DNA from: Planctomycetia bacterium | GTDB lineage: Bacteria; Planctomycetota; Planctomycetia; Pirellulales; UBA1268 | Direction: 5' to 3' | DNA length: 64,000 nucleotides | NCBI GenBank assembly: GCA_026401035.1 | Contig: JAPLNR010000034.1 | Span: 1 to 64,000, forward strand | Part shown: one piece after another, positions 1 to 64,000 of the stretch | Numbering within the stretch: position 1 is the first letter of the stretch | How the letters are laid out: every line of letters starts with the position of its first letter | Notes under the pieces: generated by a model | Database searches by the model: none | What the model was told of the DNA's origin: nothing | The model's input: only the letters and a program-made list of their open reading frames with translations | Program-made: the position numbers and the translations under genes

Positions 1-337
1 CCTTCGCCGCGACTGACGGAGCGGTTGCGACACGCCGCTCCAGTGCAACCAGCACGGCAGGCTCGACCTGATGGGCCTTGGCCCACGCCAGACGCTCCGC
101 CGGCGTGTGGCAGCAGCAATTCGAGAAACACTGTTCCGCCGAGGCACAGCCGCAGGGCTTGTCCATGCAGGGGAACGGCTTTGAACGATCCTTGCCGGCC
201 AGCCGCTTGGCAGCAGGCGAGTTGGACTCAACCGGAGACACCGTGCCGAGTGGCAAAGGCAACCCCGAGGCCACGAGAACGTAGCCAAGAATGGCCGTCC
301 ATGCCGTGATGCGGTGCAGCGGGGAGTCAGAACACAT
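1..337 (-). CDS. Secreted Cys-rich small protein, 3' end cut by window edge
   Basis: Open - strand frame from ATG at 337 to the window edge, absent from the ORF track because it is truncated: MCSDSPLHRITAWTAILGYVLVASG...KPFPCMDKPCGCASAEQCFSNCCCHTPAERLAWAKAHQV. Hydrophobic N-terminus and clustered Cys. Confidence 0.65.
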   Translation of the reverse strand, partial: MCSDSPLHRITAWTAILGYVLVASGLPLPLGTVSPVESNSPAAKRLAGKDRSKPFPCMDKPCGCASAEQCFSNCCCHTPAERLAWAKAHQVEPAVLVALERRVATAPSVAAK

Positions 338-382
338 GGTTGAGAGATTAGCCCGGCGATTCGGCCGGAGCAAGCAGACCAT

Positions 383-1210
383 TCAAAATGCCCGCAGGGC
401 ACTGATCGCGTCGGCCAGTTCGGCCTGGGCGCCGAAGCCGTCGACCGGCTCAAGGCCGATCCAGCCGCGGTAGCCCCGCTCCTCGAGGGCGGCGAGCACG
501 TTGGGCAGGTCGACCTGCCCGCTGCCGAGGATCACCGCACGACCGCGGCCAGCGAAGGCGCCGGCCACCGCGTCGGTGGCATGCACATGGCCGATGTGCG
601 TCGACAGTGTCTCCACCGCCGCGACCGGATCGTGACCGTGGACGAGGGCCGCACCGGTGACGAGGTGGCAGGCGAGCGCTCCATCAGGCAAGCTCTCGAT
701 CACCCGCAGGAGATCCTGCGGACTCGACCGCCCCACCTCGGCGCAGAGCACCGCTCCCACGCGATGTCCCCAGTCGCCGAGATCGGTAAGCACCTCCACG
801 AGCAGTTGCCAGCGCGGGTCGATCTTGGGCTTGGTGTCGACCGCGGCGGATTTCGCCTCCGGCTCTTTCGTCTCCGGCGGAATGTCGCCGATATGATTGA
901 GCACGATCGGCGCCCCCAGCGCGTGGGCAAGTTGCAGCGCCGATTTGGTCGCCGCGATCCGGCCCTCGAGCCTGTCGCCATCGGCATAGCCGCCGCGCGT
1001 GGGAAAGGCGACGGCCGCCACCTCGAGTCCCTCGTCGGCGAGCCACTTGCGGATCTGCCGGATGCCGGTCTGCGACATCTGCTCCGCGTCGAGCCCGGCC
1101 CGCGCGTCGAGTTCCACGCCGTGGAGCCCCAGTTCCCGGGCCTTGCGGAGCGCCGTCCGCAGATCGCGTGACAGCGACAGCGTGCCGACCGAGAGACGGG
1201 AAATGTCCAT
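383..1210 (-). CDS. Sugar phosphate isomerase/epimerase (xylose isomerase-like TIM barrel)
   Basis: MDISRLSVGTLSLSRDLRTALRKARELGLHGVELDARAGL...; start at 1210 rather than the ORF-track 2176. Confidence 0.8.
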   Translation of the reverse strand: MDISRLSVGTLSLSRDLRTALRKARELGLHGVELDARAGLDAEQMSQTGIRQIRKWLADEGLEVAAVAFPTRGGYADGDRLEGRIAATKSALQLAHALGAPIVLNHIGDIPPETKEPEAKSAAVDTKPKIDPRWQLLVEVLTDLGDWGHRVGAVLCAEVGRSSPQDLLRVIESLPDGALACHLVTGAALVHGHDPVAAVETLSTHIGHVHATDAVAGAFAGRGRAVILGSGQVDLPNVLAALEERGYRGWIGLEPVDGFGAQAELADAISALRAF

Positions 1211-1291
1211 GCTGGATCGCTCTCTCGGGTGAAGGCTGCCGGGGGTTCGCGGAATTCGCGAATCACGCTGGCGGATTGTATCCTCACCTGC

Positions 1292-2098
1292 ATGCCGACG
1301 ATCGAACAGGTGACTTCCGAACTCGAAAGACTCGCCCCCTTGCGGCTGGCTGCGGAGTGGGATGCGGTCGGGCTGCTGGTGGGCACACGCCGCCCGTCGA
1401 TCGATCGCATCATGACCTGCCTGTCGCTCACGCCCGAGGTCGCCCACGAAGCCGTCCGCGAGCGGGCCGACATGGTCGTGACCCATCACCCGCTGCCCTT
1501 CCGACCCGTCGGCCGGATCACCGACGACTCCGCGACAGGCCGCGTGCTCCTCGAACTGGTCGGGGCCGGGATCGCCATCTGGAGCTCGCACACCGCCTGG
1601 GACTCGGCCGCCGGCGGCATCAACGACCAGCTCGCGGCGCTGCTCGGCCTCAAGCACGTCGCGCCGATCGAGCCGGACGATATCTATCCGCTCGCGGGCT
1701 TCGGCCGCGCGGGAACCGCACCGGACGACTGGACCGTCGCCCAGCTGTCCCGGCATGCGGCCGACCGGCTCGGCGTGCAAGCCGTACAGGTGGCGGGTGA
1801 TCCGGCGCGGCCGGCAGGCCGCGTGGGAATCGTCTGCGGCAGCGGCGGCGATTCGGTCGACGCGGTGAAGCGGGCCGGCTGCACCACGCTGCTCACGGGC
1901 GAGATCAAACTGCACGGCGCCCTCGACGCCCGGGCAAACGACCTTGCCGTGATCGCCGTCGGACATCACGCCAGCGAGCAGTTCTCGATGGAATCGCTCG
2001 CGCGGCGGCTGGCCGAAGCCCTCCCCGGCCTCCACTGCCAGGCCAGCCGCGACGATACCGACCCGCTGCAGTGGATCGGGGAATGCGGCTCGCGTTGA
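1292..2098 (+). CDS. Nif3-like dinuclear metal center hexameric protein
   Basis: LAAEWDAVGLLVG, MVVTHHPLPF, IWSSHTAWDSAAGGINDQLA, IAVGHHASEQFSMESL are typical Nif3/YbgI motifs. Confidence 0.88.
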   Translation: MPTIEQVTSELERLAPLRLAAEWDAVGLLVGTRRPSIDRIMTCLSLTPEVAHEAVRERADMVVTHHPLPFRPVGRITDDSATGRVLLELVGAGIAIWSSHTAWDSAAGGINDQLAALLGLKHVAPIEPDDIYPLAGFGRAGTAPDDWTVAQLSRHAADRLGVQAVQVAGDPARPAGRVGIVCGSGGDSVDAVKRAGCTTLLTGEIKLHGALDARANDLAVIAVGHHASEQFSMESLARRLAEALPGLHCQASRDDTDPLQWIGECGSR

Positions 2099-2126
2099 TC
2101 TGAAAAATGCCGGCGCTACACTTGGC

Positions 2127-2921
2127 ATGCGGCTTCCCTCCCCTGCCCCTTCCCCCCGGCGGTCCATCGTGCCCACATTCCTGACAGCGCTGCCGGTCTA
2201 CAACGAAGTCCGGCACGTGTCGGCGGTCCTCGACGAGGTCCTGCGGTTCACCCCCGAAGTGCTCGTAGTCGACGACGGCTCGACCGACGGCACGTCGCAA
2301 CTGCTGGCGACCCGCCGGGATGTCCGCGTGGTGCGGCATGCCGACAACCGCGGCTACGGGGCGGCCCTGGCGACGGCCTTCGCTGCCACGCTCGCCGGTG
2401 ACTTTGACGGCCTCGTGACGATCGACTGCGACGGGCAGCATCAGCCCCGGCTCATCCCGGACTTTATCGCGGCCGCATCCGGGCCGCAGGGTGCCGACAT
2501 CGTCAGTGGCAGCCGCTATCTTCGGCGGTTTCCCGGCGACAGCGAGCCACCAGCGGCGCGGCAGCGGGTGAATGCCGAGATCACGGCCGAGATCAACGAA
2601 CGGCTCGGACTGGCGCTCACCGACGCCTTCTGCGGCTTCAAGGCCTACTCCCGGCGGGCGCTGGAATGCCTGCACGTGACGGAGCTGGGCTACGCGATGC
2701 CGCTGGAGGTGTGGGTGCAGGCGGCCGCAGCGGGCCTGCGGATCGTCGAGCTGCCGGTTCCGCTCCTCTATCTCGATCTGGCGCGGAGTTTCGGAGGCGC
2801 ACTGGACGATGCGGCAACCCGTCTGGCCTACTACCGGCGGGTTCTCGACAGCGCGGCTTCTGCCACATGCCCCCATTCCGACGCATCCACAAAGCTCCCG
2901 AGCCATCGGGCTCCCGTCTGA
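2127..2921 (+). CDS. Glycosyltransferase family 2 (dolichyl-phosphate mannosyltransferase-like)
   Basis: LTALPVYNEVRHVSAVLDEVL, LVVDDGSTDGT, DNRGYGAAL, IDCDGQHQP. Confidence 0.88.
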   Translation: MRLPSPAPSPRRSIVPTFLTALPVYNEVRHVSAVLDEVLRFTPEVLVVDDGSTDGTSQLLATRRDVRVVRHADNRGYGAALATAFAATLAGDFDGLVTIDCDGQHQPRLIPDFIAAASGPQGADIVSGSRYLRRFPGDSEPPAARQRVNAEITAEINERLGLALTDAFCGFKAYSRRALECLHVTELGYAMPLEVWVQAAAAGLRIVELPVPLLYLDLARSFGGALDDAATRLAYYRRVLDSAASATCPHSDASTKLPSHRAPV

Positions 2922-4537
2922 TCGATCCGCCGATCCAGCCGTCCGTCGACGCGCCGGTGGGCTCCATCGAGGCACTCGTCGACAACAACCGGCTCCTCCG
3001 GGCGGCCTTCGACACGCGGATCGGCGACCTCAAACTCTGGGAATTGATCGCCGCCACCCGGCGCGAGGTGCTCACCGTCGCCGCGGAATACACGCTCAGC
3101 TACCGCGACGCCGAGCGGCCCAAAGACGTCGCCGACTGGATCGCCCGGCCAATCATCATGGGGGGACACCAGCCGGAGTTTTTCCATCCCGGCGTCTGGC
3201 TCAAAAACTCGGCGCTCGACGCCTACGCCCGCGCCGTCAACGGCACGGCCATCAATCTCATCGTCGACACCGACCGCTGCGTGGGAACGACCGTGCGCGT
3301 GCCCGTGGGCACGCCGCGCGAGGCCCATCTGGAGGAGGTGGCCTTCGACGCCCCCGCGGTCGAGATGGCCTGGGAGGAGCGCGGCATCGTCGATCGCGAT
3401 GTGTTCGCCTCGTTCGGCCAACGGGTCTGCGACCTGCTCGCCCCGCTCGAACCAAACCCCATCCTGCGTCGCTGGTGGCCGCTGGCGGTCGAGCGGTCGG
3501 CGGAATGCCCGCGGCTGGGGCTCGCGCTCGCGCAGGCGCGGCACGCACTCGAGGCCCGGCTGGGCTGGGAAACGCTCGAACTGCCGGTAAGCGAAATGGT
3601 GCGGCTGCCGACGGTGATGGTGTTCATGGGCTGGCTGCTCGCGCACTGCCGGCAGTTTCACGAGGCCTACAACGATTCGCTCGCCGCCTTCCGCCGCGGC
3701 CACAAGGTCCGCGGCCGCGGACGGCCGATGCCCGATCTGGCGATCCGGGTCGACAACTCGGCGGAGGGACCGTGGTTCGAATTACCGTGGTGGATCTGGT
3801 CGCGTGACGACCCGCGCCGACGACGGGTCTTCGCCAACACCGACACCCCGGGCATGCTCACCCTCTCCGACATGGAGACGCTCCGCGTCGAGTTGCCGAT
3901 CGCGCCGGAAACATCCCCCTCGAAATGGGTCGACGCCCTGTCGCGGATGGAGGAGCACGCCCTGCGACTGCGTCCGCGGGCGATCGTGACGACGATGGTG
4001 GCGCGGCTGCTGGTAGCCGACGTCTTCGTGCATGGCATCGGCGGTGCGGCCTACGACCAGCTCACGGACGACATCGTGCGACGGCTCACCGGCTGCGATC
4101 CCCCACGGCATGCGGTCGTGTCGGGCACGCTGCGGCTGCCGACCGACAGCCTGTTTCCCGAGTGGGCCAAAGCCGATCCGGCCGCGGAACTGGCGACCCT
4201 GCACCGGGAACTCCGGGATCTGGAGTTTCATCCCGAATGCCATTTGTGGCCTTTCGACGCCCAGCCGGAGGACGTGCGCGACCTGATCACGCAGAAACAG
4301 CGCTGGATCGACACCCACCCGACGGCCACGCTCGCTCGCCGCCGCTGCCGCGAGATCCGCGCCGCCAACGAGCGCATGCAGTTTCACACGCAGGAGTTAC
4401 GACAGCGGCTCCTGGCCCGTGTCGGGCCGCTGGCAACGGCGCAGCGGGCGAAAAAATTGTTGCACTCTCGCGAGTTTCCATGGTGTTTTTTCCCGGAAAA
4501 GGCGCTGAAAACTTTCCTCCTACTGGAAAACGGTTGA
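2867..4537 (+). CDS. Conserved hypothetical protein; GGHQPEFFHPGVWLKN resembles the WbqC HQP motif
   Basis: Long ORF; ATG at 2867 overlaps the GT2 3' end by 55 bp, so the true start may be further downstream. Confidence 0.6.
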   Translation: MPPFRRIHKAPEPSGSRLIDPPIQPSVDAPVGSIEALVDNNRLLRAAFDTRIGDLKLWELIAATRREVLTVAAEYTLSYRDAERPKDVADWIARPIIMGGHQPEFFHPGVWLKNSALDAYARAVNGTAINLIVDTDRCVGTTVRVPVGTPREAHLEEVAFDAPAVEMAWEERGIVDRDVFASFGQRVCDLLAPLEPNPILRRWWPLAVERSAECPRLGLALAQARHALEARLGWETLELPVSEMVRLPTVMVFMGWLLAHCRQFHEAYNDSLAAFRRGHKVRGRGRPMPDLAIRVDNSAEGPWFELPWWIWSRDDPRRRRVFANTDTPGMLTLSDMETLRVELPIAPETSPSKWVDALSRMEEHALRLRPRAIVTTMVARLLVADVFVHGIGGAAYDQLTDDIVRRLTGCDPPRHAVVSGTLRLPTDSLFPEWAKADPAAELATLHRELRDLEFHPECHLWPFDAQPEDVRDLITQKQRWIDTHPTATLARRRCREIRAANERMQFHTQELRQRLLARVGPLATAQRAKKLLHSREFPWCFFPEKALKTFLLLENG

Positions 4538-4598
4538 GAATCACCATATCTTGACGCCCAACGGAATGGGTTCAGTCGCTCCAGGGAGAGGAGACTTC

Positions 4599-6179
4599 AT
4601 GCGTCGGTCAGGTCGTTCGCAGAAACGTTCACAAAAACGATCACCTTTACGGGCAGCACCGCGGATAGCGGTCCGATCGGCCGTGAAGGCGGGCCGTGCC
4701 CCCGCGAAATCCTCGAAGCAATCGACCGGCGTGCTGGTCGCCGCCGTCAGTCGGCCGGCCACGGGAAAGAAGAAGACCGTCGCCAAGGTCGTGCATGCCG
4801 TCGAAATTCGCCCGGCAGGAACGGTGGTGAGCCGCCGGCCGCTGAAGAAACGGGTCGCCGTCCGACACCTGCCGCAGCATCCCGTTCTGCCGCTTACCCC
4901 CCCCTCGTGGATGCTCGAGGAATGCCATGTGGCCCCCGCCCGGGCGGGCGACCAGAACGAGATCCAGCAACTGCTTTCCGGGCTGCCGGCCGCTCCCTCG
5001 AAGGCTGAATTCCATGCGGCAGTCGACCATCCCGACCACGATGCGGCCAATCGGCTGGTGGCCCGCCTGGCCGGCCGGATCGTGGGCCACGTCGAGGTGA
5101 TGCCCCGTGCAGTGCTCATCGGTGGCATCTCGGTGCCGGCGGCAGTGATCGACCGCGTTGCGGTGCTGCCGGAATGCCGCGGTGCCGGCCATGGCCAGCG
5201 GCTCGTGCGGGCGGCCGAGGACCGGATGCGACAAATCGGCGCGGCCGTCAGCTTCTCGCGCACGCGGATCGCGCCCTCGTTCCACGACCTGGGCTGGGCG
5301 GTGCTGGGACGCGATTGCGCGACGCCTGGACGACCGACCGAAATCCTCTCTCGGCTGCTCGATGGACCACAGCGCCAGGGCGAGGCCGTCACGATGCGGC
5401 AGTGGCGGCATGTCGAACTGCCGGCCATCCTCCGCATCTACAAGCAGAATGCCAGCCGGTTCATCGGCCCGACCGACCGGAGCGAAGCCTACTCCCGCTG
5501 GCTCGTCAGCCGCGCGGCGTTCGACTCGATCATCGTGGCGCTCATGGGTCAGGATCGCTACGATCTTCATGAAACCACCGCCCGAATCGTGGGCTACGCG
5601 ATCCAGTCGGGCAACCGCGTGCTCGAACTGATGGCTGATCCGGAATACCCAGGGCTCGAACGAGACATCCTCGCGCGGGTCTGCGCGGAGGCGGTCGAGA
5701 ACGACCGTCAGGAGATCGTCTACGAGTCGGGCGCGGCCGATCCGCTGCATGCCGCAGTCGCCGGCAGCGATGTCGCAGGACTCGCGACCGGTGGCGTCAA
5801 CGCCGGCGATCGGATGATCGTCGCCAAGCTCTTCCGGCCCCTCGAGGTGCTCGAATCGCTGGCTCCGGCGGTCGCCGCCCGGGTCACCGAAGCAGGGATC
5901 CGCGAGACCGTGGAGCTCGGCCTGGATGCGCCGAATTTCCGCGGCTCGATCATCGTTGCCGATGGCAAGGCCACCGTGCATGCCGGACGGGTGGGTCGCA
6001 GTTACCTGCGGCTGTCAGCCGACGAGCTCACGCGGCTGCTGCTCGGCCAGTGCGATCCGCAGGAGGCCGCGGCCGCTGGACGGCTCGAGTCTTCCACGCA
6101 GGTCGCGCAGAAGCTCGCCGCGCAGCTCTTCCCACGGGTGCCGCTCTGGTGCCCAATGTGGGACGACCTGCCAGCCTGA
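4599..6179 (+). CDS. Eis-like GNAT acetyltransferase with SCP2-type C-terminal domain and basic N-terminal extension
   Basis: VIDRVAVLPECRGAGHGQRLVRAAEDRM (GNAT); C-terminal FRGSIIVADGKATVHAGRVGRSYLRLSADELTRLLLG (SCP2-like); GGGAGAGGAG RBS before ATG 4599. Confidence 0.75.
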   Translation: MRRSGRSQKRSQKRSPLRAAPRIAVRSAVKAGRAPAKSSKQSTGVLVAAVSRPATGKKKTVAKVVHAVEIRPAGTVVSRRPLKKRVAVRHLPQHPVLPLTPPSWMLEECHVAPARAGDQNEIQQLLSGLPAAPSKAEFHAAVDHPDHDAANRLVARLAGRIVGHVEVMPRAVLIGGISVPAAVIDRVAVLPECRGAGHGQRLVRAAEDRMRQIGAAVSFSRTRIAPSFHDLGWAVLGRDCATPGRPTEILSRLLDGPQRQGEAVTMRQWRHVELPAILRIYKQNASRFIGPTDRSEAYSRWLVSRAAFDSIIVALMGQDRYDLHETTARIVGYAIQSGNRVLELMADPEYPGLERDILARVCAEAVENDRQEIVYESGAADPLHAAVAGSDVAGLATGGVNAGDRMIVAKLFRPLEVLESLAPAVAARVTEAGIRETVELGLDAPNFRGSIIVADGKATVHAGRVGRSYLRLSADELTRLLLGQCDPQEAAAAGRLESSTQVAQKLAAQLFPRVPLWCPMWDDLPA

Positions 6180-6181
6180 CG

Positions 6182-7846
6182 ATGCATCAGGCTGCTTGGA
6201 TACGGCTGGCCGCAGTCTTTGCCTTTTCCTCGATGCTCGTGTTTCTGGCGCGGCCGCAGCGGAGACCGACAGCCGCCGATCCGCTGCGTGAACTGCAGGC
6301 TGCCGCCGAGCGAACCGGCCACGCGGCCTGGGGCCACTGGGGCGATCAGCCAGAGCGGTATGCGGCATGGTCGAATCATTCCAATCGGCTGATTCCGGTC
6401 TATACGTTTGGCATGTCGCTCGAGAGTGTCGCCGGTGCGCGGAGCATCTATCGCGATCCATCGCAACTGGCCCAGCTCTACGGCCGGCTGCCCGAGACGA
6501 CGCTGAACCCCGACGCCGACTACTTCGATCAGACAGACATCCATCGGCTGCAACTCGCCGCCGCCGCGGCGGGCAAGAAGCGGATCATCCTCGTCGTCTT
6601 CGATGGATTGGATTGGACGACGACGCGAACGGCCGCGATTGCCGCTGGCGGTCGCGTTGCCTACGACGCGGGCCGGGGCACCGGTCTTTCGTTCCAAGAC
6701 TATCGCGGGGCCCCGACCGATTACGGGCTGTGCGTGACGAGTCCGGCGAACGACGGCACGACATTCGACGTCGACGCGCAGGCCGTGCGGAACCCCGGGG
6801 GCAGGACTGCCGGTGGCTACGATCCGCGACTCGGTGGCAGGACCGCCTGGAATGTTCGGGCTGATCTCCGCTATCTGATCGGCCGCAACCGCGCGCGGCC
6901 GCATGCCGTCACCGACTCTGCCGCCTCCGCCACGTCGCTCTGCACGGGCCGCAAGACCTACAACGACGCCATCAACGTCGATCCCCAGGGCAGCCCGATC
7001 GAGCCGATCGCCGTCACGCTCCAGAAACAGGGCTGGGCGGTCGGCGCGGTCACGAGCGTGCCGATCTCGCATGCCACTCCTGCCTGCGCCTATGCGAACA
7101 ACGTGAGCCGTGACGACTATCAGGACATCGCCCGTGACCAGTTGGGTGAGCCGTCGATCACGCACCGCACCGCGCCGCTTCCCGGCCTCGACGTACTCAT
7201 CGGTGGCGGCTTCGGCGTCGACGTCGAAGAAGACCGGGGGCAGGGCCGCAACTTCGAGCCGGGCAACAAGTACATCGCGAATTCGTCGCTGCGGGCGATC
7301 GACGCCGACGGCGGTGGCCGCTACCGTCTTGCCCTCCGCACCCCCGGCCGTTCAGGAGCCGCGGTGCTCGCCGAGGCTGCGCAGGATGCCGTCGGCCGAA
7401 ACCTCCGCCTCTTCGGCCTGTTCGGCACCCGCGAGGGCAACCTGCCCTTCCAGACCGCCGACGGCGGCTACGATCCTCTCGAGATTCCGCCCGAATCCAC
7501 GGAGACCCTCGAAAGTCTCAAAAAGAAATACGCCCCGGGCATCCGCTACACGCCGGCCGACATCGCCGAGAACCCGACGCTCGCCGACATGACCCGCGCC
7601 GCGCTCGACGTGCTCGGTACCCGCGACCGCTTCTGGCTGATGGTGGAGGCCGGCGACGTCGATTGGGCTTGCCATGCCAACAACATCGACAACTGCATCG
7701 GCGCAATCAAAAGTGGCGATGCCGCCTTCCGCGCCGTGGTCCAGTGGGTCGAGGCCCATGCTGCCTGGAACGACACCGCTGTGATCGTCACATCCGATCA
7801 CGGCCATCTGTTCGTCCTCACCGATCCCCGGGCCTTCACGAAGTAG
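6182..7846 (+). CDS. Alkaline phosphatase (secreted)
   Basis: VTDSAASATSLCTGRKTYN nucleophile motif, VEAGDVDWACHANNIDN, VTSDHGH; N-terminal hydrophobic segment. Confidence 0.88.
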   Translation: MHQAAWIRLAAVFAFSSMLVFLARPQRRPTAADPLRELQAAAERTGHAAWGHWGDQPERYAAWSNHSNRLIPVYTFGMSLESVAGARSIYRDPSQLAQLYGRLPETTLNPDADYFDQTDIHRLQLAAAAAGKKRIILVVFDGLDWTTTRTAAIAAGGRVAYDAGRGTGLSFQDYRGAPTDYGLCVTSPANDGTTFDVDAQAVRNPGGRTAGGYDPRLGGRTAWNVRADLRYLIGRNRARPHAVTDSAASATSLCTGRKTYNDAINVDPQGSPIEPIAVTLQKQGWAVGAVTSVPISHATPACAYANNVSRDDYQDIARDQLGEPSITHRTAPLPGLDVLIGGGFGVDVEEDRGQGRNFEPGNKYIANSSLRAIDADGGGRYRLALRTPGRSGAAVLAEAAQDAVGRNLRLFGLFGTREGNLPFQTADGGYDPLEIPPESTETLESLKKKYAPGIRYTPADIAENPTLADMTRAALDVLGTRDRFWLMVEAGDVDWACHANNIDNCIGAIKSGDAAFRAVVQWVEAHAAWNDTAVIVTSDHGHLFVLTDPRAFTK

Positions 7847-7889
7847 GACAGGCGTCAGCCTGTCTCTGTCGTCAGCCTGTCCTCCTACC
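7843..7889 (+). repeat. GTAGGACAGGCgTCAGCCTGTC hairpin repeat plus adjacent partial copy; contains the TAG stop of the phosphatase
   Basis: One mismatch to the 22-mer at 21795, 23819 and 61531; followed by GTCAGCCTGTCCTCCTAC. Confidence 0.8.
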
Positions 7890-9645
7890 CGTGCCCGCGG
7901 GCGCCGGCCAGCCACTCGTCGGCCCATGTCCGCACGCCGTCGACGCCCTTCCGGTGGCAGAAATCACCGAGCGTTTCGCCAGCCTGCCGCTCCGCCTTGT
8001 AGCAGGCGAGCACGGCCGTGATCTCCTGGGAAAGATCCTCGAAGGGCACGACGTCCTTGTACTGCACATTGAGCCGGTCGCCGAGCAGCCGGCCGCCGAG
8101 GAAGATCGTGTACTTGCCGAGCGTCCGTCCCACGATGCCGATGTCGGAGTTGTAGGGGCGGGCGCAGGCGTTGGGGCAGCCGGTCATCCGCAGCGTGAAG
8201 GCGTCGTTCGCCAGGCCGAGTTTGGCGACCTCAGGCTCGAGGGTGTCGATCAGGCCGGGCAGCACCCGCTCGCTTTCCGCGACGGCCAGGCCACACGTGG
8301 GCAGCGCCACGCAGGCCATGCTCCAGCGACGGATTGTCGAGATTTCCTCGGACGTCTTCACGCCGTGGGCGTGGAGAATGTCCGCGATCTTCACACGGTC
8401 GGTGACCGTCAGGTCGGTGAACAGCAGGCTCTGATGGGCCGTGATCCTCACGCCCGGCTTGAGTTCGCGGAGAATCTGCCGGAGTGCCGTCTTCAGGCGG
8501 AACCCGTCCTTGTCGATGACCCGCCCGTTCTCGACGTTGAGCCCGTAGAAGTATTTTCCATCCCCCTGCTCGAACCAGCCGATGTGGTCATCGAAGCCGT
8601 GGACGTCGGCCGGATGGCAGGGGGCGAGCGGCTTGCCGAAGTATTCCTCGACCTTCTTTCGGAACGCCTCGAGGCCCATGGTGTGGATCGTGTATTTGAG
8701 CCGCGCCACCTTCCGGTCGGAACGGTTGCCGAAGTCGCGCTGCACCTTCACGATCGCCTCGGCAATGGCGAGCACGTCTTCGGGGGGCACGAAGCCGAGC
8801 CGCTTGGCGAGTGCGGGAAACGTCTTGGCAGCGCTCGGCGTCACACCCATGCCGCCGCCGGCGAGCACGTTGTAGCCGAGGATCTTTCCGTTCTCGTGGA
8901 CGACGAGGAAGCCGAGGTCGTTGGCGTAGACGTCGGTGCAGTTGTCCTCGGGCAGGGCGAAGGCCGTCTTGAACTTCCGCGGCAGGTAGGTGGGACCGTA
9001 GATCGGCTCCACGTCCTTCTCGCCCGACGTGCCGCCCGCGAGCGTCTTCTCACCCGTGTCGGGGTCGGTGAGCCAGATCTCGTAGTAGGCCCGCGTCCGG
9101 GGTGCGAGGTGCTTGGCGAGCTTGTCGACCATCGCCTGCATCTCGTCGCGGACGGGGTTGCCATGGATCGGGGCCGGGCAGCACATGATGTTCCGCTCGA
9201 CATCGCCGCAGGCGGCGAGCGTGGACATCTGGATGTCGTGGACCCGCTGCATGAAGGGCCTGAGGTCCCCCTTCACGACGCCGTGGTGCTGGATCGCCTG
9301 CCGCGTGGTGAGCCGGATCGTGCCGTTGCCCACTTCGTCGCCGAGGTCGATCGCCGAGAGCAACTGGTCGGCCGTGAGCTTTCCGCCCGGAACGCACGTG
9401 CGGATCATGAACGAGATCTCGCGGGTGCTCTTGGCCCCCTCCTTGGCCTTTCGCTGCTCGCGGTCGTCCTGCTGATAGGTGCCGTGGTTCTTGAGCAGCT
9501 GGATCGATGGCTTGCCGAACCCGGGGGCCCCGTCGGCGAGCTCCTTGGCAATGTCTCCGGCCAGATAGTTGCTCGCTGTCTTGACCAGCTCGACGGCAGT
9601 GGGCTTGGCGGCCGGGGCGGCTGTCGGGGATGACTCGTCTGACAT
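7885..9645 (-). CDS. Ferredoxin-dependent sulfite/nitrite reductase (siroheme, 4Fe-4S)
   Basis: CVALPTC and CPNAC (C-x5-C ... C-x3-C) cluster motif, MTGCPNACARPYNSDIGIVG; substrate not decidable by eye. Confidence 0.85.
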   Translation of the reverse strand: MSDESSPTAAPAAKPTAVELVKTASNYLAGDIAKELADGAPGFGKPSIQLLKNHGTYQQDDREQRKAKEGAKSTREISFMIRTCVPGGKLTADQLLSAIDLGDEVGNGTIRLTTRQAIQHHGVVKGDLRPFMQRVHDIQMSTLAACGDVERNIMCCPAPIHGNPVRDEMQAMVDKLAKHLAPRTRAYYEIWLTDPDTGEKTLAGGTSGEKDVEPIYGPTYLPRKFKTAFALPEDNCTDVYANDLGFLVVHENGKILGYNVLAGGGMGVTPSAAKTFPALAKRLGFVPPEDVLAIAEAIVKVQRDFGNRSDRKVARLKYTIHTMGLEAFRKKVEEYFGKPLAPCHPADVHGFDDHIGWFEQGDGKYFYGLNVENGRVIDKDGFRLKTALRQILRELKPGVRITAHQSLLFTDLTVTDRVKIADILHAHGVKTSEEISTIRRWSMACVALPTCGLAVAESERVLPGLIDTLEPEVAKLGLANDAFTLRMTGCPNACARPYNSDIGIVGRTLGKYTIFLGGRLLGDRLNVQYKDVVPFEDLSQEITAVLACYKAERQAGETLGDFCHRKGVDGVRTWADEWLAGARGHG

Positions 9646-9803
9646 GGTTTCCTGCGGCTGTTTTCGAGGTCACAATGGAGATTCGCTGCACTAGAAGAAT
9701 AGGCGATCCCGGCCGCGGGAGCGATATGTTCTCGCCCCACACAAAAAAGCCCGCCTCGTGGCTCCTTGGGGGACAGGCGGCACAGACCGGCGGAGAGAAA
9801 CGG

Positions 9804-10349
9804 GTGGCCAAAACGCCCACAACGATTGGAGAACAGCTGGCTGCGGGCGATCCCGACGCCTTTGCCGCCCTCTACGACCGGCTCTCCGTCCGCCTCTTCA
9901 ACACCGCCCGCACCATGACCGATTCCATGACAGACGCCGAGGACACCGTGCACGACGTGTTTGTGGAGCTGGCCCGCTCCCGCGACCGGCTCGCCCGGAT
10001 CACCGACCTCGACGCCTACATCTTCACGATGCTCCGTCATGCGGTCAGCCGACGCCGGCGCCGGCGGGACGTCGACCGGCGGGCGATCGATACGGTCGGC
10101 AGGCAACGGGCCGAGGCAGGCTGGTTCACCACGCAGCAGGTGGAAACGCCCGACGACGAACTGACCACAGCCGTGGCAGGATTGCCGCCGGCCCAGCGTG
10201 AGGTGCTCAGCCTGAAGATCGATGGCGGTCTCACCTTCGCGGAGATCGCGGCCGTCATCGGCACGAGCATCAACACCGCCGCCAGCCGCTACCGCTATGC
10301 ACTGGAAAAACTCCGCACCTCGATCGCAAACACGAAGGCCGTCCGATGA
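9804..10349 (+). CDS. RNA polymerase sigma-70 factor, ECF subfamily
   Basis: AAGDPDAFAALYDRLSVRLFNTARTM, DAEDTVHDVFVELAR, LPPAQREVLSLKIDGGLTFAEIAAVIGTSINTAASRYRYALEKLR; GTG start assumed. Confidence 0.88.
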   Translation: MAKTPTTIGEQLAAGDPDAFAALYDRLSVRLFNTARTMTDSMTDAEDTVHDVFVELARSRDRLARITDLDAYIFTMLRHAVSRRRRRRDVDRRAIDTVGRQRAEAGWFTTQQVETPDDELTTAVAGLPPAQREVLSLKIDGGLTFAEIAAVIGTSINTAASRYRYALEKLRTSIANTKAVR

Positions 10350-10789
10350 ATACTCCGTTCGACCCCGAAACGTCAGCCGTCGAGAAGATGCTCCACGATC
10401 GCACGCGGCAAACACTCTCTCCCGCCCTGCGATCCCGGGTGCTCACGGCCGTCGATGAGGTGCTGCATGACGACCGGCTGATCCGGCGCGGGGCGCACGG
10501 CAGCGAATTCCAGTGGCTCGCCGTCGGCGGCCTGATGGCGACGGCCCTGTCGTTGCTGATTCTTGCGACCCTGTCGAGTGAAGCCGCCTCGCGCCGCATC
10601 GGCGACACGACCGAGCAGCCGCTGCTCTCGTTTGCCCAGCGGGCCGAGGCGGCCGGTATCACGCTCGACGTCATACCTCCTTCCGCCGTGCAGGTGGCCA
10701 GCGGCCTGCCCCGCGACACTGACATCCCGCTTCACCGCGAAACATTCCATATGCTCGATACTCGCCTTTTCCTGCAGGGGGACCTCTGA
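10346..10789 (+). CDS. Hypothetical single-pass membrane protein, translationally coupled to the sigma factor
   Basis: ATGA overlap with the upstream stop; one TM segment (WLAVGGLMATALSLLILATLS). Confidence 0.65.
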   Translation: MNTPFDPETSAVEKMLHDRTRQTLSPALRSRVLTAVDEVLHDDRLIRRGAHGSEFQWLAVGGLMATALSLLILATLSSEAASRRIGDTTEQPLLSFAQRAEAAGITLDVIPPSAVQVASGLPRDTDIPLHRETFHMLDTRLFLQGDL

Positions 10790-12449
10790 TGGGCCATTTT
10801 CTCTTCTTCGTGTTCGTCGTCGCATCCTGCCTGCTCTGGTCGGCCGCCTGGACGGCGGCCGCGGCGCGAACGCAGCGACGCTGGCTGCGGCGGCTGCTCG
10901 AGGGGGTGGCCTGGAGCGCACCCGTCGCTGCACTTCTGCCGTTCGTAGCGTTCACGGCATTTCTCACCTTCTGGAAGCCCATGCCGACCAACTGGTTCGG
11001 TCCCACGCTCGCCACGTTTCTGTCGGCACTCATCGGCGGCATCTGGATCGTTTGGGCGGGGCTTGCTCGGGCAAACGCGAAGCCGCTGCGTGCTGAGGCA
11101 GACCCCGTGCCGCCGGCTGCCCGCTGGCCGGTCGTCGGCCTGGGGGCGGCCTTCGTGATAGCCAAGGCGGTGTCGTTTGGCACGCTCCTGATCCTCGACA
11201 ACGCCGTGGCGGCGCAGGCACCCTACCTGCGGCTCGAGGCGGGGCAGCTGATGCAGGCCAACATCCCGCCAGTCGTGCCTGACTCGCAGAACGCCGCCCC
11301 GCTCTACGGCAGGCCTTCGCGGCACTCGACGCCGATGCCGCGCTCAAGTCGGATGAGTCGCCGCTCACGAAGGCGACGACGATCGACGTGGCCAATCGGG
11401 CCGTGACCGATCTGCTGGCCAGACATGCAGCCACGCTCGACCTGATCCGCCGCGCCGCCGATCGCGACACATGCCGGTTCCAGCGGGACTGGACGCGACC
11501 GTCCATCGATATGCTGCTGCCGGAAATGCAATCGCTGCGCACGGCGGCCCGCCTGCTCGTGCTGGACGCCCGTCGGGAGGCGGCCGACGGCAACGCCGCC
11601 GACGCCCTTCACGATGTGGCACGTATCCAGCGGATCGGTCGGCATTCCGCCAGCGAACCGCTCCTGATCTCGAACCTGGTCGGTCTGGCCATCGATGCGA
11701 TGGCCCTCGAGACGTTCGCGAAGGTGCTACCGACGCTCAAAACAAATGACCTCACCGCACTCGACTCGTCCGACATCCGCGATCTCGTCACGACCCCGCC
11801 GGCCATGGCGAGCCATTACTACGGCGAGGAGGCCTTCGGGCTCTCGACGTTTGCAGACATGGCAGACAGCCGGTTCGGCGTGGCGAATGCCCTCGAGATG
11901 TTCGCGAATCAGCCACAGCGGCCGTTTCTCTCCCGCATCCTGCCTCTGACTCTCCTCTACCGCGTCTTTTTCCTCGAGGCCGACCTGACGGGCTACCGGT
12001 CGATCATGCGGAAGTACCAGCAACTGGCTGCCGGATCGGAGCCCTACCCGGAGGTGAAGAAGAAGACCGACGCCATGGAAAAGGAGCTTTGGGACCGCAG
12101 CCCGGGCATGATGACGTCGCTGATCATGCCGGCGCTGGGGGGCGTCTTCCGCGCACAGGCCCAGAACGTCGCCCGGCAGCGGGCCGCCTCCGCCCTCGTC
12201 GCCGCCACGAGGCAGCGATTGGAAACCGAGACGACGCCCACGACCTTCGAGGAACTCTCCACGAAGCTCGTGCCACCCGCATCCCGCGACCCCTTCACGG
12301 CCGACCGGCCGCTGGTCATGAAGCAGACCGACGACGCGCTGCTCGTCTACTCCGTCGGCCCCGACGGCGAGGACGACGGCGGCCCACCCGCTCCGGGCGC
12401 GGAGAAGGTCGAGGGCAACGACGACGTTGGCCTGCGGATGGCCTTGTAG
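10789..12449 (+). pseudogene. Membrane protein gene split by an apparent 1-bp deletion (ORFs 10789..11406 and 11388..12449)
   Basis: Frame 1 reads ...SQNAAPLYG| to about 11310. The other frame is open from 11313: AFAALDADAALKSDESPLTKATTIDVANRAVTDLLARH. Adding one C (GGC[C]AG) restores YGQAFAAL. Confidence 0.75.
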
Positions 12450-12460
12450 CCCATCCGCGG

Positions 12461-13525
12461 CTACCTGACCGGCAGATCGAAGTCGCCCGTGCGATCCCGC
12501 CACACGCAGTGGATATGGTTCGCGGGATTCCCCTCGGCGTCGGGCTGCACGTTGACGAACTCGATCACGAACGTCGGCCCCTCGATGCGGTAGGCATGGC
12601 CGACGCCCGGGCTCAGGCTCCCGGCCCAGGCAAAGCGGACGGCAGCCCAGCCCTCGTCATCGATCAGCCGCATCCGCTCCTCCACGACCTCCTCCCGCAT
12701 CGGTTCGCAATACGCTTCCACGATCTCGAGCAGGAGCTGCTGCTGGTCGGCGGTCAGTTCTGCAAACCCGATGCCCGCCGCTGGTTCCTGCGGCGGCTGC
12801 GGGTCGCCGGCGGCGCGGATCTCTTTCGGAGCCTCGGCGGCGATCACCGCCTTGTCCCGTTGGTCGGCAGCAAGCGAGTTCACCAGTTCGAAGGCCAACG
12901 TCTCCTCGTCGGCCAGCACACGGTGGCCAGCCGGCGGCAGTCCGGCGAACGTCGCCTTCACCTCGGCAGGGTTGGCACCCATGAACTGGGGCGTCGAGTC
13001 GACGAGTTTTCCGTCCTGCATCGTGAAGTTGAGCGAGAGATGGTGCCCTTCGATGGAAAGGCCCCACCGGCCGGCGCTCGCGGGCGTTCCGAAGACGGTG
13101 AAGAAATACCGCCTGGCATCCCGGATATTCTTCGCCTTCGAGCCCTCGAGGATCCGCAGCAGTTCATCGAGCTGCATGATCTCCGTCGACTTCCGGTATC
13201 CGACCTGCGAGACCGCTGCCGCGAGCAGTCGTAATGCCGCCGCCTGCTGGGCATCCGTCATGTCGCGCAGCTGCACGCCCTTCCGGCTCGGCTTTGGGAC
13301 AAAATGCCACTCCGTCCGTGTCGCCGCCTCGAATGGCCGGACAGCCAGGGCCTTCTGCTCCGCATCGAGCGTGCCGATCCACTCGACCGCCGACCGGGTC
13401 AGCGCCTCGGCGGCACCATTGCTGAACAGCGCCGCCATGGTGACGCCCGCCAGCAAGCCGGTGGCCACGACGCCTGCCGCGGCCTGTGCGAGCTTTGCAA
13501 CCGGCATTGGCATAGGATGTTTCAT
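12461..13525 (-). CDS. DUF3500-like secreted protein
   Basis: LRDMTDAQQAAALRLLAAAVSQVGY, YFFTVFGTPASAGRWGLSIEGHHLSLNFTM, HIHCVWRDRTGDF. Confidence 0.75.
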   Translation of the reverse strand: MKHPMPMPVAKLAQAAAGVVATGLLAGVTMAALFSNGAAEALTRSAVEWIGTLDAEQKALAVRPFEAATRTEWHFVPKPSRKGVQLRDMTDAQQAAALRLLAAAVSQVGYRKSTEIMQLDELLRILEGSKAKNIRDARRYFFTVFGTPASAGRWGLSIEGHHLSLNFTMQDGKLVDSTPQFMGANPAEVKATFAGLPPAGHRVLADEETLAFELVNSLAADQRDKAVIAAEAPKEIRAAGDPQPPQEPAAGIGFAELTADQQQLLLEIVEAYCEPMREEVVEERMRLIDDEGWAAVRFAWAGSLSPGVGHAYRIEGPTFVIEFVNVQPDAEGNPANHIHCVWRDRTGDFDLPVR

Positions 13526-13552
13526 GAGATCACTCGGTATCGGAGCGGGAGG

Positions 13553-14281
13553 TCAGTGGCGATCGCGGTTTGGATCGCGGTCGTGGTGAGCCTGATCCAC
13601 GTGCACGTGGACATGAGGATGCCTACGAAAATACTCCGACCAGGCCTCGTCCGACACCCCAGCTCCATCCAGGTAGAGATTCCCCAGCGCCGAGAGCCCC
13701 GCGAGGATCCGCAGCCCCTCGTCGCCGATCGGCACGTCGATCAGATGGAGAGATCGGAGCCCACGCAGCCCGACGAGCGCCGCACAGACCTCGGAACCGG
13801 CTAGTGTGCATCCCCCCAGACGAAGACTCCGCAGGTGCGGAAGCGCCTCCAGCGCCCGGATTCCCTCGGCCGTGCAGGCGGCCTGCGGCACGTTGAGATC
13901 ACGGAGCGACGTGCAGGCCGCGAGCACATGAAAACCCTGGTCGGTCAGCGGCGATTCACGGACCACGAGCCGCTCGAGTCGCGGCAGCGTGGCGAAAATC
14001 TCCGCCCGGCTGTCATTCGCGACGCCTTGCGCGATCACAAGCTCCCGCAATCCTTCGAGACCACGAAGCGACGCCCACTCGTCGTCGGTCAGCGACCGGT
14101 CGGCGACCAGCCGATCCGAGTCACCGCTCCGCACGGCCGCAATCCGCTCGGCGACCGAAGGCGTGACGGCGACCCCAGTCGGCTGCAGCCCAGCCGTCTC
14201 CTGCCGCCCGCAACCGGCCATGGCCAATGCCACGGTAAACAAGCAGACCAACGGCAACAGCCTGCCAATGACCGCTCTCAC
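13553..14281 (-). CDS. Leucine-rich-repeat lipoprotein with His-rich C-terminus
   Basis: Lipobox-like LAMAGCGRQ; LRR units LRGLEGLRELVI, LPRLERLVVRESPLTDQG, LPHLRSLRLGGC; GTG start overlapping the upstream stop. Confidence 0.65.
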   Translation of the reverse strand: MRAVIGRLLPLVCLFTVALAMAGCGRQETAGLQPTGVAVTPSVAERIAAVRSGDSDRLVADRSLTDDEWASLRGLEGLRELVIAQGVANDSRAEIFATLPRLERLVVRESPLTDQGFHVLAACTSLRDLNVPQAACTAEGIRALEALPHLRSLRLGGCTLAGSEVCAALVGLRGLRSLHLIDVPIGDEGLRILAGLSALGNLYLDGAGVSDEAWSEYFRRHPHVHVHVDQAHHDRDPNRDRH

Positions 14282-15276
14282 GGATCGAGCACCACCGCCA
14301 CGGGCAGCGAGTTGCCGAACGTCGTGAAGTCCTTGAACGTCCAGACAACCTGCTTCTCGGGCGTCACCTCGATGATCTGCGGATTGTCCGGGCCCGCATG
14401 GCAGTTGACCAGGAGCGTGTTGCCGTTCGGCAGCCGGCTGACCTGCGTCACCCAGGCGAGCGTGATGTCCGGCAGGTCGTGCTGCTCGATCTTCCACACG
14501 ATCTCCTTCTCCGGCGTCACCTCGAGCACGCTGTGGCCGTTGCCCGTGCCGACGAGCGTGTTGCCGTTGGCGAGCCGCACGGCCGAATAGGCCTGATCGC
14601 CGAAGGCCTCGGGGCCATGCCCGCCCTTCTTCGGCTTGTCGAAGAGCGGCACGTCGAACTCCCAGATGACTGTTCCCTTGGCATCATACTCGCGAATCAC
14701 ACCGTCCTTCTCGTGGGCCACGAGGTAGGTTCCGGCCGCGGTCTTGCGGGCATTCCGCGTGTCGGAATGCGCTGACCGGGTATTCACTGTCAGCGGGATC
14801 TCGTGCTGCAGGTTCCCATCGCGATCGACCTCGATGATCCGTGCGGGCCCCGACTCCACGATCATCGTCGTTCCGTCGGGCAGCCGCTGGAAGGCGTGCA
14901 CCTCGACCGTCCGGCCGGCATTGCCATTCCGCTTGGCGTTGTAGTCCCAGATAGGCTTCCGGCTGCCGTCGAGCTCCACGATCCGCGTCCAACCGTCCTG
15001 GTAGAGGATGTGGCCGTCGGGCAGCAGGTGCAGGTCGTGGATCTGGCCGACGGGGAGCTTCCACTCCACCCGTCCGTCGGGCGCGATCGATGCGAGCGTC
15101 CGCTTGGAGCCGTCCGCCGCGATCACGCGGCGAGTTGTCCCCGTCTGCACTGCCGTCGGCGGTGCCTCCGCGGAAGCCGCCGCTGCGAAAAAAAAGGTGA
15201 CAGCCACCAAATTTGGGAAAGATAGGCAACCAAATACCGCAGCTTGCCCAAATTTGGTGGCTGTCACCTTTTTCAT
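14278..15276 (-). CDS. Secreted beta-propeller / PQQ-like repeat protein
   Basis: Repeated motifs (LLPDGHILYQ, RLPDGTTMIVESGPARIIEVDRDG, RLANGNTLVGTGNGHSVLEVTPEKEIVW, RLPNGNTLLVNCHAGPDNPQIIEVTPEKQVVW). N-terminus encoded by the inverted repeat. Confidence 0.75.
   Translation of the reverse strand: MKKVTATKFGQAAVFGCLSFPNLVAVTFFFAAAASAEAPPTAVQTGTTRRVIAADGSKRTLASIAPDGRVEWKLPVGQIHDLHLLPDGHILYQDGWTRIVELDGSRKPIWDYNAKRNGNAGRTVEVHAFQRLPDGTTMIVESGPARIIEVDRDGNLQHEIPLTVNTRSAHSDTRNARKTAAGTYLVAHEKDGVIREYDAKGTVIWEFDVPLFDKPKKGGHGPEAFGDQAYSAVRLANGNTLVGTGNGHSVLEVTPEKEIVWKIEQHDLPDITLAWVTQVSRLPNGNTLLVNCHAGPDNPQIIEVTPEKQVVWTFKDFTTFGNSLPVAVVLDP
15187..15274. repeat. Inverted repeat: AAAAAGGTGACAGCCACCAAATTTGGG arms around a ~33-bp spacer
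   Basis: gaaaaaaaaggtgacagccaccaaatttggg ... cccaaatttggtggctgtcacctttttc read directly. Confidence 0.92.
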
Positions 15277-16763
15277 GCGATGATTTCCTTGATGGGTTCG
15301 ACGTGCTCGACGCCGACGAGTTTCTGATCCAGGCCGCCGAAGAAGTAGCTGAGACGGTTGGGGTCGAGGCCGAGTTGCTGCAGCACCGTGGCGTGCAGGC
15401 TCTTCACGTGAAAGCCTGTCTTCCCGTCGTGGACCGGCGCGATCGCCGCGGAACCGAGCTCATCGGTTTCGCCCACGCTCACGCCCCCCTTGATGCCGCC
15501 GCCGGCCATCCACATCGTGAAGCCGTAGGCGTTGTGATCGCGGCCCGTACCCTCGGCGTATTCCGCCGTCGGCTGCCGGCCGAACTCGCCCCCCCAGATC
15601 ACGAGCGTGCTGTCGAGCAGGCCCGAACGCTTTAGATCGGTGAGCAGCGCTGCCACCGGCTGGTCGGTGTTGCCGGCATGAAAGTTGTGGTTTTTTTCCA
15701 TGTCGGTGTGGGCATCCCAGTTGTCGTCGTTGTGGGCACCGCCGGAATACAACTGCACGAAACGCACACCCCGCTCGACGAGCCGCCGTGCCAGCAGGCA
15801 CCGCCTGCCGAAATCGGCCGTCCGCGGCTTGTCGAGGCCGTAGAGCTGTTGCGTCTCTGCGGTCTCTCTCGAGAGGTCGACCGCCTCGGGCGCATGCTCC
15901 TGCATCTTCCAAGCGAGTTCGTAGGAGGCGATGCGGGCCGCCAGTTCCGTGTTGTCGCCCCGCGACAGCAGGTGGGCGGTGTTTGCCTCGCGCAGGGCAT
16001 CGAGCAGCGCCCGCTGGGCCTCGAGCGGCATGTCATCGGGCGGCGCAAGGTCGAGGATCGGCGAGCCCTTGGATCGCAGGAGCGTGCCCTGATAGGTCGC
16101 TGGCATAAAGCCGCTCGACCAGTTTTTCGCGCCTGAGATCGGGCCCCCCGTCGGGTCGAGCATGACGACGAATCCCGGCAGATTTTCATTCACGCTGCCA
16201 AGTCCGTAGTTGGCCCATGAGCCGAGGCAGGGCGCACCCGACTGGATCTTGCCAGAATTCATCTGCAGCATTGCCGAGCCATGGATCGGCGAATCGGCCG
16301 TCATCGAGTGGATGAAGGCGATGTCGTCGACGTGCTGCGCTGTATGCGGAAACAGATCGCTCACCCACTTGCCACACTGGCCGTATTGCTTGAACTTCCA
16401 CTTCGGTCCGACGACACGTCCCTGGTTTTTCTCACCACCGCGGCCCTTCGTCTTCACCTCGATCGTCTGACCGTCGAGCGGATAGAGCGCCGGCTTGTAG
16501 TCGAACGTGTCGACGTGGCTGGGGCCGCCATACATGAAGAGGAAGATCACGCTCTTGGCCTTCGGCGCGAAATGCGGCGGCTTGGCGGCGAGCGGATTCA
16601 CGAACGGGGTGCCGCTGGCAGCCCGCACCTGCCGCGCGAAAAACCCCTGGTCCAGCAGGCCCGAGAGCGCGAGCCCCGTGAACGCCCCCCCAGCCTCCCA
16701 GAAGAATTCACGGCGGGTGCGCCGGCAGAACTGTCCGTGCGGCTGATCATGATTGGTTGCCAT
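15273..16763 (-). CDS. DUF1501 domain-containing protein (Tat signal)
   Basis: RRTRREFFWEAGGAFTGLALSGLL; SVIFLFMYGGPSHVDTFDYKP; WDAHTDMEKNHNFHAGNTDQPVAALLTDLKRSGLLDSTLVIWGGEFGRQP. Confidence 0.92.
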   Translation of the reverse strand: MATNHDQPHGQFCRRTRREFFWEAGGAFTGLALSGLLDQGFFARQVRAASGTPFVNPLAAKPPHFAPKAKSVIFLFMYGGPSHVDTFDYKPALYPLDGQTIEVKTKGRGGEKNQGRVVGPKWKFKQYGQCGKWVSDLFPHTAQHVDDIAFIHSMTADSPIHGSAMLQMNSGKIQSGAPCLGSWANYGLGSVNENLPGFVVMLDPTGGPISGAKNWSSGFMPATYQGTLLRSKGSPILDLAPPDDMPLEAQRALLDALREANTAHLLSRGDNTELAARIASYELAWKMQEHAPEAVDLSRETAETQQLYGLDKPRTADFGRRCLLARRLVERGVRFVQLYSGGAHNDDNWDAHTDMEKNHNFHAGNTDQPVAALLTDLKRSGLLDSTLVIWGGEFGRQPTAEYAEGTGRDHNAYGFTMWMAGGGIKGGVSVGETDELGSAAIAPVHDGKTGFHVKSLHATVLQQLGLDPNRLSYFFGGLDQKLVGVEHVEPIKEIIA

Positions 16764-16767
16764 GATG

Positions 16768-19728
16768 TCAATCCAGGTAGGTGAATTCGTTCAGGTTCAA
16801 CACCATCAGGCAATAGAGCTCGAGCGCCCGGCCAGGCCCGACGCCATCCTTGTCCTCGAGCGCGTCGATCAGGGCGACACCGCTGGCCACCTCGTCGGCG
16901 GTCACGGAACGCGCGAGGGCCAACTCCAGTGCGCGGCGGACCATCGCGGTGGAGTCGGCATTGTCGGGCCCGCCGGCTTCCTTCCGCACGCGGTCGGCAA
17001 ACACCCGGGCCTGCTGCTGGAGAAAGCTCCCGTTGAGCATGCCGAGCGCCTGCGTGGGCTGCGTGGTCACGAACCGGACCGGGCAAGAGGAGTCGGTATC
17101 AGCCACGTCGAAGTCGGCGAGGATTGGCGTGAGCAGCGACCGTTTCACGTGGGCGTAGATGCTGCGGCGGGCCTGCTCCTGCGGAGGCGACGATCCCCAG
17201 CCCGCGCCCGGCCGCGACTGGCCAGCCAGCACCTCGGCGGGAATCTCCGGGTAGACGCCGGGGCCGAACATCTTCGGATTGAAGGCCCCGCTGGCGACGT
17301 GGATCGAGTCACGCAGTTCCTCGGCGGTGAGCCGCCGCATGTCAAACCTCCAGAGTGCGTCGTTGAGCGGATCCGTCGCAAACGCTTCCGGGTTGCCGGT
17401 TGACGCCGCCCGGTAGGCCTGCGACGTGAGGATCAGTTTGTGCAGGGATTTCAGCCGCCAGTTGTTGGCGATCAGTTCCGTGGCCAGCCAGTCGAGCAGT
17501 TCGGGGTGCGTGGGCGGATCGCCCATCATGCCGAAGTTGCTCGCGCTCCTGACGATCCCACGGCCAAAGTGATGCTGCCAGATCCGATTGACCAGCACGC
17601 GGGAAGGAAGCGGGTTGTCGGGGGAGACGAGCCACCTGGCGAGCGCCGTGCGGCGGCCGGTCGATTTTATTCCGGCGGGCGGTTCGATCTCCGGAACCCT
17701 GGCCTTGAGGATCGAAGGAAACGCCGGCTCGACCCTGTTCTCCGGCTTCGCCTCGGCGTGCGGATTCCCTCGATAAAGCACGAACGTGTCGGGGGCCTCA
17801 GAGCCCGCCTCCGTCACGACCAGCGCCTTGTCGACCGCTACCTGTTCTTTCTTCAGCTGCTCGAGCACGGCGACCTTGGTGTCGTAATCCTTCTTCCCGT
17901 CGACGCCAAGAATCCGCTCGCCATCGGAGCGGATTGCATCCGTGAGCTTGAGCTGCTTTTTTCCTTTCTTTTCCTTTGCCGTGGAGAGCGCGCGCGTCAC
18001 GAAGCCGGGGCCCGACCACGCGACTGACAGCCCCTTGTCATGCAGCCCCTGGAAGTAATCGAGCCGGATCGGCAGCCGGCCCGCCCGCAGCGGCGTCTTC
18101 ACGGTCCGCGGATCCCCTTCGCCATGGATGCCGTCGTATTCAGCCACCACGCGGCCATCGATGGAGAGCCGGGAACCATCGTCGGAATCGAGCACGAACG
18201 TGTAGTCGCCATCCGCCGGAACTTTGAGGAAGCCGCTGAACACATAGCCGAAGTTGTCGGGCCTTAGCGACGGTGCGACACCAATGTCGAAGAGATTGCC
18301 GGCCACGAGCCCCACGTCCTCCGGTTTGAGATCGTCAAACACGGGCAGGCTCATCCATGAATCGCGGTAGAATTTGAAATGGAGATCGTCGAGGTCCCCC
18401 CCGACCGCAGCGCCGGCAGACTGCTGCTCCCAGACAGACCGGAACCGTCCCTCGACCTCGGCCACCGCCTTTTGGGCGGCATCCCGCCGCCGGTTGAGGT
18501 CCGCCACGCGCTCCTGGTACCGCGCCGCCTCGCCGTCATCCTTGAAGATCGGCCGCTCGACGTTCGGGCCACCATTCCCCATCGGCGTGATGTTGTGGAA
18601 AAACGCGAGCAGGCTGTAGTAATCCTTCTGCGGAATCGGGTCGATCTTGTGGTCGTGGCAGCGGGCGCAGTTCACCGTCAGACCCAGAAAGGTCTGGCCC
18701 GTCGTGGCCACGATGTCGTCGAACCAGTCGTACCGCGACTGCACGCGATCTGCCGGCTCGTCGTCCCAGAGGCCGAGCCGGTAATAGCCGGTCGCGACCA
18801 GGGCATCGGCCGAGGGGCTCGGCAGTTCATCCCCGGCCAGCTGCTCGATCACGAACTGGTCGTAGGGCTTGTCGTCGTTGAGCGCGCGGATGACGTAGTC
18901 GCGATATCGCCAGGCGTGCGGCTTGTTGCCGTCGCGTTCGAAACTATTGGTGTCGGCATAGCGGACGAGGTCGAGCCAATGGCGGGCCCACTTCTCACCA
19001 TAGTGGGGCGAGGCGAGCAGTCGATCGACCACCCGCTCCCAGGCCTGCGGCGAATTGTCGGCGAGGAAATTGTGGAGTTCCTCCGCCGTGGGCGGCAGGC
19101 CGGTGATGTCGTAGGTGGCCCGCCGCAACAGCACGGTCTTGTCGGCGGACTGCGGCGGAGCAAGGCCACGGCGAGCGAGGCCGTCACGAACAAACGCATC
19201 GATCGGGTTGGGGGCCGCGCCATCTACCGTGGCGACCGCTGGCACCGCCGGCCTGACGAGTGGCCGAAACGCCCAGTGCTCCTTCCACTCGGCCCCCTCT
19301 TCGATCCATTGCTTGATCGACTTGACCTGATTCGCCGTGAGCCGCGGCCCCTCCGGGGGCATCTGGATGTCCGGATCGGTGGAGGTGATCCGCTCGAGAA
19401 TCACGCTCTCGGAAACCTTTCCGGGCAGGATGGCATGGCCGCCGCTCTCGAGGGCCACCGTGGCACCGGCCTGTTCATCGAGACGCAGGCCGCCCTCGCG
19501 GGTATCCGGCCCATGGCAGGCGAAGCACCGCTTGGCCAGCAATGGTTGGATGTCGCGGGAGAAGTCGACCGGTGCTGCGGTTGCCATCGGCATCGGTGCT
19601 AGAACGCCGAACCACAGCGCGAGTCCCACCGCCGCACGCCATCCGGGAGGCCCAGTCCATTGGCAGACGGAAGACCGCGGCTGGCGGGCCGGGCTTGGCA
19701 TACTCGTCGTACGTTGGATGCGTGCCAT
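16768..19728 (-). CDS. PSD1 / DUF1549-DUF1553 planctomycete cytochrome c-type protein with internal PA14-like domain
   Basis: LLAKRCFACHGPDTREGGLRLD (CxxCH), PIDAFVRDGLARRGL, FLGLTVNCARCHDHKIDPI; PA14-like GYVFSGFLKVPADGDYTFVLDSDDGSRLSIDGRVV. Start uncertain (19794 or 19728). Confidence 0.9.
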   Translation of the reverse strand: MARIQRTTSMPSPARQPRSSVCQWTGPPGWRAAVGLALWFGVLAPMPMATAAPVDFSRDIQPLLAKRCFACHGPDTREGGLRLDEQAGATVALESGGHAILPGKVSESVILERITSTDPDIQMPPEGPRLTANQVKSIKQWIEEGAEWKEHWAFRPLVRPAVPAVATVDGAAPNPIDAFVRDGLARRGLAPPQSADKTVLLRRATYDITGLPPTAEELHNFLADNSPQAWERVVDRLLASPHYGEKWARHWLDLVRYADTNSFERDGNKPHAWRYRDYVIRALNDDKPYDQFVIEQLAGDELPSPSADALVATGYYRLGLWDDEPADRVQSRYDWFDDIVATTGQTFLGLTVNCARCHDHKIDPIPQKDYYSLLAFFHNITPMGNGGPNVERPIFKDDGEAARYQERVADLNRRRDAAQKAVAEVEGRFRSVWEQQSAGAAVGGDLDDLHFKFYRDSWMSLPVFDDLKPEDVGLVAGNLFDIGVAPSLRPDNFGYVFSGFLKVPADGDYTFVLDSDDGSRLSIDGRVVAEYDGIHGEGDPRTVKTPLRAGRLPIRLDYFQGLHDKGLSVAWSGPGFVTRALSTAKEKKGKKQLKLTDAIRSDGERILGVDGKKDYDTKVAVLEQLKKEQVAVDKALVVTEAGSEAPDTFVLYRGNPHAEAKPENRVEPAFPSILKARVPEIEPPAGIKSTGRRTALARWLVSPDNPLPSRVLVNRIWQHHFGRGIVRSASNFGMMGDPPTHPELLDWLATELIANNWRLKSLHKLILTSQAYRAASTGNPEAFATDPLNDALWRFDMRRLTAEELRDSIHVASGAFNPKMFGPGVYPEIPAEVLAGQSRPGAGWGSSPPQEQARRSIYAHVKRSLLTPILADFDVADTDSSCPVRFVTTQPTQALGMLNGSFLQQQARVFADRVRKEAGGPDNADSTAMVRRALELALARSVTADEVASGVALIDALEDKDGVGPGRALELYCLMVLNLNEFTYLD

Positions 19729-19786
19729 TGCCGCTCTGATCGAACCGAAGAAATGCGACCGGATCGATTCTAAGCGCCGTTTACAA

Positions 19787-19822
19787 AGTGTCAAATTTTG
19801 TTAGTGTTTTGGAAGGTTTGGC
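19787..19822 (+). promoter_or_regulatory. AT-rich stretch between divergent PSD1 and ROK genes, candidate promoter/operator
   Basis: TTTACAAAGTGTCAAATTTTGTTAGTGTTTTGG, AT-rich against a high-GC background. Confidence 0.3.
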
Positions 19823-19856
19823 ATCTGGAATGAATGGCCCTCGGGCGGCGTTTGGC

Positions 19857-21026
19857 ATGACTCTCAAGGAAAACCGCGTCGAGTCGACGCTCCTGCGGCG
19901 GATCAACGAGCGGCGGCTATTGGAGGTGATCCAGCAGCAGGGGCCTTCATCCCGTGCGATGCTCACGCGGGTTTCGGGTCTGACTGCGCCCACGGTTTCC
20001 AAAGCCGTCGATTCGCTTCTGAAGCGCGGCCTCGTCGAGGAACTCGAGCCGGTCGAGCAGGCGCTCGGCCGCCCAGGCCGGCTCGTCCGCATGGCGGCCG
20101 AATCGGCGGCCGTGCTCGGTGTCGTCATCGATGCCCAGGTCTGCTGCGTCGCGGCGGCCGGTCTCGACGGCAAGGTGACGGAGGAGCAGACCCGCCGGTT
20201 CGCAACGCCCGACACCTACTCCGCCCTGCTCGACACGATCGAGGAGCACTGCCGCTGTCTTCTCGCCGGCGTGTCGGGCACCGTGCATGGCATCGGGGTC
20301 AGCGTGCCCGGTCTCGTCAATGAACGGCTCGAGGAGATCGTCTTCTCGCCGAATCTTCACCTTCTCGACAAGCGAAACCCCGCCCGCGATCTCGAGGCCC
20401 GTCTGGAAGTGCACTGCCTGCTCCTGCAGGAAACCGACTCGCTCTGCCTGAGCGAGCGCATCTACGGCGACGCCCGCGGGCTGCACGACTTCGCGATGCT
20501 CGACGTCACCACCGGCCTGGGCTTGGGCGTGATGAGCGGCGGGCAGTTGCTCGCCGGCCACAGCGGGATGGCAGGCGAGGTGGGCCACATCACCGTTGTT
20601 CCCGACGGCGTCCGCTGCGGCTGCGGCAACCGTGGCTGCCTCGAGACCTTGGCCACCGACTCGGCGCTCGTGCGGCTGATGGCGGAACAACTCGGCCAGC
20701 CCCTCGATCTCGAGGCGGCCACCGCCCTGCTCGAAAACCGCGCCGCCGACTTCCAGCACGAACTGCGGACAGTCACCGAATATCTCGCGATCGCCATCGC
20801 CGCCGTGATCAACATCTTCAATCCCACCACGCTCTTCGTGCATGGCACGCTGCTGGCCGGCTCGGAGGAACGGTTTGCCCGGGTGCTCGAACGGGTCAAG
20901 CAGCGGACGCTCACCGCCTCGCTGGCAGATTGCACAATCGTCGCCACGCGATCGAGCAAGAGACAGGGCGCCATCGCCGGTATCATGCACCATCTCACGA
21001 ACGCCTGGGCCCCGTCCATTCGCTAA
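19857..21026 (+). CDS. ROK family transcriptional regulator (NagC/XylR-like)
   Basis: Winged HTH RRLLEVIQQQGPSSRAMLTRVSGLTAPTVSKAVDSLLKRGLVEE and ROK signature RCGCGNRGCLET. Start may be 19830. Confidence 0.9.
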   Translation: MTLKENRVESTLLRRINERRLLEVIQQQGPSSRAMLTRVSGLTAPTVSKAVDSLLKRGLVEELEPVEQALGRPGRLVRMAAESAAVLGVVIDAQVCCVAAAGLDGKVTEEQTRRFATPDTYSALLDTIEEHCRCLLAGVSGTVHGIGVSVPGLVNERLEEIVFSPNLHLLDKRNPARDLEARLEVHCLLLQETDSLCLSERIYGDARGLHDFAMLDVTTGLGLGVMSGGQLLAGHSGMAGEVGHITVVPDGVRCGCGNRGCLETLATDSALVRLMAEQLGQPLDLEAATALLENRAADFQHELRTVTEYLAIAIAAVINIFNPTTLFVHGTLLAGSEERFARVLERVKQRTLTASLADCTIVATRSSKRQGAIAGIMHHLTNAWAPSIR

Positions 21027-21030
21027 AAAT

Positions 21031-21798
21031 ATGCCGACACCAAGCCCCTTCTCCCTCCACGGCCGGGTCGCCCTCGTGACCGGCTCCTCCACCGGCCTCG
21101 GCAAGGCGATCGCCAGATGCCTCGGCCTCGCCGGCGCACACGTGGCCGTGAACTACTCCAACTCGCAGGCCCGCGCGGAGGAAACGCTCGCCGAACTGCG
21201 GGCCGCCGGCATCACGGCCGACCTCTTCAAGGCCGACGTCACCAGCGAGGCCGAGATCGACGCGATGTTCACCGCGATCGAGAACTCACTCGGCCCAGTT
21301 GCCGTCATCGTGGCCAATGCGACGCCCGCCCAGCCACTGAAATCCATCGAGGAATACGACTGGGCCTTCCACCAGCAGATGCTCGACTTCTTCGTGAAGA
21401 GCCCCTACCTGCTCGCCCGCCGGGCGCTGCCCGGCATGAAAGAGCGCCGGCACGGCCGGTTCATCAATATCACCAGCGAGGTGTTTCACCTCGGCGTGGC
21501 CCCCTTCTCCGCCTATGTGGCCGCCAAGGGCGGCCAAACCGGCTGGTCGCGAAGCATGTGCCACGAACTGGCGCCGCACGGGATCACCGTCAACATGATC
21601 GCGCCCGGCTGGATTCCGGTGGAGCGGCATGAAAACGATCCGCAGGCCGACAAGGATGCGTATCTGGCAACGATCCCCACAGGCCGCTGGGGCAAACCCG
21701 AGGAGGTCGGCTGGGCGGCTGCGTATCTCGCCAGCGACGAAGCCGGCTTCGTGACCGGCCAGACGATCGCCGTCAACGGCGGCCGGACGTGCTGGTAG
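21031..21798 (+). CDS. SDR family oxidoreductase
   Basis: GRVALVTGSSTGLGKAIA (TGxxxGxG), YVAAKGG, VTGQTIAVNGGR. Confidence 0.92.
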   Translation: MPTPSPFSLHGRVALVTGSSTGLGKAIARCLGLAGAHVAVNYSNSQARAEETLAELRAAGITADLFKADVTSEAEIDAMFTAIENSLGPVAVIVANATPAQPLKSIEEYDWAFHQQMLDFFVKSPYLLARRALPGMKERRHGRFINITSEVFHLGVAPFSAYVAAKGGQTGWSRSMCHELAPHGITVNMIAPGWIPVERHENDPQADKDAYLATIPTGRWGKPEEVGWAAAYLASDEAGFVTGQTIAVNGGRTCW

Positions 21799-21816
21799 GA
21801 CAGGCTTCAGCCTGTC
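21795..21816 (+). repeat. GTAGGACAGGCTTCAGCCTGTC hairpin repeat containing the SDR TAG stop
   Basis: Exact 22-mer, identical in gene-sense orientation to 23819 and 61531. Confidence 0.9.
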
Positions 21817-21825
21817 AGCACCCCA

Positions 21826-23238
21826 TCAGGCATCGTAATAGAGGCAGAACTCATACGGATGCGGACGCAGCCGCATCGGGGCGATTTCCTTCTCGCGCTT
21901 GTACTTGAGCCAGGTGGCGATCACGTCGTCGGTGAAGACGTCGCCGCGGAGCAGGAAATCATGGTCGCGCTCGAGGGCGTCGAGCGCCTCGTCGAGCGAG
22001 CCCGGTGCCTTCGGCACGTTGGCCAATTCCTCCGGCGGCATGTCGTAGATGTCGCGGTCGAGCGGCGCACCGGGATGAATCTTGTTTTGAATGCCGTCGA
22101 TCGCGGCCAGCAGGATCGCCGAGAAGGCGAGATAAGGATTGCAGGTCGGGTCGGGGCAGCGAAACTCGATCCGCTTCGTCTTCGGGCTCGCCGAATACAT
22201 CGGAATCCGACAACTGGCCGAGCGGTTCCGCTGCGAATAGGCGAGGTTCACCGGGGCCTCGTAGCCCGGCACGAGCCGCTTGTAACTGTTGGTCGTGGGG
22301 TTCGAGATCGCGAGGATCGCCGGGGCATGCCTCAGGATGCCCCCCATCGCGTGCAGCGCCATCTCCGAGAGCCCAGCGTAGCCGGAGCCGGCGAAGAGCG
22401 GGTGGCCGTCCTTCCAGAGCGAGATGTGCGTGTGCATGCCGGAGCCGTTGTCGCCGTACATCGGCTTCGGCATGAACGTGGCCGTCTTGCCGTGCCGGCG
22501 GGCGACGTTCCGCACGATGTATTTGTAGAGGCACATCTGGTCGGCCATCCGCACCAGTTCCTGGAACCGCATGTCGATCTCGCACTGGCCGGCCGTTGCC
22601 ACCTCATGATGCTGGGCCTCGACGTCGATGCCGCACTGGATCATCGTCTGCATCATCTCGTTGCGGACATCCATCAGTTGGTCGGCGGGGGGGCAGGGAA
22701 AGTAGCCCTCCTTGTGCCGCAGCTTGTAGCCGAGATTCGGCGCCTCGACACGGCCGCGATTCCATTCCGCCTCGGCGCTGTCGATGTGGAAGTAGCCTTC
22801 GTGCGCATTCTGGTCGAACCGCACGTCATCGAACACGAAAAACTCCGCCTCGGGCCCGATGAAGCAGGTGTCGGCGATGCCGGTGCTCTTCAGGTAGTTC
22901 ACCGCCTTGCGGGCGATGTTCCGCGGATCCCGCGAGTAGTCCTCCCGCGTGATCGGATCCTGGATCATGCAGATCATCACGAGCGTGGGAATCTGCGCGA
23001 ACGGATCGACGACGGCCGTGTCGGGCACCGGCACGAGCAGCATGTCGCTCTCGTTGATCGCCTGCCAGCCGCGGATGCTCGAGCCGTCGAAACCGAGGCC
23101 GTCCTCGAACGTGTCTTCCTCGAGTTTCGTGACGGGGATCGTGAAGTGCTGCCAGGCGCCGAGAAAGTCGGCAAACCGCAGATCGACCGCCTTCACTTCC
23201 TTCTCGCGGCACATCGCGAGCACTTCACGGGGCTTCAT
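21826..23238 (-). CDS. glnA: Glutamine synthetase type I
   Basis: [92 protein letters not shown]; start [15 protein letters not shown] at 23238. Confidence 0.96.
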
Positions 23239-23270
23239 CGGGAACCTCCTGGGGGGTCCCCCATCATACG

Positions 23271-23666
23271 TCAAACGCAGGACAGGCTCGCCGCCCAGCC
23301 CTCCGCCAACTGCTCGAGCCGCAGCCGGCCGGCGAGCAGCGGCCCGGTGACGCGAAGCACGAGCGTCGTGGCCGCGGCCATTTCTGCGGCGTCGATCGAC
23401 ACGACCTCGTACTCGCCGGCGTCCATACGACGGGCGCGGCCGCGGCCGCCGGAGATCGCGCTTTCCCGGATGTCGAGCCATGCCAGCCGGTGTGGCGGCA
23501 ACTCAAGCGCGGCGACGGCCGAGCCACCGGCCTGCGGGATCTCCATCAGCCGCCACGTGCGACAGGCGACGCCGTCTTCCAGCAGCAGGTCAAAGTGCCG
23601 CCCGACCGGATCATCCGGGGCGCCCGTGTGCTCGAGAAGGGTGAACCGCGGCATGCGCACGAGCAT
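23271..23666 (-). CDS. Stand-alone small protein resembling the LigD 3'-phosphoesterase (DNA polymerase ligase N-terminal) domain
   Basis: [34 protein letters not shown] ... [30 protein letters not shown]. Confidence 0.55.
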
Positions 23667-23818
23667 AAAGAAAAAGAGGGGTTTCTCAATCCTGCTTGGG
23701 GACGAGACGTGCGCCGGTGCCCGCCGTCTCGTGGACGGCCGGTGGTTTCACAGGCGGCCGCCGATGCTAGGAGCCGGGATCGGCGACCAATGCGGGTTGC
23801 GTGCACAGGCGAGGGCAT

Positions 23819-23840
23819 GACAGGCTGAAGCCTGTCCTAC
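23819..23840 (-). repeat. GTAGGACAGGCTTCAGCCTGTC repeat, about 25 nt past the thrS stop
   Basis: + strand gacaggctgaagcctgtcctac. Confidence 0.9.
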
Positions 23841-23864
23841 TTTCCGGAAGGCAGGCGCCGGTCT

Positions 23865-25886
23865 TCAATACTCGTCGCCAGTGGCCTGCTCGCCGGGCAG
23901 CGTCAGCGGCTTGGGCTTGTGGCGGACGGCCCGGCGGGCGTTTTCGTCGCGGAGCCGTTCCACCGCCGCCTCGAGGCTCATCGCTCCGAGATCGCCGTCG
24001 ATCCGGTCGCGGAGGCTCACCGTGCCGGCGGCCTCGTCCCGCGGGCCGCAGACGATCATCATCGGGATCAGCTCCACCTGCGCGTTGCGAACCTTGGCCC
24101 CGAGCTTCTCGGCGGCCAGATCGATGCCCACGCGGAGGCCGGCCGCCTCCAGCCGTTCCTTGACCAGCTTCGCATACGCCTCGCTCTTCTCGCTCACCGG
24201 CAGCACGCGGGCCTGCTCGGGGGCCAGCCAGAGCGGAAACGCGCCGGCGAAGTGCTCGATGAGCACCCCCACAAACCGCTCCATGCTGCCCAGCGGCGCC
24301 CGGTGGATCATCACCGGCTGGTGCTTGGCGTTGTCGGCGCCGATGTATTCAAGATCGAACCGCTCCTGGCTGGGAAGGTTGTAGTCGAGCTGCACGGTGC
24401 CAAGCTGCCACTCGCGGCCGAGCGAGTCGTTGACCACGAAGTCGATCTTCGGACCGTAGAAGGCCGCCTCGCCCGGCTCGGGCTCACAGCCGGGCAGGTT
24501 CATCCGGCGGGCCACCCGCTCGATCGCGGCCTCGGCCTCGTCCCACCGCGCGGGCGGACCGACATATTTATCGCTCTTGGGATCGCGGAAGCCGAGGCGA
24601 ACGCGGAAGTTGTCGAAGGCGAGGCTCTCCAAAACCTTGAGTGTGAAGTCGATGCAGCCTTCGACCTCCTTCTCGACCTGCTCCGGCATGCAGAAGATGT
24701 GGGCGTCGTCCTGGGTGAAGCCCCGGACCCGCGTCATGCCGCCGAGCTCGCCCGACTGCTCGTAGCGGTAGACCGTGCCAAACTCCGCCAGCCGCAGCGG
24801 CAGTTCCTTGTAGCTCCGCGGCCGCGCCTTGTAGATCATCGTGTGGTGCGGGCAGTTCATCGGCTTGAGCAGATATTGCTCGTCGTCGCTCATCACGATC
24901 GGCTTGAACTGGCTGTCGGCATAGTACGGATAGTGGCCGGATATCTTGTAGAGATCGACCTTGCCGATGTGCGGCGTGTAGACCGGCTCGTAACCGCGCT
25001 TGGCGAGTTCGTCGCGGACGAAGCTCTCGAGCACGCCCCGCACGGTCGCCCCCTTCGGCATCCAAAGCACGAGCCCGGAGCCGACGAGCGGGCTCGTCGT
25101 GAAGAGATCGAGCTGCTTGCCGAGCACGCGATGATCTCGCTTGCGGGCCTCCTCGAGCGCGGCCAGGTGCGCATCGAGATCTTCCTGCGAGAACCAGGCC
25201 GTGCCGTAGAGCCGCTGCAACTGGGCGTTGTTGGCGTCGCCTTTCCAGTAGGCGCCGGCGATGTTCGTGAGCTTGAAGGCACCGATGCAGCCGGGGCTGG
25301 GCACGTGCGGGCCGCGGCAGAGATCGACGAATTCGCCCTGCCGGTAGAACGAGAGCGTCGGATGCTCGGCCAGTCCCGTCTCGATGTGCTCGACCTTCAA
25401 GGGCTGCCGGAGATCCCGGACAATCTCCACGGCCTTGTCGCGGGGCACCTCGACCCGTTCGAACTCCTCGTCGGCCGCGATGATTCTCTTCATCTCGGCC
25501 TCGATCAACGGGATGTCGTCGTCCGTGATCGGCCGGCTGGCCCGCATGTCGTAATAGAAGCCGGCGCCCACCGTCGGCCCGAAGGCCAGTTCGACGCCGT
25601 CGAAGAGCCGCATCACGGCGCGGGCCATCACATGGGCCGCCGAGTGACGCATCACGGGCAATGCCCGCGGATCACCGGCCACGAGCAGTTCCAGCGCCAC
25701 CTCGCCGGCTGCGGGCAGCAACGCGTCGAGCCCCACGGTCTTGCCGTCGAGCAGGGCCGCGATCGGCCGCGACTTCTTCGGGCCCTTTCCCAGCGTGGAC
25801 AGAGCCATTTCGGCGACGACATCGGCCACCCGCGCAGCCTGTGGATACTCGCGAACGACGCCATCGGCAAAACGGACGGTGGGCAT
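23865..25886 (-). CDS. thrS: Threonine--tRNA ligase
   Basis: TGS-like N-terminus, [95 protein letters not shown]. Confidence 0.97.
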
Positions 25887-26093
25887 AGCGGATCACTGGG
25901 GCAAAGGGTTGATCGGAAGGGTCGAAATCGCTGCGGCCGGCGCCAAAACAGCGGGTTCTGTGCCGCCCGCACAGTATCCCCGCAGCGGCCCGGTCGGCAA
26001 GGCCGCTCGGCCCCGCAGCGCCCGCTTCGCCCAACGCACTCCACCCTTGACTCGCCGCACATTCGGCGTGAGACTCAAGCCTGACGACTGTGC

Positions 26094-26167
26094 GGGCGAT
26101 TAGCTCAGTTGGTTAGAGCACTAGCTCGACAAGCTAGGGGTCATAGGTTCGAGTCCTATATCGCCCA
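26094..26167 (+). tRNA. tRNA-Val (anticodon GAC)
   Basis: Acceptor GGGCGAT/ATCGCCC, D-arm GCTC..GAGC, anticodon stem CTAGC-TCGACAA-GCTAG, T-arm ATAGG-TTCGAGT-CCTAT. Confidence 0.95.
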
Positions 26168-26199
26168 CTTGCTTCCAGCGCGCGCAAGGCCTGACCGGT

Positions 26200-26475
26200 T
26201 TACGGCCGAACTGCTTTGGAGCGGGGCCGGTGCCGAAAGGCCCGCGTGCGTCTGGCGGGCGCCCCCGATTGATCCTGGTGGTACTCGTGCAGCCGCCGCG
26301 GCTCCTGCGGCGCGATCTCCGCGCGATACTTTTGCTCCGCCTGCGGAGTTCCCGCCTGCCGGTGCTGGAAGGCACCGAAATAGGGATCGGGAGACTGCCA
26401 GTCGTTTTGAGCGCAGGCTACGCTCGCGATGAGCCACAAGCCCGAGCCGAGGATCACCGCCGGCACTCGCTGCAT
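26200..26475 (-). CDS. Small secreted hypothetical protein
   Basis: MQRVPAVILGSGLWLIASVACAQNDWQSPDPYFGAFQ: signal peptide-like; composition otherwise weak. Confidence 0.4.
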   Translation of the reverse strand: MQRVPAVILGSGLWLIASVACAQNDWQSPDPYFGAFQHRQAGTPQAEQKYRAEIAPQEPRRLHEYHQDQSGAPARRTRAFRHRPRSKAVRP

Positions 26476-26500
26476 GGAAGACCTTTCCTGGGGATGGGGA

Positions 26501-26947
26501 TCAGTGGACGGTGAACAGCGACAACAGGTTCAACGGGTTCCACCAGCATAGCCCCGCGCCGCGGCAGGCGGCGCAGTCGCACGGCTCGGCGGGCACCATC
26601 TTCACCTCGTACTTCGGTACCCGCTCCACCGTCTCCTGCCCCTCGGCCTTGTAGAGCCGCTTTTTCACATAGACCCGGCCGCAGGGCGGGCAGCACCGGC
26701 ACTCGGGCGGCGGCGTATGCCATGAGTCGCGGCCACGGGCGCAGGCATATTCGCATTGCATCGAGTAGGCGGGCTGCTGGGTCTTGGCCTCGTCCCACGA
26801 GGCCTTGCACCGCGGTTCGCTGCACGGACTGCTACCGGTGCAGGAGAGGCACGAACCGTGTTCGTCACAGCAGTCCGCCGCCGGCGACTCGGCGACAGCC
26901 GCCACGAGCGTGAGCCAGCACAGACCCGCCGCGAATATCGATCGCAT
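26501..26947 (-). CDS. Secreted Cys-rich hypothetical protein
   Basis: Signal peptide MRSIFAAGLCWLTLVAAVAES then ADCCDEHGSCLSCTGSSPC...PPECRCCPPCGRVYVKKRLYK...EPCDCAACRGAGLCWWNP. Confidence 0.68.
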   Translation of the reverse strand: MRSIFAAGLCWLTLVAAVAESPAADCCDEHGSCLSCTGSSPCSEPRCKASWDEAKTQQPAYSMQCEYACARGRDSWHTPPPECRCCPPCGRVYVKKRLYKAEGQETVERVPKYEVKMVPAEPCDCAACRGAGLCWWNPLNLLSLFTVH

Positions 26948-26971
26948 GGAATGCCCTCCGGTGAACGCCGT

Positions 26972-28765
26972 TCAGAAGTCGAAAGCCAGTCGTGTGCCGA
27001 AACCGTGAATACCGCCGCTGCCCTCATAGCTCACCCCCGGCGTGCTGTCCTTGTTCCACGGGGTGCTCGCGAAGTCGCGGTATGTGAAGTCATAGTTGAA
27101 GTACACGCGGGCATTTGGATTCAGCAGCCAGTTGAGACCGAGCGTCATGCCGTTGAGCACGCCGCCGTTGACCTCGCCGTCGCTCAGGCAGAGGTAGTTG
27201 TAGCGCAGGCCCACCTGCCAGGCGCCCTCGCTCACGCTGATCCGTCGACCCGACCCACCGCCCCGCACGGCGTAGAAGTTGTTGTGCGGCACGGGCCTGT
27301 CGAACCGGTATTCAAGCCGCGAATAGGTCCGGCTCTCGCCGGTCAGGAAGTAGAGCACCTCCGCGTAGCCACTCTGGTAGTAGACCGTGCCCACCGACGT
27401 GCCAGGCTTGGGCTGAAAGCCGTTGGTAAGCACCGGGCCGGCGTCGGTCGTCTTGGCGTTGTAGAGCCAGGATCCAAAATACTCCGACTGGAATGACCAG
27501 GGACCATTGTTGCCGACGAACTCCAGGCCGATCATGTTCTGCCACGTTCCCTGCAGCAGGCCTGAGTCGGCGTAGATCGAGTTGAGCGGCCCCGGCGGGC
27601 CGTTGCGGACCGAGCCGCGACTGCGGAACCGCACGGCACTGATGGGGTCGCCGCTCGGCAGTCCAGTCGTCTTGTCGAACGTGGTGTATTGCCGCCGCGG
27701 CTCCATCGTCCGGCCCGAGATGCCGAGATGGACCAGCTTTCGTCCCTCGTCCTCGAACACCGGCAGGTAGACAAAGCGACCGACCGTCATGCTGCCGCCA
27801 GTGGAGTTGGAGAACCCGAAGGGGTTGGAGGTGTTTTTGAACTCGCCGATCTGCCAGGCCAGGTTGCCTTCTTCGTTGTTGTTGAGAATCTGGATGCCGG
27901 GTAGGAAGCCGTTGTTGAACGGGCCCTCGAAGGCATCCTGGCTGAACGACCGCTCCATGAAGTTGAGCCAGCGGCTGCTCGTCAGGTGCTCGTAGCCATA
28001 GGGATCCTTCTGGTTGCCCACGCGGACGATGCCGAGAAGCGGCACTTCGCGAATCTGCAGCCAGAGGTCGGTGACTGCCGTCAGCGGGCCCGAGTCGCGT
28101 TCCGTTGGATAGGTCTCATTGTTGACGTTGACCTGATTCACAAAGTCGTATTCGCAGGCCCAGTCGTAGACTTCGTACATCCGTCCTTCCATGCGAAACC
28201 GCGCGCGGCGGAGGTTGACCGTGTCGGCCAGTTCCGGATCGAGCCCGCCCTGGGTGGGCAGTTGATTTGGGCCGGCGCCCGCGCTGAACGCGACGGCATC
28301 GACCTGCGTGCGGCCGCCGATCTTGACCCGGAAGTCTTTGTTGGCCGATTCGGCCTGAAACGTGTCGGCCCACTTGGCCTTGTAGGCCTTGTCGGTGCCC
28401 ACCTCATAAGGCTCGGGCGGATTCTTGTCCTTATCGGCAGCCTTGTCCTTGGACGCAGTCGCGTCCTTCGCTTGCGGGGCGGGAAGGGTCTCGGCCGCCG
28501 CGGCCTGCTGCTCGACCTGCTCGAGCCGCGCTTCGAGCATGGCGATCCGCTCGCGATCGGCCTGCACGGCAGCGGAGACCTGCTCGAACGTGCCGAATCG
28601 TTCGGCCGCGCTCGGCAGATGGAGTCCAGACGCGTCTGTAGCCTCGGCGAGCACGAGAAAGTCGCCAATTTCCGCAGCCGCCGCCCGCGACGATCCGCAC
28701 GAGGCCACAAGCAGGATCGCGAGCAGCGGGGCGCTGGGACGTCGAACGCCCGACTTACCCGACAT
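26972..28765 (-). CDS. Phosphate-selective porin O/P-type outer membrane porin
   Basis: N-terminal coiled coil, KIGGRTQVDAVAF, LRRARFRMEGRMYEVYDWACEYDF, GIVRVGNQKDPYGYEHLTSSRWLNFMERS, C-terminal aromatic LAFDF. Confidence 0.82.
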   Translation of the reverse strand: MSGKSGVRRPSAPLLAILLVASCGSSRAAAAEIGDFLVLAEATDASGLHLPSAAERFGTFEQVSAAVQADRERIAMLEARLEQVEQQAAAAETLPAPQAKDATASKDKAADKDKNPPEPYEVGTDKAYKAKWADTFQAESANKDFRVKIGGRTQVDAVAFSAGAGPNQLPTQGGLDPELADTVNLRRARFRMEGRMYEVYDWACEYDFVNQVNVNNETYPTERDSGPLTAVTDLWLQIREVPLLGIVRVGNQKDPYGYEHLTSSRWLNFMERSFSQDAFEGPFNNGFLPGIQILNNNEEGNLAWQIGEFKNTSNPFGFSNSTGGSMTVGRFVYLPVFEDEGRKLVHLGISGRTMEPRRQYTTFDKTTGLPSGDPISAVRFRSRGSVRNGPPGPLNSIYADSGLLQGTWQNMIGLEFVGNNGPWSFQSEYFGSWLYNAKTTDAGPVLTNGFQPKPGTSVGTVYYQSGYAEVLYFLTGESRTYSRLEYRFDRPVPHNNFYAVRGGGSGRRISVSEGAWQVGLRYNYLCLSDGEVNGGVLNGMTLGLNWLLNPNARVYFNYDFTYRDFASTPWNKDSTPGVSYEGSGGIHGFGTRLAFDF

Positions 28766-28926
28766 AATAAACTGCTCCAGTGCCCGGCCCGATGCATGCG
28801 GCAGAAAACTCGGCGCGACCGGCACAGTCGGCCCAATCGCACCTACTGGTACGATCGACACATTTTCTGCCGTGTCTTTGTTAGAAACCGGGATACAAAC
28901 GGCTAATTAAGGAAGTCCGTTCCTCC

Positions 28927-29484
28927 ATGCCTCGCCCCAGATTCCGCATCCCGCCGCCTCCCCCCGGCCTGCCGCGCCGCTGGCGGCCCTGGTATCTCGC
29001 GGCCGCGGCAATGCTCTCGGCGATCATCGCGGTGCTGCCGGCCTGCCCTGTGCAGGATGCCGCCGGCCGGCCGGTCTGGAGGGTCGATACCATCCACGAC
29101 GGCGACACGGTCACCTGCATCGACACGGCCGGAAAACCGCAGAAGATTCGGCTGCTGGGTATCGACGCCCCGGAATTCGACCAGCCCTACGGTCGTCTGT
29201 CGCGAAACGGACTCGCCGAAAAACTCAGCCGCGGTGGCGTCCGGGTCGAGGGCACGGCCCGCGACCAGCATGGGCGGCTGCTCGGCAGGCTCTGGATCGA
29301 CGACCGCGACCTCAACCGCGAGATGGTTGCCGATGGCCTGGCCTGGGTATTCGGCGGTTTCGCGCCCAATCCCGATCTGGTCGCTGCCGAAACCGCCGCC
29401 CGCAGGGCCCACCGCGGGCTCTGGGCCGATCCGCACCCGGTGGCCCCTTCCCAATGGCGATCGGAGCACCCCGCCCATCGCTGA
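28927..29484 (+). CDS. Thermonuclease (SNase-like) family protein
   Basis: VDTIHDGDTVTCIDTAGKPQKIRLLGIDAPEFDQPYG, NREMVADGLAWVF. Confidence 0.85.
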   Translation: MPRPRFRIPPPPPGLPRRWRPWYLAAAAMLSAIIAVLPACPVQDAAGRPVWRVDTIHDGDTVTCIDTAGKPQKIRLLGIDAPEFDQPYGRLSRNGLAEKLSRGGVRVEGTARDQHGRLLGRLWIDDRDLNREMVADGLAWVFGGFAPNPDLVAAETAARRAHRGLWADPHPVAPSQWRSEHPAHR

Positions 29485-29548
29485 CTCGCCGCGTCCCGGC
29501 CGACAGCCACTTTCGGCGTAGGCGTCCTTGGTTTAGGGTGATTGTTCT

Positions 29549-30814
29549 ATGAGCTCTCCGCGGGAAGTCGTCATTACGGGCGTCGGTGTCGTCAGCCCAA
29601 TCGGCATCGGCTGCGGCCCATTCTGGAACGCCCTGGCCAGCGGCACCAGCGGCATCCGGACCATCGATCTCTTCGACTCGAGCTCCCTGAGCGTGCGGTT
29701 CGGCGGCCAGATTCCCGACTTCGACCCGAAGCTGTACGTGAGGCCCCGCAAGAGCCTCAAGGTGATGAGCCGGCAGATCCAGTTGGGCTTCGCCGCAGCC
29801 GACCTCGCGGTCAACGACGCGGGCATCGCCGGCGGCGGCGTTGAACCGGAACGCTTCGGCATCGTCTTCGGCAACGACATGATCTATGCCGATGTCGAGG
29901 ATCTCGAAAGCACGTATCGCCGCAGCACCCGTGACGGCCGGTTCGATTTCGCCCTCTGGTCGGAGGCGATCCAGGAAGAGGTGCACCCGCTCTGGCTGCT
30001 CAAGCACCTGCCCAATATGACGGCCTCCCACATCGCGATCGCCCTCGACGCGCGGGGACCCAACAACACGATCGTGCTCGGCGATGTCTCGAGCCTGCTG
30101 GCGGTGGGCGAAGCTGCGAGTGTGATCCGGCGGGGCTGGGCCGACGTGATGCTCGTCGGCGGCACGGGCTGCCGGCTCCACCCAACGGCGATCGTGGCCC
30201 GTGGCACGGCGCTGCTCTCCCACCGCACCGACGACTGCCGCCGCGCCTGCCGGCCGTTTGACCGCGACCGTGACGGCCTCGTCAACGGTGAGGGTGCGGC
30301 GGCGCTGGTGCTCGAGTCGCGGGAGCACGCCGAGAGGCGGGGGGCGCGCATCCGCTGCCGGCTGCTGGCGACAGCGGCGCGGTGCGAGCCGCGCGCCAGG
30401 CGCGACGGCCTGACGGGTGCCTCGCTGCGGCAGGCGATCCGCGCCGTCCTTCAGGAGGCGAAACTCGCGGCCCACGAGGTCGGCCACATCAACGCCCACG
30501 GCGCGAGCACGATCGAGATGGACCGGGCAGAGGCGGCCGCCATCGCGGCTGAACTGGGGGACGTGCCGGTGACCGCGCCCAAGAGCTCCTTCGGTCACCT
30601 CGGGGCCGCAGGCGGCGTCGTGGAGTTGGCAGCCAGCGTTCTCGGCCTGGAGGCCGGCCTCGTGCCGCCGACGCTCAACTACGAAACGCCCGATCCGCTC
30701 TGCCCGATCAACGTCGTGCACGGCGAACCGCTCGCCGGCCGGCCGGGGACGGCGCTGGCCGTGAACATCTGCTCGACCGGCCAGGCAGCGGCCGTGGCGA
30801 TCGCGAAGCCCTAG
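29549..30814 (+). CDS. Beta-ketoacyl-ACP synthase-like protein lacking the catalytic Cys
   Basis: VVITGVGVVSPIGIG, CRPFDRDRDGLVNGEGAAALVLES, INAHGASTIEMDRAEA, KSSFGHLGAAGGVVE; Cys site reads GPNNTIVLGDVSSLL. Confidence 0.88.
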   Translation: MSSPREVVITGVGVVSPIGIGCGPFWNALASGTSGIRTIDLFDSSSLSVRFGGQIPDFDPKLYVRPRKSLKVMSRQIQLGFAAADLAVNDAGIAGGGVEPERFGIVFGNDMIYADVEDLESTYRRSTRDGRFDFALWSEAIQEEVHPLWLLKHLPNMTASHIAIALDARGPNNTIVLGDVSSLLAVGEAASVIRRGWADVMLVGGTGCRLHPTAIVARGTALLSHRTDDCRRACRPFDRDRDGLVNGEGAAALVLESREHAERRGARIRCRLLATAARCEPRARRDGLTGASLRQAIRAVLQEAKLAAHEVGHINAHGASTIEMDRAEAAAIAAELGDVPVTAPKSSFGHLGAAGGVVELAASVLGLEAGLVPPTLNYETPDPLCPINVVHGEPLAGRPGTALAVNICSTGQAAAVAIAKP

Positions 30815-30851
30815 CCGATCAGGGCACAACCCTGTCGCCGCAGGCTGCTGG

Positions 30852-32234
30852 TCACCACGAGCCTTCGCAGCCCAGTGACAGTCCATTGAAGAAGATCTGG
30901 CCGCCGCCATCCATCGGGTTTTGGCGGACGTTGTCCAGATCGAACTGCCGCGTGGCCGTGGCGATACCGGCCACCCAGAGGAAATCGTAGCCGGCCTTGA
31001 GCGAGAAGTTGGGCGTGATGTTCCAGCCCGCGAAGAGCGACAAGTCGCCGACGAAGCCGGGGCCCAGTTGATCGGCGGCGCTCGTGCGGTTGATCGAGTT
31101 TGGCGGCGGCTCGGGCTGTGCCGAGTTGATGCTGACCACCGACTGCTGATTGGCCGCGAAGCTCATCGACGGTGTGACGCGGCCGCGGAGCCCCCAATAG
31201 TAGAATTCGTTTTGGCTGATCAGCTCGCCGCCGAGATTGAAGCCCCAGAGCCAGTTCTGCGTGTCGATCTCGTAATTGCCGCCGAACTCGGTCAGGGGCC
31301 GGTCGTTGCGGCTGCTGGTGAACCGAAACGACTCGTTGACGGTGGCGAGCCGTGTGCCGATGATCAGCGCCGGCAGCCAGGCCCGCTCCGCATGCCGTGT
31401 CCACGTGCCATTGGGAGACATCACGAGCTGGTCACGACCGAGCCGGCGATGGAGCTTGTAGTTCCACTCGAGGCTGTTGAAATTCGAGGTGTGCGACGTG
31501 CCATAGGTTGTGGCGCCGTCGAAGCCGGGGACGTCCGCCAGCGGCGTGACCAGGAAAGAACCCGGCAGGGCATTCCAGGAGTCCTGCTGGGCGTAGGACA
31601 GCCCGCCGTAGAACGTGACTTCCAGCGCGCGATCCCGGTCAAGGTGATCGCGGTCGAGATGCTCGCCGAGCGTGACCCGTGCTCCCGCGGACAGATCGAA
31701 CGGAATGCCCGTCGTGGTGAGCGTGCCGACCGGATTTTCGCTGGGTGTGAAGGTCACGTCATACCCCAACACGCGGCGGTAGTTGCGGCTGCGGTCGAAC
31801 CAGAGCATTTCGGCAGAACCATACCAGCGGCCGCTGGAAAACCAATCGCCACTGCTGGCCTCGTCGGGCATCTCATCGACGCCAAACTCCTGCACGCGAA
31901 GACCATCGGCGGCGCGGGCCGAAACGTCCTCCAGCGTCTGCTCGCGGGGACCCTCGCTCACGGCTCCCTCGACGACAACCTCGTCGTCCACCACCACGCT
32001 CGGGATCATGAGCACCTCGACCGCCGCGTTCTCCTGCTCGATGAGTTCGGCAAACTGGATCGGAACGATTTCCTGATCCGGCTCGGCGGCACGCAGTTGC
32101 GGCGCGACGCCGCCGGCGACGAGCAGGCAGACACTGCCGAGCAGCGTTCGCAGGCGGACGGATGTTGGTAATTCGGTCACGTGTCGGTTCACTGGCGGTG
32201 ATTCGAACTGTGATGGCGCCACTGCCGCCCTCAT
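30852..32234 (-). CDS. BBP7-like outer-membrane beta-barrel protein
   Basis: YGSAEMLWFDRSRNYRRVLGYDVTF; alternating strand pattern; LSLFAGWNITPNFSLKAGYDFLWVAGIATATRQFDLD. Confidence 0.7.
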   Translation of the reverse strand: MRAAVAPSQFESPPVNRHVTELPTSVRLRTLLGSVCLLVAGGVAPQLRAAEPDQEIVPIQFAELIEQENAAVEVLMIPSVVVDDEVVVEGAVSEGPREQTLEDVSARAADGLRVQEFGVDEMPDEASSGDWFSSGRWYGSAEMLWFDRSRNYRRVLGYDVTFTPSENPVGTLTTTGIPFDLSAGARVTLGEHLDRDHLDRDRALEVTFYGGLSYAQQDSWNALPGSFLVTPLADVPGFDGATTYGTSHTSNFNSLEWNYKLHRRLGRDQLVMSPNGTWTRHAERAWLPALIIGTRLATVNESFRFTSSRNDRPLTEFGGNYEIDTQNWLWGFNLGGELISQNEFYYWGLRGRVTPSMSFAANQQSVVSINSAQPEPPPNSINRTSAADQLGPGFVGDLSLFAGWNITPNFSLKAGYDFLWVAGIATATRQFDLDNVRQNPMDGGGQIFFNGLSLGCEGSW

Positions 32235-32497
32235 AATCGTCAGATTCGTTTCCTCTCTTCGTCATCATCCCGGCCGATTCAACAGAAATTTCCAGCCCAA
32301 TCGGCAGACAGCCCCGCAAAGCCCCCATCTTCACGCCTTTCCTGGGCCTCGAGGCGCCCAGCGTGGCCGTCGCAATCGGTACCCGCGGCACAAACGCGCA
32401 CCATCGGACCCGACTGGAGAGACACCCCCACGGGATTCGATGCCAATCAGAGAGGAAGGGCTGCACCCGCACGGGGCTGCGGCGGAGGCATGTGCAC

Positions 32498-32764
32498 GTG
32501 ACGCGACAACATCTACTGCTCGTGGGGCTTTTGCTCTTCTTCGCCGGCGTGCAGTTTCGGATGGTTGACTCGTTCACGCTCAGCGAGAAATCGAGCTATT
32601 TCGTGTCGGCGCAGATGGGCCAGCGCGGCCAGTCGCTGAGCCTGTGGGGCAACAACACCCCCGGCAGAAAGGTCGTGCAGCCGCCGAAATGGCTGGGGCT
32701 GGCGCTGATGTCGGTGGGCTCCGTGCTGACGCTCAAGAGCCTGTCGATGAGTCGCGCCGGCTAA
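32498..32764 (+). CDS. Small membrane hypothetical protein
   Basis: VTRQHLLLVGLLLFFAGVQFRMVDSFTLSEKSSYFV... with two hydrophobic segments; GTG start assumed. Confidence 0.5.
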   Translation: MTRQHLLLVGLLLFFAGVQFRMVDSFTLSEKSSYFVSAQMGQRGQSLSLWGNNTPGRKVVQPPKWLGLALMSVGSVLTLKSLSMSRAG

Positions 32765-32814
32765 GCGCGGGTTGCGCTGGGGCCCCGCAGCGGCAGGAGG
32801 CGGTCGCCCCCCGC

Positions 32815-33648
32815 TCACTCCCGGTAGGCCTTCGGGCTGCAGCCCACCCAGCGGCTGAACGCACGGGAGAAGACCGACGCATTTTCGAATCCCACCTGCT
32901 GCGCAATCGTCTCCACTTTGTCGGCGGTGGACGAGAGGAGGTGCTGGGCCTGCTCGATCCGCAGCGAGGTGAGGTGCTGCATCGGGCTGCGGCCGAGTTC
33001 GCGGAGGCAGACGCGGCGAAACTGCTCCTTGCTCGCGTGATAGCGGGCGGCCAGTTTCTCGAGCGTCCAGCCTGCGGCCAGATCGTGGGAAACTGCATCC
33101 CAGACCACCCACAGTCGATCGTCCACGTGCCACGGCTGCGCGATCCGGCGGGCCTCGCCATGGGTGAGTTCGATCCAGTGGTGGATGAGGCGTTGCTCAC
33201 GGCCGCCGTCCCACTCCGCCCGCAGCCCCGACAGGATCCGCCAGAGCGCGTCGGCATCGCACCGCACCCGCACGGGCGAGGCTGCCGACACGAGTGGCCG
33301 AACATGCTCAGGCTCGTCGTAGCGAATCCAGGCGAAGCGCCAGCGCGAGCCAGGCACGGCGTGAAACGCGTTGAGCACCCGCGGAGGCGCGAGGCAGGCC
33401 ACCCCTGCCCGGCTCGTCTGCCAGCGGCCGTCGAGGAGGATTCGGCCGCGGCCTTCGTGGCCGACCATCACAAAACTGCCCGTTGGCCGCAGTCGCACGC
33501 GTCGATACGGCGCGGCCACGTCGGCCAGGCCGAGGTGCATGATCCGATGCACCGCGAGCTCGGGACAGTCGTCGCGGGTCAGCGACCACAGGCGGCTGCC
33601 CGCGCCGTCGACGGTCGTTTCGGTGAGATCGGGGTGGATTTCGGTCAT
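32815..33648 (-). CDS. AraC family transcriptional regulator
   Basis: C-terminal double HTH TLEKLAARYHASKEQFRRVCLRELGRSPMQHLTSLRIEQAQHLLSSTADKVETIAQQVGFENASVFSRAFSRWVGCSPKAYRE. Confidence 0.92.
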   Translation of the reverse strand: MTEIHPDLTETTVDGAGSRLWSLTRDDCPELAVHRIMHLGLADVAAPYRRVRLRPTGSFVMVGHEGRGRILLDGRWQTSRAGVACLAPPRVLNAFHAVPGSRWRFAWIRYDEPEHVRPLVSAASPVRVRCDADALWRILSGLRAEWDGGREQRLIHHWIELTHGEARRIAQPWHVDDRLWVVWDAVSHDLAAGWTLEKLAARYHASKEQFRRVCLRELGRSPMQHLTSLRIEQAQHLLSSTADKVETIAQQVGFENASVFSRAFSRWVGCSPKAYRE

Positions 33649-33715
33649 GGACTGCCGCGTCGCCGCTGCCTAGGCTGAATCGGGTTACCAGCAGGTATAC
33701 ACACGAGGACGCACG

Positions 33716-34585
33716 ATGCCGAATCCTTGGACGGGCAAGGGCAATCCCTACACGCGGGCCGAGGTGCTCGACCGGTTGCACGCCACGCTGCGGTCCGGCA
33801 GGCCGATCATCGCCGCCGGTGCCGGCACGGGCATCAGTGCCAAGTTCCTCGAAAAGGGGGGCGTCGACCTGATCATCATCTACAACTCCGGCCGGTTCCG
33901 GATGGCGGGCCACGGGTCGACGGCGGGCCTGATGGCCTACGGCGATGCCAACGCGGTCGCCATGGAGATCGGCGAATTCGAGGTGCTCCCCATCGTGGAG
34001 GAGGTGCCCGTCATCTGCGGCGTGCATGCGTCGGACCCGCGTCGCCGGATGTGGCACTGGCTCGGCCGGGTCAAGGAGATGGGCTTTTCGGGGGTCAACA
34101 ATTTTCCCACCCACTGCATCGTCGACGGCCAGTTCCGCCAGATCCTCGAAGAGACGGGGATGGGCTTCCAGAAGGAGGTCGACATGATCGGCCTCGCCCG
34201 GCGGATGGACCTGTTCACGATCGTCTACGTCGGCAATCCCGACGAGGCCCGCGCGATGGCGAAGGCTGGAGCCGACGTCGTCATCGCCCACGTCGGCACC
34301 ACAGTGGGTGGCTCGATCGGCGTGACGAACGCCACTTGCTCGCTCGAGCAGGCAACGGCCCGCGTCCAGGACATTGCCCGGGCGGCCATCGACGAGCGGA
34401 GCGACGTGATCTGCCTGTCGCACGGCGGCCCGATCTGTACGCCCGAAGACGCCGCTTACGTCAACGAACACACCGATGTGGTCGGGTTCGTGGGCGCGTC
34501 GAGCCTCGAACGGCTGGCACTCGAAAACTCGCTGCCCGAACTCACGCGTCAATTCAAAAACATCCCGCTCGGCCGCCGGAAATAA
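33716..34585 (+). CDS. Phosphoenolpyruvate hydrolase-family TIM barrel protein (PF09370-like)
   Basis: IIAAGAGTGISAKFLEKGGVDLIIIYNSGRFRMAGHGSTAGLMAYGDANAVAMEI, GVNNFPTHCIVDG, CLSHGGPICTPEDA. Confidence 0.88.
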   Translation: MPNPWTGKGNPYTRAEVLDRLHATLRSGRPIIAAGAGTGISAKFLEKGGVDLIIIYNSGRFRMAGHGSTAGLMAYGDANAVAMEIGEFEVLPIVEEVPVICGVHASDPRRRMWHWLGRVKEMGFSGVNNFPTHCIVDGQFRQILEETGMGFQKEVDMIGLARRMDLFTIVYVGNPDEARAMAKAGADVVIAHVGTTVGGSIGVTNATCSLEQATARVQDIARAAIDERSDVICLSHGGPICTPEDAAYVNEHTDVVGFVGASSLERLALENSLPELTRQFKNIPLGRRK

Positions 34586-34589
34586 CTCC

Positions 34590-35810
34590 ATGGCGACGAT
34601 CGCCGTCCTCGGTACGCTCGACACGAAAGGCCGCGAACATGCGTTCGTGGCTGAAAAAATCCGCAGCCGCGGACATCGGCCCCTGCTGATCGACGTCGGC
34701 ACCGGGGAACCGCCCACGGTCGTCCCGGACATTTTCCGGGAGGATGTGGCGCAGGCCGCGGCAGTCGATCTCGCGAAGCTCATCGCGGAGCGGGACCGCG
34801 GTGCATGCGTGTCGGCGATGGCGAAGGCCGCCCCCCGGCTACTCGAGCAGCTGCTCGCCGCGGGCCGCATCGACGGCGTGATCTCGCTCGGCGGCGGTGG
34901 CGGCACGGCGATCGCGTCAGCCGCGATGCAGGCGCTGCCGATCGGCTTTCCAAAATTGATCGTCTCCACGCTCGCCAGCGGCAACACGGCCCATTACGTC
35001 GGCACGAAGGACATCGTGATGATGCCCGCCGTCGTCGACGTGCAGGGGCTCAACCGGATCTCCAGGACGATCCTCTCCCGTGCGGCCGGCGCGATCTGCG
35101 GCATGGTCGAGGCCGACGTGGCCGTTGAACATGAAAAGCCGCTTATCGTCGCGAGCATGTTCGGCAACACGACCAAGTGCATCGAGGCGGCGGTCCCGAT
35201 TCTCGAGCGGGCTGGCTACGAGGTGCTCGTCTTTCCCGCGACGGGCACCGGCGGCCGGGCGATGGAGGCGCTCATCGAGAGCGGTCTCGTGGCCGGCGTG
35301 CTCGACGTCACGACGACCGAGCTGGCTGACGAGCTCGTCGGGGGCGTGCTCACCGCGGGCCCCACCCGGCTCGATGCCGCGGCGAAACTCGGTGTGCCGG
35401 CCATCGTCGTGCCCGGCTGCCTCGACATGGTGAACTTCGGCGAGCGTTCCTCCGTGCCGGAGAAGTTCCGCGGCCGCACGTTCTATGTCCACAACCCGCA
35501 GGTGACGCTCATGCGGACGACGGCGGCAGAGTGTGCGGAGTTGGGCAGGATCGTGGCCACCAAGGTCAACGCCTACTCCGCGGCCGTGACGGTGCTGATC
35601 CCGCGCGGCGGGATCAGCGTGATCAGCGGCCCAGGCGGGCCATTCCACGATCCCGAAGCCGATGCCGCCCTGTTTCAAGCACTCGAAAGCGGCCTGCGGC
35701 CCGACATCCCGGTCGTCACCCTCGATGAAGGCATCAACGACCCCGCCTTTGCCCGCAGTTGTGCCGAGGCCCTGCTCGACAACATCCGACTGGCAGCCAC
35801 GAAGCGCTGA
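34590..35810 (+). CDS. Tm-1-like ATP-binding domain protein (UPF0261)
   Basis: IAVLGTLDTKGREHAFVAEKIRSRG, ISLGGGGGTAIASAAMQALPIGFPKLIVSTLASGNTAHYVGTKDIVMMPAVVDVQGLN. Confidence 0.9.
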   Translation: MATIAVLGTLDTKGREHAFVAEKIRSRGHRPLLIDVGTGEPPTVVPDIFREDVAQAAAVDLAKLIAERDRGACVSAMAKAAPRLLEQLLAAGRIDGVISLGGGGGTAIASAAMQALPIGFPKLIVSTLASGNTAHYVGTKDIVMMPAVVDVQGLNRISRTILSRAAGAICGMVEADVAVEHEKPLIVASMFGNTTKCIEAAVPILERAGYEVLVFPATGTGGRAMEALIESGLVAGVLDVTTTELADELVGGVLTAGPTRLDAAAKLGVPAIVVPGCLDMVNFGERSSVPEKFRGRTFYVHNPQVTLMRTTAAECAELGRIVATKVNAYSAAVTVLIPRGGISVISGPGGPFHDPEADAALFQALESGLRPDIPVVTLDEGINDPAFARSCAEALLDNIRLAATKR

Positions 35811-35857
35811 GACATTTCACGTCATCCATCACGGTCACCACGAAGCGGAGATACGCA

Positions 35858-36169
35858 ATGCCCCAGGTCAAACATTACGGCGTCTTCCAGTTCAAGCCGG
35901 AGGTGACGCCCGCGGAGATCGCGACCTGCTTCCGCGAGATGGCGGGCATGGTGGGCCGGATTCCGGGACTGCTCGACTTCGCCCACGGCCCCTACGACAG
36001 CGCGGAGGGACTCAATGACGGCTTCACACACGGCTTCATCATGACGTTCGAAAGCCCGCAGGCCCGCGACGAGTATCTCCCGCACCCGGAACACGAGCGG
36101 GTGAAGGCAATCGTTGTGCCCTGCCTTGGCCGGGTCACCGTATTCGACTTCAACATGCCTTCGGCCTGA
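35858..36169 (+). CDS. Dabb (stress-responsive alpha/beta barrel) family protein
   Basis: VKHYGVFQFKPEVTPAEIATCFREMAGMVGRIPGLLDFAHGPYDSAEGLNDGFTHGFIMTFES. Confidence 0.85.
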   Translation: MPQVKHYGVFQFKPEVTPAEIATCFREMAGMVGRIPGLLDFAHGPYDSAEGLNDGFTHGFIMTFESPQARDEYLPHPEHERVKAIVVPCLGRVTVFDFNMPSA

Positions 36170-36190
36170 TCTTCTATCTCGAGGTGCTCC

Positions 36191-39100
36191 ATGCGTTACG
36201 CACTTATGCTCATCGCCTGCCTTGCCGCGATCGTCGTCCGGGCCGACGAGCCTCGGCCGCTTTTCGACGGGAAGACACTGGACGGCTGGGAAGTCCGGGA
36301 CGACGAACGGAAATGGTGGAGGGCGGCCGACGGCATGATCGTGGGGGGATCGCTTGCGGAGAAGGTGCCGCATAACACGTTCCTGGCCACGAATGATTCG
36401 TTCGGGAATTTTGAGCTCTCGCTCAAGATCCGCATCCGTGGCGGCGGTGGTTTCATCAATTCCGGCATCCAGATCCGCAGTACCCGCGTGCCAAACTCAC
36501 ACGAGATGAAGGGCTACCAGGTCGACGCCGGCCCCGGCTGGTGGGGCAAGCTCTACGACGAGTCCCGCCGCAACAAGGTGATCGGCGAGCCCAAGGATGC
36601 GAAGGCGGTCGCCGCCGCGATCAAGGAGGGCGACTGGAACGAATACAAGATCCGCGCGGAAGGCCCGGCGATCCGGTCGTGGATCAATGGCGTCGCGGCC
36701 CTCGACTATGTCGAGCAGGATGCGGCGATTCCCCTCACCGGCCAGATCGGGATCCAGGTGCACGGCGGCGGCCAGGCGCTCGTCGAGGTGAAGGACATCA
36801 CGATCAAGAGCGTCGCGGCCACGCCGTCGGCTGGCGGGATGAAAGCCGGCAATGCCGTTCAGTCGGTGCCGCTCTCCGCGGTGGACGAGGCCAGGCAGTT
36901 CACACTTGCCGAAGGGTTCACGGCCGAGCTGGTGCTCGAGGAGAGCACCGACACGGCCAACCCCCATGGCAAGTTCGTGGCACTGGCGTTCGACGCCCGG
37001 GGACGGCTCTGGACGACGACGGCGATCGAGTATCCCCTCGATGGCAACGAGAGCCCGGAGGCGTCGCGGCGGCTGTTCGCGGCGGGCGGCCGCGACAAGG
37101 TGCTCGTCGTCGATGACCCGTGGGCGGCGCAGCCGTCACCGCCGCGGGTGTTTGCCGAGGGGCTCGCGATGCCACTCGGCGTGCTGCCGTATCGCGATGG
37201 CGCGCTCGTGCAATATGGCCCCGAGATCCGGTTCTACCGCGACACGAATGGCGACGGCCGAGCCGATGGCCACGAGACCGTGCTCGAGGGCTTCGGCGTG
37301 CAGGACTCGCACCTCTTCCCGCACCAGTTCACGCGGGTGCCGGGCGGCTGGATCCTGCTGGCCCAGGGGGCGTTTAACAAATCGGCCGTGAAGCGGCCGG
37401 GTGACGCGCCGTTCGCGGATGGCGGGAAGGAGGTGCCGTTCGTGGCCTGCAAGCTGGGGCGGTTCAAGCCCGACGGGTCGGCGTTTGAGTCGCTCACGGC
37501 CGGCCCCAACAACATCTGGGGCCTGACCATCTCGCGCGAGGGGGAAACGTGGCTCCAGGAAGCCAACGACATGGGATTCCCGATCTTCCCCTATGAGCCC
37601 GGGGTTTATGTGCCCACCCTCTCGCCGGACCGGCTCCGTTCCTACCAGCCGTTGATGCCGGCGCCGCTGGGGCCGCCGCAGATGGGGGGCAGCGGTCTGA
37701 GCGGACTCGCTCTCGCGGATGACGCCGACGGCTGGCCTGGCCCCTGGGGCGCTGGTCCAGGCGCGACGCCGGACGAGCGGGTGTTTTACGTCGCCAATCC
37801 GATCACCAACCACATCCAGTCGATCATCGCGACGCGGTCGGGCGAACGCTTCACGTATCGCAAGGGACCCAATCTGCTCACGAGCGCCGACAAGGCGTTT
37901 CGCCCGGTCGCCATCCAGTTTGGCCCGGACGGCTGCCTCTACGTGGTCGACTGGTACAATAAGATCATCTCGCACAACGAAGTGCCGCGGAATCATCCCG
38001 ACCGCGACCGTGTCCGCGGCCGGATCTGGCGCATCCGCCATGCCTCGCAGCCGGTGCGGGAGCCGCTGGCCGTCGCGAAGCTGCCGACGGACGAGCTGCC
38101 CAAATACCTCGGCGCCGCGAATGCGCGGATCGCCGACCTCGCCTGGCAGGAGATCGTCGATCGCAAGGCGACGGCGCTCGTGCCGGCGCTCGAGAAGCGG
38201 GCGGCCGACGTGGCTGAGCCGGTCGCAGCCCGCTTGGGCAGCCTCTGGGCCCTCGAAGGACTCGGGGCCGTGCCGCTGCCGCTGCTCGAGAAACTCATCG
38301 CCGACTCGAGTCCCGACCTGCGGCACGAGGCGGTCCGGATCGCCGGCAGCACCTGCTCCGAAGCCGACTTCCGCCGGCTCGCCACGCCACTCGTGCTCGA
38401 CCCGTCGCCGCGGGTGCGGGCAGCGCTGGGCGACGCGCTCCGGCGGATTTCGATCACCGCACCCGACACGATCGCGCTCGTCATGAAGCTCGGCGGCGGC
38501 CGGGCGACGGGCGACGCGTGGACGGTGTATGACCGCGACTTCGAGCGGTATCTCGCCCGCTGGGCCTTGGAAAAGCCCGCCAACGCAGTCGCCGCGTTCC
38601 TCGACTCCCCGGCTGGCCGGGCGTTGCCGATCGAAAACCGGCTGCTCGCGACGTTGGCCCTCGAGCCGCAGGCGGCCGCTGTGGCACTGGTGAAACTGCT
38701 TCCGGCTATCCAGCGGCCTCTCGACACGGAAGAGGTGCGCACGCTCGCCGCGCAGGCCGACGTGCCGGAGGTGGCCGCCGCGATCGAGCGACTGGCTCTC
38801 GAGCCCGCGTCGCGGGCCGCGACCCTGCGTTCGCTGCTTGCGTTTCGCACGAGCCTCACGAATCCCGGCATCGATTCCGTCGTCGCGAAGGCCACGGCCG
38901 CGATCCTCGGTGAGGGCGTGGGGGGCCACGACGCGGCACTCGGGATCGAGCTCGCCGGGGCTTACAAGCTGCGGTCGCTCGAACCGCAGGTGGGAAAGGT
39001 GATTGCCGACCCGGATGCTGCCTCCGAGCAGAAGCGGGCGGCGATCCGCTGCCTGCGGGAGATGGGCGCCATGAGCGTCGGCACCATGCAGATGCTCCTG

Positions 39101-40474
39101 TCGGCCACTGCGGCGGCCGATCCGCTGCTCCGCTCCGATGTAATCACGGCGTGTGCTGACTCGCGCGATCCGGCCACGTGCGCAGCGCTGGTCGCGGCCT
39201 GGGACGACCTGCCATTTGACGCGCGGCCGGCGGCAGCCGCCGGCTTGGCCCGGCACCGCGAGGGCGCGCAGGCGCTCGTGGCCGCGATCGATGCCGGTGA
39301 CATCGACGCCGCCACGCTGCCGATCGCGGTGCTGGCCGATATGCGACTCGTGCTCCCGAAGGACACGCGGTTGGAAAAACTCTGGAGCGAGCTGACGGCC
39401 GGCGCGCCCCGCGTGCTCCGGTTGAGCGGGGCAGATGCCGAAGCGGGCCCGACCGTGTCGCTCGACGGGCCGTTCACGGTCGAGGCCTGGGTGAATCTCG
39501 AAGCCCCGATCGACGCCGTTGACAGTCTGCTGGCAGCCGACAGCCTCATCGACATGAATTTTTGTGACGGCCGGTTCCGCATCTGGACGAAGCAGCATGG
39601 CGATATCGCCGTCGCGAAGTCGAAAACTACGCCCGACTCGTGGACCCACTACGCGGTCAGTCGCGACAACGAGGGGAAGTTTCGGATCTACGTCGATGGC
39701 GAACTCGACGCCGAAAGTGCGACCCGAGAGACGATCCCCTACCCCGGCGTGCGGATTGGCTACAGCACGCCGCGGGGCAAGAACAGGGGCACGCAGGGGC
39801 GGATCACGGAGTTCCGCGTTTGGAACCAGGCCCGCACCGCCGACGAGATCCGCGTGGACCTAGACCGCAGCTTCGCGGGCGACGACGACAGGCCGCCGAG
39901 CCTCGTCTCGTTTCATGGCGGGTCGTCATGGGGCGAGGTCGCCGGTGGCGCCCGTGTGGAACCGTCCCTTGATGCGCCGAAGCTCATCACGGCGGCCGAA
40001 CTGGAGCTACGGATGGAGAAGTTTGCGAAGTTCCGCGCGCTGGCGGAGTCAGGGGGCGACGCGGCGAAGGGTCAGGTCTTGTTCGCGGCCAAGTGTCTGG
40101 CCTGCCACCAGCAGGGTGGTCAGGGGGGCAAGGTCGGCCCTGCCCTCGATGGCCTCGGCATCACCGGCGTGGAAGCGATCCTCCGCAACGTGCTCACACC
40201 CAACGCGGCAATGGAGGGGGGCTATCGCATTTTCCGCGTCGTGACCAAGGACGGCCGCATCGTTCAAGGACTTCTCGTCTCCCGCGATGCCGACGCGATC
40301 GTGCTGCGTCAGCCGAACACGGCCGACATGCGGATACCCTCCCGAGATATCGCCCAGGCGGACTTCACCGGTATCTCGATCATGCCCGAGGGCCTGCTCG
40401 AATCGATGCCGGCGGTGGATGTCACGGATCTCTTCGCCCATCTCAAGTCGCTGACCACGCCCCCTGCGCGATAA
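36191..40474 (+). CDS. Multidomain secreted protein: DUF1080 + PVC-type membrane-bound dehydrogenase + HEAT-like region + LamG-like domain + C-terminal cytochrome c
   Basis: RPLFDGKTLDGWEVRDDERKWWRAADGMIVGGS (DUF1080); VALAFDARGRLWTTTAIEYP...NNIWGLTISREGETW; FTVEAWVNLEAP...; AAKCLACHQQGGQGGKVGPALDGLG (CxxCH). Confidence 0.9.
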   Translation: MRYALMLIACLAAIVVRADEPRPLFDGKTLDGWEVRDDERKWWRAADGMIVGGSLAEKVPHNTFLATNDSFGNFELSLKIRIRGGGGFINSGIQIRSTRVPNSHEMKGYQVDAGPGWWGKLYDESRRNKVIGEPKDAKAVAAAIKEGDWNEYKIRAEGPAIRSWINGVAALDYVEQDAAIPLTGQIGIQVHGGGQALVEVKDITIKSVAATPSAGGMKAGNAVQSVPLSAVDEARQFTLAEGFTAELVLEESTDTANPHGKFVALAFDARGRLWTTTAIEYPLDGNESPEASRRLFAAGGRDKVLVVDDPWAAQPSPPRVFAEGLAMPLGVLPYRDGALVQYGPEIRFYRDTNGDGRADGHETVLEGFGVQDSHLFPHQFTRVPGGWILLAQGAFNKSAVKRPGDAPFADGGKEVPFVACKLGRFKPDGSAFESLTAGPNNIWGLTISREGETWLQEANDMGFPIFPYEPGVYVPTLSPDRLRSYQPLMPAPLGPPQMGGSGLSGLALADDADGWPGPWGAGPGATPDERVFYVANPITNHIQSIIATRSGERFTYRKGPNLLTSADKAFRPVAIQFGPDGCLYVVDWYNKIISHNEVPRNHPDRDRVRGRIWRIRHASQPVREPLAVAKLPTDELPKYLGAANARIADLAWQEIVDRKATALVPALEKRAADVAEPVAARLGSLWALEGLGAVPLPLLEKLIADSSPDLRHEAVRIAGSTCSEADFRRLATPLVLDPSPRVRAALGDALRRISITAPDTIALVMKLGGGRATGDAWTVYDRDFERYLARWALEKPANAVAAFLDSPAGRALPIENRLLATLALEPQAAAVALVKLLPAIQRPLDTEEVRTLAAQADVPEVAAAIERLALEPASRAATLRSLLAFRTSLTNPGIDSVVAKATAAILGEGVGGHDAALGIELAGAYKLRSLEPQVGKVIADPDAASEQKRAAIRCLREMGAMSVGTMQMLLSATAAADPLLRSDVITACADSRDPATCAALVAAWDDLPFDARPAAAAGLARHREGAQALVAAIDAGDIDAATLPIAVLADMRLVLPKDTRLEKLWSELTAGAPRVLRLSGADAEAGPTVSLDGPFTVEAWVNLEAPIDAVDSLLAADSLIDMNFCDGRFRIWTKQHGDIAVAKSKTTPDSWTHYAVSRDNEGKFRIYVDGELDAESATRETIPYPGVRIGYSTPRGKNRGTQGRITEFRVWNQARTADEIRVDLDRSFAGDDDRPPSLVSFHGGSSWGEVAGGARVEPSLDAPKLITAAELELRMEKFAKFRALAESGGDAAKGQVLFAAKCLACHQQGGQGGKVGPALDGLGITGVEAILRNVLTPNAAMEGGYRIFRVVTKDGRIVQGLLVSRDADAIVLRQPNTADMRIPSRDIAQADFTGISIMPEGLLESMPAVDVTDLFAHLKSLTTPPAR

Positions 40475-40497
40475 ACGATGGCCCGCAACGGCCCGGC

Positions 40498-40749
40498 TCA
40501 GCCCTGCAACTGCTCGGCGAGTTGCTCGAGTGGTACGCCCTTCGTCTCGGGCACCATCGTGAGCACCCAAAGCAGCTGCAGCATCATCATGCCGGCGAAG
40601 AAAGCGAAGATGCGGGCCGAAACGTATGAGAAGCTTTGCGTGGCGAAGGCCCAGGCGCAGAGACCAAGCGACACGATGTAGCCCAGCGACCCGATGAGCA
40701 GCAGCGTCCGCCTGCCCGCGCCTTGATTATTGGAGCCAAGTCGATCCAT
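40498..40749 (-). pseudogene. Remnant of a sugar MFS transporter C-terminus, 5'-truncated with internal deletion
   Basis: MDRLG-SNNQGA-GRRTLLLIGSLGYIVSLGLCAWAFATQSFS|...FAFFAGMMMLQLLWVLTMVPETKGVPLEQLAEQLQG. Confidence 0.72.
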
Positions 40750-40785
40750 TCAGTAGGCTTATGCCAACAACCCTGGAGGTGCTTC

Positions 40786-42045
40786 ATGACCGTGGCCCAC
40801 GTATGCATACGATCGAACCTGTCTCGCAGCATTTTCCTGCTGGCCACCGCCGCCAGCATGGTCGCGGCATTCGCCCCTGCCGTCTTGGCGGAGCCCGGCG
40901 TCGCCTTCGAGAAGAAGGTGCTCACCGACAAGTTCCACGCCGAGGCCGCGGGCATCGGCGACCTCGACAAGGACGGGCACCCTGACGCCGTGTACGGCCC
41001 ATACTGGTATGCCGGCCCTGCGTTCACCGAACGGTTCGAGATCTACCCGCCCAAGGACTTCGATCCCAACCAATACTCCAACAACTTCATGACCGCCGTC
41101 GCCGACGTCGATGGCGATGGCCACCTCGACGTGCTCGTCAACGAGTGGCCCGGCAAGCCAGTGCACTGGTTCAAGAACCCGGGCGGCCGCGGTAAGCCTG
41201 ACGGTCAAGCTGGAACGTGGGCGAAGCATCTCGCACACCCGGTCGTCGATAACGAGTCGCCCAATTGGCTCGACGTGACGGGTGACGGCCAGGCCGAACT
41301 CGTCTTCCACACCGCCGGCGTGCTCGGGTTCGCGAAGCCCTCCGAGAAGACCGGCGTGGAACGCTGGACGTTCACCCCCTGCACCGCCCCGGAACGCTGG
41401 GGCCAGTATCAGCACGGCCTCGGCGTGGGCGACGTCAACGGCGACGGCCGGCCCGACCTGCTCATGCAGGGCGGCTGGTGGGAGCAGCCCGCAGCCAGCC
41501 CCGCCACCGAGACGCCTCCGGTTTGGGAAAAACATCCCGCCAACTTCGGCCAGGGCGGCGCCCAGATGTATGCCCTCGACGTCGACGGTGACGGTGATGC
41601 CGACATCGTCACGAGCCTCTACGGCCACGGCTACGGGCTCTCGTGGTTCGAGCAGGTGCAGAAGGACGGCAAGATCGAGTTCATCGATCGGCCAATCCTC
41701 CCGTCAAAGCCCGAGGAAACGCTCGATGGCGTGCAGTTCTCGCAGCCGCACGCCGTGGCGGTGGTCGATATCGACGGCGACGGGCTCCAAGACATCGTGA
41801 CCGGCAAGCGGTTCTGGGCCCACGGGCCCAAGGGCGACCCCGACCCGGCCGGCACGCCCTTCCTCTACTGGTTCAAGCTCAATCGCACCGGCGGCCAGAT
41901 CACCTGGACGCCCCACAGAATCGACGATGCCTCGGGTGTCGGCACGCAGTTCGCGATCGGCGACTTGAACGGCGACCAGCGGCCCGACATCGTCGTGGGC
42001 AACAAGAAGGGCGGCTTCGTCTTCCTCCAGAAGCCCGCGGGCTGA
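40786..42045 (+). CDS. FG-GAP/VCBS repeat secreted protein
   Basis: Signal peptide; repeats GDLDKDGHPDAV, ADVDGDGHLDVLV, GDVNGDGRPDLLM, LDVDGDGDADIV, VDIDGDGLQDIV, GDLNGDQRPDIVVGNK. Confidence 0.88.
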   Translation: MTVAHVCIRSNLSRSIFLLATAASMVAAFAPAVLAEPGVAFEKKVLTDKFHAEAAGIGDLDKDGHPDAVYGPYWYAGPAFTERFEIYPPKDFDPNQYSNNFMTAVADVDGDGHLDVLVNEWPGKPVHWFKNPGGRGKPDGQAGTWAKHLAHPVVDNESPNWLDVTGDGQAELVFHTAGVLGFAKPSEKTGVERWTFTPCTAPERWGQYQHGLGVGDVNGDGRPDLLMQGGWWEQPAASPATETPPVWEKHPANFGQGGAQMYALDVDGDGDADIVTSLYGHGYGLSWFEQVQKDGKIEFIDRPILPSKPEETLDGVQFSQPHAVAVVDIDGDGLQDIVTGKRFWAHGPKGDPDPAGTPFLYWFKLNRTGGQITWTPHRIDDASGVGTQFAIGDLNGDQRPDIVVGNKKGGFVFLQKPAG

Positions 42046-42049
42046 GACG

Positions 42050-42074
42050 GAAAAAGGTGACAGCCACCTTTTTC
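42050..42074. terminator. Symmetric hairpin GAAAAAGGTG-ACAGC-CACCTTTTTC between convergent genes; same sequence family as the 15187 repeat
   Basis: 10-bp stem, 5-nt loop, U-tract on both strands. Confidence 0.72.
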
Positions 42075-42076
42075 AA

Positions 42077-42811
42077 CTAGGCCGCTTCCACGCCGGGGCT
42101 CTCGCCGAAGTAATACTTCTTGGCGTCGGGATTGTTGAGCACTTCCTGCGCCGTGCCGTGGCAGAGCACCTTGCCGGCCCGCACCACGTAGCTGCGATCG
42201 GTGATCGCCAGCGTCTCCCGCTCGCGGTGGTCGGTGATCAGGATCGAGATACCGTCGTCCCGCAGGCCCGTGATGATCTTCTGGATCGAGTGGATCGTGA
42301 CCGGATCGATGCCTGTGAAGGGCTCGTCGAGCAGGATGATCCGCGGCTCGGTCACGAGGCACCGGGCGATCTCGAGCCGCCGCTTCTCGCCGCCGGAGAT
42401 GTAGTGGGCCTTGGACCGCCTGATTTTCTCGATGTCGAACTGTGCGATGAGCTCGTCGCAGCGGCGGCGGCGCTGCTTCCGCTCCATGCCGATGAGCTCC
42501 ATGATCGCAAGCAGGTTTTGCTCGACGGTGAGCTTGCGGAAGACGCTCTGTTCTTGGGCGAGATAGCCCATGCCGCCGTCCCGCGACCGCTTGAACATCG
42601 GCCAGTGGGTGATCTCGGCATCGTCGAGAAGCACCTGGCCGGCGTCGGGCATCACGAGTCCGCAGGTCATCCGGAAGCTCGTCGTCTTACCGGCACCGTT
42701 GGGGCCGAGGAGACCGACGATCTCTCCGGCATCGACGTGAAACGCGACTCCGTCCACCACGCGGCGGCGGCCGTAATTCTTCACGAGTCCATCGACGGAC
42801 AACAGCGGCAT
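42077..42811 (-). CDS. lptB: LPS export ABC transporter ATP-binding protein
   Basis: LLGPNGAGKTTSFRMTCGLV (Walker A), YLAQEQSVFRKLTVEQNLLAI, YISGGEKRRLEIARCL, ILLDEPFTGIDPVTI. Confidence 0.9.
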   Translation of the reverse strand: MPLLSVDGLVKNYGRRRVVDGVAFHVDAGEIVGLLGPNGAGKTTSFRMTCGLVMPDAGQVLLDDAEITHWPMFKRSRDGGMGYLAQEQSVFRKLTVEQNLLAIMELIGMERKQRRRRCDELIAQFDIEKIRRSKAHYISGGEKRRLEIARCLVTEPRIILLDEPFTGIDPVTIHSIQKIITGLRDDGISILITDHRERETLAITDRSYVVRAGKVLCHGTAQEVLNNPDAKKYYFGESPGVEAA

Positions 42812-42864
42812 GTGGCTCCTCCGTGAGCACGCAACTGGCCGCGGAGAAATCGTTCCGCGGCCGG

Positions 42865-44718
42865 CTACCGGACGAAGCCCATCCTCGCGAAGTTTGGCCA
42901 CGAGGGCAATCGCACCTCGGAGCCCCCAATTTTCACGGGAATGCTCCAGCTTGCCGGGACGGCGTGCGGCCAGAAGATGGCCAGCGCCTTGCCGATCAGG
43001 AGGTTGCGGTCGACGTGGTGCCCCTCGATCCACATGCGGCTGTCCTTGCTCGCGGCCGAGTTGTCGCCGAGCACGAAGAACTGGTCGGCCTCCAACGGAA
43101 ACTCCAGCCGTTCGCGCTCGATGAGCTCGCCGGGGCGGGCGCCCACGTCGAGGGCACCGATGTAGAAGACGTCGCGCAACACCCGGAGGTCGGCCACGCG
43201 GACCGTGGCTCCGATCACCTTGATGCCGATGGGCGCGAGATCGCCCGACTGATTCATGCCGGGCTCGATCTCGCCGTCGTACGGCTGGTCGGCCTCCGCG
43301 TCTTCGATCGACCGCGACCAGATCGTGGGCCTGTCAAACTCGACCTTGCGGCCATCGACGAAGAGCGACAGTTCGTCGTCGACATTGGCAAAGAGGATCT
43401 TCCATGCTCCAACGCCCCGCACGCGGGTGCGGGCCTTCGGGGTATCCGTCTGCTCTGCTCCGGCGAACGCCAGCTTCACGTCACCGGTGGCCAGGTCGAA
43501 CGTGCAGCGGTGGGCCTTGCCGGCCTCGACGAGATCGAGGGAGAGGCTGCCGCCGGGCCCGCGGCTCTCGAGCTCACATTCGACCGCCAGGTCTCCCACC
43601 CAGTGCGGCCGCGTGGCGATCGCGTTGTAGGGCTGAAAGTCGTCGATCAGCCGCGGCCGCGCCTGCCCGGTGAGCGATTCGCCCGCCAGCACGGCCGTCC
43701 ACTCCTCCCCGTTTGGCAGAAAATGGCGGTAGCGGAGCGTGGCCGCGGCCTCGGCATCGGCGCAGGCCACCGTGTAGGAACGCCCCTCGTCATCCGTCTT
43801 CCAGGCGGCGGCCGCTTCGCGATCCGGCTTCGACCAGTCGGCCCACGAGAGCGGCCAGCCGGCCTTCCGCAACTCCGGCGACACGAACCGGCTGTCGTGC
43901 ACGCACTGCAGCATCGCCAGCAGTTTGTCGGCGGGCTTGCGGGCAATGTGCGGCGGCTCCGCGCCGCGGTTGGTCCAGATATCGCCCGCCGCGATCGATA
44001 CCGTCTCACGAGGCAGGCCGACGAGCCGCTTGATGTAGTTGGTCTTCGCATCCTCCGGATATTTGAAGACCACCACGTCCCACCGCCGTGGCTCCGCGAA
44101 CTCATACGCAAACTTCGTGACGAGGATGCGGTCGCCATTGAAACTGGGATAGCGGGAATCGTAGGCCAATTCGCCGCCCGCCCCCTCCACCAGCCGCGTG
44201 GAATGGCCGCAGTTGGGGCACTTGGCCGCCGGCACCATCTTGCCCGCGAGCCGTGTCCGCAGTTGGGCCAGCGGACCGCGGTCGCTCTCGAGCATGTCGA
44301 CCCGCCGCCGGGCGGCCTCGCGGTCCCGAGGGCCACTCGAAGTGTCGGCCACGACGCTCTTCAGGCTGTCGAGTTCCCGCTCCAGCCGTGACTGCTCCGT
44401 GCGCAGGCTTTGCGACTGCTCGTCCTCCTCGGCGCTGCAGCCGACGCGAAAGTCTCTCCCGCACGACTCGCAGACGAGGTCCTTGTGACGGCCCATCAGG
44501 GTCGGCGCCATCGACCCGGTGGGAATCACGAACGCCTCGGCCTCGAACGCCCGAAACAACAGCGCGAGCGTGAAGGCGACGACGATCGATTCGACCGTCT
44601 CCCGCCCGAAGCCGAGCGGACTTTTCACGGTGTCGCCCGGCCGCGGCTTGTCGCGCGGCTCGGTGGGGGCCATCACGCGGCGGGACGCCGGCCCGAGGCG
44701 GGGTTTTTCAACGTTCAT
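42865..44718 (-). CDS. lepB: Signal peptidase I with large insertions
   Basis: FVIPTGSMAPTLMGRHKD (Ser), GDRILVTKFAYEFAEPRRWDVVVFKYPEDAKTNYIKRLVGLPRE (Lys), FFVLGDNSAASKDSRMW (GDN). Confidence 0.9.
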   Translation of the reverse strand: MNVEKPRLGPASRRVMAPTEPRDKPRPGDTVKSPLGFGRETVESIVVAFTLALLFRAFEAEAFVIPTGSMAPTLMGRHKDLVCESCGRDFRVGCSAEEDEQSQSLRTEQSRLERELDSLKSVVADTSSGPRDREAARRRVDMLESDRGPLAQLRTRLAGKMVPAAKCPNCGHSTRLVEGAGGELAYDSRYPSFNGDRILVTKFAYEFAEPRRWDVVVFKYPEDAKTNYIKRLVGLPRETVSIAAGDIWTNRGAEPPHIARKPADKLLAMLQCVHDSRFVSPELRKAGWPLSWADWSKPDREAAAAWKTDDEGRSYTVACADAEAAATLRYRHFLPNGEEWTAVLAGESLTGQARPRLIDDFQPYNAIATRPHWVGDLAVECELESRGPGGSLSLDLVEAGKAHRCTFDLATGDVKLAFAGAEQTDTPKARTRVRGVGAWKILFANVDDELSLFVDGRKVEFDRPTIWSRSIEDAEADQPYDGEIEPGMNQSGDLAPIGIKVIGATVRVADLRVLRDVFYIGALDVGARPGELIERERLEFPLEADQFFVLGDNSAASKDSRMWIEGHHVDRNLLIGKALAIFWPHAVPASWSIPVKIGGSEVRLPSWPNFARMGFVR

Positions 44719-44777
44719 CGTGCCTTTCCAGAGGTCATGAAGTCAACGCCGAGAGTATATGCCATCCGGCCCGGCCT

Positions 44778-45365
44778 TCAGCGGCCAAGGGCCGAGCGGA
44801 CGGTCGCCTCGACGTCGTCGTAGGTGAACGGCCGGCCGAGTCGGTTTTTGGCGTCGTCGTCGTCGAACCGCTGCGCGAGCGAGCCATCGGGCCGGTAGAT
44901 AGAAACGGCCGGCACGCTGACGAGATCGAGTTTTTCAGAGAGGCTGTCGGCCTCCTCGCTGCCGAGCAGGTTGACGATCCGGCCGGCCCCGACATCTTCA
45001 AGAAACTTCCTGACCCGCGGCACCGCTTCCTCGGGGCTGCCGATCCCCTCGTAGTCGAACGAGAGCGAGATGCAGACGACGTCGGCGCCACACTTCTCCT
45101 GCAGGGCGACGAGCCGTGGAAACTCCTTGACGCATGGCGGGCACGAGGTGCTCCAGCAGTCGAGCACGACCACCTTGCCGCGGTGCCTGGCAATCTCGGT
45201 CTCGAGGCCGGCATGATCGACGAGCCTGACCGTCACCGGCACGGCTGCCGGGGCGGCCGGCTTCCCCGTGGCGGTGGCCGCGGGCGGCGCGCATCCGGCC
45301 AGGCCTAGCGCCGGCACGAAGCACCAGATGAAAACCTCGAGGATTCCCGCCGCCTGGGGAATCAC
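44778..45365 (-). CDS. TlpA-like thioredoxin-fold lipoprotein
   Basis: ALGLAGCAPP lipobox-like; VVVLDCWSTSCPPCVKEFPRLVAL (CPPC). Start could be GTG 45365 or ATG 45392. Confidence 0.82.
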   Translation of the reverse strand: MIPQAAGILEVFIWCFVPALGLAGCAPPAATATGKPAAPAAVPVTVRLVDHAGLETEIARHRGKVVVLDCWSTSCPPCVKEFPRLVALQEKCGADVVCISLSFDYEGIGSPEEAVPRVRKFLEDVGAGRIVNLLGSEEADSLSEKLDLVSVPAVSIYRPDGSLAQRFDDDDAKNRLGRPFTYDDVEATVRSALGR

Positions 45366-45390
45366 GGAGAATGCGGAACCACAATCTGCC

Positions 45391-45900
45391 ATGCCACGTT
45401 TCGAACACATTCGCCACAAGCCTCCTGAGATCCTCGCGCAGCCACGCGAGCTGGTGGTGGCCTGCGCGCCGCTGCGGAGCCACGTGAACCTGTCACATAT
45501 TGTGCGCACCTGCGGCTGTTTTGGCATCCGCCGGGTGATCGCCACCGGGGCGGCACGGCTCCACGAGAAGATCGCCCGCGACGGCGCCGAGGAAGTCGCA
45601 CTGGAGGTGCACCGCAGCCTGCCGCCGGTGCTCGACCGGCTCCGTGCGGAGGGATACCAGTTGGTGGGCCTCGAGCAGACGACGAATTCTGGTTCGCTCT
45701 TCACGTTTCCGTTCGTGGCCCGCACGGCGCTGGTGATCGGCAACGAGCGGGCCGGACTCGAGCCCGAGGTGCTCGACAAGCTCGACCGGGTCGCCGAGAT
45801 TCCGCTGGCCGGCCTGCCGCACAGTCTCAACGCCGCCACGTCGGCCTCGATCGCGATCTACGAATATTGCCGGCAATTCCCCGCGCAGGCCCCGTCGTGA
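45391..45900 (+). CDS. TrmH/SpoU family RNA methyltransferase
   Basis: LSHIVRTCGCFGIRRVIATGAA, TALVIGNERAGLEPEVLDKLDRVAEIPLAGLPHSLNAATSASIAIYEY. Confidence 0.9.
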   Translation: MPRFEHIRHKPPEILAQPRELVVACAPLRSHVNLSHIVRTCGCFGIRRVIATGAARLHEKIARDGAEEVALEVHRSLPPVLDRLRAEGYQLVGLEQTTNSGSLFTFPFVARTALVIGNERAGLEPEVLDKLDRVAEIPLAGLPHSLNAATSASIAIYEYCRQFPAQAPS

Positions 45901-45913
45901 AAAGGCGGGCGGC

Positions 45914-46885
45914 ATGACGATCGTGATCGGCACCGACGAAGCCGGCTACGGGCCAAACCTCGGCCCCCTCGTCGTGGCCGCCACGGCCTGGCGGATCGAG
46001 GCCGCACCGGCCGCCGCGGAGGGAGCGGTCTCCAGACTTGCCAGTCGCGTCGCGAGAACTGTCGTGGCCACCGGGCCGCTCTGGGGCGACTCGAAGCAGA
46101 TCTATCGCGCCGGCAGCGGATTTGCCGCGCTCGAGCAGGGTGTGCTCGTCGGGCTGCTCGTGGCAGAGCGGAGCCTGCCCGCCGACTGGCCGGCGCTCGC
46201 CACCACTCTCGGCGGGATTGCGCCCCCGCCGGCATTGCTGCACGGCGAATGGCAGCGACTCGCGGGTCTGCCGCTGCCACGCGAGGCCGACGCGCAAGCC
46301 TGCCGCGGTATAGCCACCACGGCCGCCGCCGCGCTGGCTGGCGAGCAGGCGTCGCTCGTCGCCATGGTCAGCCGCGCGATCTATCCGGGCGACTTCAATG
46401 CCTTGCTCGACCGCGGTCTCAACAAGTCGGACATCCTGTCGCAGACCACGCTCGATCTGGCTGCCGCGCTCCGCGCGGAGTTTTCAGACGAACCGGCCGT
46501 GATCTGGTGTGATCGCCACGGCGGCCGTAAGAGCTACGCGGCACTCGTCGCCCGCCACTTCGCTGCACCGCTCGTGCAGACCCTCGAGGAGACGCCGGCC
46601 TGCTCCGCCTACCTGATTGCATCCGTCGGGCCCACTGCGCCGGCGACGCAGATCGAATTTCGCGTCGGCGGCGAATCGCGGCTGCCGGTGGCGCTGGCAA
46701 GCATGACCGCCAAATATGTCCGCGAGTTGGCGATGCAGGCCTTCAACGAATTTTGGTCTGAACGGGTGCCGGGCCTGGTGGCCACGGCCGGCTATCCCGT
46801 CGATGCCGGGCGCTGGCGGGCCGCAGCAGCCGACGCGATCCGCGCGGCAGGCGTCGCCGACGATAGCCTCTGGCGGCGCGTCTGA
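45914..46885 (+). CDS. Divergent ribonuclease HII-like protein
   Basis: GTDEAGYGPNLGPLVVAATAW, WGDSKQIY, VIWCDRHGGRKSY, ALASMTAKYVRELAMQAFN parallel RNase HII motifs DEAGRG, DSK, internal Asp, ASIxAKxxRDxxM. Confidence 0.65.
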   Translation: MTIVIGTDEAGYGPNLGPLVVAATAWRIEAAPAAAEGAVSRLASRVARTVVATGPLWGDSKQIYRAGSGFAALEQGVLVGLLVAERSLPADWPALATTLGGIAPPPALLHGEWQRLAGLPLPREADAQACRGIATTAAAALAGEQASLVAMVSRAIYPGDFNALLDRGLNKSDILSQTTLDLAAALRAEFSDEPAVIWCDRHGGRKSYAALVARHFAAPLVQTLEETPACSAYLIASVGPTAPATQIEFRVGGESRLPVALASMTAKYVRELAMQAFNEFWSERVPGLVATAGYPVDAGRWRAAAADAIRAAGVADDSLWRRV

Positions 46886-46923
46886 ACTTGCCCCGCTGCG
46901 ATCCCGCGATCACAATTCTCCGT

Positions 46924-47421
46924 ATGCCCCAACTCACCACCCACCTCTATATAGTCCGGCATGCGTGGGCCGAGGATCCGGGCCCCGGCGTCGACGACCA
47001 CGCCCGGCGGCTCACGAAGAAGGGGGCCCGCCGGTTCCAAAAGTTCATGCGGCACCTCCGGGCCGGTGGCATGGAGATCGACCTGATCGCGACGAGCCCG
47101 CTGGTCCGCACGCAGGAGACCGCCGCGATCATGGCGGAGGTGTTCGACAACGCTCCCCCCATCGCCGTCGTCGATGCCCTCGCTCCCGCGTCAAACTGGC
47201 AGGCGCTCGTCGAATGGACGATCGAGCAAGACGCGGCGAACGTCGCCTGGGTTGGCCACATGCCGTGCGTCGGCCGGCTGGTGGCGCTCACGATCGGCGA
47301 CGGTTCGGCCGCGATCCGGATGCAGAAGGGGGCGGTGGCCTCGATCCGGCTCGACGATGGGCCCGGACAGCCCGGTGAACTCGAATGGCTCGCCACGGCG
47401 GGCATCGTCGAGGGGGAGTGA
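46924..47421 (+). CDS. SixA-like histidine phosphatase
   Basis: LYIVRHAWAEDPG (RHG motif), RRLTKKGARRFQKF, LIATSPLVRTQETAAI, VAWVGHMPCVGRLVALTIGD. Confidence 0.88.
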   Translation: MPQLTTHLYIVRHAWAEDPGPGVDDHARRLTKKGARRFQKFMRHLRAGGMEIDLIATSPLVRTQETAAIMAEVFDNAPPIAVVDALAPASNWQALVEWTIEQDAANVAWVGHMPCVGRLVALTIGDGSAAIRMQKGAVASIRLDDGPGQPGELEWLATAGIVEGE

Positions 47422-47422
47422 C

Positions 47423-47444
47423 GTCGCAGACGCGGAACTGCGAC
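47423..47444 (+). terminator. Hairpin GTCGCAG-N8-CTGCGAC just after the SixA-like stop
   Basis: 7-bp perfect stem, no U-tract. Confidence 0.35.
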
Positions 47445-47544
47445 GGTCGAGGCCCGTGGTTGGACTTCCGGGCGGAACCGAGGCTACTCTGTGGGTCTTC
47501 CACCGGGCGGCAATCTTTCCAGTCAGCATGCGAGTCACAACAGC

Positions 47545-47901
47545 ATGGACCAATACCGCAGAATCCAGACCGGTAAGACCGGCGACATCCACATGGTGCT
47601 CTTCAAGGACAAGAAAATCCTCGACGACACCGTGCTCGACGAAATCAAGAAGGAGGTCAACACGCTCCTCGGCAACTGCACCGGCCCCGACGTATTGCTC
47701 GATTTTGGCAACGTGGAATTCATGTCGAGCACGATGCTCGGGCTGCTGGGCCAGTTGCACCGCAAGATTTCGACGGGGCATGGCCGGCTCAAGATGTGCA
47801 ACATTCGTCCGGAGATCTTCCAGGTCTTCAAACTGACGAACCTGGACAGGCTCTTCAGCATCCACAAGGACGCGCCGACCGCCCTGGCGACGTTCACCTG
47901 A
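47545..47901 (+). CDS. STAS domain protein (anti-sigma factor antagonist-like)
   Basis: DVLLDFGNVEFMSSTMLGLLGQLHRKIS...MCNIRPEIFQVFKLTNLDRLFSIH. Confidence 0.85.
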   Translation: MDQYRRIQTGKTGDIHMVLFKDKKILDDTVLDEIKKEVNTLLGNCTGPDVLLDFGNVEFMSSTMLGLLGQLHRKISTGHGRLKMCNIRPEIFQVFKLTNLDRLFSIHKDAPTALATFT

Positions 47902-48170
47902 CGGCGGGCAGGCAACCGTGGCAACCACGTCGTCCGGCACGCCCACCGCTGGCACCACGGTGTCGGCCGAACGGCCCGTCGGGCTTGATCGAGCGCAGCA
48001 TCTTTGCCATGGAGCCCCTTTTCCCAAACGGCCCCCACAAAATTGTCACCTGCAGGCCACCCGCACCGCCCGTCCTCGGGCCAGCGGGGACAAGCGTTGG
48101 CTCGCCGGTGCCAAGGGTCTAGGATAACGGGCCTGAATCTCTGTACCCGTCCGTATTAGGAGCCGATATC

Positions 48171-49658
48171 GTGAGCATTTCCGAGAGGTTCGTCTTCTCC
48201 GCCCCGGTCATGGCCATGCTGGTGTTGGCCGGATGCGCTCCCTCCGCACCGCCCGCCAAGGAAAGGGTCGTCGAGGTCGAGACGATCGAGATCGCGCCGG
48301 CTCAAGGCAACGAGACGGCACCGTCAGCAGCCGCTGCCGTCATCGACGAGGCAGCCGCCGCCGCCAAGAAGGTCGACGACGTCAAGGCCGCCGCCGACAA
48401 GGCGATCACGGAAGCCGGCGAGACGATCGAGCCGCCCAGCCAGCCCCCGGCCAAAGCACCGGCACCCGCCGAGTCGCCGGCGAGCAGTGCGGCCCCACCA
48501 GCCGGTCCGCGCGAGCAGGTGATGCTCGGCGACCCGGCGCTCACCGCCGGCGTGCCCGGCAGCGGTCCGATCACGCTCGCAGAGATCGATCAATGGCTCG
48601 CCACTCCGAAGAACTTTGTCGAGCTTGAGCCGGTACTGCCACTGGGCCTCTCCCAGGGCGCGGCGCAGATCACGGGCCTCGACAAGAATCCGCTCACTCG
48701 CGCGAAGATTGAACTCGGACGCCAGCTCTACTTCGATCCCCGGCTCTCAGCCGACTCGACCGTGAGCTGCGCCAGCTGTCACAGCCCCAACGAGGGCTAC
48801 AGTGCGAACACGAAGACCGGCGTCGGGATCCGTGGCCAACTCGGCGGCCGCAACTCGCCCGTTTCGTTCAACCGCATTCTCTCCGGGGCCCAGTTCTGGG
48901 ACGGTCGGGCCGATTCGCTCGAGGCCCAGGCCATCGGGCCGATCCAAAACCCGATCGAGATGGGCTTCACGCACGAGGGCGTCGTGAAGCGGCTCGGTGA
49001 GATTCCCGTCTACAGAAAACAGTTCGAGAAGATTTTCGGCGAGGTCACGATCGACCGTGTCGGCCAGGCGATCGCCGCCTTCGAACGGGCGCTCGTCACG
49101 GCGCCCTCCCCCTACGACTACAACGAGCAGCTCCGCGCCTTCGCCAGCCTCGATGCCGAGGACATCGCCGACGATCCCGAACTTGCCCGGCGGTATGCCG
49201 AGGCGCAGGCTGCGGTCGCGGCCCATCCGATGTCGGACGAGGCGAAGCGCGGCCGGGAGATCTTCTTCACCGAGAAGGGCAACTGCACCGCCTGCCACGT
49301 GGGCGCGAACTTGGCCGACGAGAAGTACCACAACATCGGCGTCGGCATGGACAAGCCGGAGCCAGACCTCGGCCGGTTCGCGGTCTCGAAGGACCCGCGG
49401 GACACCGGCGCCTTCAAGACGCCGACGGTGCGAAACGTGGCCCTCACGGCTCCCTACATGCACGACGGCTCGGTCGCGACGCTCGAAGAAGTGGTCGAGT
49501 GGTACGACAAGGGCGGTCATCCGAATCCGCACCTGAGCGAGAAGATCCGGCCGCTCAAGCTCACCGCACAGGAACAGGCCGACCTCGTGGCCTTCATGAA
49601 GGCCTGCACGGGCCCCACGCCGACAGTGGAGGTCAGCCGGCTGCCGGCCGACGACTAA
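48171..49658 (+). CDS. Di-heme cytochrome c peroxidase (CcpA/MauG family)
   Basis: CASCHSPNEGYSANTK and CTACHVGANLADEKYHNIGVGMD (two CxxCH); VRNVALTAPYMHDGSVATLEEVVEWYDKGG. Confidence 0.92.
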   Translation: MSISERFVFSAPVMAMLVLAGCAPSAPPAKERVVEVETIEIAPAQGNETAPSAAAAVIDEAAAAAKKVDDVKAAADKAITEAGETIEPPSQPPAKAPAPAESPASSAAPPAGPREQVMLGDPALTAGVPGSGPITLAEIDQWLATPKNFVELEPVLPLGLSQGAAQITGLDKNPLTRAKIELGRQLYFDPRLSADSTVSCASCHSPNEGYSANTKTGVGIRGQLGGRNSPVSFNRILSGAQFWDGRADSLEAQAIGPIQNPIEMGFTHEGVVKRLGEIPVYRKQFEKIFGEVTIDRVGQAIAAFERALVTAPSPYDYNEQLRAFASLDAEDIADDPELARRYAEAQAAVAAHPMSDEAKRGREIFFTEKGNCTACHVGANLADEKYHNIGVGMDKPEPDLGRFAVSKDPRDTGAFKTPTVRNVALTAPYMHDGSVATLEEVVEWYDKGGHPNPHLSEKIRPLKLTAQEQADLVAFMKACTGPTPTVEVSRLPADD

Positions 49659-49663
49659 TCGTT

Positions 49664-50698
49664 ATGCAAGACCCCTCGCGTTGGCTGCCGCTGGCAAGCG
49701 CGCAGCAACCGCTCTATGCCGGCGTCGATCTCGGCGGCACGAACATCAAGGCCGGCCTCGTCGACGACCTCGGCCGCACGATCGCCTTCCACACCGAGCC
49801 GACCCACGCCGCCCGTGGCCCGGAGGATGCTGCGGCCCGCATGGGCCGCAGCGTGCACACGCTCTGTGCGCTCGCGGGCATCGCGATCGACGACATCGCC
49901 CGCGTGGGCCTCGGCACCCCGGGCCCGCAGGATCTGCCGACCGGCGTGATCATCCGCGCGGGCAACCTGCCGGGCTGGGACGGTTTCCCGATCCGCGATC
50001 GCGTGGCGCTGCACTGCGGCCTGCCCGTGACGTTCGCCAACGACGCCAATGCGGCGGCCTATGGTGAGTTCTGGATGGGCTCGGCGAAGGAGTTTTCCAG
50101 CCTCGTGCTCCTTACGCTCGGCACGGGCGTGGGCGGCGGGATCATCATCGGCGATCTCTCCATCGACGGCGCCCACAGCCACGGCTCCGAGTGTGGCCAC
50201 ATCATCGTCGACTCGTCGGAGACGGCGCGGAAGTGCCCCTGCGGACAACCGGGCCACCTCGAAGCCTATTCGAGCGCGACGTCGCTCAAGGCCCGCGCCC
50301 AAGAGTCGCTGCAGGCCGATCCCACCAGCCCGCTCGCCCGGGCCGTCGCCGCCGGCGAGGAACTCTCGCCGATCCTCATCGCCCGCGAGGCCGCTGCCGG
50401 CGACAGCCGCGCCCTGGAACTGATCCTTGAAGCCGCCCGCTGGCTCGGGATCGGGGTCGTGACGCTCATGCACACGATCGATCCGGAGGCCGTCGTGATC
50501 GGCGGTGCGATGACCTTCGGCGGTGAGGCCGCCCCCGTTGGCAAGGCCTTCATCGACCGCGTCCGGGACGAGGTACGGGCCCGCACCTTCCCCACGCTCG
50601 CCGCAAAGACCGTCATCCGCTACGCGAGCCTCGGCGGTGATGCCGGCTACATCGGCGCCGCCGGCCTCGCACGGCTCGCGCATCGCGCCACGTCGTGA
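49664..50698 (+). CDS. ROK family sugar kinase (glucokinase-like)
   Basis: YAGVDLGGTNIKAGLVDDLG, ANDANAAAYGEFWMGSAKEF, LTLGTGVGGGIIIGD, CPCGQPGHLEAYSS. Confidence 0.9.
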   Translation: MQDPSRWLPLASAQQPLYAGVDLGGTNIKAGLVDDLGRTIAFHTEPTHAARGPEDAAARMGRSVHTLCALAGIAIDDIARVGLGTPGPQDLPTGVIIRAGNLPGWDGFPIRDRVALHCGLPVTFANDANAAAYGEFWMGSAKEFSSLVLLTLGTGVGGGIIIGDLSIDGAHSHGSECGHIIVDSSETARKCPCGQPGHLEAYSSATSLKARAQESLQADPTSPLARAVAAGEELSPILIAREAAAGDSRALELILEAARWLGIGVVTLMHTIDPEAVVIGGAMTFGGEAAPVGKAFIDRVRDEVRARTFPTLAAKTVIRYASLGGDAGYIGAAGLARLAHRATS

Positions 50699-50710
50699 TG
50701 ACTCGCAAGG

Positions 50711-51057
50711 TCAACGCGCCCAACCCGGCACGGGGCTGCCTGTGCCCCCTCGCCGGACGTTCGCTGCGGCCCTCCAGGCCTCCGCTCACTGCGTGTCCGC
50801 TGCGCTTCGCCATCCATGGCTGCGCTTGCTTCCACAGCCCGCTCGAGGGCACAGGCAGCCCCGTGCCTACCCGCTTGCTGCAATTCACCCGCTGAGGGAG
50901 GCTTCGGGCGTACCCGTGCCCCGGGAGCCGGCGTTGCTGACCAGCGGAGCCAGGATGGCGGAGCGCAGTCAGCATCGAGTGAGCGAAGGACAGGATGTCC
51001 GCAGCGAACGTCCGCCGAGAGGGTACTGGCAGCCCCGTGCCGGGTTGGGCGCGTCGA
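50711..51057. repeat. 347-bp imperfect inverted-repeat element (MITE/BIME-like), non-coding
   Basis: Left arm CAACGCGCCCAACCCGGCACGGGGCTGCC... is near-complementary to right arm ...GGCAGCCCCGTGCCGGGTTGGGCGCGTCG; similarity extends inward about 100 nt per arm. Confidence 0.85.
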
Positions 51058-51094
51058 GTATCGTGTCGCCGAAGAAAGCCGTTAGAATCCTTTT

Positions 51095-52906
<1,812 letters not shown>

Positions 52907-53054
52907 CGGTTGTCGACCGGAGCCATCCCGTCCATGAGCCGCGCCCCCCGTGCGGCCCGCTACATCCTGGATACTCTTTCCTCCCGCGGGCGGGTCACGG
53001 CGGCAGCGCCGGCGGTCAGACGGCCCTACGGCAGGATGAAACGGCTGGGGTTTC

Positions 53055-54299
53055 TCAGGCGGCACCTCCTTGACGGACCGTGATCCCCGGGCTGTGTGCC
53101 TCCTCCCGGCCGCAGGCCACGAGCAGTCCGCAGGCCAGCGTCGAAAGCAGCGCGGTGGTGCCCAGCGCCCAGGCGGGGCCCTGCGGTCCCTGTTGCCAGA
53201 GCCCGCCGGCCAGCAGCCCGGCGGGGAGCGCCATGATCCCCTGCACGAGCGCATACCAGCCAAAGGCGCTGCCGTGGCGGCCTTCCGGCGCGAGCCGGGC
53301 CACGAGCGCGCGTTCCGCGGGCTCTGCGATACCGTAGGCCACACCGACGAGCAACAAGAGCGGCAGGGCGGCGGCCAATTGTGAACTCACCGCAAGACCG
53401 GCATAGGCCACCGCAAAAGCGAGCCAGCCCGTGGCGAGCGCCGCCCGCGGATGCCAGCGGTCGGCAAGCCTGCCGGCATACGTGGCCGATCCGCTCTTCG
53501 CGAGGCTCATGCACAGCCAGACCAGCGGCACGAGCGCTGCGGGAACACCCAGCTCAGCGGCCCGCAGCAGGAGAAACTGTTCGCTCGAGGCGCCCACCGC
53601 CCAGATCGCCACGGCTGCAAGCAGCGTCATCTGCCGGCGGCCGAGACGCGGCGCAAGGGCCGTGCGGGCGGCCACTGGCGTGCGTGCCGGGGCATCGCGG
53701 ACGTATCGCCAGATGACGACGAGCGTGACCAGGCCCGGCAGGATCGCGAGCAGGAACAGCGTCCGCTCGCGGCCTGGAAAGAGGAGCAGAAAGAGCATCG
53801 CCAGGAGCGGACCGAATGCCGCGCCGGCGTGATCCATCGCGCGGATATGGCCGAAGGCGCGGCCGCGGATCCCGGGCTCGACGAGATCGGCCACGAGCGC
53901 ATCGCGCGGAGCACTGCGGATCCCCTTGCCGAAGCGGTCGCCAGCCCGTACCAAGAGCGCACCGAGCGGAGAGGCCACGAGCCCCATCAGCGGCCGGATG
54001 ACAGCCGAGATCCCATAGCCGAATAGGACGAGTGGCCGACGGCCGAGCCAGTCAGAGGCCGCGCCCGACGGCAGCCTGACGATGGCCGCCACGCAGTTGG
54101 CAACGCCATCGACGAGCCCCACGCTCAGCGCCGAGCCACCCAGTTCCCGGAGGAGGAACGCGGGCAGCAACGGATAGATCGCCTCGCTCGAGAGATCGGT
54201 GAGAAAACTCGTCCAGCCGAGGGCGCGAATCGTCGGCGGCAGCGGTTCCCCTGGTTTGGGCTGCCCTTCAGCCATTCCCGGCCCGCCGGCACCAGACAT
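53055..54299 (-). CDS. MFS transporter
   Basis: LGWTSFLTDLSSEAIYPLLPAFLLRELGGSALSVGLVDG, SDWLGRRPLVLFGY, many TM segments. Confidence 0.85.
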   Translation of the reverse strand: MSGAGGPGMAEGQPKPGEPLPPTIRALGWTSFLTDLSSEAIYPLLPAFLLRELGGSALSVGLVDGVANCVAAIVRLPSGAASDWLGRRPLVLFGYGISAVIRPLMGLVASPLGALLVRAGDRFGKGIRSAPRDALVADLVEPGIRGRAFGHIRAMDHAGAAFGPLLAMLFLLLFPGRERTLFLLAILPGLVTLVVIWRYVRDAPARTPVAARTALAPRLGRRQMTLLAAVAIWAVGASSEQFLLLRAAELGVPAALVPLVWLCMSLAKSGSATYAGRLADRWHPRAALATGWLAFAVAYAGLAVSSQLAAALPLLLLVGVAYGIAEPAERALVARLAPEGRHGSAFGWYALVQGIMALPAGLLAGGLWQQGPQGPAWALGTTALLSTLACGLLVACGREEAHSPGITVRQGGAA

Positions 54300-54979
54300 C
54301 ACATCACGCCCAGCACGTGCCATCCAGCCCGCTTCCCGGCGGCGATATCGAGTTCGGGATCGTCGCCCACCAGCAGCAACTCCGTCGGCTCGTAGCCGAG
54401 TCGGCTCTCGACCCAGCGAAAAAATTCCGGCGCCGGCTTCCGCCAGCCGATCTCCGACGAGGCGAAGACGTGGTGCACCCACGAGAGTGGTTCGAGCCGG
54501 CCGGCGATCTCGAGCAGTCGTTCGTCAAAATTACTGGCCAGCGCCACCGTCGCCTTCGCGTCGAGGGCGCGCTGCACGAGTTCCCGGCCGGCCGGGATCG
54601 GCTGCCAGGCATCGACGCGGCCGAAATGTTCCCAGAGATCGGCGAAGATGGTGCCGCTGGCTGGCACGCCATCGAAGACATCCTCGACGATCGCCCGCCA
54701 CCGCTCGGCCTCCCGGCTGCGGCTGGTGGAGAACGCGGGCGTGGCGGCCGCATCGATCATTTCCTGCCGCCGCCACGCGGTGGCAAACCGTCTGCGGATC
54801 GTTTCCGGATCCCGTTCGATGCCGTGCCGCGCGGCGGCATGCTGGTAGGCATGGGCCACCGAAGGCCGCGGCTCGATGAGCGTGCCAACCACGTCGAAGA
54901 CGACCGCCTTCACGCCCTCCGGCGGCGACCAGACGCCGGCCGCCCTCTGCGCCACGGCCGCTTTGCCGGAGTCTTTCAC
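54299..54979 (-). CDS. HAD family hydrolase
   Basis: VKAVVFDVVGTLIEPRPSVAHAY, VALASNFDERL, GWRKPAPEFFRWV, LLVGDDPELDIAAGKRAGWHVLGV. Confidence 0.9.
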   Translation of the reverse strand: MKDSGKAAVAQRAAGVWSPPEGVKAVVFDVVGTLIEPRPSVAHAYQHAAARHGIERDPETIRRRFATAWRRQEMIDAAATPAFSTSRSREAERWRAIVEDVFDGVPASGTIFADLWEHFGRVDAWQPIPAGRELVQRALDAKATVALASNFDERLLEIAGRLEPLSWVHHVFASSEIGWRKPAPEFFRWVESRLGYEPTELLLVGDDPELDIAAGKRAGWHVLGVM

Positions 54980-55011
54980 GGGTGCCTCGCTGGGTGGATC
55001 GACCGCTTCGG

Positions 55012-57150
55012 CTAACGCCTGGGAATCAGCCCCAGATCGAGACCGAACACGAACATCATGAGCGTGAGAATGAGCGCCAATCCCAGGTAGGAGAGCGTCG
55101 CCACCACGCCCTCGCTCGGGGGCTTGCCCCGTACGAGTTCGTACAACAGGAAAACCATATGCCCGCCATCCAAAACGGGGATGGGCAGGAAATTCACCAC
55201 CGCCAGATTCGCGCTCAGCATCGTCAGAAAGAGCAGGAAGCGGCTGAAACCCTCCTCCGCCGACTTGCCGGCCTGCTTGGCGATCTCGATCGGCCCGCCA
55301 AGCAGCCGGGGGCTGATCTGGTTGCTCGTGAGCTTGTGCAGAAACTTGTAGACGAGCGACAGGTCGTCTGTCGCCTTGCCGAAGCCGTGCCTGAGCGCGG
55401 AGAAAAAGGAACCGGCCCGCACCAGCCGCGTGAGGGGCTCAAAGAGCAGCCCGCGGTCGACCACGAAGTGATCCTCCACGGTCGCCGGTTCGATCGCCAC
55501 GTCGCGCTTCGTGCCATCCGTCGACTCCACGACGAGATCGAGCCGCGTGCCGGCATCGACCTGCTGCAGCGCCGCGATCACGTAGGGCCAGCTCGGCGAT
55601 CGCTCCGAAAGATCGAGGCCGGCGTCGGCATTCCGTTTTTCTTCGGCCTGCTGCTGCTTCGGCGTCACGAACATCACCCGCGTCACCCGCTCGCCCGGCT
55701 TGATACCCGCACGGTCGGCCGGACCAGCGGCGTCGACTGCGGCGACGAGCGCATCGACGCCGATCGCCAGGCCCAATGACGAGACCGATACCGGACTCGC
55801 CGGCCAGCGCGATTCCTCGATCCAAGACACGGCCCGCGGCGTCACCGTGACCTCCCGTTCGGCCCCGGCCCTCGAGAACGTGAGCTTCACGGTCTCGCCC
55901 GCCCGCCTGCGGAGCCGCTCGTCGAGCGTGAGTGGATCGCCGAGGGGTTCTCCGGCGACGGCCAACAGACTGTCGCCGGGCTCGATGCCGGCGGCTGCGG
56001 CCGGTGAACCATCCTGTACGGCCTTTACCGGCAGCGCGGTCATCGTCAGGCCGGTCGACCGCAGGAACTGCGGTGGAATCTCCACCGCTACGGTCTCCGG
56101 CGCCACTGCCGCCCCAGCGTCGGCACCCCTCTGGGCCACCGGTTGCGGCCGACGGTCTACGGAGAGTGCTGCCGGCTTGTCGGGCTGCTGCACCAAGATG
56201 GCGATCAGTTCCGCATACGTCTTTACCGGCGTGCCGTTGACGCTCGTGATCGTGTCACCGGCCGCGAGGGGCGGCGTGGCGCGGCCCGCCGCGCCGGGCA
56301 GTCCCTCCTCGAGATCCACGGGCAGCGTGAGGGAGAACGGACTGGTCACGCCGACGGTCGGCACGCCGAGATCGGTGTCGGGGCGGAGCGTGAGCGTCTG
56401 CGTCGAATCGTCGGCCGGCCGATGGATCGTAAACTCGACCCCCTTCGAGACGTCGCCGAGCGTCACGCCCTTCTGCAGGTCGGAAAAGATCGGATCCTTG
56501 GTCCTGCCAATCGCCTTGATCTCGTCGCCGGTGCGGAGACCGGCCCGCCAGGCCGCACCGCCCGGCCGCACGCCCGACACCTCGCAGGTGAGTTCCTTGA
56601 CGCCGAGCCCGAATGCCCAAGAGGCCATCAGGATCGCGAAGATCACGTTCATGATCACGCCTGCCGAGATGATCGCCATGCGTTCCGGCACACTCTGGGC
56701 GGGATAACTCCGCGGATCCCAGGCGGGGTGCGGTCCGGCCACGGGCTCCGGGGGCAGATCGCCCGATGCCAGCGCCGCCCGCGCCCGCTCGGCCTCCTTG
56801 GCCGCGGCCGCGGGATTGTCGTCCTGCCCGAGCATCTTCACGTAGCCGCCGAGGGGCAGCGCACCAATGCCATACTCCGTTTCGCCCCACTTGAAGCTCG
56901 CGAGTTTCAGGCCGCCGACGTCGAAGCCGAGAAAGAACTTCTCGCACTTCACGCCGCAGGCCTTCGCCACGAGAAAGTGGCCCAGTTCATGCACGAAGAT
57001 GACGAACCCGAGGCCGAGGGCCACCTGCAAAATCACAAACCAACTGGAGGGCTGCACGATCCATTCCAGCCAAGTCGTCGCCACGAGCCCCGTCGCCACG
57101 AGCCCTGTCGTCGCCAGCATCGACGGCATCACCAGCAGCGTTTCCATCAT
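55012..57150 (-). CDS. rseP: RseP-type site-2 zinc metalloprotease with PDZ domains
   Basis: VIFVHELGHFLVAKACGVKCEKFFLGF, GALPLGGYVKMLGQDDNP, NFLPIPVLDGGHMVFLLYELVRGKP. Confidence 0.94.
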   Translation of the reverse strand: MMETLLVMPSMLATTGLVATGLVATTWLEWIVQPSSWFVILQVALGLGFVIFVHELGHFLVAKACGVKCEKFFLGFDVGGLKLASFKWGETEYGIGALPLGGYVKMLGQDDNPAAAAKEAERARAALASGDLPPEPVAGPHPAWDPRSYPAQSVPERMAIISAGVIMNVIFAILMASWAFGLGVKELTCEVSGVRPGGAAWRAGLRTGDEIKAIGRTKDPIFSDLQKGVTLGDVSKGVEFTIHRPADDSTQTLTLRPDTDLGVPTVGVTSPFSLTLPVDLEEGLPGAAGRATPPLAAGDTITSVNGTPVKTYAELIAILVQQPDKPAALSVDRRPQPVAQRGADAGAAVAPETVAVEIPPQFLRSTGLTMTALPVKAVQDGSPAAAAGIEPGDSLLAVAGEPLGDPLTLDERLRRRAGETVKLTFSRAGAEREVTVTPRAVSWIEESRWPASPVSVSSLGLAIGVDALVAAVDAAGPADRAGIKPGERVTRVMFVTPKQQQAEEKRNADAGLDLSERSPSWPYVIAALQQVDAGTRLDLVVESTDGTKRDVAIEPATVEDHFVVDRGLLFEPLTRLVRAGSFFSALRHGFGKATDDLSLVYKFLHKLTSNQISPRLLGGPIEIAKQAGKSAEEGFSRFLLFLTMLSANLAVVNFLPIPVLDGGHMVFLLYELVRGKPPSEGVVATLSYLGLALILTLMMFVFGLDLGLIPRR

Positions 57151-58358
57151 CACACAACCGCCCACTTGACGACCTCCTGTCTGGCCCATGCATCGAGTCG
57201 ACGAACGTCGTCGAGCGAAGGATCGGGCTGAAACGGATGCTCATCCAGCACCCGCGCACACACATCTGCAATATCGGTGAACCGCAAGGCGCCGTCGAGG
57301 AAGCCGCGAACGGCCTCCTCGTTGGCGGCATTGAGCACGGCGCCGGCGGTGCCGCCCCGCGCCGCCGCCTCGTACCCGAGCCGCACGGCCGGAAACCGGG
57401 TGAGATCCGGGGGCTCGAAATCGAGCTGCATCCCCTGCGCAAAATCGAACCGCCGCGCCGGGCCGGGGCACCGCTCCGGATAGGAGAGGGCGTACTGGAT
57501 TGGCAGCTTCATGTCGGGCGGGCTCAGCTGAGCCATGACGGAGCCGTCGACAAACTCCACGAGCGAATGGACGATCGATTGCGGATGGACGAGCACGCCG
57601 AGCTTCTCCGCCGGCACGCCGAAGAGCCAGCGTGCCTCGATGAGCTCGAGCGCCTTGTTCATCATCGTCGCCGAATCAATCGTGATCTTCCTGCCCATCG
57701 ACCAGGTCGGGTGCTTGAGGGCTTCGGCCGGCGTGGCGGCAACGAGCGATTCGCGGGGCCAGGAGCGGAAGGGGCCGCCGCTGGCCGTCAGCACGATCCG
57801 TGTCACCTCGTCGGGGGTACCGGACCGCAGGGCCTGATGGATCGCCGAGTGCTCGCTGTCGACCGGCAGGATCCTGGCACCGGTCTGCTCCGCCAGCCGC
57901 ATGACGAGCGGGCCGGCCATCACGAGCGTTTCCTTGTTGGCCAAGGCCACGGTCTTGCCCGCCTCCACCGCAGCCCACGTGCTGCGCAGACCCGCCGCGC
58001 CGACGATGGCCGAAACGACGCGGTCAACCTCGGGCGACCGCACGAGGTCGTCGAGCGCCTCGGGGCCGATGGCCAGCCGCGTGCCGGCCGGCAGGTCAGC
58101 CACAGCGAGGCCGGCGGCCGCCGCCGCGTCGGCCACCACCACCCAGTTGGGCCGGCAGGCACGGGCCTGTTCGACGAGGGCCTGCGTGCTGCGATTGGCG
58201 GCCAGCAGAAACGGCACAAACCGGCCCTGCGACGCCGCGATCACCTCCAACGTGCTCACCCCCACGCTCCCGGTTGAACCGAGCACGGCAACATTCAGGC
58301 TGCCACTTTTCGAACCGTCACAGGATGGCGGCGCAACGGGGTGGGGGGATGAGGGCAT
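57150..58358 (-). CDS. dxr: 1-deoxy-D-xylulose-5-phosphate reductoisomerase
   Basis: VAVLGSTGSVGVSTLEVIAA, LANKETLVMAG, LPVDSEHSAIHQAL, LTASGGPFR, HPTWSMGRKITIDSATMMNKALELIEA, VHPQSIVHSLVEF. Confidence 0.97.
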   Translation of the reverse strand: MPSSPHPVAPPSCDGSKSGSLNVAVLGSTGSVGVSTLEVIAASQGRFVPFLLAANRSTQALVEQARACRPNWVVVADAAAAAGLAVADLPAGTRLAIGPEALDDLVRSPEVDRVVSAIVGAAGLRSTWAAVEAGKTVALANKETLVMAGPLVMRLAEQTGARILPVDSEHSAIHQALRSGTPDEVTRIVLTASGGPFRSWPRESLVAATPAEALKHPTWSMGRKITIDSATMMNKALELIEARWLFGVPAEKLGVLVHPQSIVHSLVEFVDGSVMAQLSPPDMKLPIQYALSYPERCPGPARRFDFAQGMQLDFEPPDLTRFPAVRLGYEAAARGGTAGAVLNAANEEAVRGFLDGALRFTDIADVCARVLDEHPFQPDPSLDDVRRLDAWARQEVVKWAVV

Positions 58359-58492
58359 GAGGACGGCCGATGGGGCGATGGGCGACGCAGGCCTCAAGTG
58401 TAGATTTATACCGGCCAAACTTCCACTTTTGAAAACCCGGAGCCCCGTTTGTCCGCGGGTTTTTCACGGCATAGGATGAGCGGAGAAAAACC

Positions 58493-60577
58493 ATGACAAA
58501 AAAGCAACTCCCAAAACGGTCCGCCGACCGCCGACCACCGCTGGGTGGATCGAATCTCGTCTGGTCCCTCGTTGCCGTCGGTGTCGCCGGGCTCTTCGCA
58601 CTGAGCCTGATCAACGCCAACCCGGATGTGGAGCTTTCCTACAGCGACCTCGAAAAACTGATCCGGGCCTCGGGTCAGCGGATGGCGGGCGATACGGATG
58701 GGCCGCGGTTCATCGAGGTGGTGCAGGCCGGCGAGGATCCCAAACGCACAATCCGCTACGGCGAACTCGACGACGTGGTGATCGGCGCCTTCCAGGTGTC
58801 CGGCACGGTGCGGCAGCTGGCGACCGACACGGCCGGGCAGTCGGCACGGGACGACCTGGCGGGCTCCCGGCGACGGTTCCACACCGCCAAGCTGCCGAGT
58901 GAAAACTCCGAGGGTCAGCTCTCGAAACTGCTCGCTGAAAACGGCGTGCCGTTTCGCTATGAGGAGGCGCCGAGCCCGTGGCGCAACTGGCTGCCGATGC
59001 TGTTCCTGACTGGGCTCTTTGGCATGCTCTTCTTCATGATGATGCGGAAGCTCGGTGGTGCGGGCAGCCCGATGGCCTTTGGCCGCAGCCGCGGCAAGAT
59101 GTACGCGCAGGAGGATCTCGGCATCACGTTCGACGACGTGGCCGGCATCGACGAGGCGGTGGAGGAACTCCGCGAAGTGGTGGAGTTTCTGCGCAGCCCC
59201 GAGAAATACCAGGTGCTCGGCGGCCACATTCCCAAGGGCGTGCTGCTCGTCGGTCCCCCGGGCACCGGCAAAACGCTGCTGGCCAAGGCGATCGCCGGCG
59301 AGGCAGGCGTGCCCTTCTTCGGCCTCTCAGGCAGCGACTTCGTCGAGATGTTCGTCGGCGTCGGGGCAGCCCGTGTCCGCGACATGTTCCAGCAGGCGGA
59401 GGCGAAGGCCCCCTGCATCATCTTCATCGACGAACTCGACGCGCTTGGCAAGACCCGCGGCACGAGCGTGGTGGGCGGCCACGACGAGCGGGAGCAGACG
59501 CTCAACGCGCTCCTGGTCGAGATGGACGGCTTCGGCAGTAACAGCGGCGTGATCGTGATGGCGGCCACCAACCGTCCCGAAACGCTCGATCCCGCCCTGC
59601 TCCGACCGGGCCGCTTCGACCGCCACGTGCTCGTCGACCGGCCCGACGTCCGTGGCCGGGAGGCGATCCTGCGGGTGCACGTGGCCGAGGTGAAGATCAA
59701 TCCGTCGGTCAATCTCGAGCAGGTGGCCCGCATCACCTCGGGGTTTTGCGGAGCTGATCTGGCCAATCTCGTCAACGAGGCGGCGCTCCTCGCGGCCCGC
59801 AACAACAAGACATCCGTCGGGATGGAGGAATTCAACGAGGGCGTGGAGCGGGTGACCGCCGGCCTTGAAAAGAAGAAACGCGTGATCCACGAGGACGAGA
59901 AGCGGCGGGTCGCCTACCACGAATCGGCCCATGCGCTGGTCGCCTTCTCCCTGCCGAATACCGATCCCGTCCACAAGGTGTCGATCATCCCGCGCGGCCT
60001 GGCGGCGCTGGGGTACACGATGCAGCGGCCCGAGGACGACCGCTACCTGATGACCCAGAGCGAACTCGAGAGCCGGATTCAGGTGCTCCTCGCGGGCACG
60101 ATCGCGGAGGAGATGGTGTATGCCGACATCTCAACCGGCGCGCAGAACGACCTCGAGCGGGCCAGTGAGATCGCCCGCGCCATGGTGATGGACTACGGCA
60201 TGAGCGAGTTGGGCAGGGTCAACTACCGCCAAAGCCCCCGCTCACCATTCCTTGCCGCGGCCGGCGCCGACCTGCCCCCCTCCCGCAGCCATAGCGAAGA
60301 AACCGCACGGGAGATCGATAAGGAGGTGCGGCGCATCGTCGAGGCCGCGATCGGGCAGGTGCGGCAGATCCTCGAAGCCCGCCGCGCGGCCCTCGAGGCC
60401 GTGGCCCGCCGGCTGATCGAGTGCGAGGTGATCGACGGCAACGAACTTCGTAACATCGTCGAGGCTTCAATCGGCAGCCCGCAAATCGTGCCCGGCACCG
60501 TGGCCGATCGCCGTCCGCCGCGGCCGCCCGCCGACACCGACATCGGCCCCGCGGTCGCCGACGTCGCTGCTGAGTAG
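58493..60577 (+). CDS. ftsH: ATP-dependent zinc metalloprotease FtsH
   Basis: [101 protein letters not shown]. Confidence 0.96.
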
Positions 60578-60620
60578 GGCAGGCGCCCACATGCCTCGCG
60601 GCCGGCTCCGGCCGGCCTAC
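60574..60620 (+). repeat. GTAGGGCAGGCGCC...CGGCCGGCTCCGGCCGGCCTAC palindromic element starting at the ftsH TAG stop
   Basis: GTAGG...CCTAC ends and GC-rich inner palindrome; related in layout, not sequence-identical, to the 22-mer repeats. Confidence 0.55.
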
Positions 60621-60765
60621 AACCCCGTCAACCGTTACCCCCTGCGCCATTTGCGGCCCCGCTCATGCCCCGCTCCGCAGGATGCCGAACAAAACTTTAC
60701 GGCTCTCCGTGGCGGCAGGGCTCTGCGGACGTGGAAGGTGCGGCCAGCGACGCCGCGGGTTCATC

Positions 60766-60987
60766 ATGTGGAAAAGTTTTTTTCTCGCGGCTGGAATCTT
60801 CGCCTGCATGGTGGGCGTGGAACTGCTCGTGATCGATTCGGCGATGCTGCTGCCCGTTGACGGCCGCGGCGGGCCGCAGGTGTTCACCGCCCCGGATTGG
60901 GCCCCATGGAGCCTGATTTCCGGCGGGGCAGTGACGATCCTGAACTTCTTCTCGCTACCCACGAAGGCGATGAAGCAACTTCCCTAG
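60766..60987 (+). CDS. Small membrane hypothetical protein
   Basis: MWKSFFLAAGIFACMVGVELLVIDSAMLLP...WAPWSLISGGAVTILNFFSLPTKAMKQLP; two hydrophobic segments. Confidence 0.65.
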   Translation: MWKSFFLAAGIFACMVGVELLVIDSAMLLPVDGRGGPQVFTAPDWAPWSLISGGAVTILNFFSLPTKAMKQLP

Positions 60988-61091
60988 CTGTCCGTGGAAA
61001 AAGCCTTCCACGGCCTGCTGGCTCTCATCGGCAGACGGGCCCTGATCACCGACCGCCGGCGGCCTACACTTCACTGGATTTGGATCGGCCC

Positions 61092-61493
61092 ATGATCGCC
61101 ACCCGCACCACGCCCGTCCGCGACACCGTGCTCTACGATGGGCAGTGCCGCTTCTGCCGGAGCCAGATCGCCCTGCTCCGCAGGCTGGATCTCGGCGGAA
61201 GCCTCCACTTCACATCGCTTCACGATCCGGCAGTGCCCGAGGTTTTTCTGGAACTCTCGCGAGACGACCTGCTCGCGCAGATGTACGTGATCGATACGGC
61301 GGGCCGGGCGCGGGGCGGCGCGGAGGCCGTGCGGTACCTCTCGCGGAAACTCCCGCTCCTCTGGCCGCTGGCGGTGCTCCTCCACATCCCGGGCACGCTG
61401 CCGCTCTGGCAGGCTCTCTATCGATTCGTCGCCCGCCACCGCATGCGAATTGCCGGATCGTGCACGGAAGGCACCTGTCGGCTGCCGGAGTGA
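61092..61493 (+). CDS. DCC1-like thiol-disulfide oxidoreductase family (DUF393)
   Basis: VLYDGQCRFCRSQIALLRRLD (DGxCxxC), GGAEAVRYLSRKLPLLWPLAVLLHIPG. Confidence 0.88.
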   Translation: MIATRTTPVRDTVLYDGQCRFCRSQIALLRRLDLGGSLHFTSLHDPAVPEVFLELSRDDLLAQMYVIDTAGRARGGAEAVRYLSRKLPLLWPLAVLLHIPGTLPLWQALYRFVARHRMRIAGSCTEGTCRLPE

Positions 61494-61530
61494 ACACACT
61501 GGCAGGCAGCGGAAGCTCGAACTGCAGAAT

Positions 61531-61548
61531 GACAGGCTGAAGCCTGTC

Positions 61549-61552
<4 letters not shown>
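61531..61552 (-). repeat. GTAGGACAGGCTTCAGCCTGTC repeat containing the TAG stop of the sigma-54 regulator
   Basis: + strand GACAGGCTGAAGCCTGTCCTAC, exact 22-mer. Confidence 0.9.
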
Positions 61553-62610
<1,058 letters not shown>

Positions 62611-62771
62611 CCGAGATTCACCCGCGGTGGTTGATCGCCCCCTGAGCACAGTCGCTCCGGCGAATCCCCAGTATCAACAGACCTCGCCTCGAAAGCAACT
62701 TTTTAACCTCCCCTCTGAACGGATTTTTCACGGGTGTCCTCCAGCCGGGCCAATTTGCCGGAAATGCCTTT

Positions 62772-62794
62772 AAAAACAGCATTATTGGCTGTTT
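62772..62794 (-). terminator. Intrinsic terminator-like hairpin AAACAGC-CAATAAT-GCTGTTT + TT overlapping the methyltransferase stop
   Basis: 7-bp stem and U-run; the TAA stop is in the loop. Confidence 0.6.
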
Positions 62795-63597
62795 GGGGGG
62801 GCTGAGAGGCCCGGCTGGATCCCCGGGGCGGCGGCCGGCCGGGCCTCGAAAAAGAGCAGGTGCTGCCAGGGGAGCCGGTCAAACTCCCGGGCGAGCCCGA
62901 AGCCGGCTGGCTCCAGTTCGGCCCGCACCTGGGCCTTCGTCATCTTGTGGAGCGGCTTGATCGGCACCGCTGGATCTTCGCCGCGAAACTCCGCCAGCAC
63001 CAATTGCCCACCATCCTTGAGGCTCTCGCGAATTCTGGCGAGCATCTCCTCGGGATGCGAAAACTCGTGGTAGACGTCGACGCAGAGCACGATGTCGACC
63101 GCCCCTCGTGGCAGCCGTGGATCGACGGCGGTGCCGAGCACCGGCCGGACGTTGGCGATGCCTTCGTCGGCCAGGCGGTGGGCGAGCATCCGCAGCATCT
63201 CCGGCTGCACGTCGACCGCATACACCAGGCCGCGCGGCCCGACGCGTTTGGCGAGTTCGACGGTGTAGAAGCCGTTGCCACAGCCCATGTCGCAGACCGT
63301 CTGGCCCGGCCGGATCGCCAACGACTCCAGCAGCAGCCGACAGTCTTCTTCGCGCTGGCGGCTCTCGCGGACGAGCCAGGGCGCGCCGGTGTAGTGCATG
63401 GTCTGCGAAATCTCGCGGCCCATAAAGTGCGTGGCCGCCGGGGGGATCGTGGCCGTGGGATCGACGGCCATGTCGACCGCGGGCGGCTTCTTGTCCGCCG
63501 CCGGATGCGGCGGCGCGACGACGGCCTGCGCCCCGGCGGTTCCCGAAAAACCCGCCATGAGCATCAGTCCCCAAACGATATGGGTCGATGGTTTCAT
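62782..63597 (-). CDS. Class I SAM-dependent methyltransferase with N-terminal signal peptide
   Basis: MKPSTHIVWGLMLMAGFSGTAGAQAVV; VCDMGCGNGFYTVELAKRVGPRGLVYAVDVQPEM; LVLAEFRGED. Confidence 0.88.
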   Translation of the reverse strand: MKPSTHIVWGLMLMAGFSGTAGAQAVVAPPHPAADKKPPAVDMAVDPTATIPPAATHFMGREISQTMHYTGAPWLVRESRQREEDCRLLLESLAIRPGQTVCDMGCGNGFYTVELAKRVGPRGLVYAVDVQPEMLRMLAHRLADEGIANVRPVLGTAVDPRLPRGAVDIVLCVDVYHEFSHPEEMLARIRESLKDGGQLVLAEFRGEDPAVPIKPLHKMTKAQVRAELEPAGFGLAREFDRLPWQHLLFFEARPAAAPGIQPGLSAPPNSQ

Positions 63598-63652
63598 GCT
63601 GGGAACGAGTATACGGCGGCCCGGCACGGAGCAAAAAAACCGGCGTGGCCGC

Positions 63653-64000
63653 TCATGCCGCAGCGGCGCCGGCCGAATGCACTGCGGGCAGTCCCTCGGC
63701 GTCGCGAAAACTGACGACCGTGAGCCCGCTTCTCGACGCAAAGTCCGTGAGACTCTCGGCATCGACGAGAATTGTCCGCCCCGTCTCGATCGCCAGCACG
63801 CGGGCCCCGGCGGCCCGGAGCGACTGCAGCGTGCCGACGCCGATCGTCGGCATGTCGAACCGCAGGTCCTGCTGCGGCTTGGCCACCTTCACGACGACCA
63901 TGCCGCCGGCAGGGCAGAGCCGGCCGGCGCGGCGGATGCATTCATCGGTGCCCTCGATCGCCTCGAGCGCCATCGGCGCGCGGTTCTTCACCACCACGGT
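63653..64000 (-). CDS. lpxI: UDP-2,3-diacylglucosamine pyrophosphatase LpxI-like, C-terminal part; 5' end outside window
   Basis: MVVKNRAPMALEAIEGTDECIRRAGRLCPAGGMVVVKVAKPQQDLRFDMPTIGVGTLQSLRAAGARVLAIETGRTILVD. Confidence 0.82.
   Translation of the reverse strand, partial: TVVVKNRAPMALEAIEGTDECIRRAGRLCPAGGMVVVKVAKPQQDLRFDMPTIGVGTLQSLRAAGARVLAIETGRTILVDAESLTDFASRSGLTVVSFRDAEGLPAVHSAGAAAA

Follow-up and report, generated by a model that had tools for sequence, protein, structure and literature searches.

The window, a stretch of 64,000 nucleotides from a planctomycete of the order Pirellulales, encodes a FabF-like ketosynthase (KS) homologue that is probably a non-condensing KSbeta, resembling the chain length factor (CLF), of a type II fatty-acid/polyketide-like system. 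Its predicted partner, most likely in a heterodimer, is a cysteine-bearing ketosynthase (KSalpha) that is encoded on another contig of the same genome, C68. The features concerned are listed in Table 1.

Table 1. Positions of the KSbeta gene and its active-site features in the window, its neighbours, and related genes elsewhere in the same genome
Feature	Position	Strand	Remarks
Acidic ketosynthase homologue, KSbeta group A	29549..30814	+	421 aa; FabF fold; without nucleophilic Cys
RKSLKVMSR, residues 67-75, basic helix at FabF ACP-docking region 1	29747..29773	+	Lys68/Lys71 = FabF Lys65/Arg68
GAT, Asp179 at the FabF Cys163 position	30083..30085	+	From alignments; Asp/Glu in 106/109 group-A sequences
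His317, first catalytic His (FabF His303)	30497..30499	+	His in 94/109 group-A sequences
Lys345 to His350 (KSSFGH), FabF Lys335 and His340	30581..30598	+	Lys in 105/109; second His in 60/109, Asn in 37
CSTGQ, residues 408-412, in place of the GFGG gate/oxyanion loop	30770..30784	+	G and Q each in 105/109
SNase-domain gene	28927-29484 (window)	+	Immediately precedes the KS gene; synteny at about 47 loci
Convergent 460-aa ORF	30852-32234 (window)	-	Downstream of the KS; without Pfam match; synteny at about 52 loci
Second acidic KS, group B	G000:C47:172806-174098 (L009:6786-8108)	-	Glu for Cys, Asn for the second His; loop TPQGQ
Dehydratase, contig C68	L010:7868-8719
ACP, contig C68	L010:7335-7754
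Dehydratase, contig C68	L010:6766-7263
KS with Cys (KSalpha), contig C68	L010:5458-6747

A ketosynthase fold without its nucleophile

The N- and C-terminal ketoacyl-synt domains of Pfam are both matched by the window protein (1e-39 and 3e-21). Its AlphaFold2 model (mean pLDDT 93.6) finds its best PDB matches among FabF structures, with a TM of 0.90, and against the curated NCBIfam fabF model TIGR03150 the protein scores 287 bits, below the cut-off of 493.75. The preliminary description had read this open reading frame as a FabF-like ketosynthase in which the active-site Cys is replaced by Asp. This reading is borne out by the Pfam domains, the structure alignments and the codon itself. HMMER alignments to solved FabF structures agree with MAFFT alignments of the family and E. 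coli FabF in placing Asp179 on the nucleophilic Cys, and no alignment puts a Cys at this position. As had also been described, the His of INAHG and the Lys and His of KSSFGH are retained, and the FGFGG loop reads ICSTGQ.

The GFGG loop of FabF has a gating role (PMC7138838). The gating loop with Phe400 and Asn404 is absent from the window protein, and CSTGQA stands there instead. Since both the nucleophile and the gate/oxyanion loop are missing from its sequence, the window protein is unlikely to carry out acyl-chain condensation by itself.

Compared with members of the same genus and the same family, the gene gives a dN/dS of about 0.10-0.19, a rough value because dS is high (0.8-1.4) and may be saturated. 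As judged from these comparisons, the gene is under purifying selection. A pseudogene is ruled out by the lack of internal stops among the orthologues listed and by the dN/dS of about 0.1-0.2; a private mutation or a sequencing error is likewise ruled out, as the acidic residue is conserved in orthologues.

Conservation of the acidic residue

The distribution of the window protein's group (group A) was surveyed in 59 genomes, namely the window's own, for which the survey rests on searches, and others of the same order. Group A is present in 54 of them. Two of the five genomes without it are less than 80% complete; the other three (G026, G043 and G050), each with a completeness above 95%, keep KSalpha and a second acidic paralogue, group B. 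Among 109 distinct group-A sequences, mostly from Pirellulales, the nucleophile position is occupied by Asp in 72, Glu in 34, Ser in 2 and Gly in 1, and by Cys in none. The conservation proposed earlier as a check on the Asp thus holds as Asp or Glu in 106 of the 109, with Asp typical of the window's family and Glu commoner in other families. The two sequences with Ser are L060:5995-7302 and L193:5953-7263 (Blastopirellula marina DSM 3645), and the single one with Gly is L188.

Paralogue B is found in the core FAS locus of the window's genome. The order of genes there is fabD-fabG-acpP-fabF-(one ORF)-KSbetaB-nusA-infB, in which most of the names flanking paralogue B come from sequence recognition and not from a family search. 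No Pfam domain is matched by the 352-aa ORF that separates fabF from paralogue B. In another family of the class (L216), too, a B-type KS is located near fabF. The Asp was earlier regarded as an unusual variant. It turned out, instead, to belong to one of two acidic-KS paralogues within a phylum-wide KSbeta clade, and the substitution had already been noted in 2009 (PMC2649909).

The retained histidines and lysine bring to mind the KSQ loading domains (e.g., GfsA), in which the nucleophile is similarly replaced and the His and Lys are partly kept. KSQ is a decarboxylase domain of type I PKS with Gln at the nucleophile position, whereas the window protein has Asp. A GFGG-type loop is expected in KSQ domains. 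By analogy, the window protein could be a malonyl-ACP decarboxylase, with Asp/Glu standing for Gln/Cys and the His pair and Lys making acetyl-ACP to prime chains. Such an activity is compatible with the ACP-docking patch described below and with His317, Lys345 and His350, all of which are kept in the window's family; the full Asp-His-Lys-His set occurs in 54 of the 109 group-A sequences. Nevertheless, the second His is replaced by Asn, Tyr, Cys, Ser or Asp in 48 of the 109 and is Asn in every group-B sequence examined, the GFGG oxyanion/gate loop is gone, and the Gln of KSQ is absent. As the two histidines are not both conserved across orthologues, decarboxylation as the shared function is argued against and appears unlikely, though it is possible in the window's own family, where both remain. 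In addition, FabH is found above its curated cut-off on contig C64 of the window's genome, so that a bypass of priming is not obviously needed, and the idea that decarboxylation rescues a missing FabH is unsupported. The earlier assignment to Cys-less homologues of the partner or decarboxylase type stands as to kind, while decarboxylation as a shared function is not supported.

Tandem KSbeta-KSalpha operons in relatives

A profile built from groups A and B was searched against 200 genomes of the phylum. All the acidic KS genes examined outside Planctomycetia stand directly before another KS gene. They do so at L202, L207, L208 and L210-L214 (Asp/Glu), and seven families are represented. The same tandem pair, with Asn in its first copy, is seen at L215, and at L209 an acidic KS precedes a KS fragment at the contig end. 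The second KS of the tandem carries Cys in all nine complete pairs, together with both His, the Lys and GFGG. Where the gene calls are complete, the operon runs in the order FabA-like dehydratase, ACP, FabA-like dehydratase, KSbeta and KSalpha, with a FabG-like gene in some. In L202:9084-13122, the genes after the Asp-type KSbeta/KSalpha operon encode a GH3-family protein, a methyltransferase and a DUF362 protein that has a ferredoxin-like domain.

Contig C68 of the window's genome has the same operon as these relatives, in the form dehydratase-ACP-dehydratase-KSalpha, without a KSbeta in between. This KSbeta-less operon, whole or partial, also occurs in other Pirellulales (L223-L227). KSalpha is present in 58 of the 59 genomes surveyed, as a single copy in all but one of them. 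At L222 (G052:C180, 2087-3430 and 10518-12023), an extra KSalpha copy lies about 7 kb from a group-A KSbeta on the same contig.

KSbeta thus adjoins its KSalpha in the deeper-branching relatives and is separate from it in the window's genome. That the window gene is unlinked from KSalpha in Pirellulales counts against the pairing. The earlier statement that no partner KS or ACP is adjacent is correct for the window's contig, on which no further KS or ACP match was found anywhere. It does not extend to the genome as a whole, as the likely partner KSalpha, an ACP and two dehydratases are present on C68.

The genes around the window KS give little guidance. The SNase-domain gene and the convergent ORF are syntenic and have no lipid signal, and these conserved neighbours were set aside as a functional clue. 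A divergent fatty-acid desaturase gene (PF00487) is found upstream of group A at L053:2254-3351 and at 17 similar loci in several Pirellulales families; it was not seen beside group A in the window's family. This neighbour, with its 18 loci, gives a hint of a lipid product. A stand-alone role may also be considered, either as an acyl-ACP binding or regulatory protein or with a new carboxylate chemistry (e.g., thioesterase or acyl transfer). It would suit the dispersed location, the conserved Asp/Glu, Gly-Gln and basic helix, and the adjoining desaturase or GNAT-like gene (the latter at 17 loci) of many Pirellulales families. It would, however, leave the tandem KSbeta-KSalpha operons and the loss of docking residues from KSalpha unexplained, and is held to be very improbable.

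Reciprocal retention of nucleophile and docking patch

AcpP is docked in E. coli FabF by Lys65, Arg68 and Lys69 (PMC7138838); according to a figure legend there, most of the AcpP contacts are made by the monomer other than the one to which the acyl chain is delivered. The residues at FabF positions 65 and 68 are both basic in 62 of 62 KSbeta and in 5 of 5 housekeeping FabF sequences, and in none of 36 KSalpha. Conversely, the Cys is present in all 36 KSalpha and in none of the 62 KSbeta; both sets of counts come from related sequences and do not represent independent events. Lys68 and Lys71 of the window protein are invariant in KSbeta, and the two positions are never both basic in KSalpha. 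Docking region 2 (FabF Arg127, Lys128 and Arg206) is not basic in group A and not consistently basic in KSbeta or KSalpha.

Such reciprocal retention would be expected were the ACP to dock on KSbeta while delivering into the active site of KSalpha. In the mechanism proposed, KSalpha would carry out the condensation, and KSbeta would supply the basic helix for ACP docking, which is no longer present in KSalpha. KSbeta would also form part of the acyl-pocket wall, as in any KS dimer. The Asp/Glu would occupy the vacated nucleophile site and, along with the broken GFGG gate, may keep the second site from being acylated. A physical KSalpha-KSbeta heterodimer, with KSalpha and not the housekeeping FabF as the partner, is thus a prediction from sequence, and the role of the acidic residue and any effect on chain length or product are likewise predicted.

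It has also to be considered whether the partner is the housekeeping FabF, with which the acidic protein would form a heterodimer that tunes fatty-acid chain length. The close paralogue B sits in the core FAS locus and near fabF at L216 as well, and it is present where group A is missing. Yet FabF retains its own docking residues in all five sequences, so its homodimer should be self-sufficient, and in the deep relatives the tandem partner is always of the KSalpha type and never FabF. Pairing of the window protein with FabF is accordingly considered improbable. For group B, the position of the gene keeps FabF a live alternative to KSalpha. On the other hand, since the three near-complete genomes without group A keep KSalpha and paralogue B, the latter could be the main partner of KSalpha, with A being secondary.

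Phylogeny and history of the pair

The relationships were examined with IQ-TREE (LG+I+G4) on 80 sequences, a tree which resolves the planctomycete KSalpha/KSbeta pair. KSalpha and KSbeta are sister clades in it, with a support of 99. The C68 ketosynthase groups with the tandem Cys-bearing partners in KSalpha (support 100), and the window protein falls inside KSbeta (support 100). The window protein, group B and all the tandem acidic copies make up one clade with a support of 98. The clade of A and B has a support of 66, and the relations within group A are weakly supported. FastTree recovered the same groupings with weaker resolution near the root.

Tandem KS pairs of one family, f34 (L203-L206), have Cys in both copies and the ACP-docking Lys pair in the first copy only. 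These first-position copies, which still carry Cys, are sister to the acidic KSbeta clade, with a support of 100. Because the docking split is already present in the f34 KSbeta while its Cys remains, the pairing seems, from these sequences, to predate the loss of the nucleophile. The family suggests an order of events in which the docking was split first and the Cys was lost later.

The simplest history consistent with the sequences would be a tandem duplication of a KS, loss of the Cys in KSbeta, departure of KSbeta from the operon, and then the duplication into A and B in Planctomycetia. A more far-reaching and rather doubtful proposal is that, in Planctomycetota, a single ancestral ketosynthase gave rise to two obligate halves, of which KSalpha retained the nucleophile and KSbeta the surface for carrier-protein docking. 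In Planctomycetia, KSbeta would then have left the operon, been duplicated and come to be a dispersed subunit shared by KSalpha and FabF, with an acid, and not the glutamine of CLF, closing its own site.

Relation to known systems

The fold of the window protein is shared with E. coli FabF (KAS II; TM 0.89 to 1KAS, about 32% identity), as are the basic residues at 65 and 68. E. coli FabF, however, has the Cys and the GFGG loop, whereas the window protein is without either. PDB 9s5h, which has two KS chains, was set aside as a possible planctomycete relative, since each of the three KSbeta queries ranked ordinary FabF above it.

A likely functional parallel is the CLF of type II PKS, as in actinorhodin (1TQY chain B), ishigamide (6KXD) and AntDE (6SMO). 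Both are Cys-less, derived from a tandem KS pair and expected to form heterodimers. CLF has Gln at the Cys position, following the rule exemplified by Gln161 of the act CLF (PMC3691225), whereas the window KSbeta has Asp and its relatives Asp/Glu. Unlike in the CLF systems, the KSbeta of Pirellulales is encoded away from KSalpha, and the planctomycete pair is linked to FabA-like dehydratases, in contrast to the aromatic/polyene pathway of CLF. The window protein is therefore filed as a variant of CLF (KSbeta) and not as a member, since it has neither the Gln nor the adjacency and the tree took in planctomycete sequences without actinobacterial CLF.

Acidic paralogues of FabF have been reported earlier from Rhodopirellula baltica, namely RB3714 (Asp163) and RB4527 (Glu163) (Rattray et al. 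2009, PMC2649909). No function was established in that paper, which speculated on ladderane recruitment only and contained no operon, partner or docking analysis. As compared by the published residues, they share with the window gene the replacement of Cys by Asp/Glu in a planctomycete FabF paralogue, and the window gene is probably of the same kind. The residue set of RB4527 (Glu, His, Lys, Asn, Pro) fits group B.

Rattray et al. also place the R. baltica acidic paralogues with kuste3606 of anammox bacteria (PMC2649909). The anammox genes kuste3603-3606 encode ACP, FabZ, FabF and a non-canonical FabF (PMC4790861). As compared by description, this cluster brings together an ACP, a dehydratase, a canonical KS and a Cys-less KS, like the planctomycete operon. 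It differs in the residues of kuste3606 (Val163, Asn298 and Glu333) and in its radical SAM and desaturase genes. The arrangement appears to be related, with substitutions of another kind.

KS-CLF pairs of Planctomycetes, possibly including the present proteins, have already been catalogued (PMC10132072). A search of the literature for a KS having Glu in place of Cys, or for ladderane FabF heterodimers, yielded no paper. New in the present case are the separate location of the partner, the conservation of the acidic residue and the reciprocal loss.

Discussion of KS-CLF heterodimers usually concerns polyketides and partners encoded side by side. In Pirellulales, the pair is near-universal and appears to be part of a lipid-type system whose two halves lie apart in the genome. 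As nucleophile and docking residues are lost reciprocally, the idea of a heterodimer can be tested directly, and a CLF-like role would give a function to the acidic FabF paralogues of the 2009 report.
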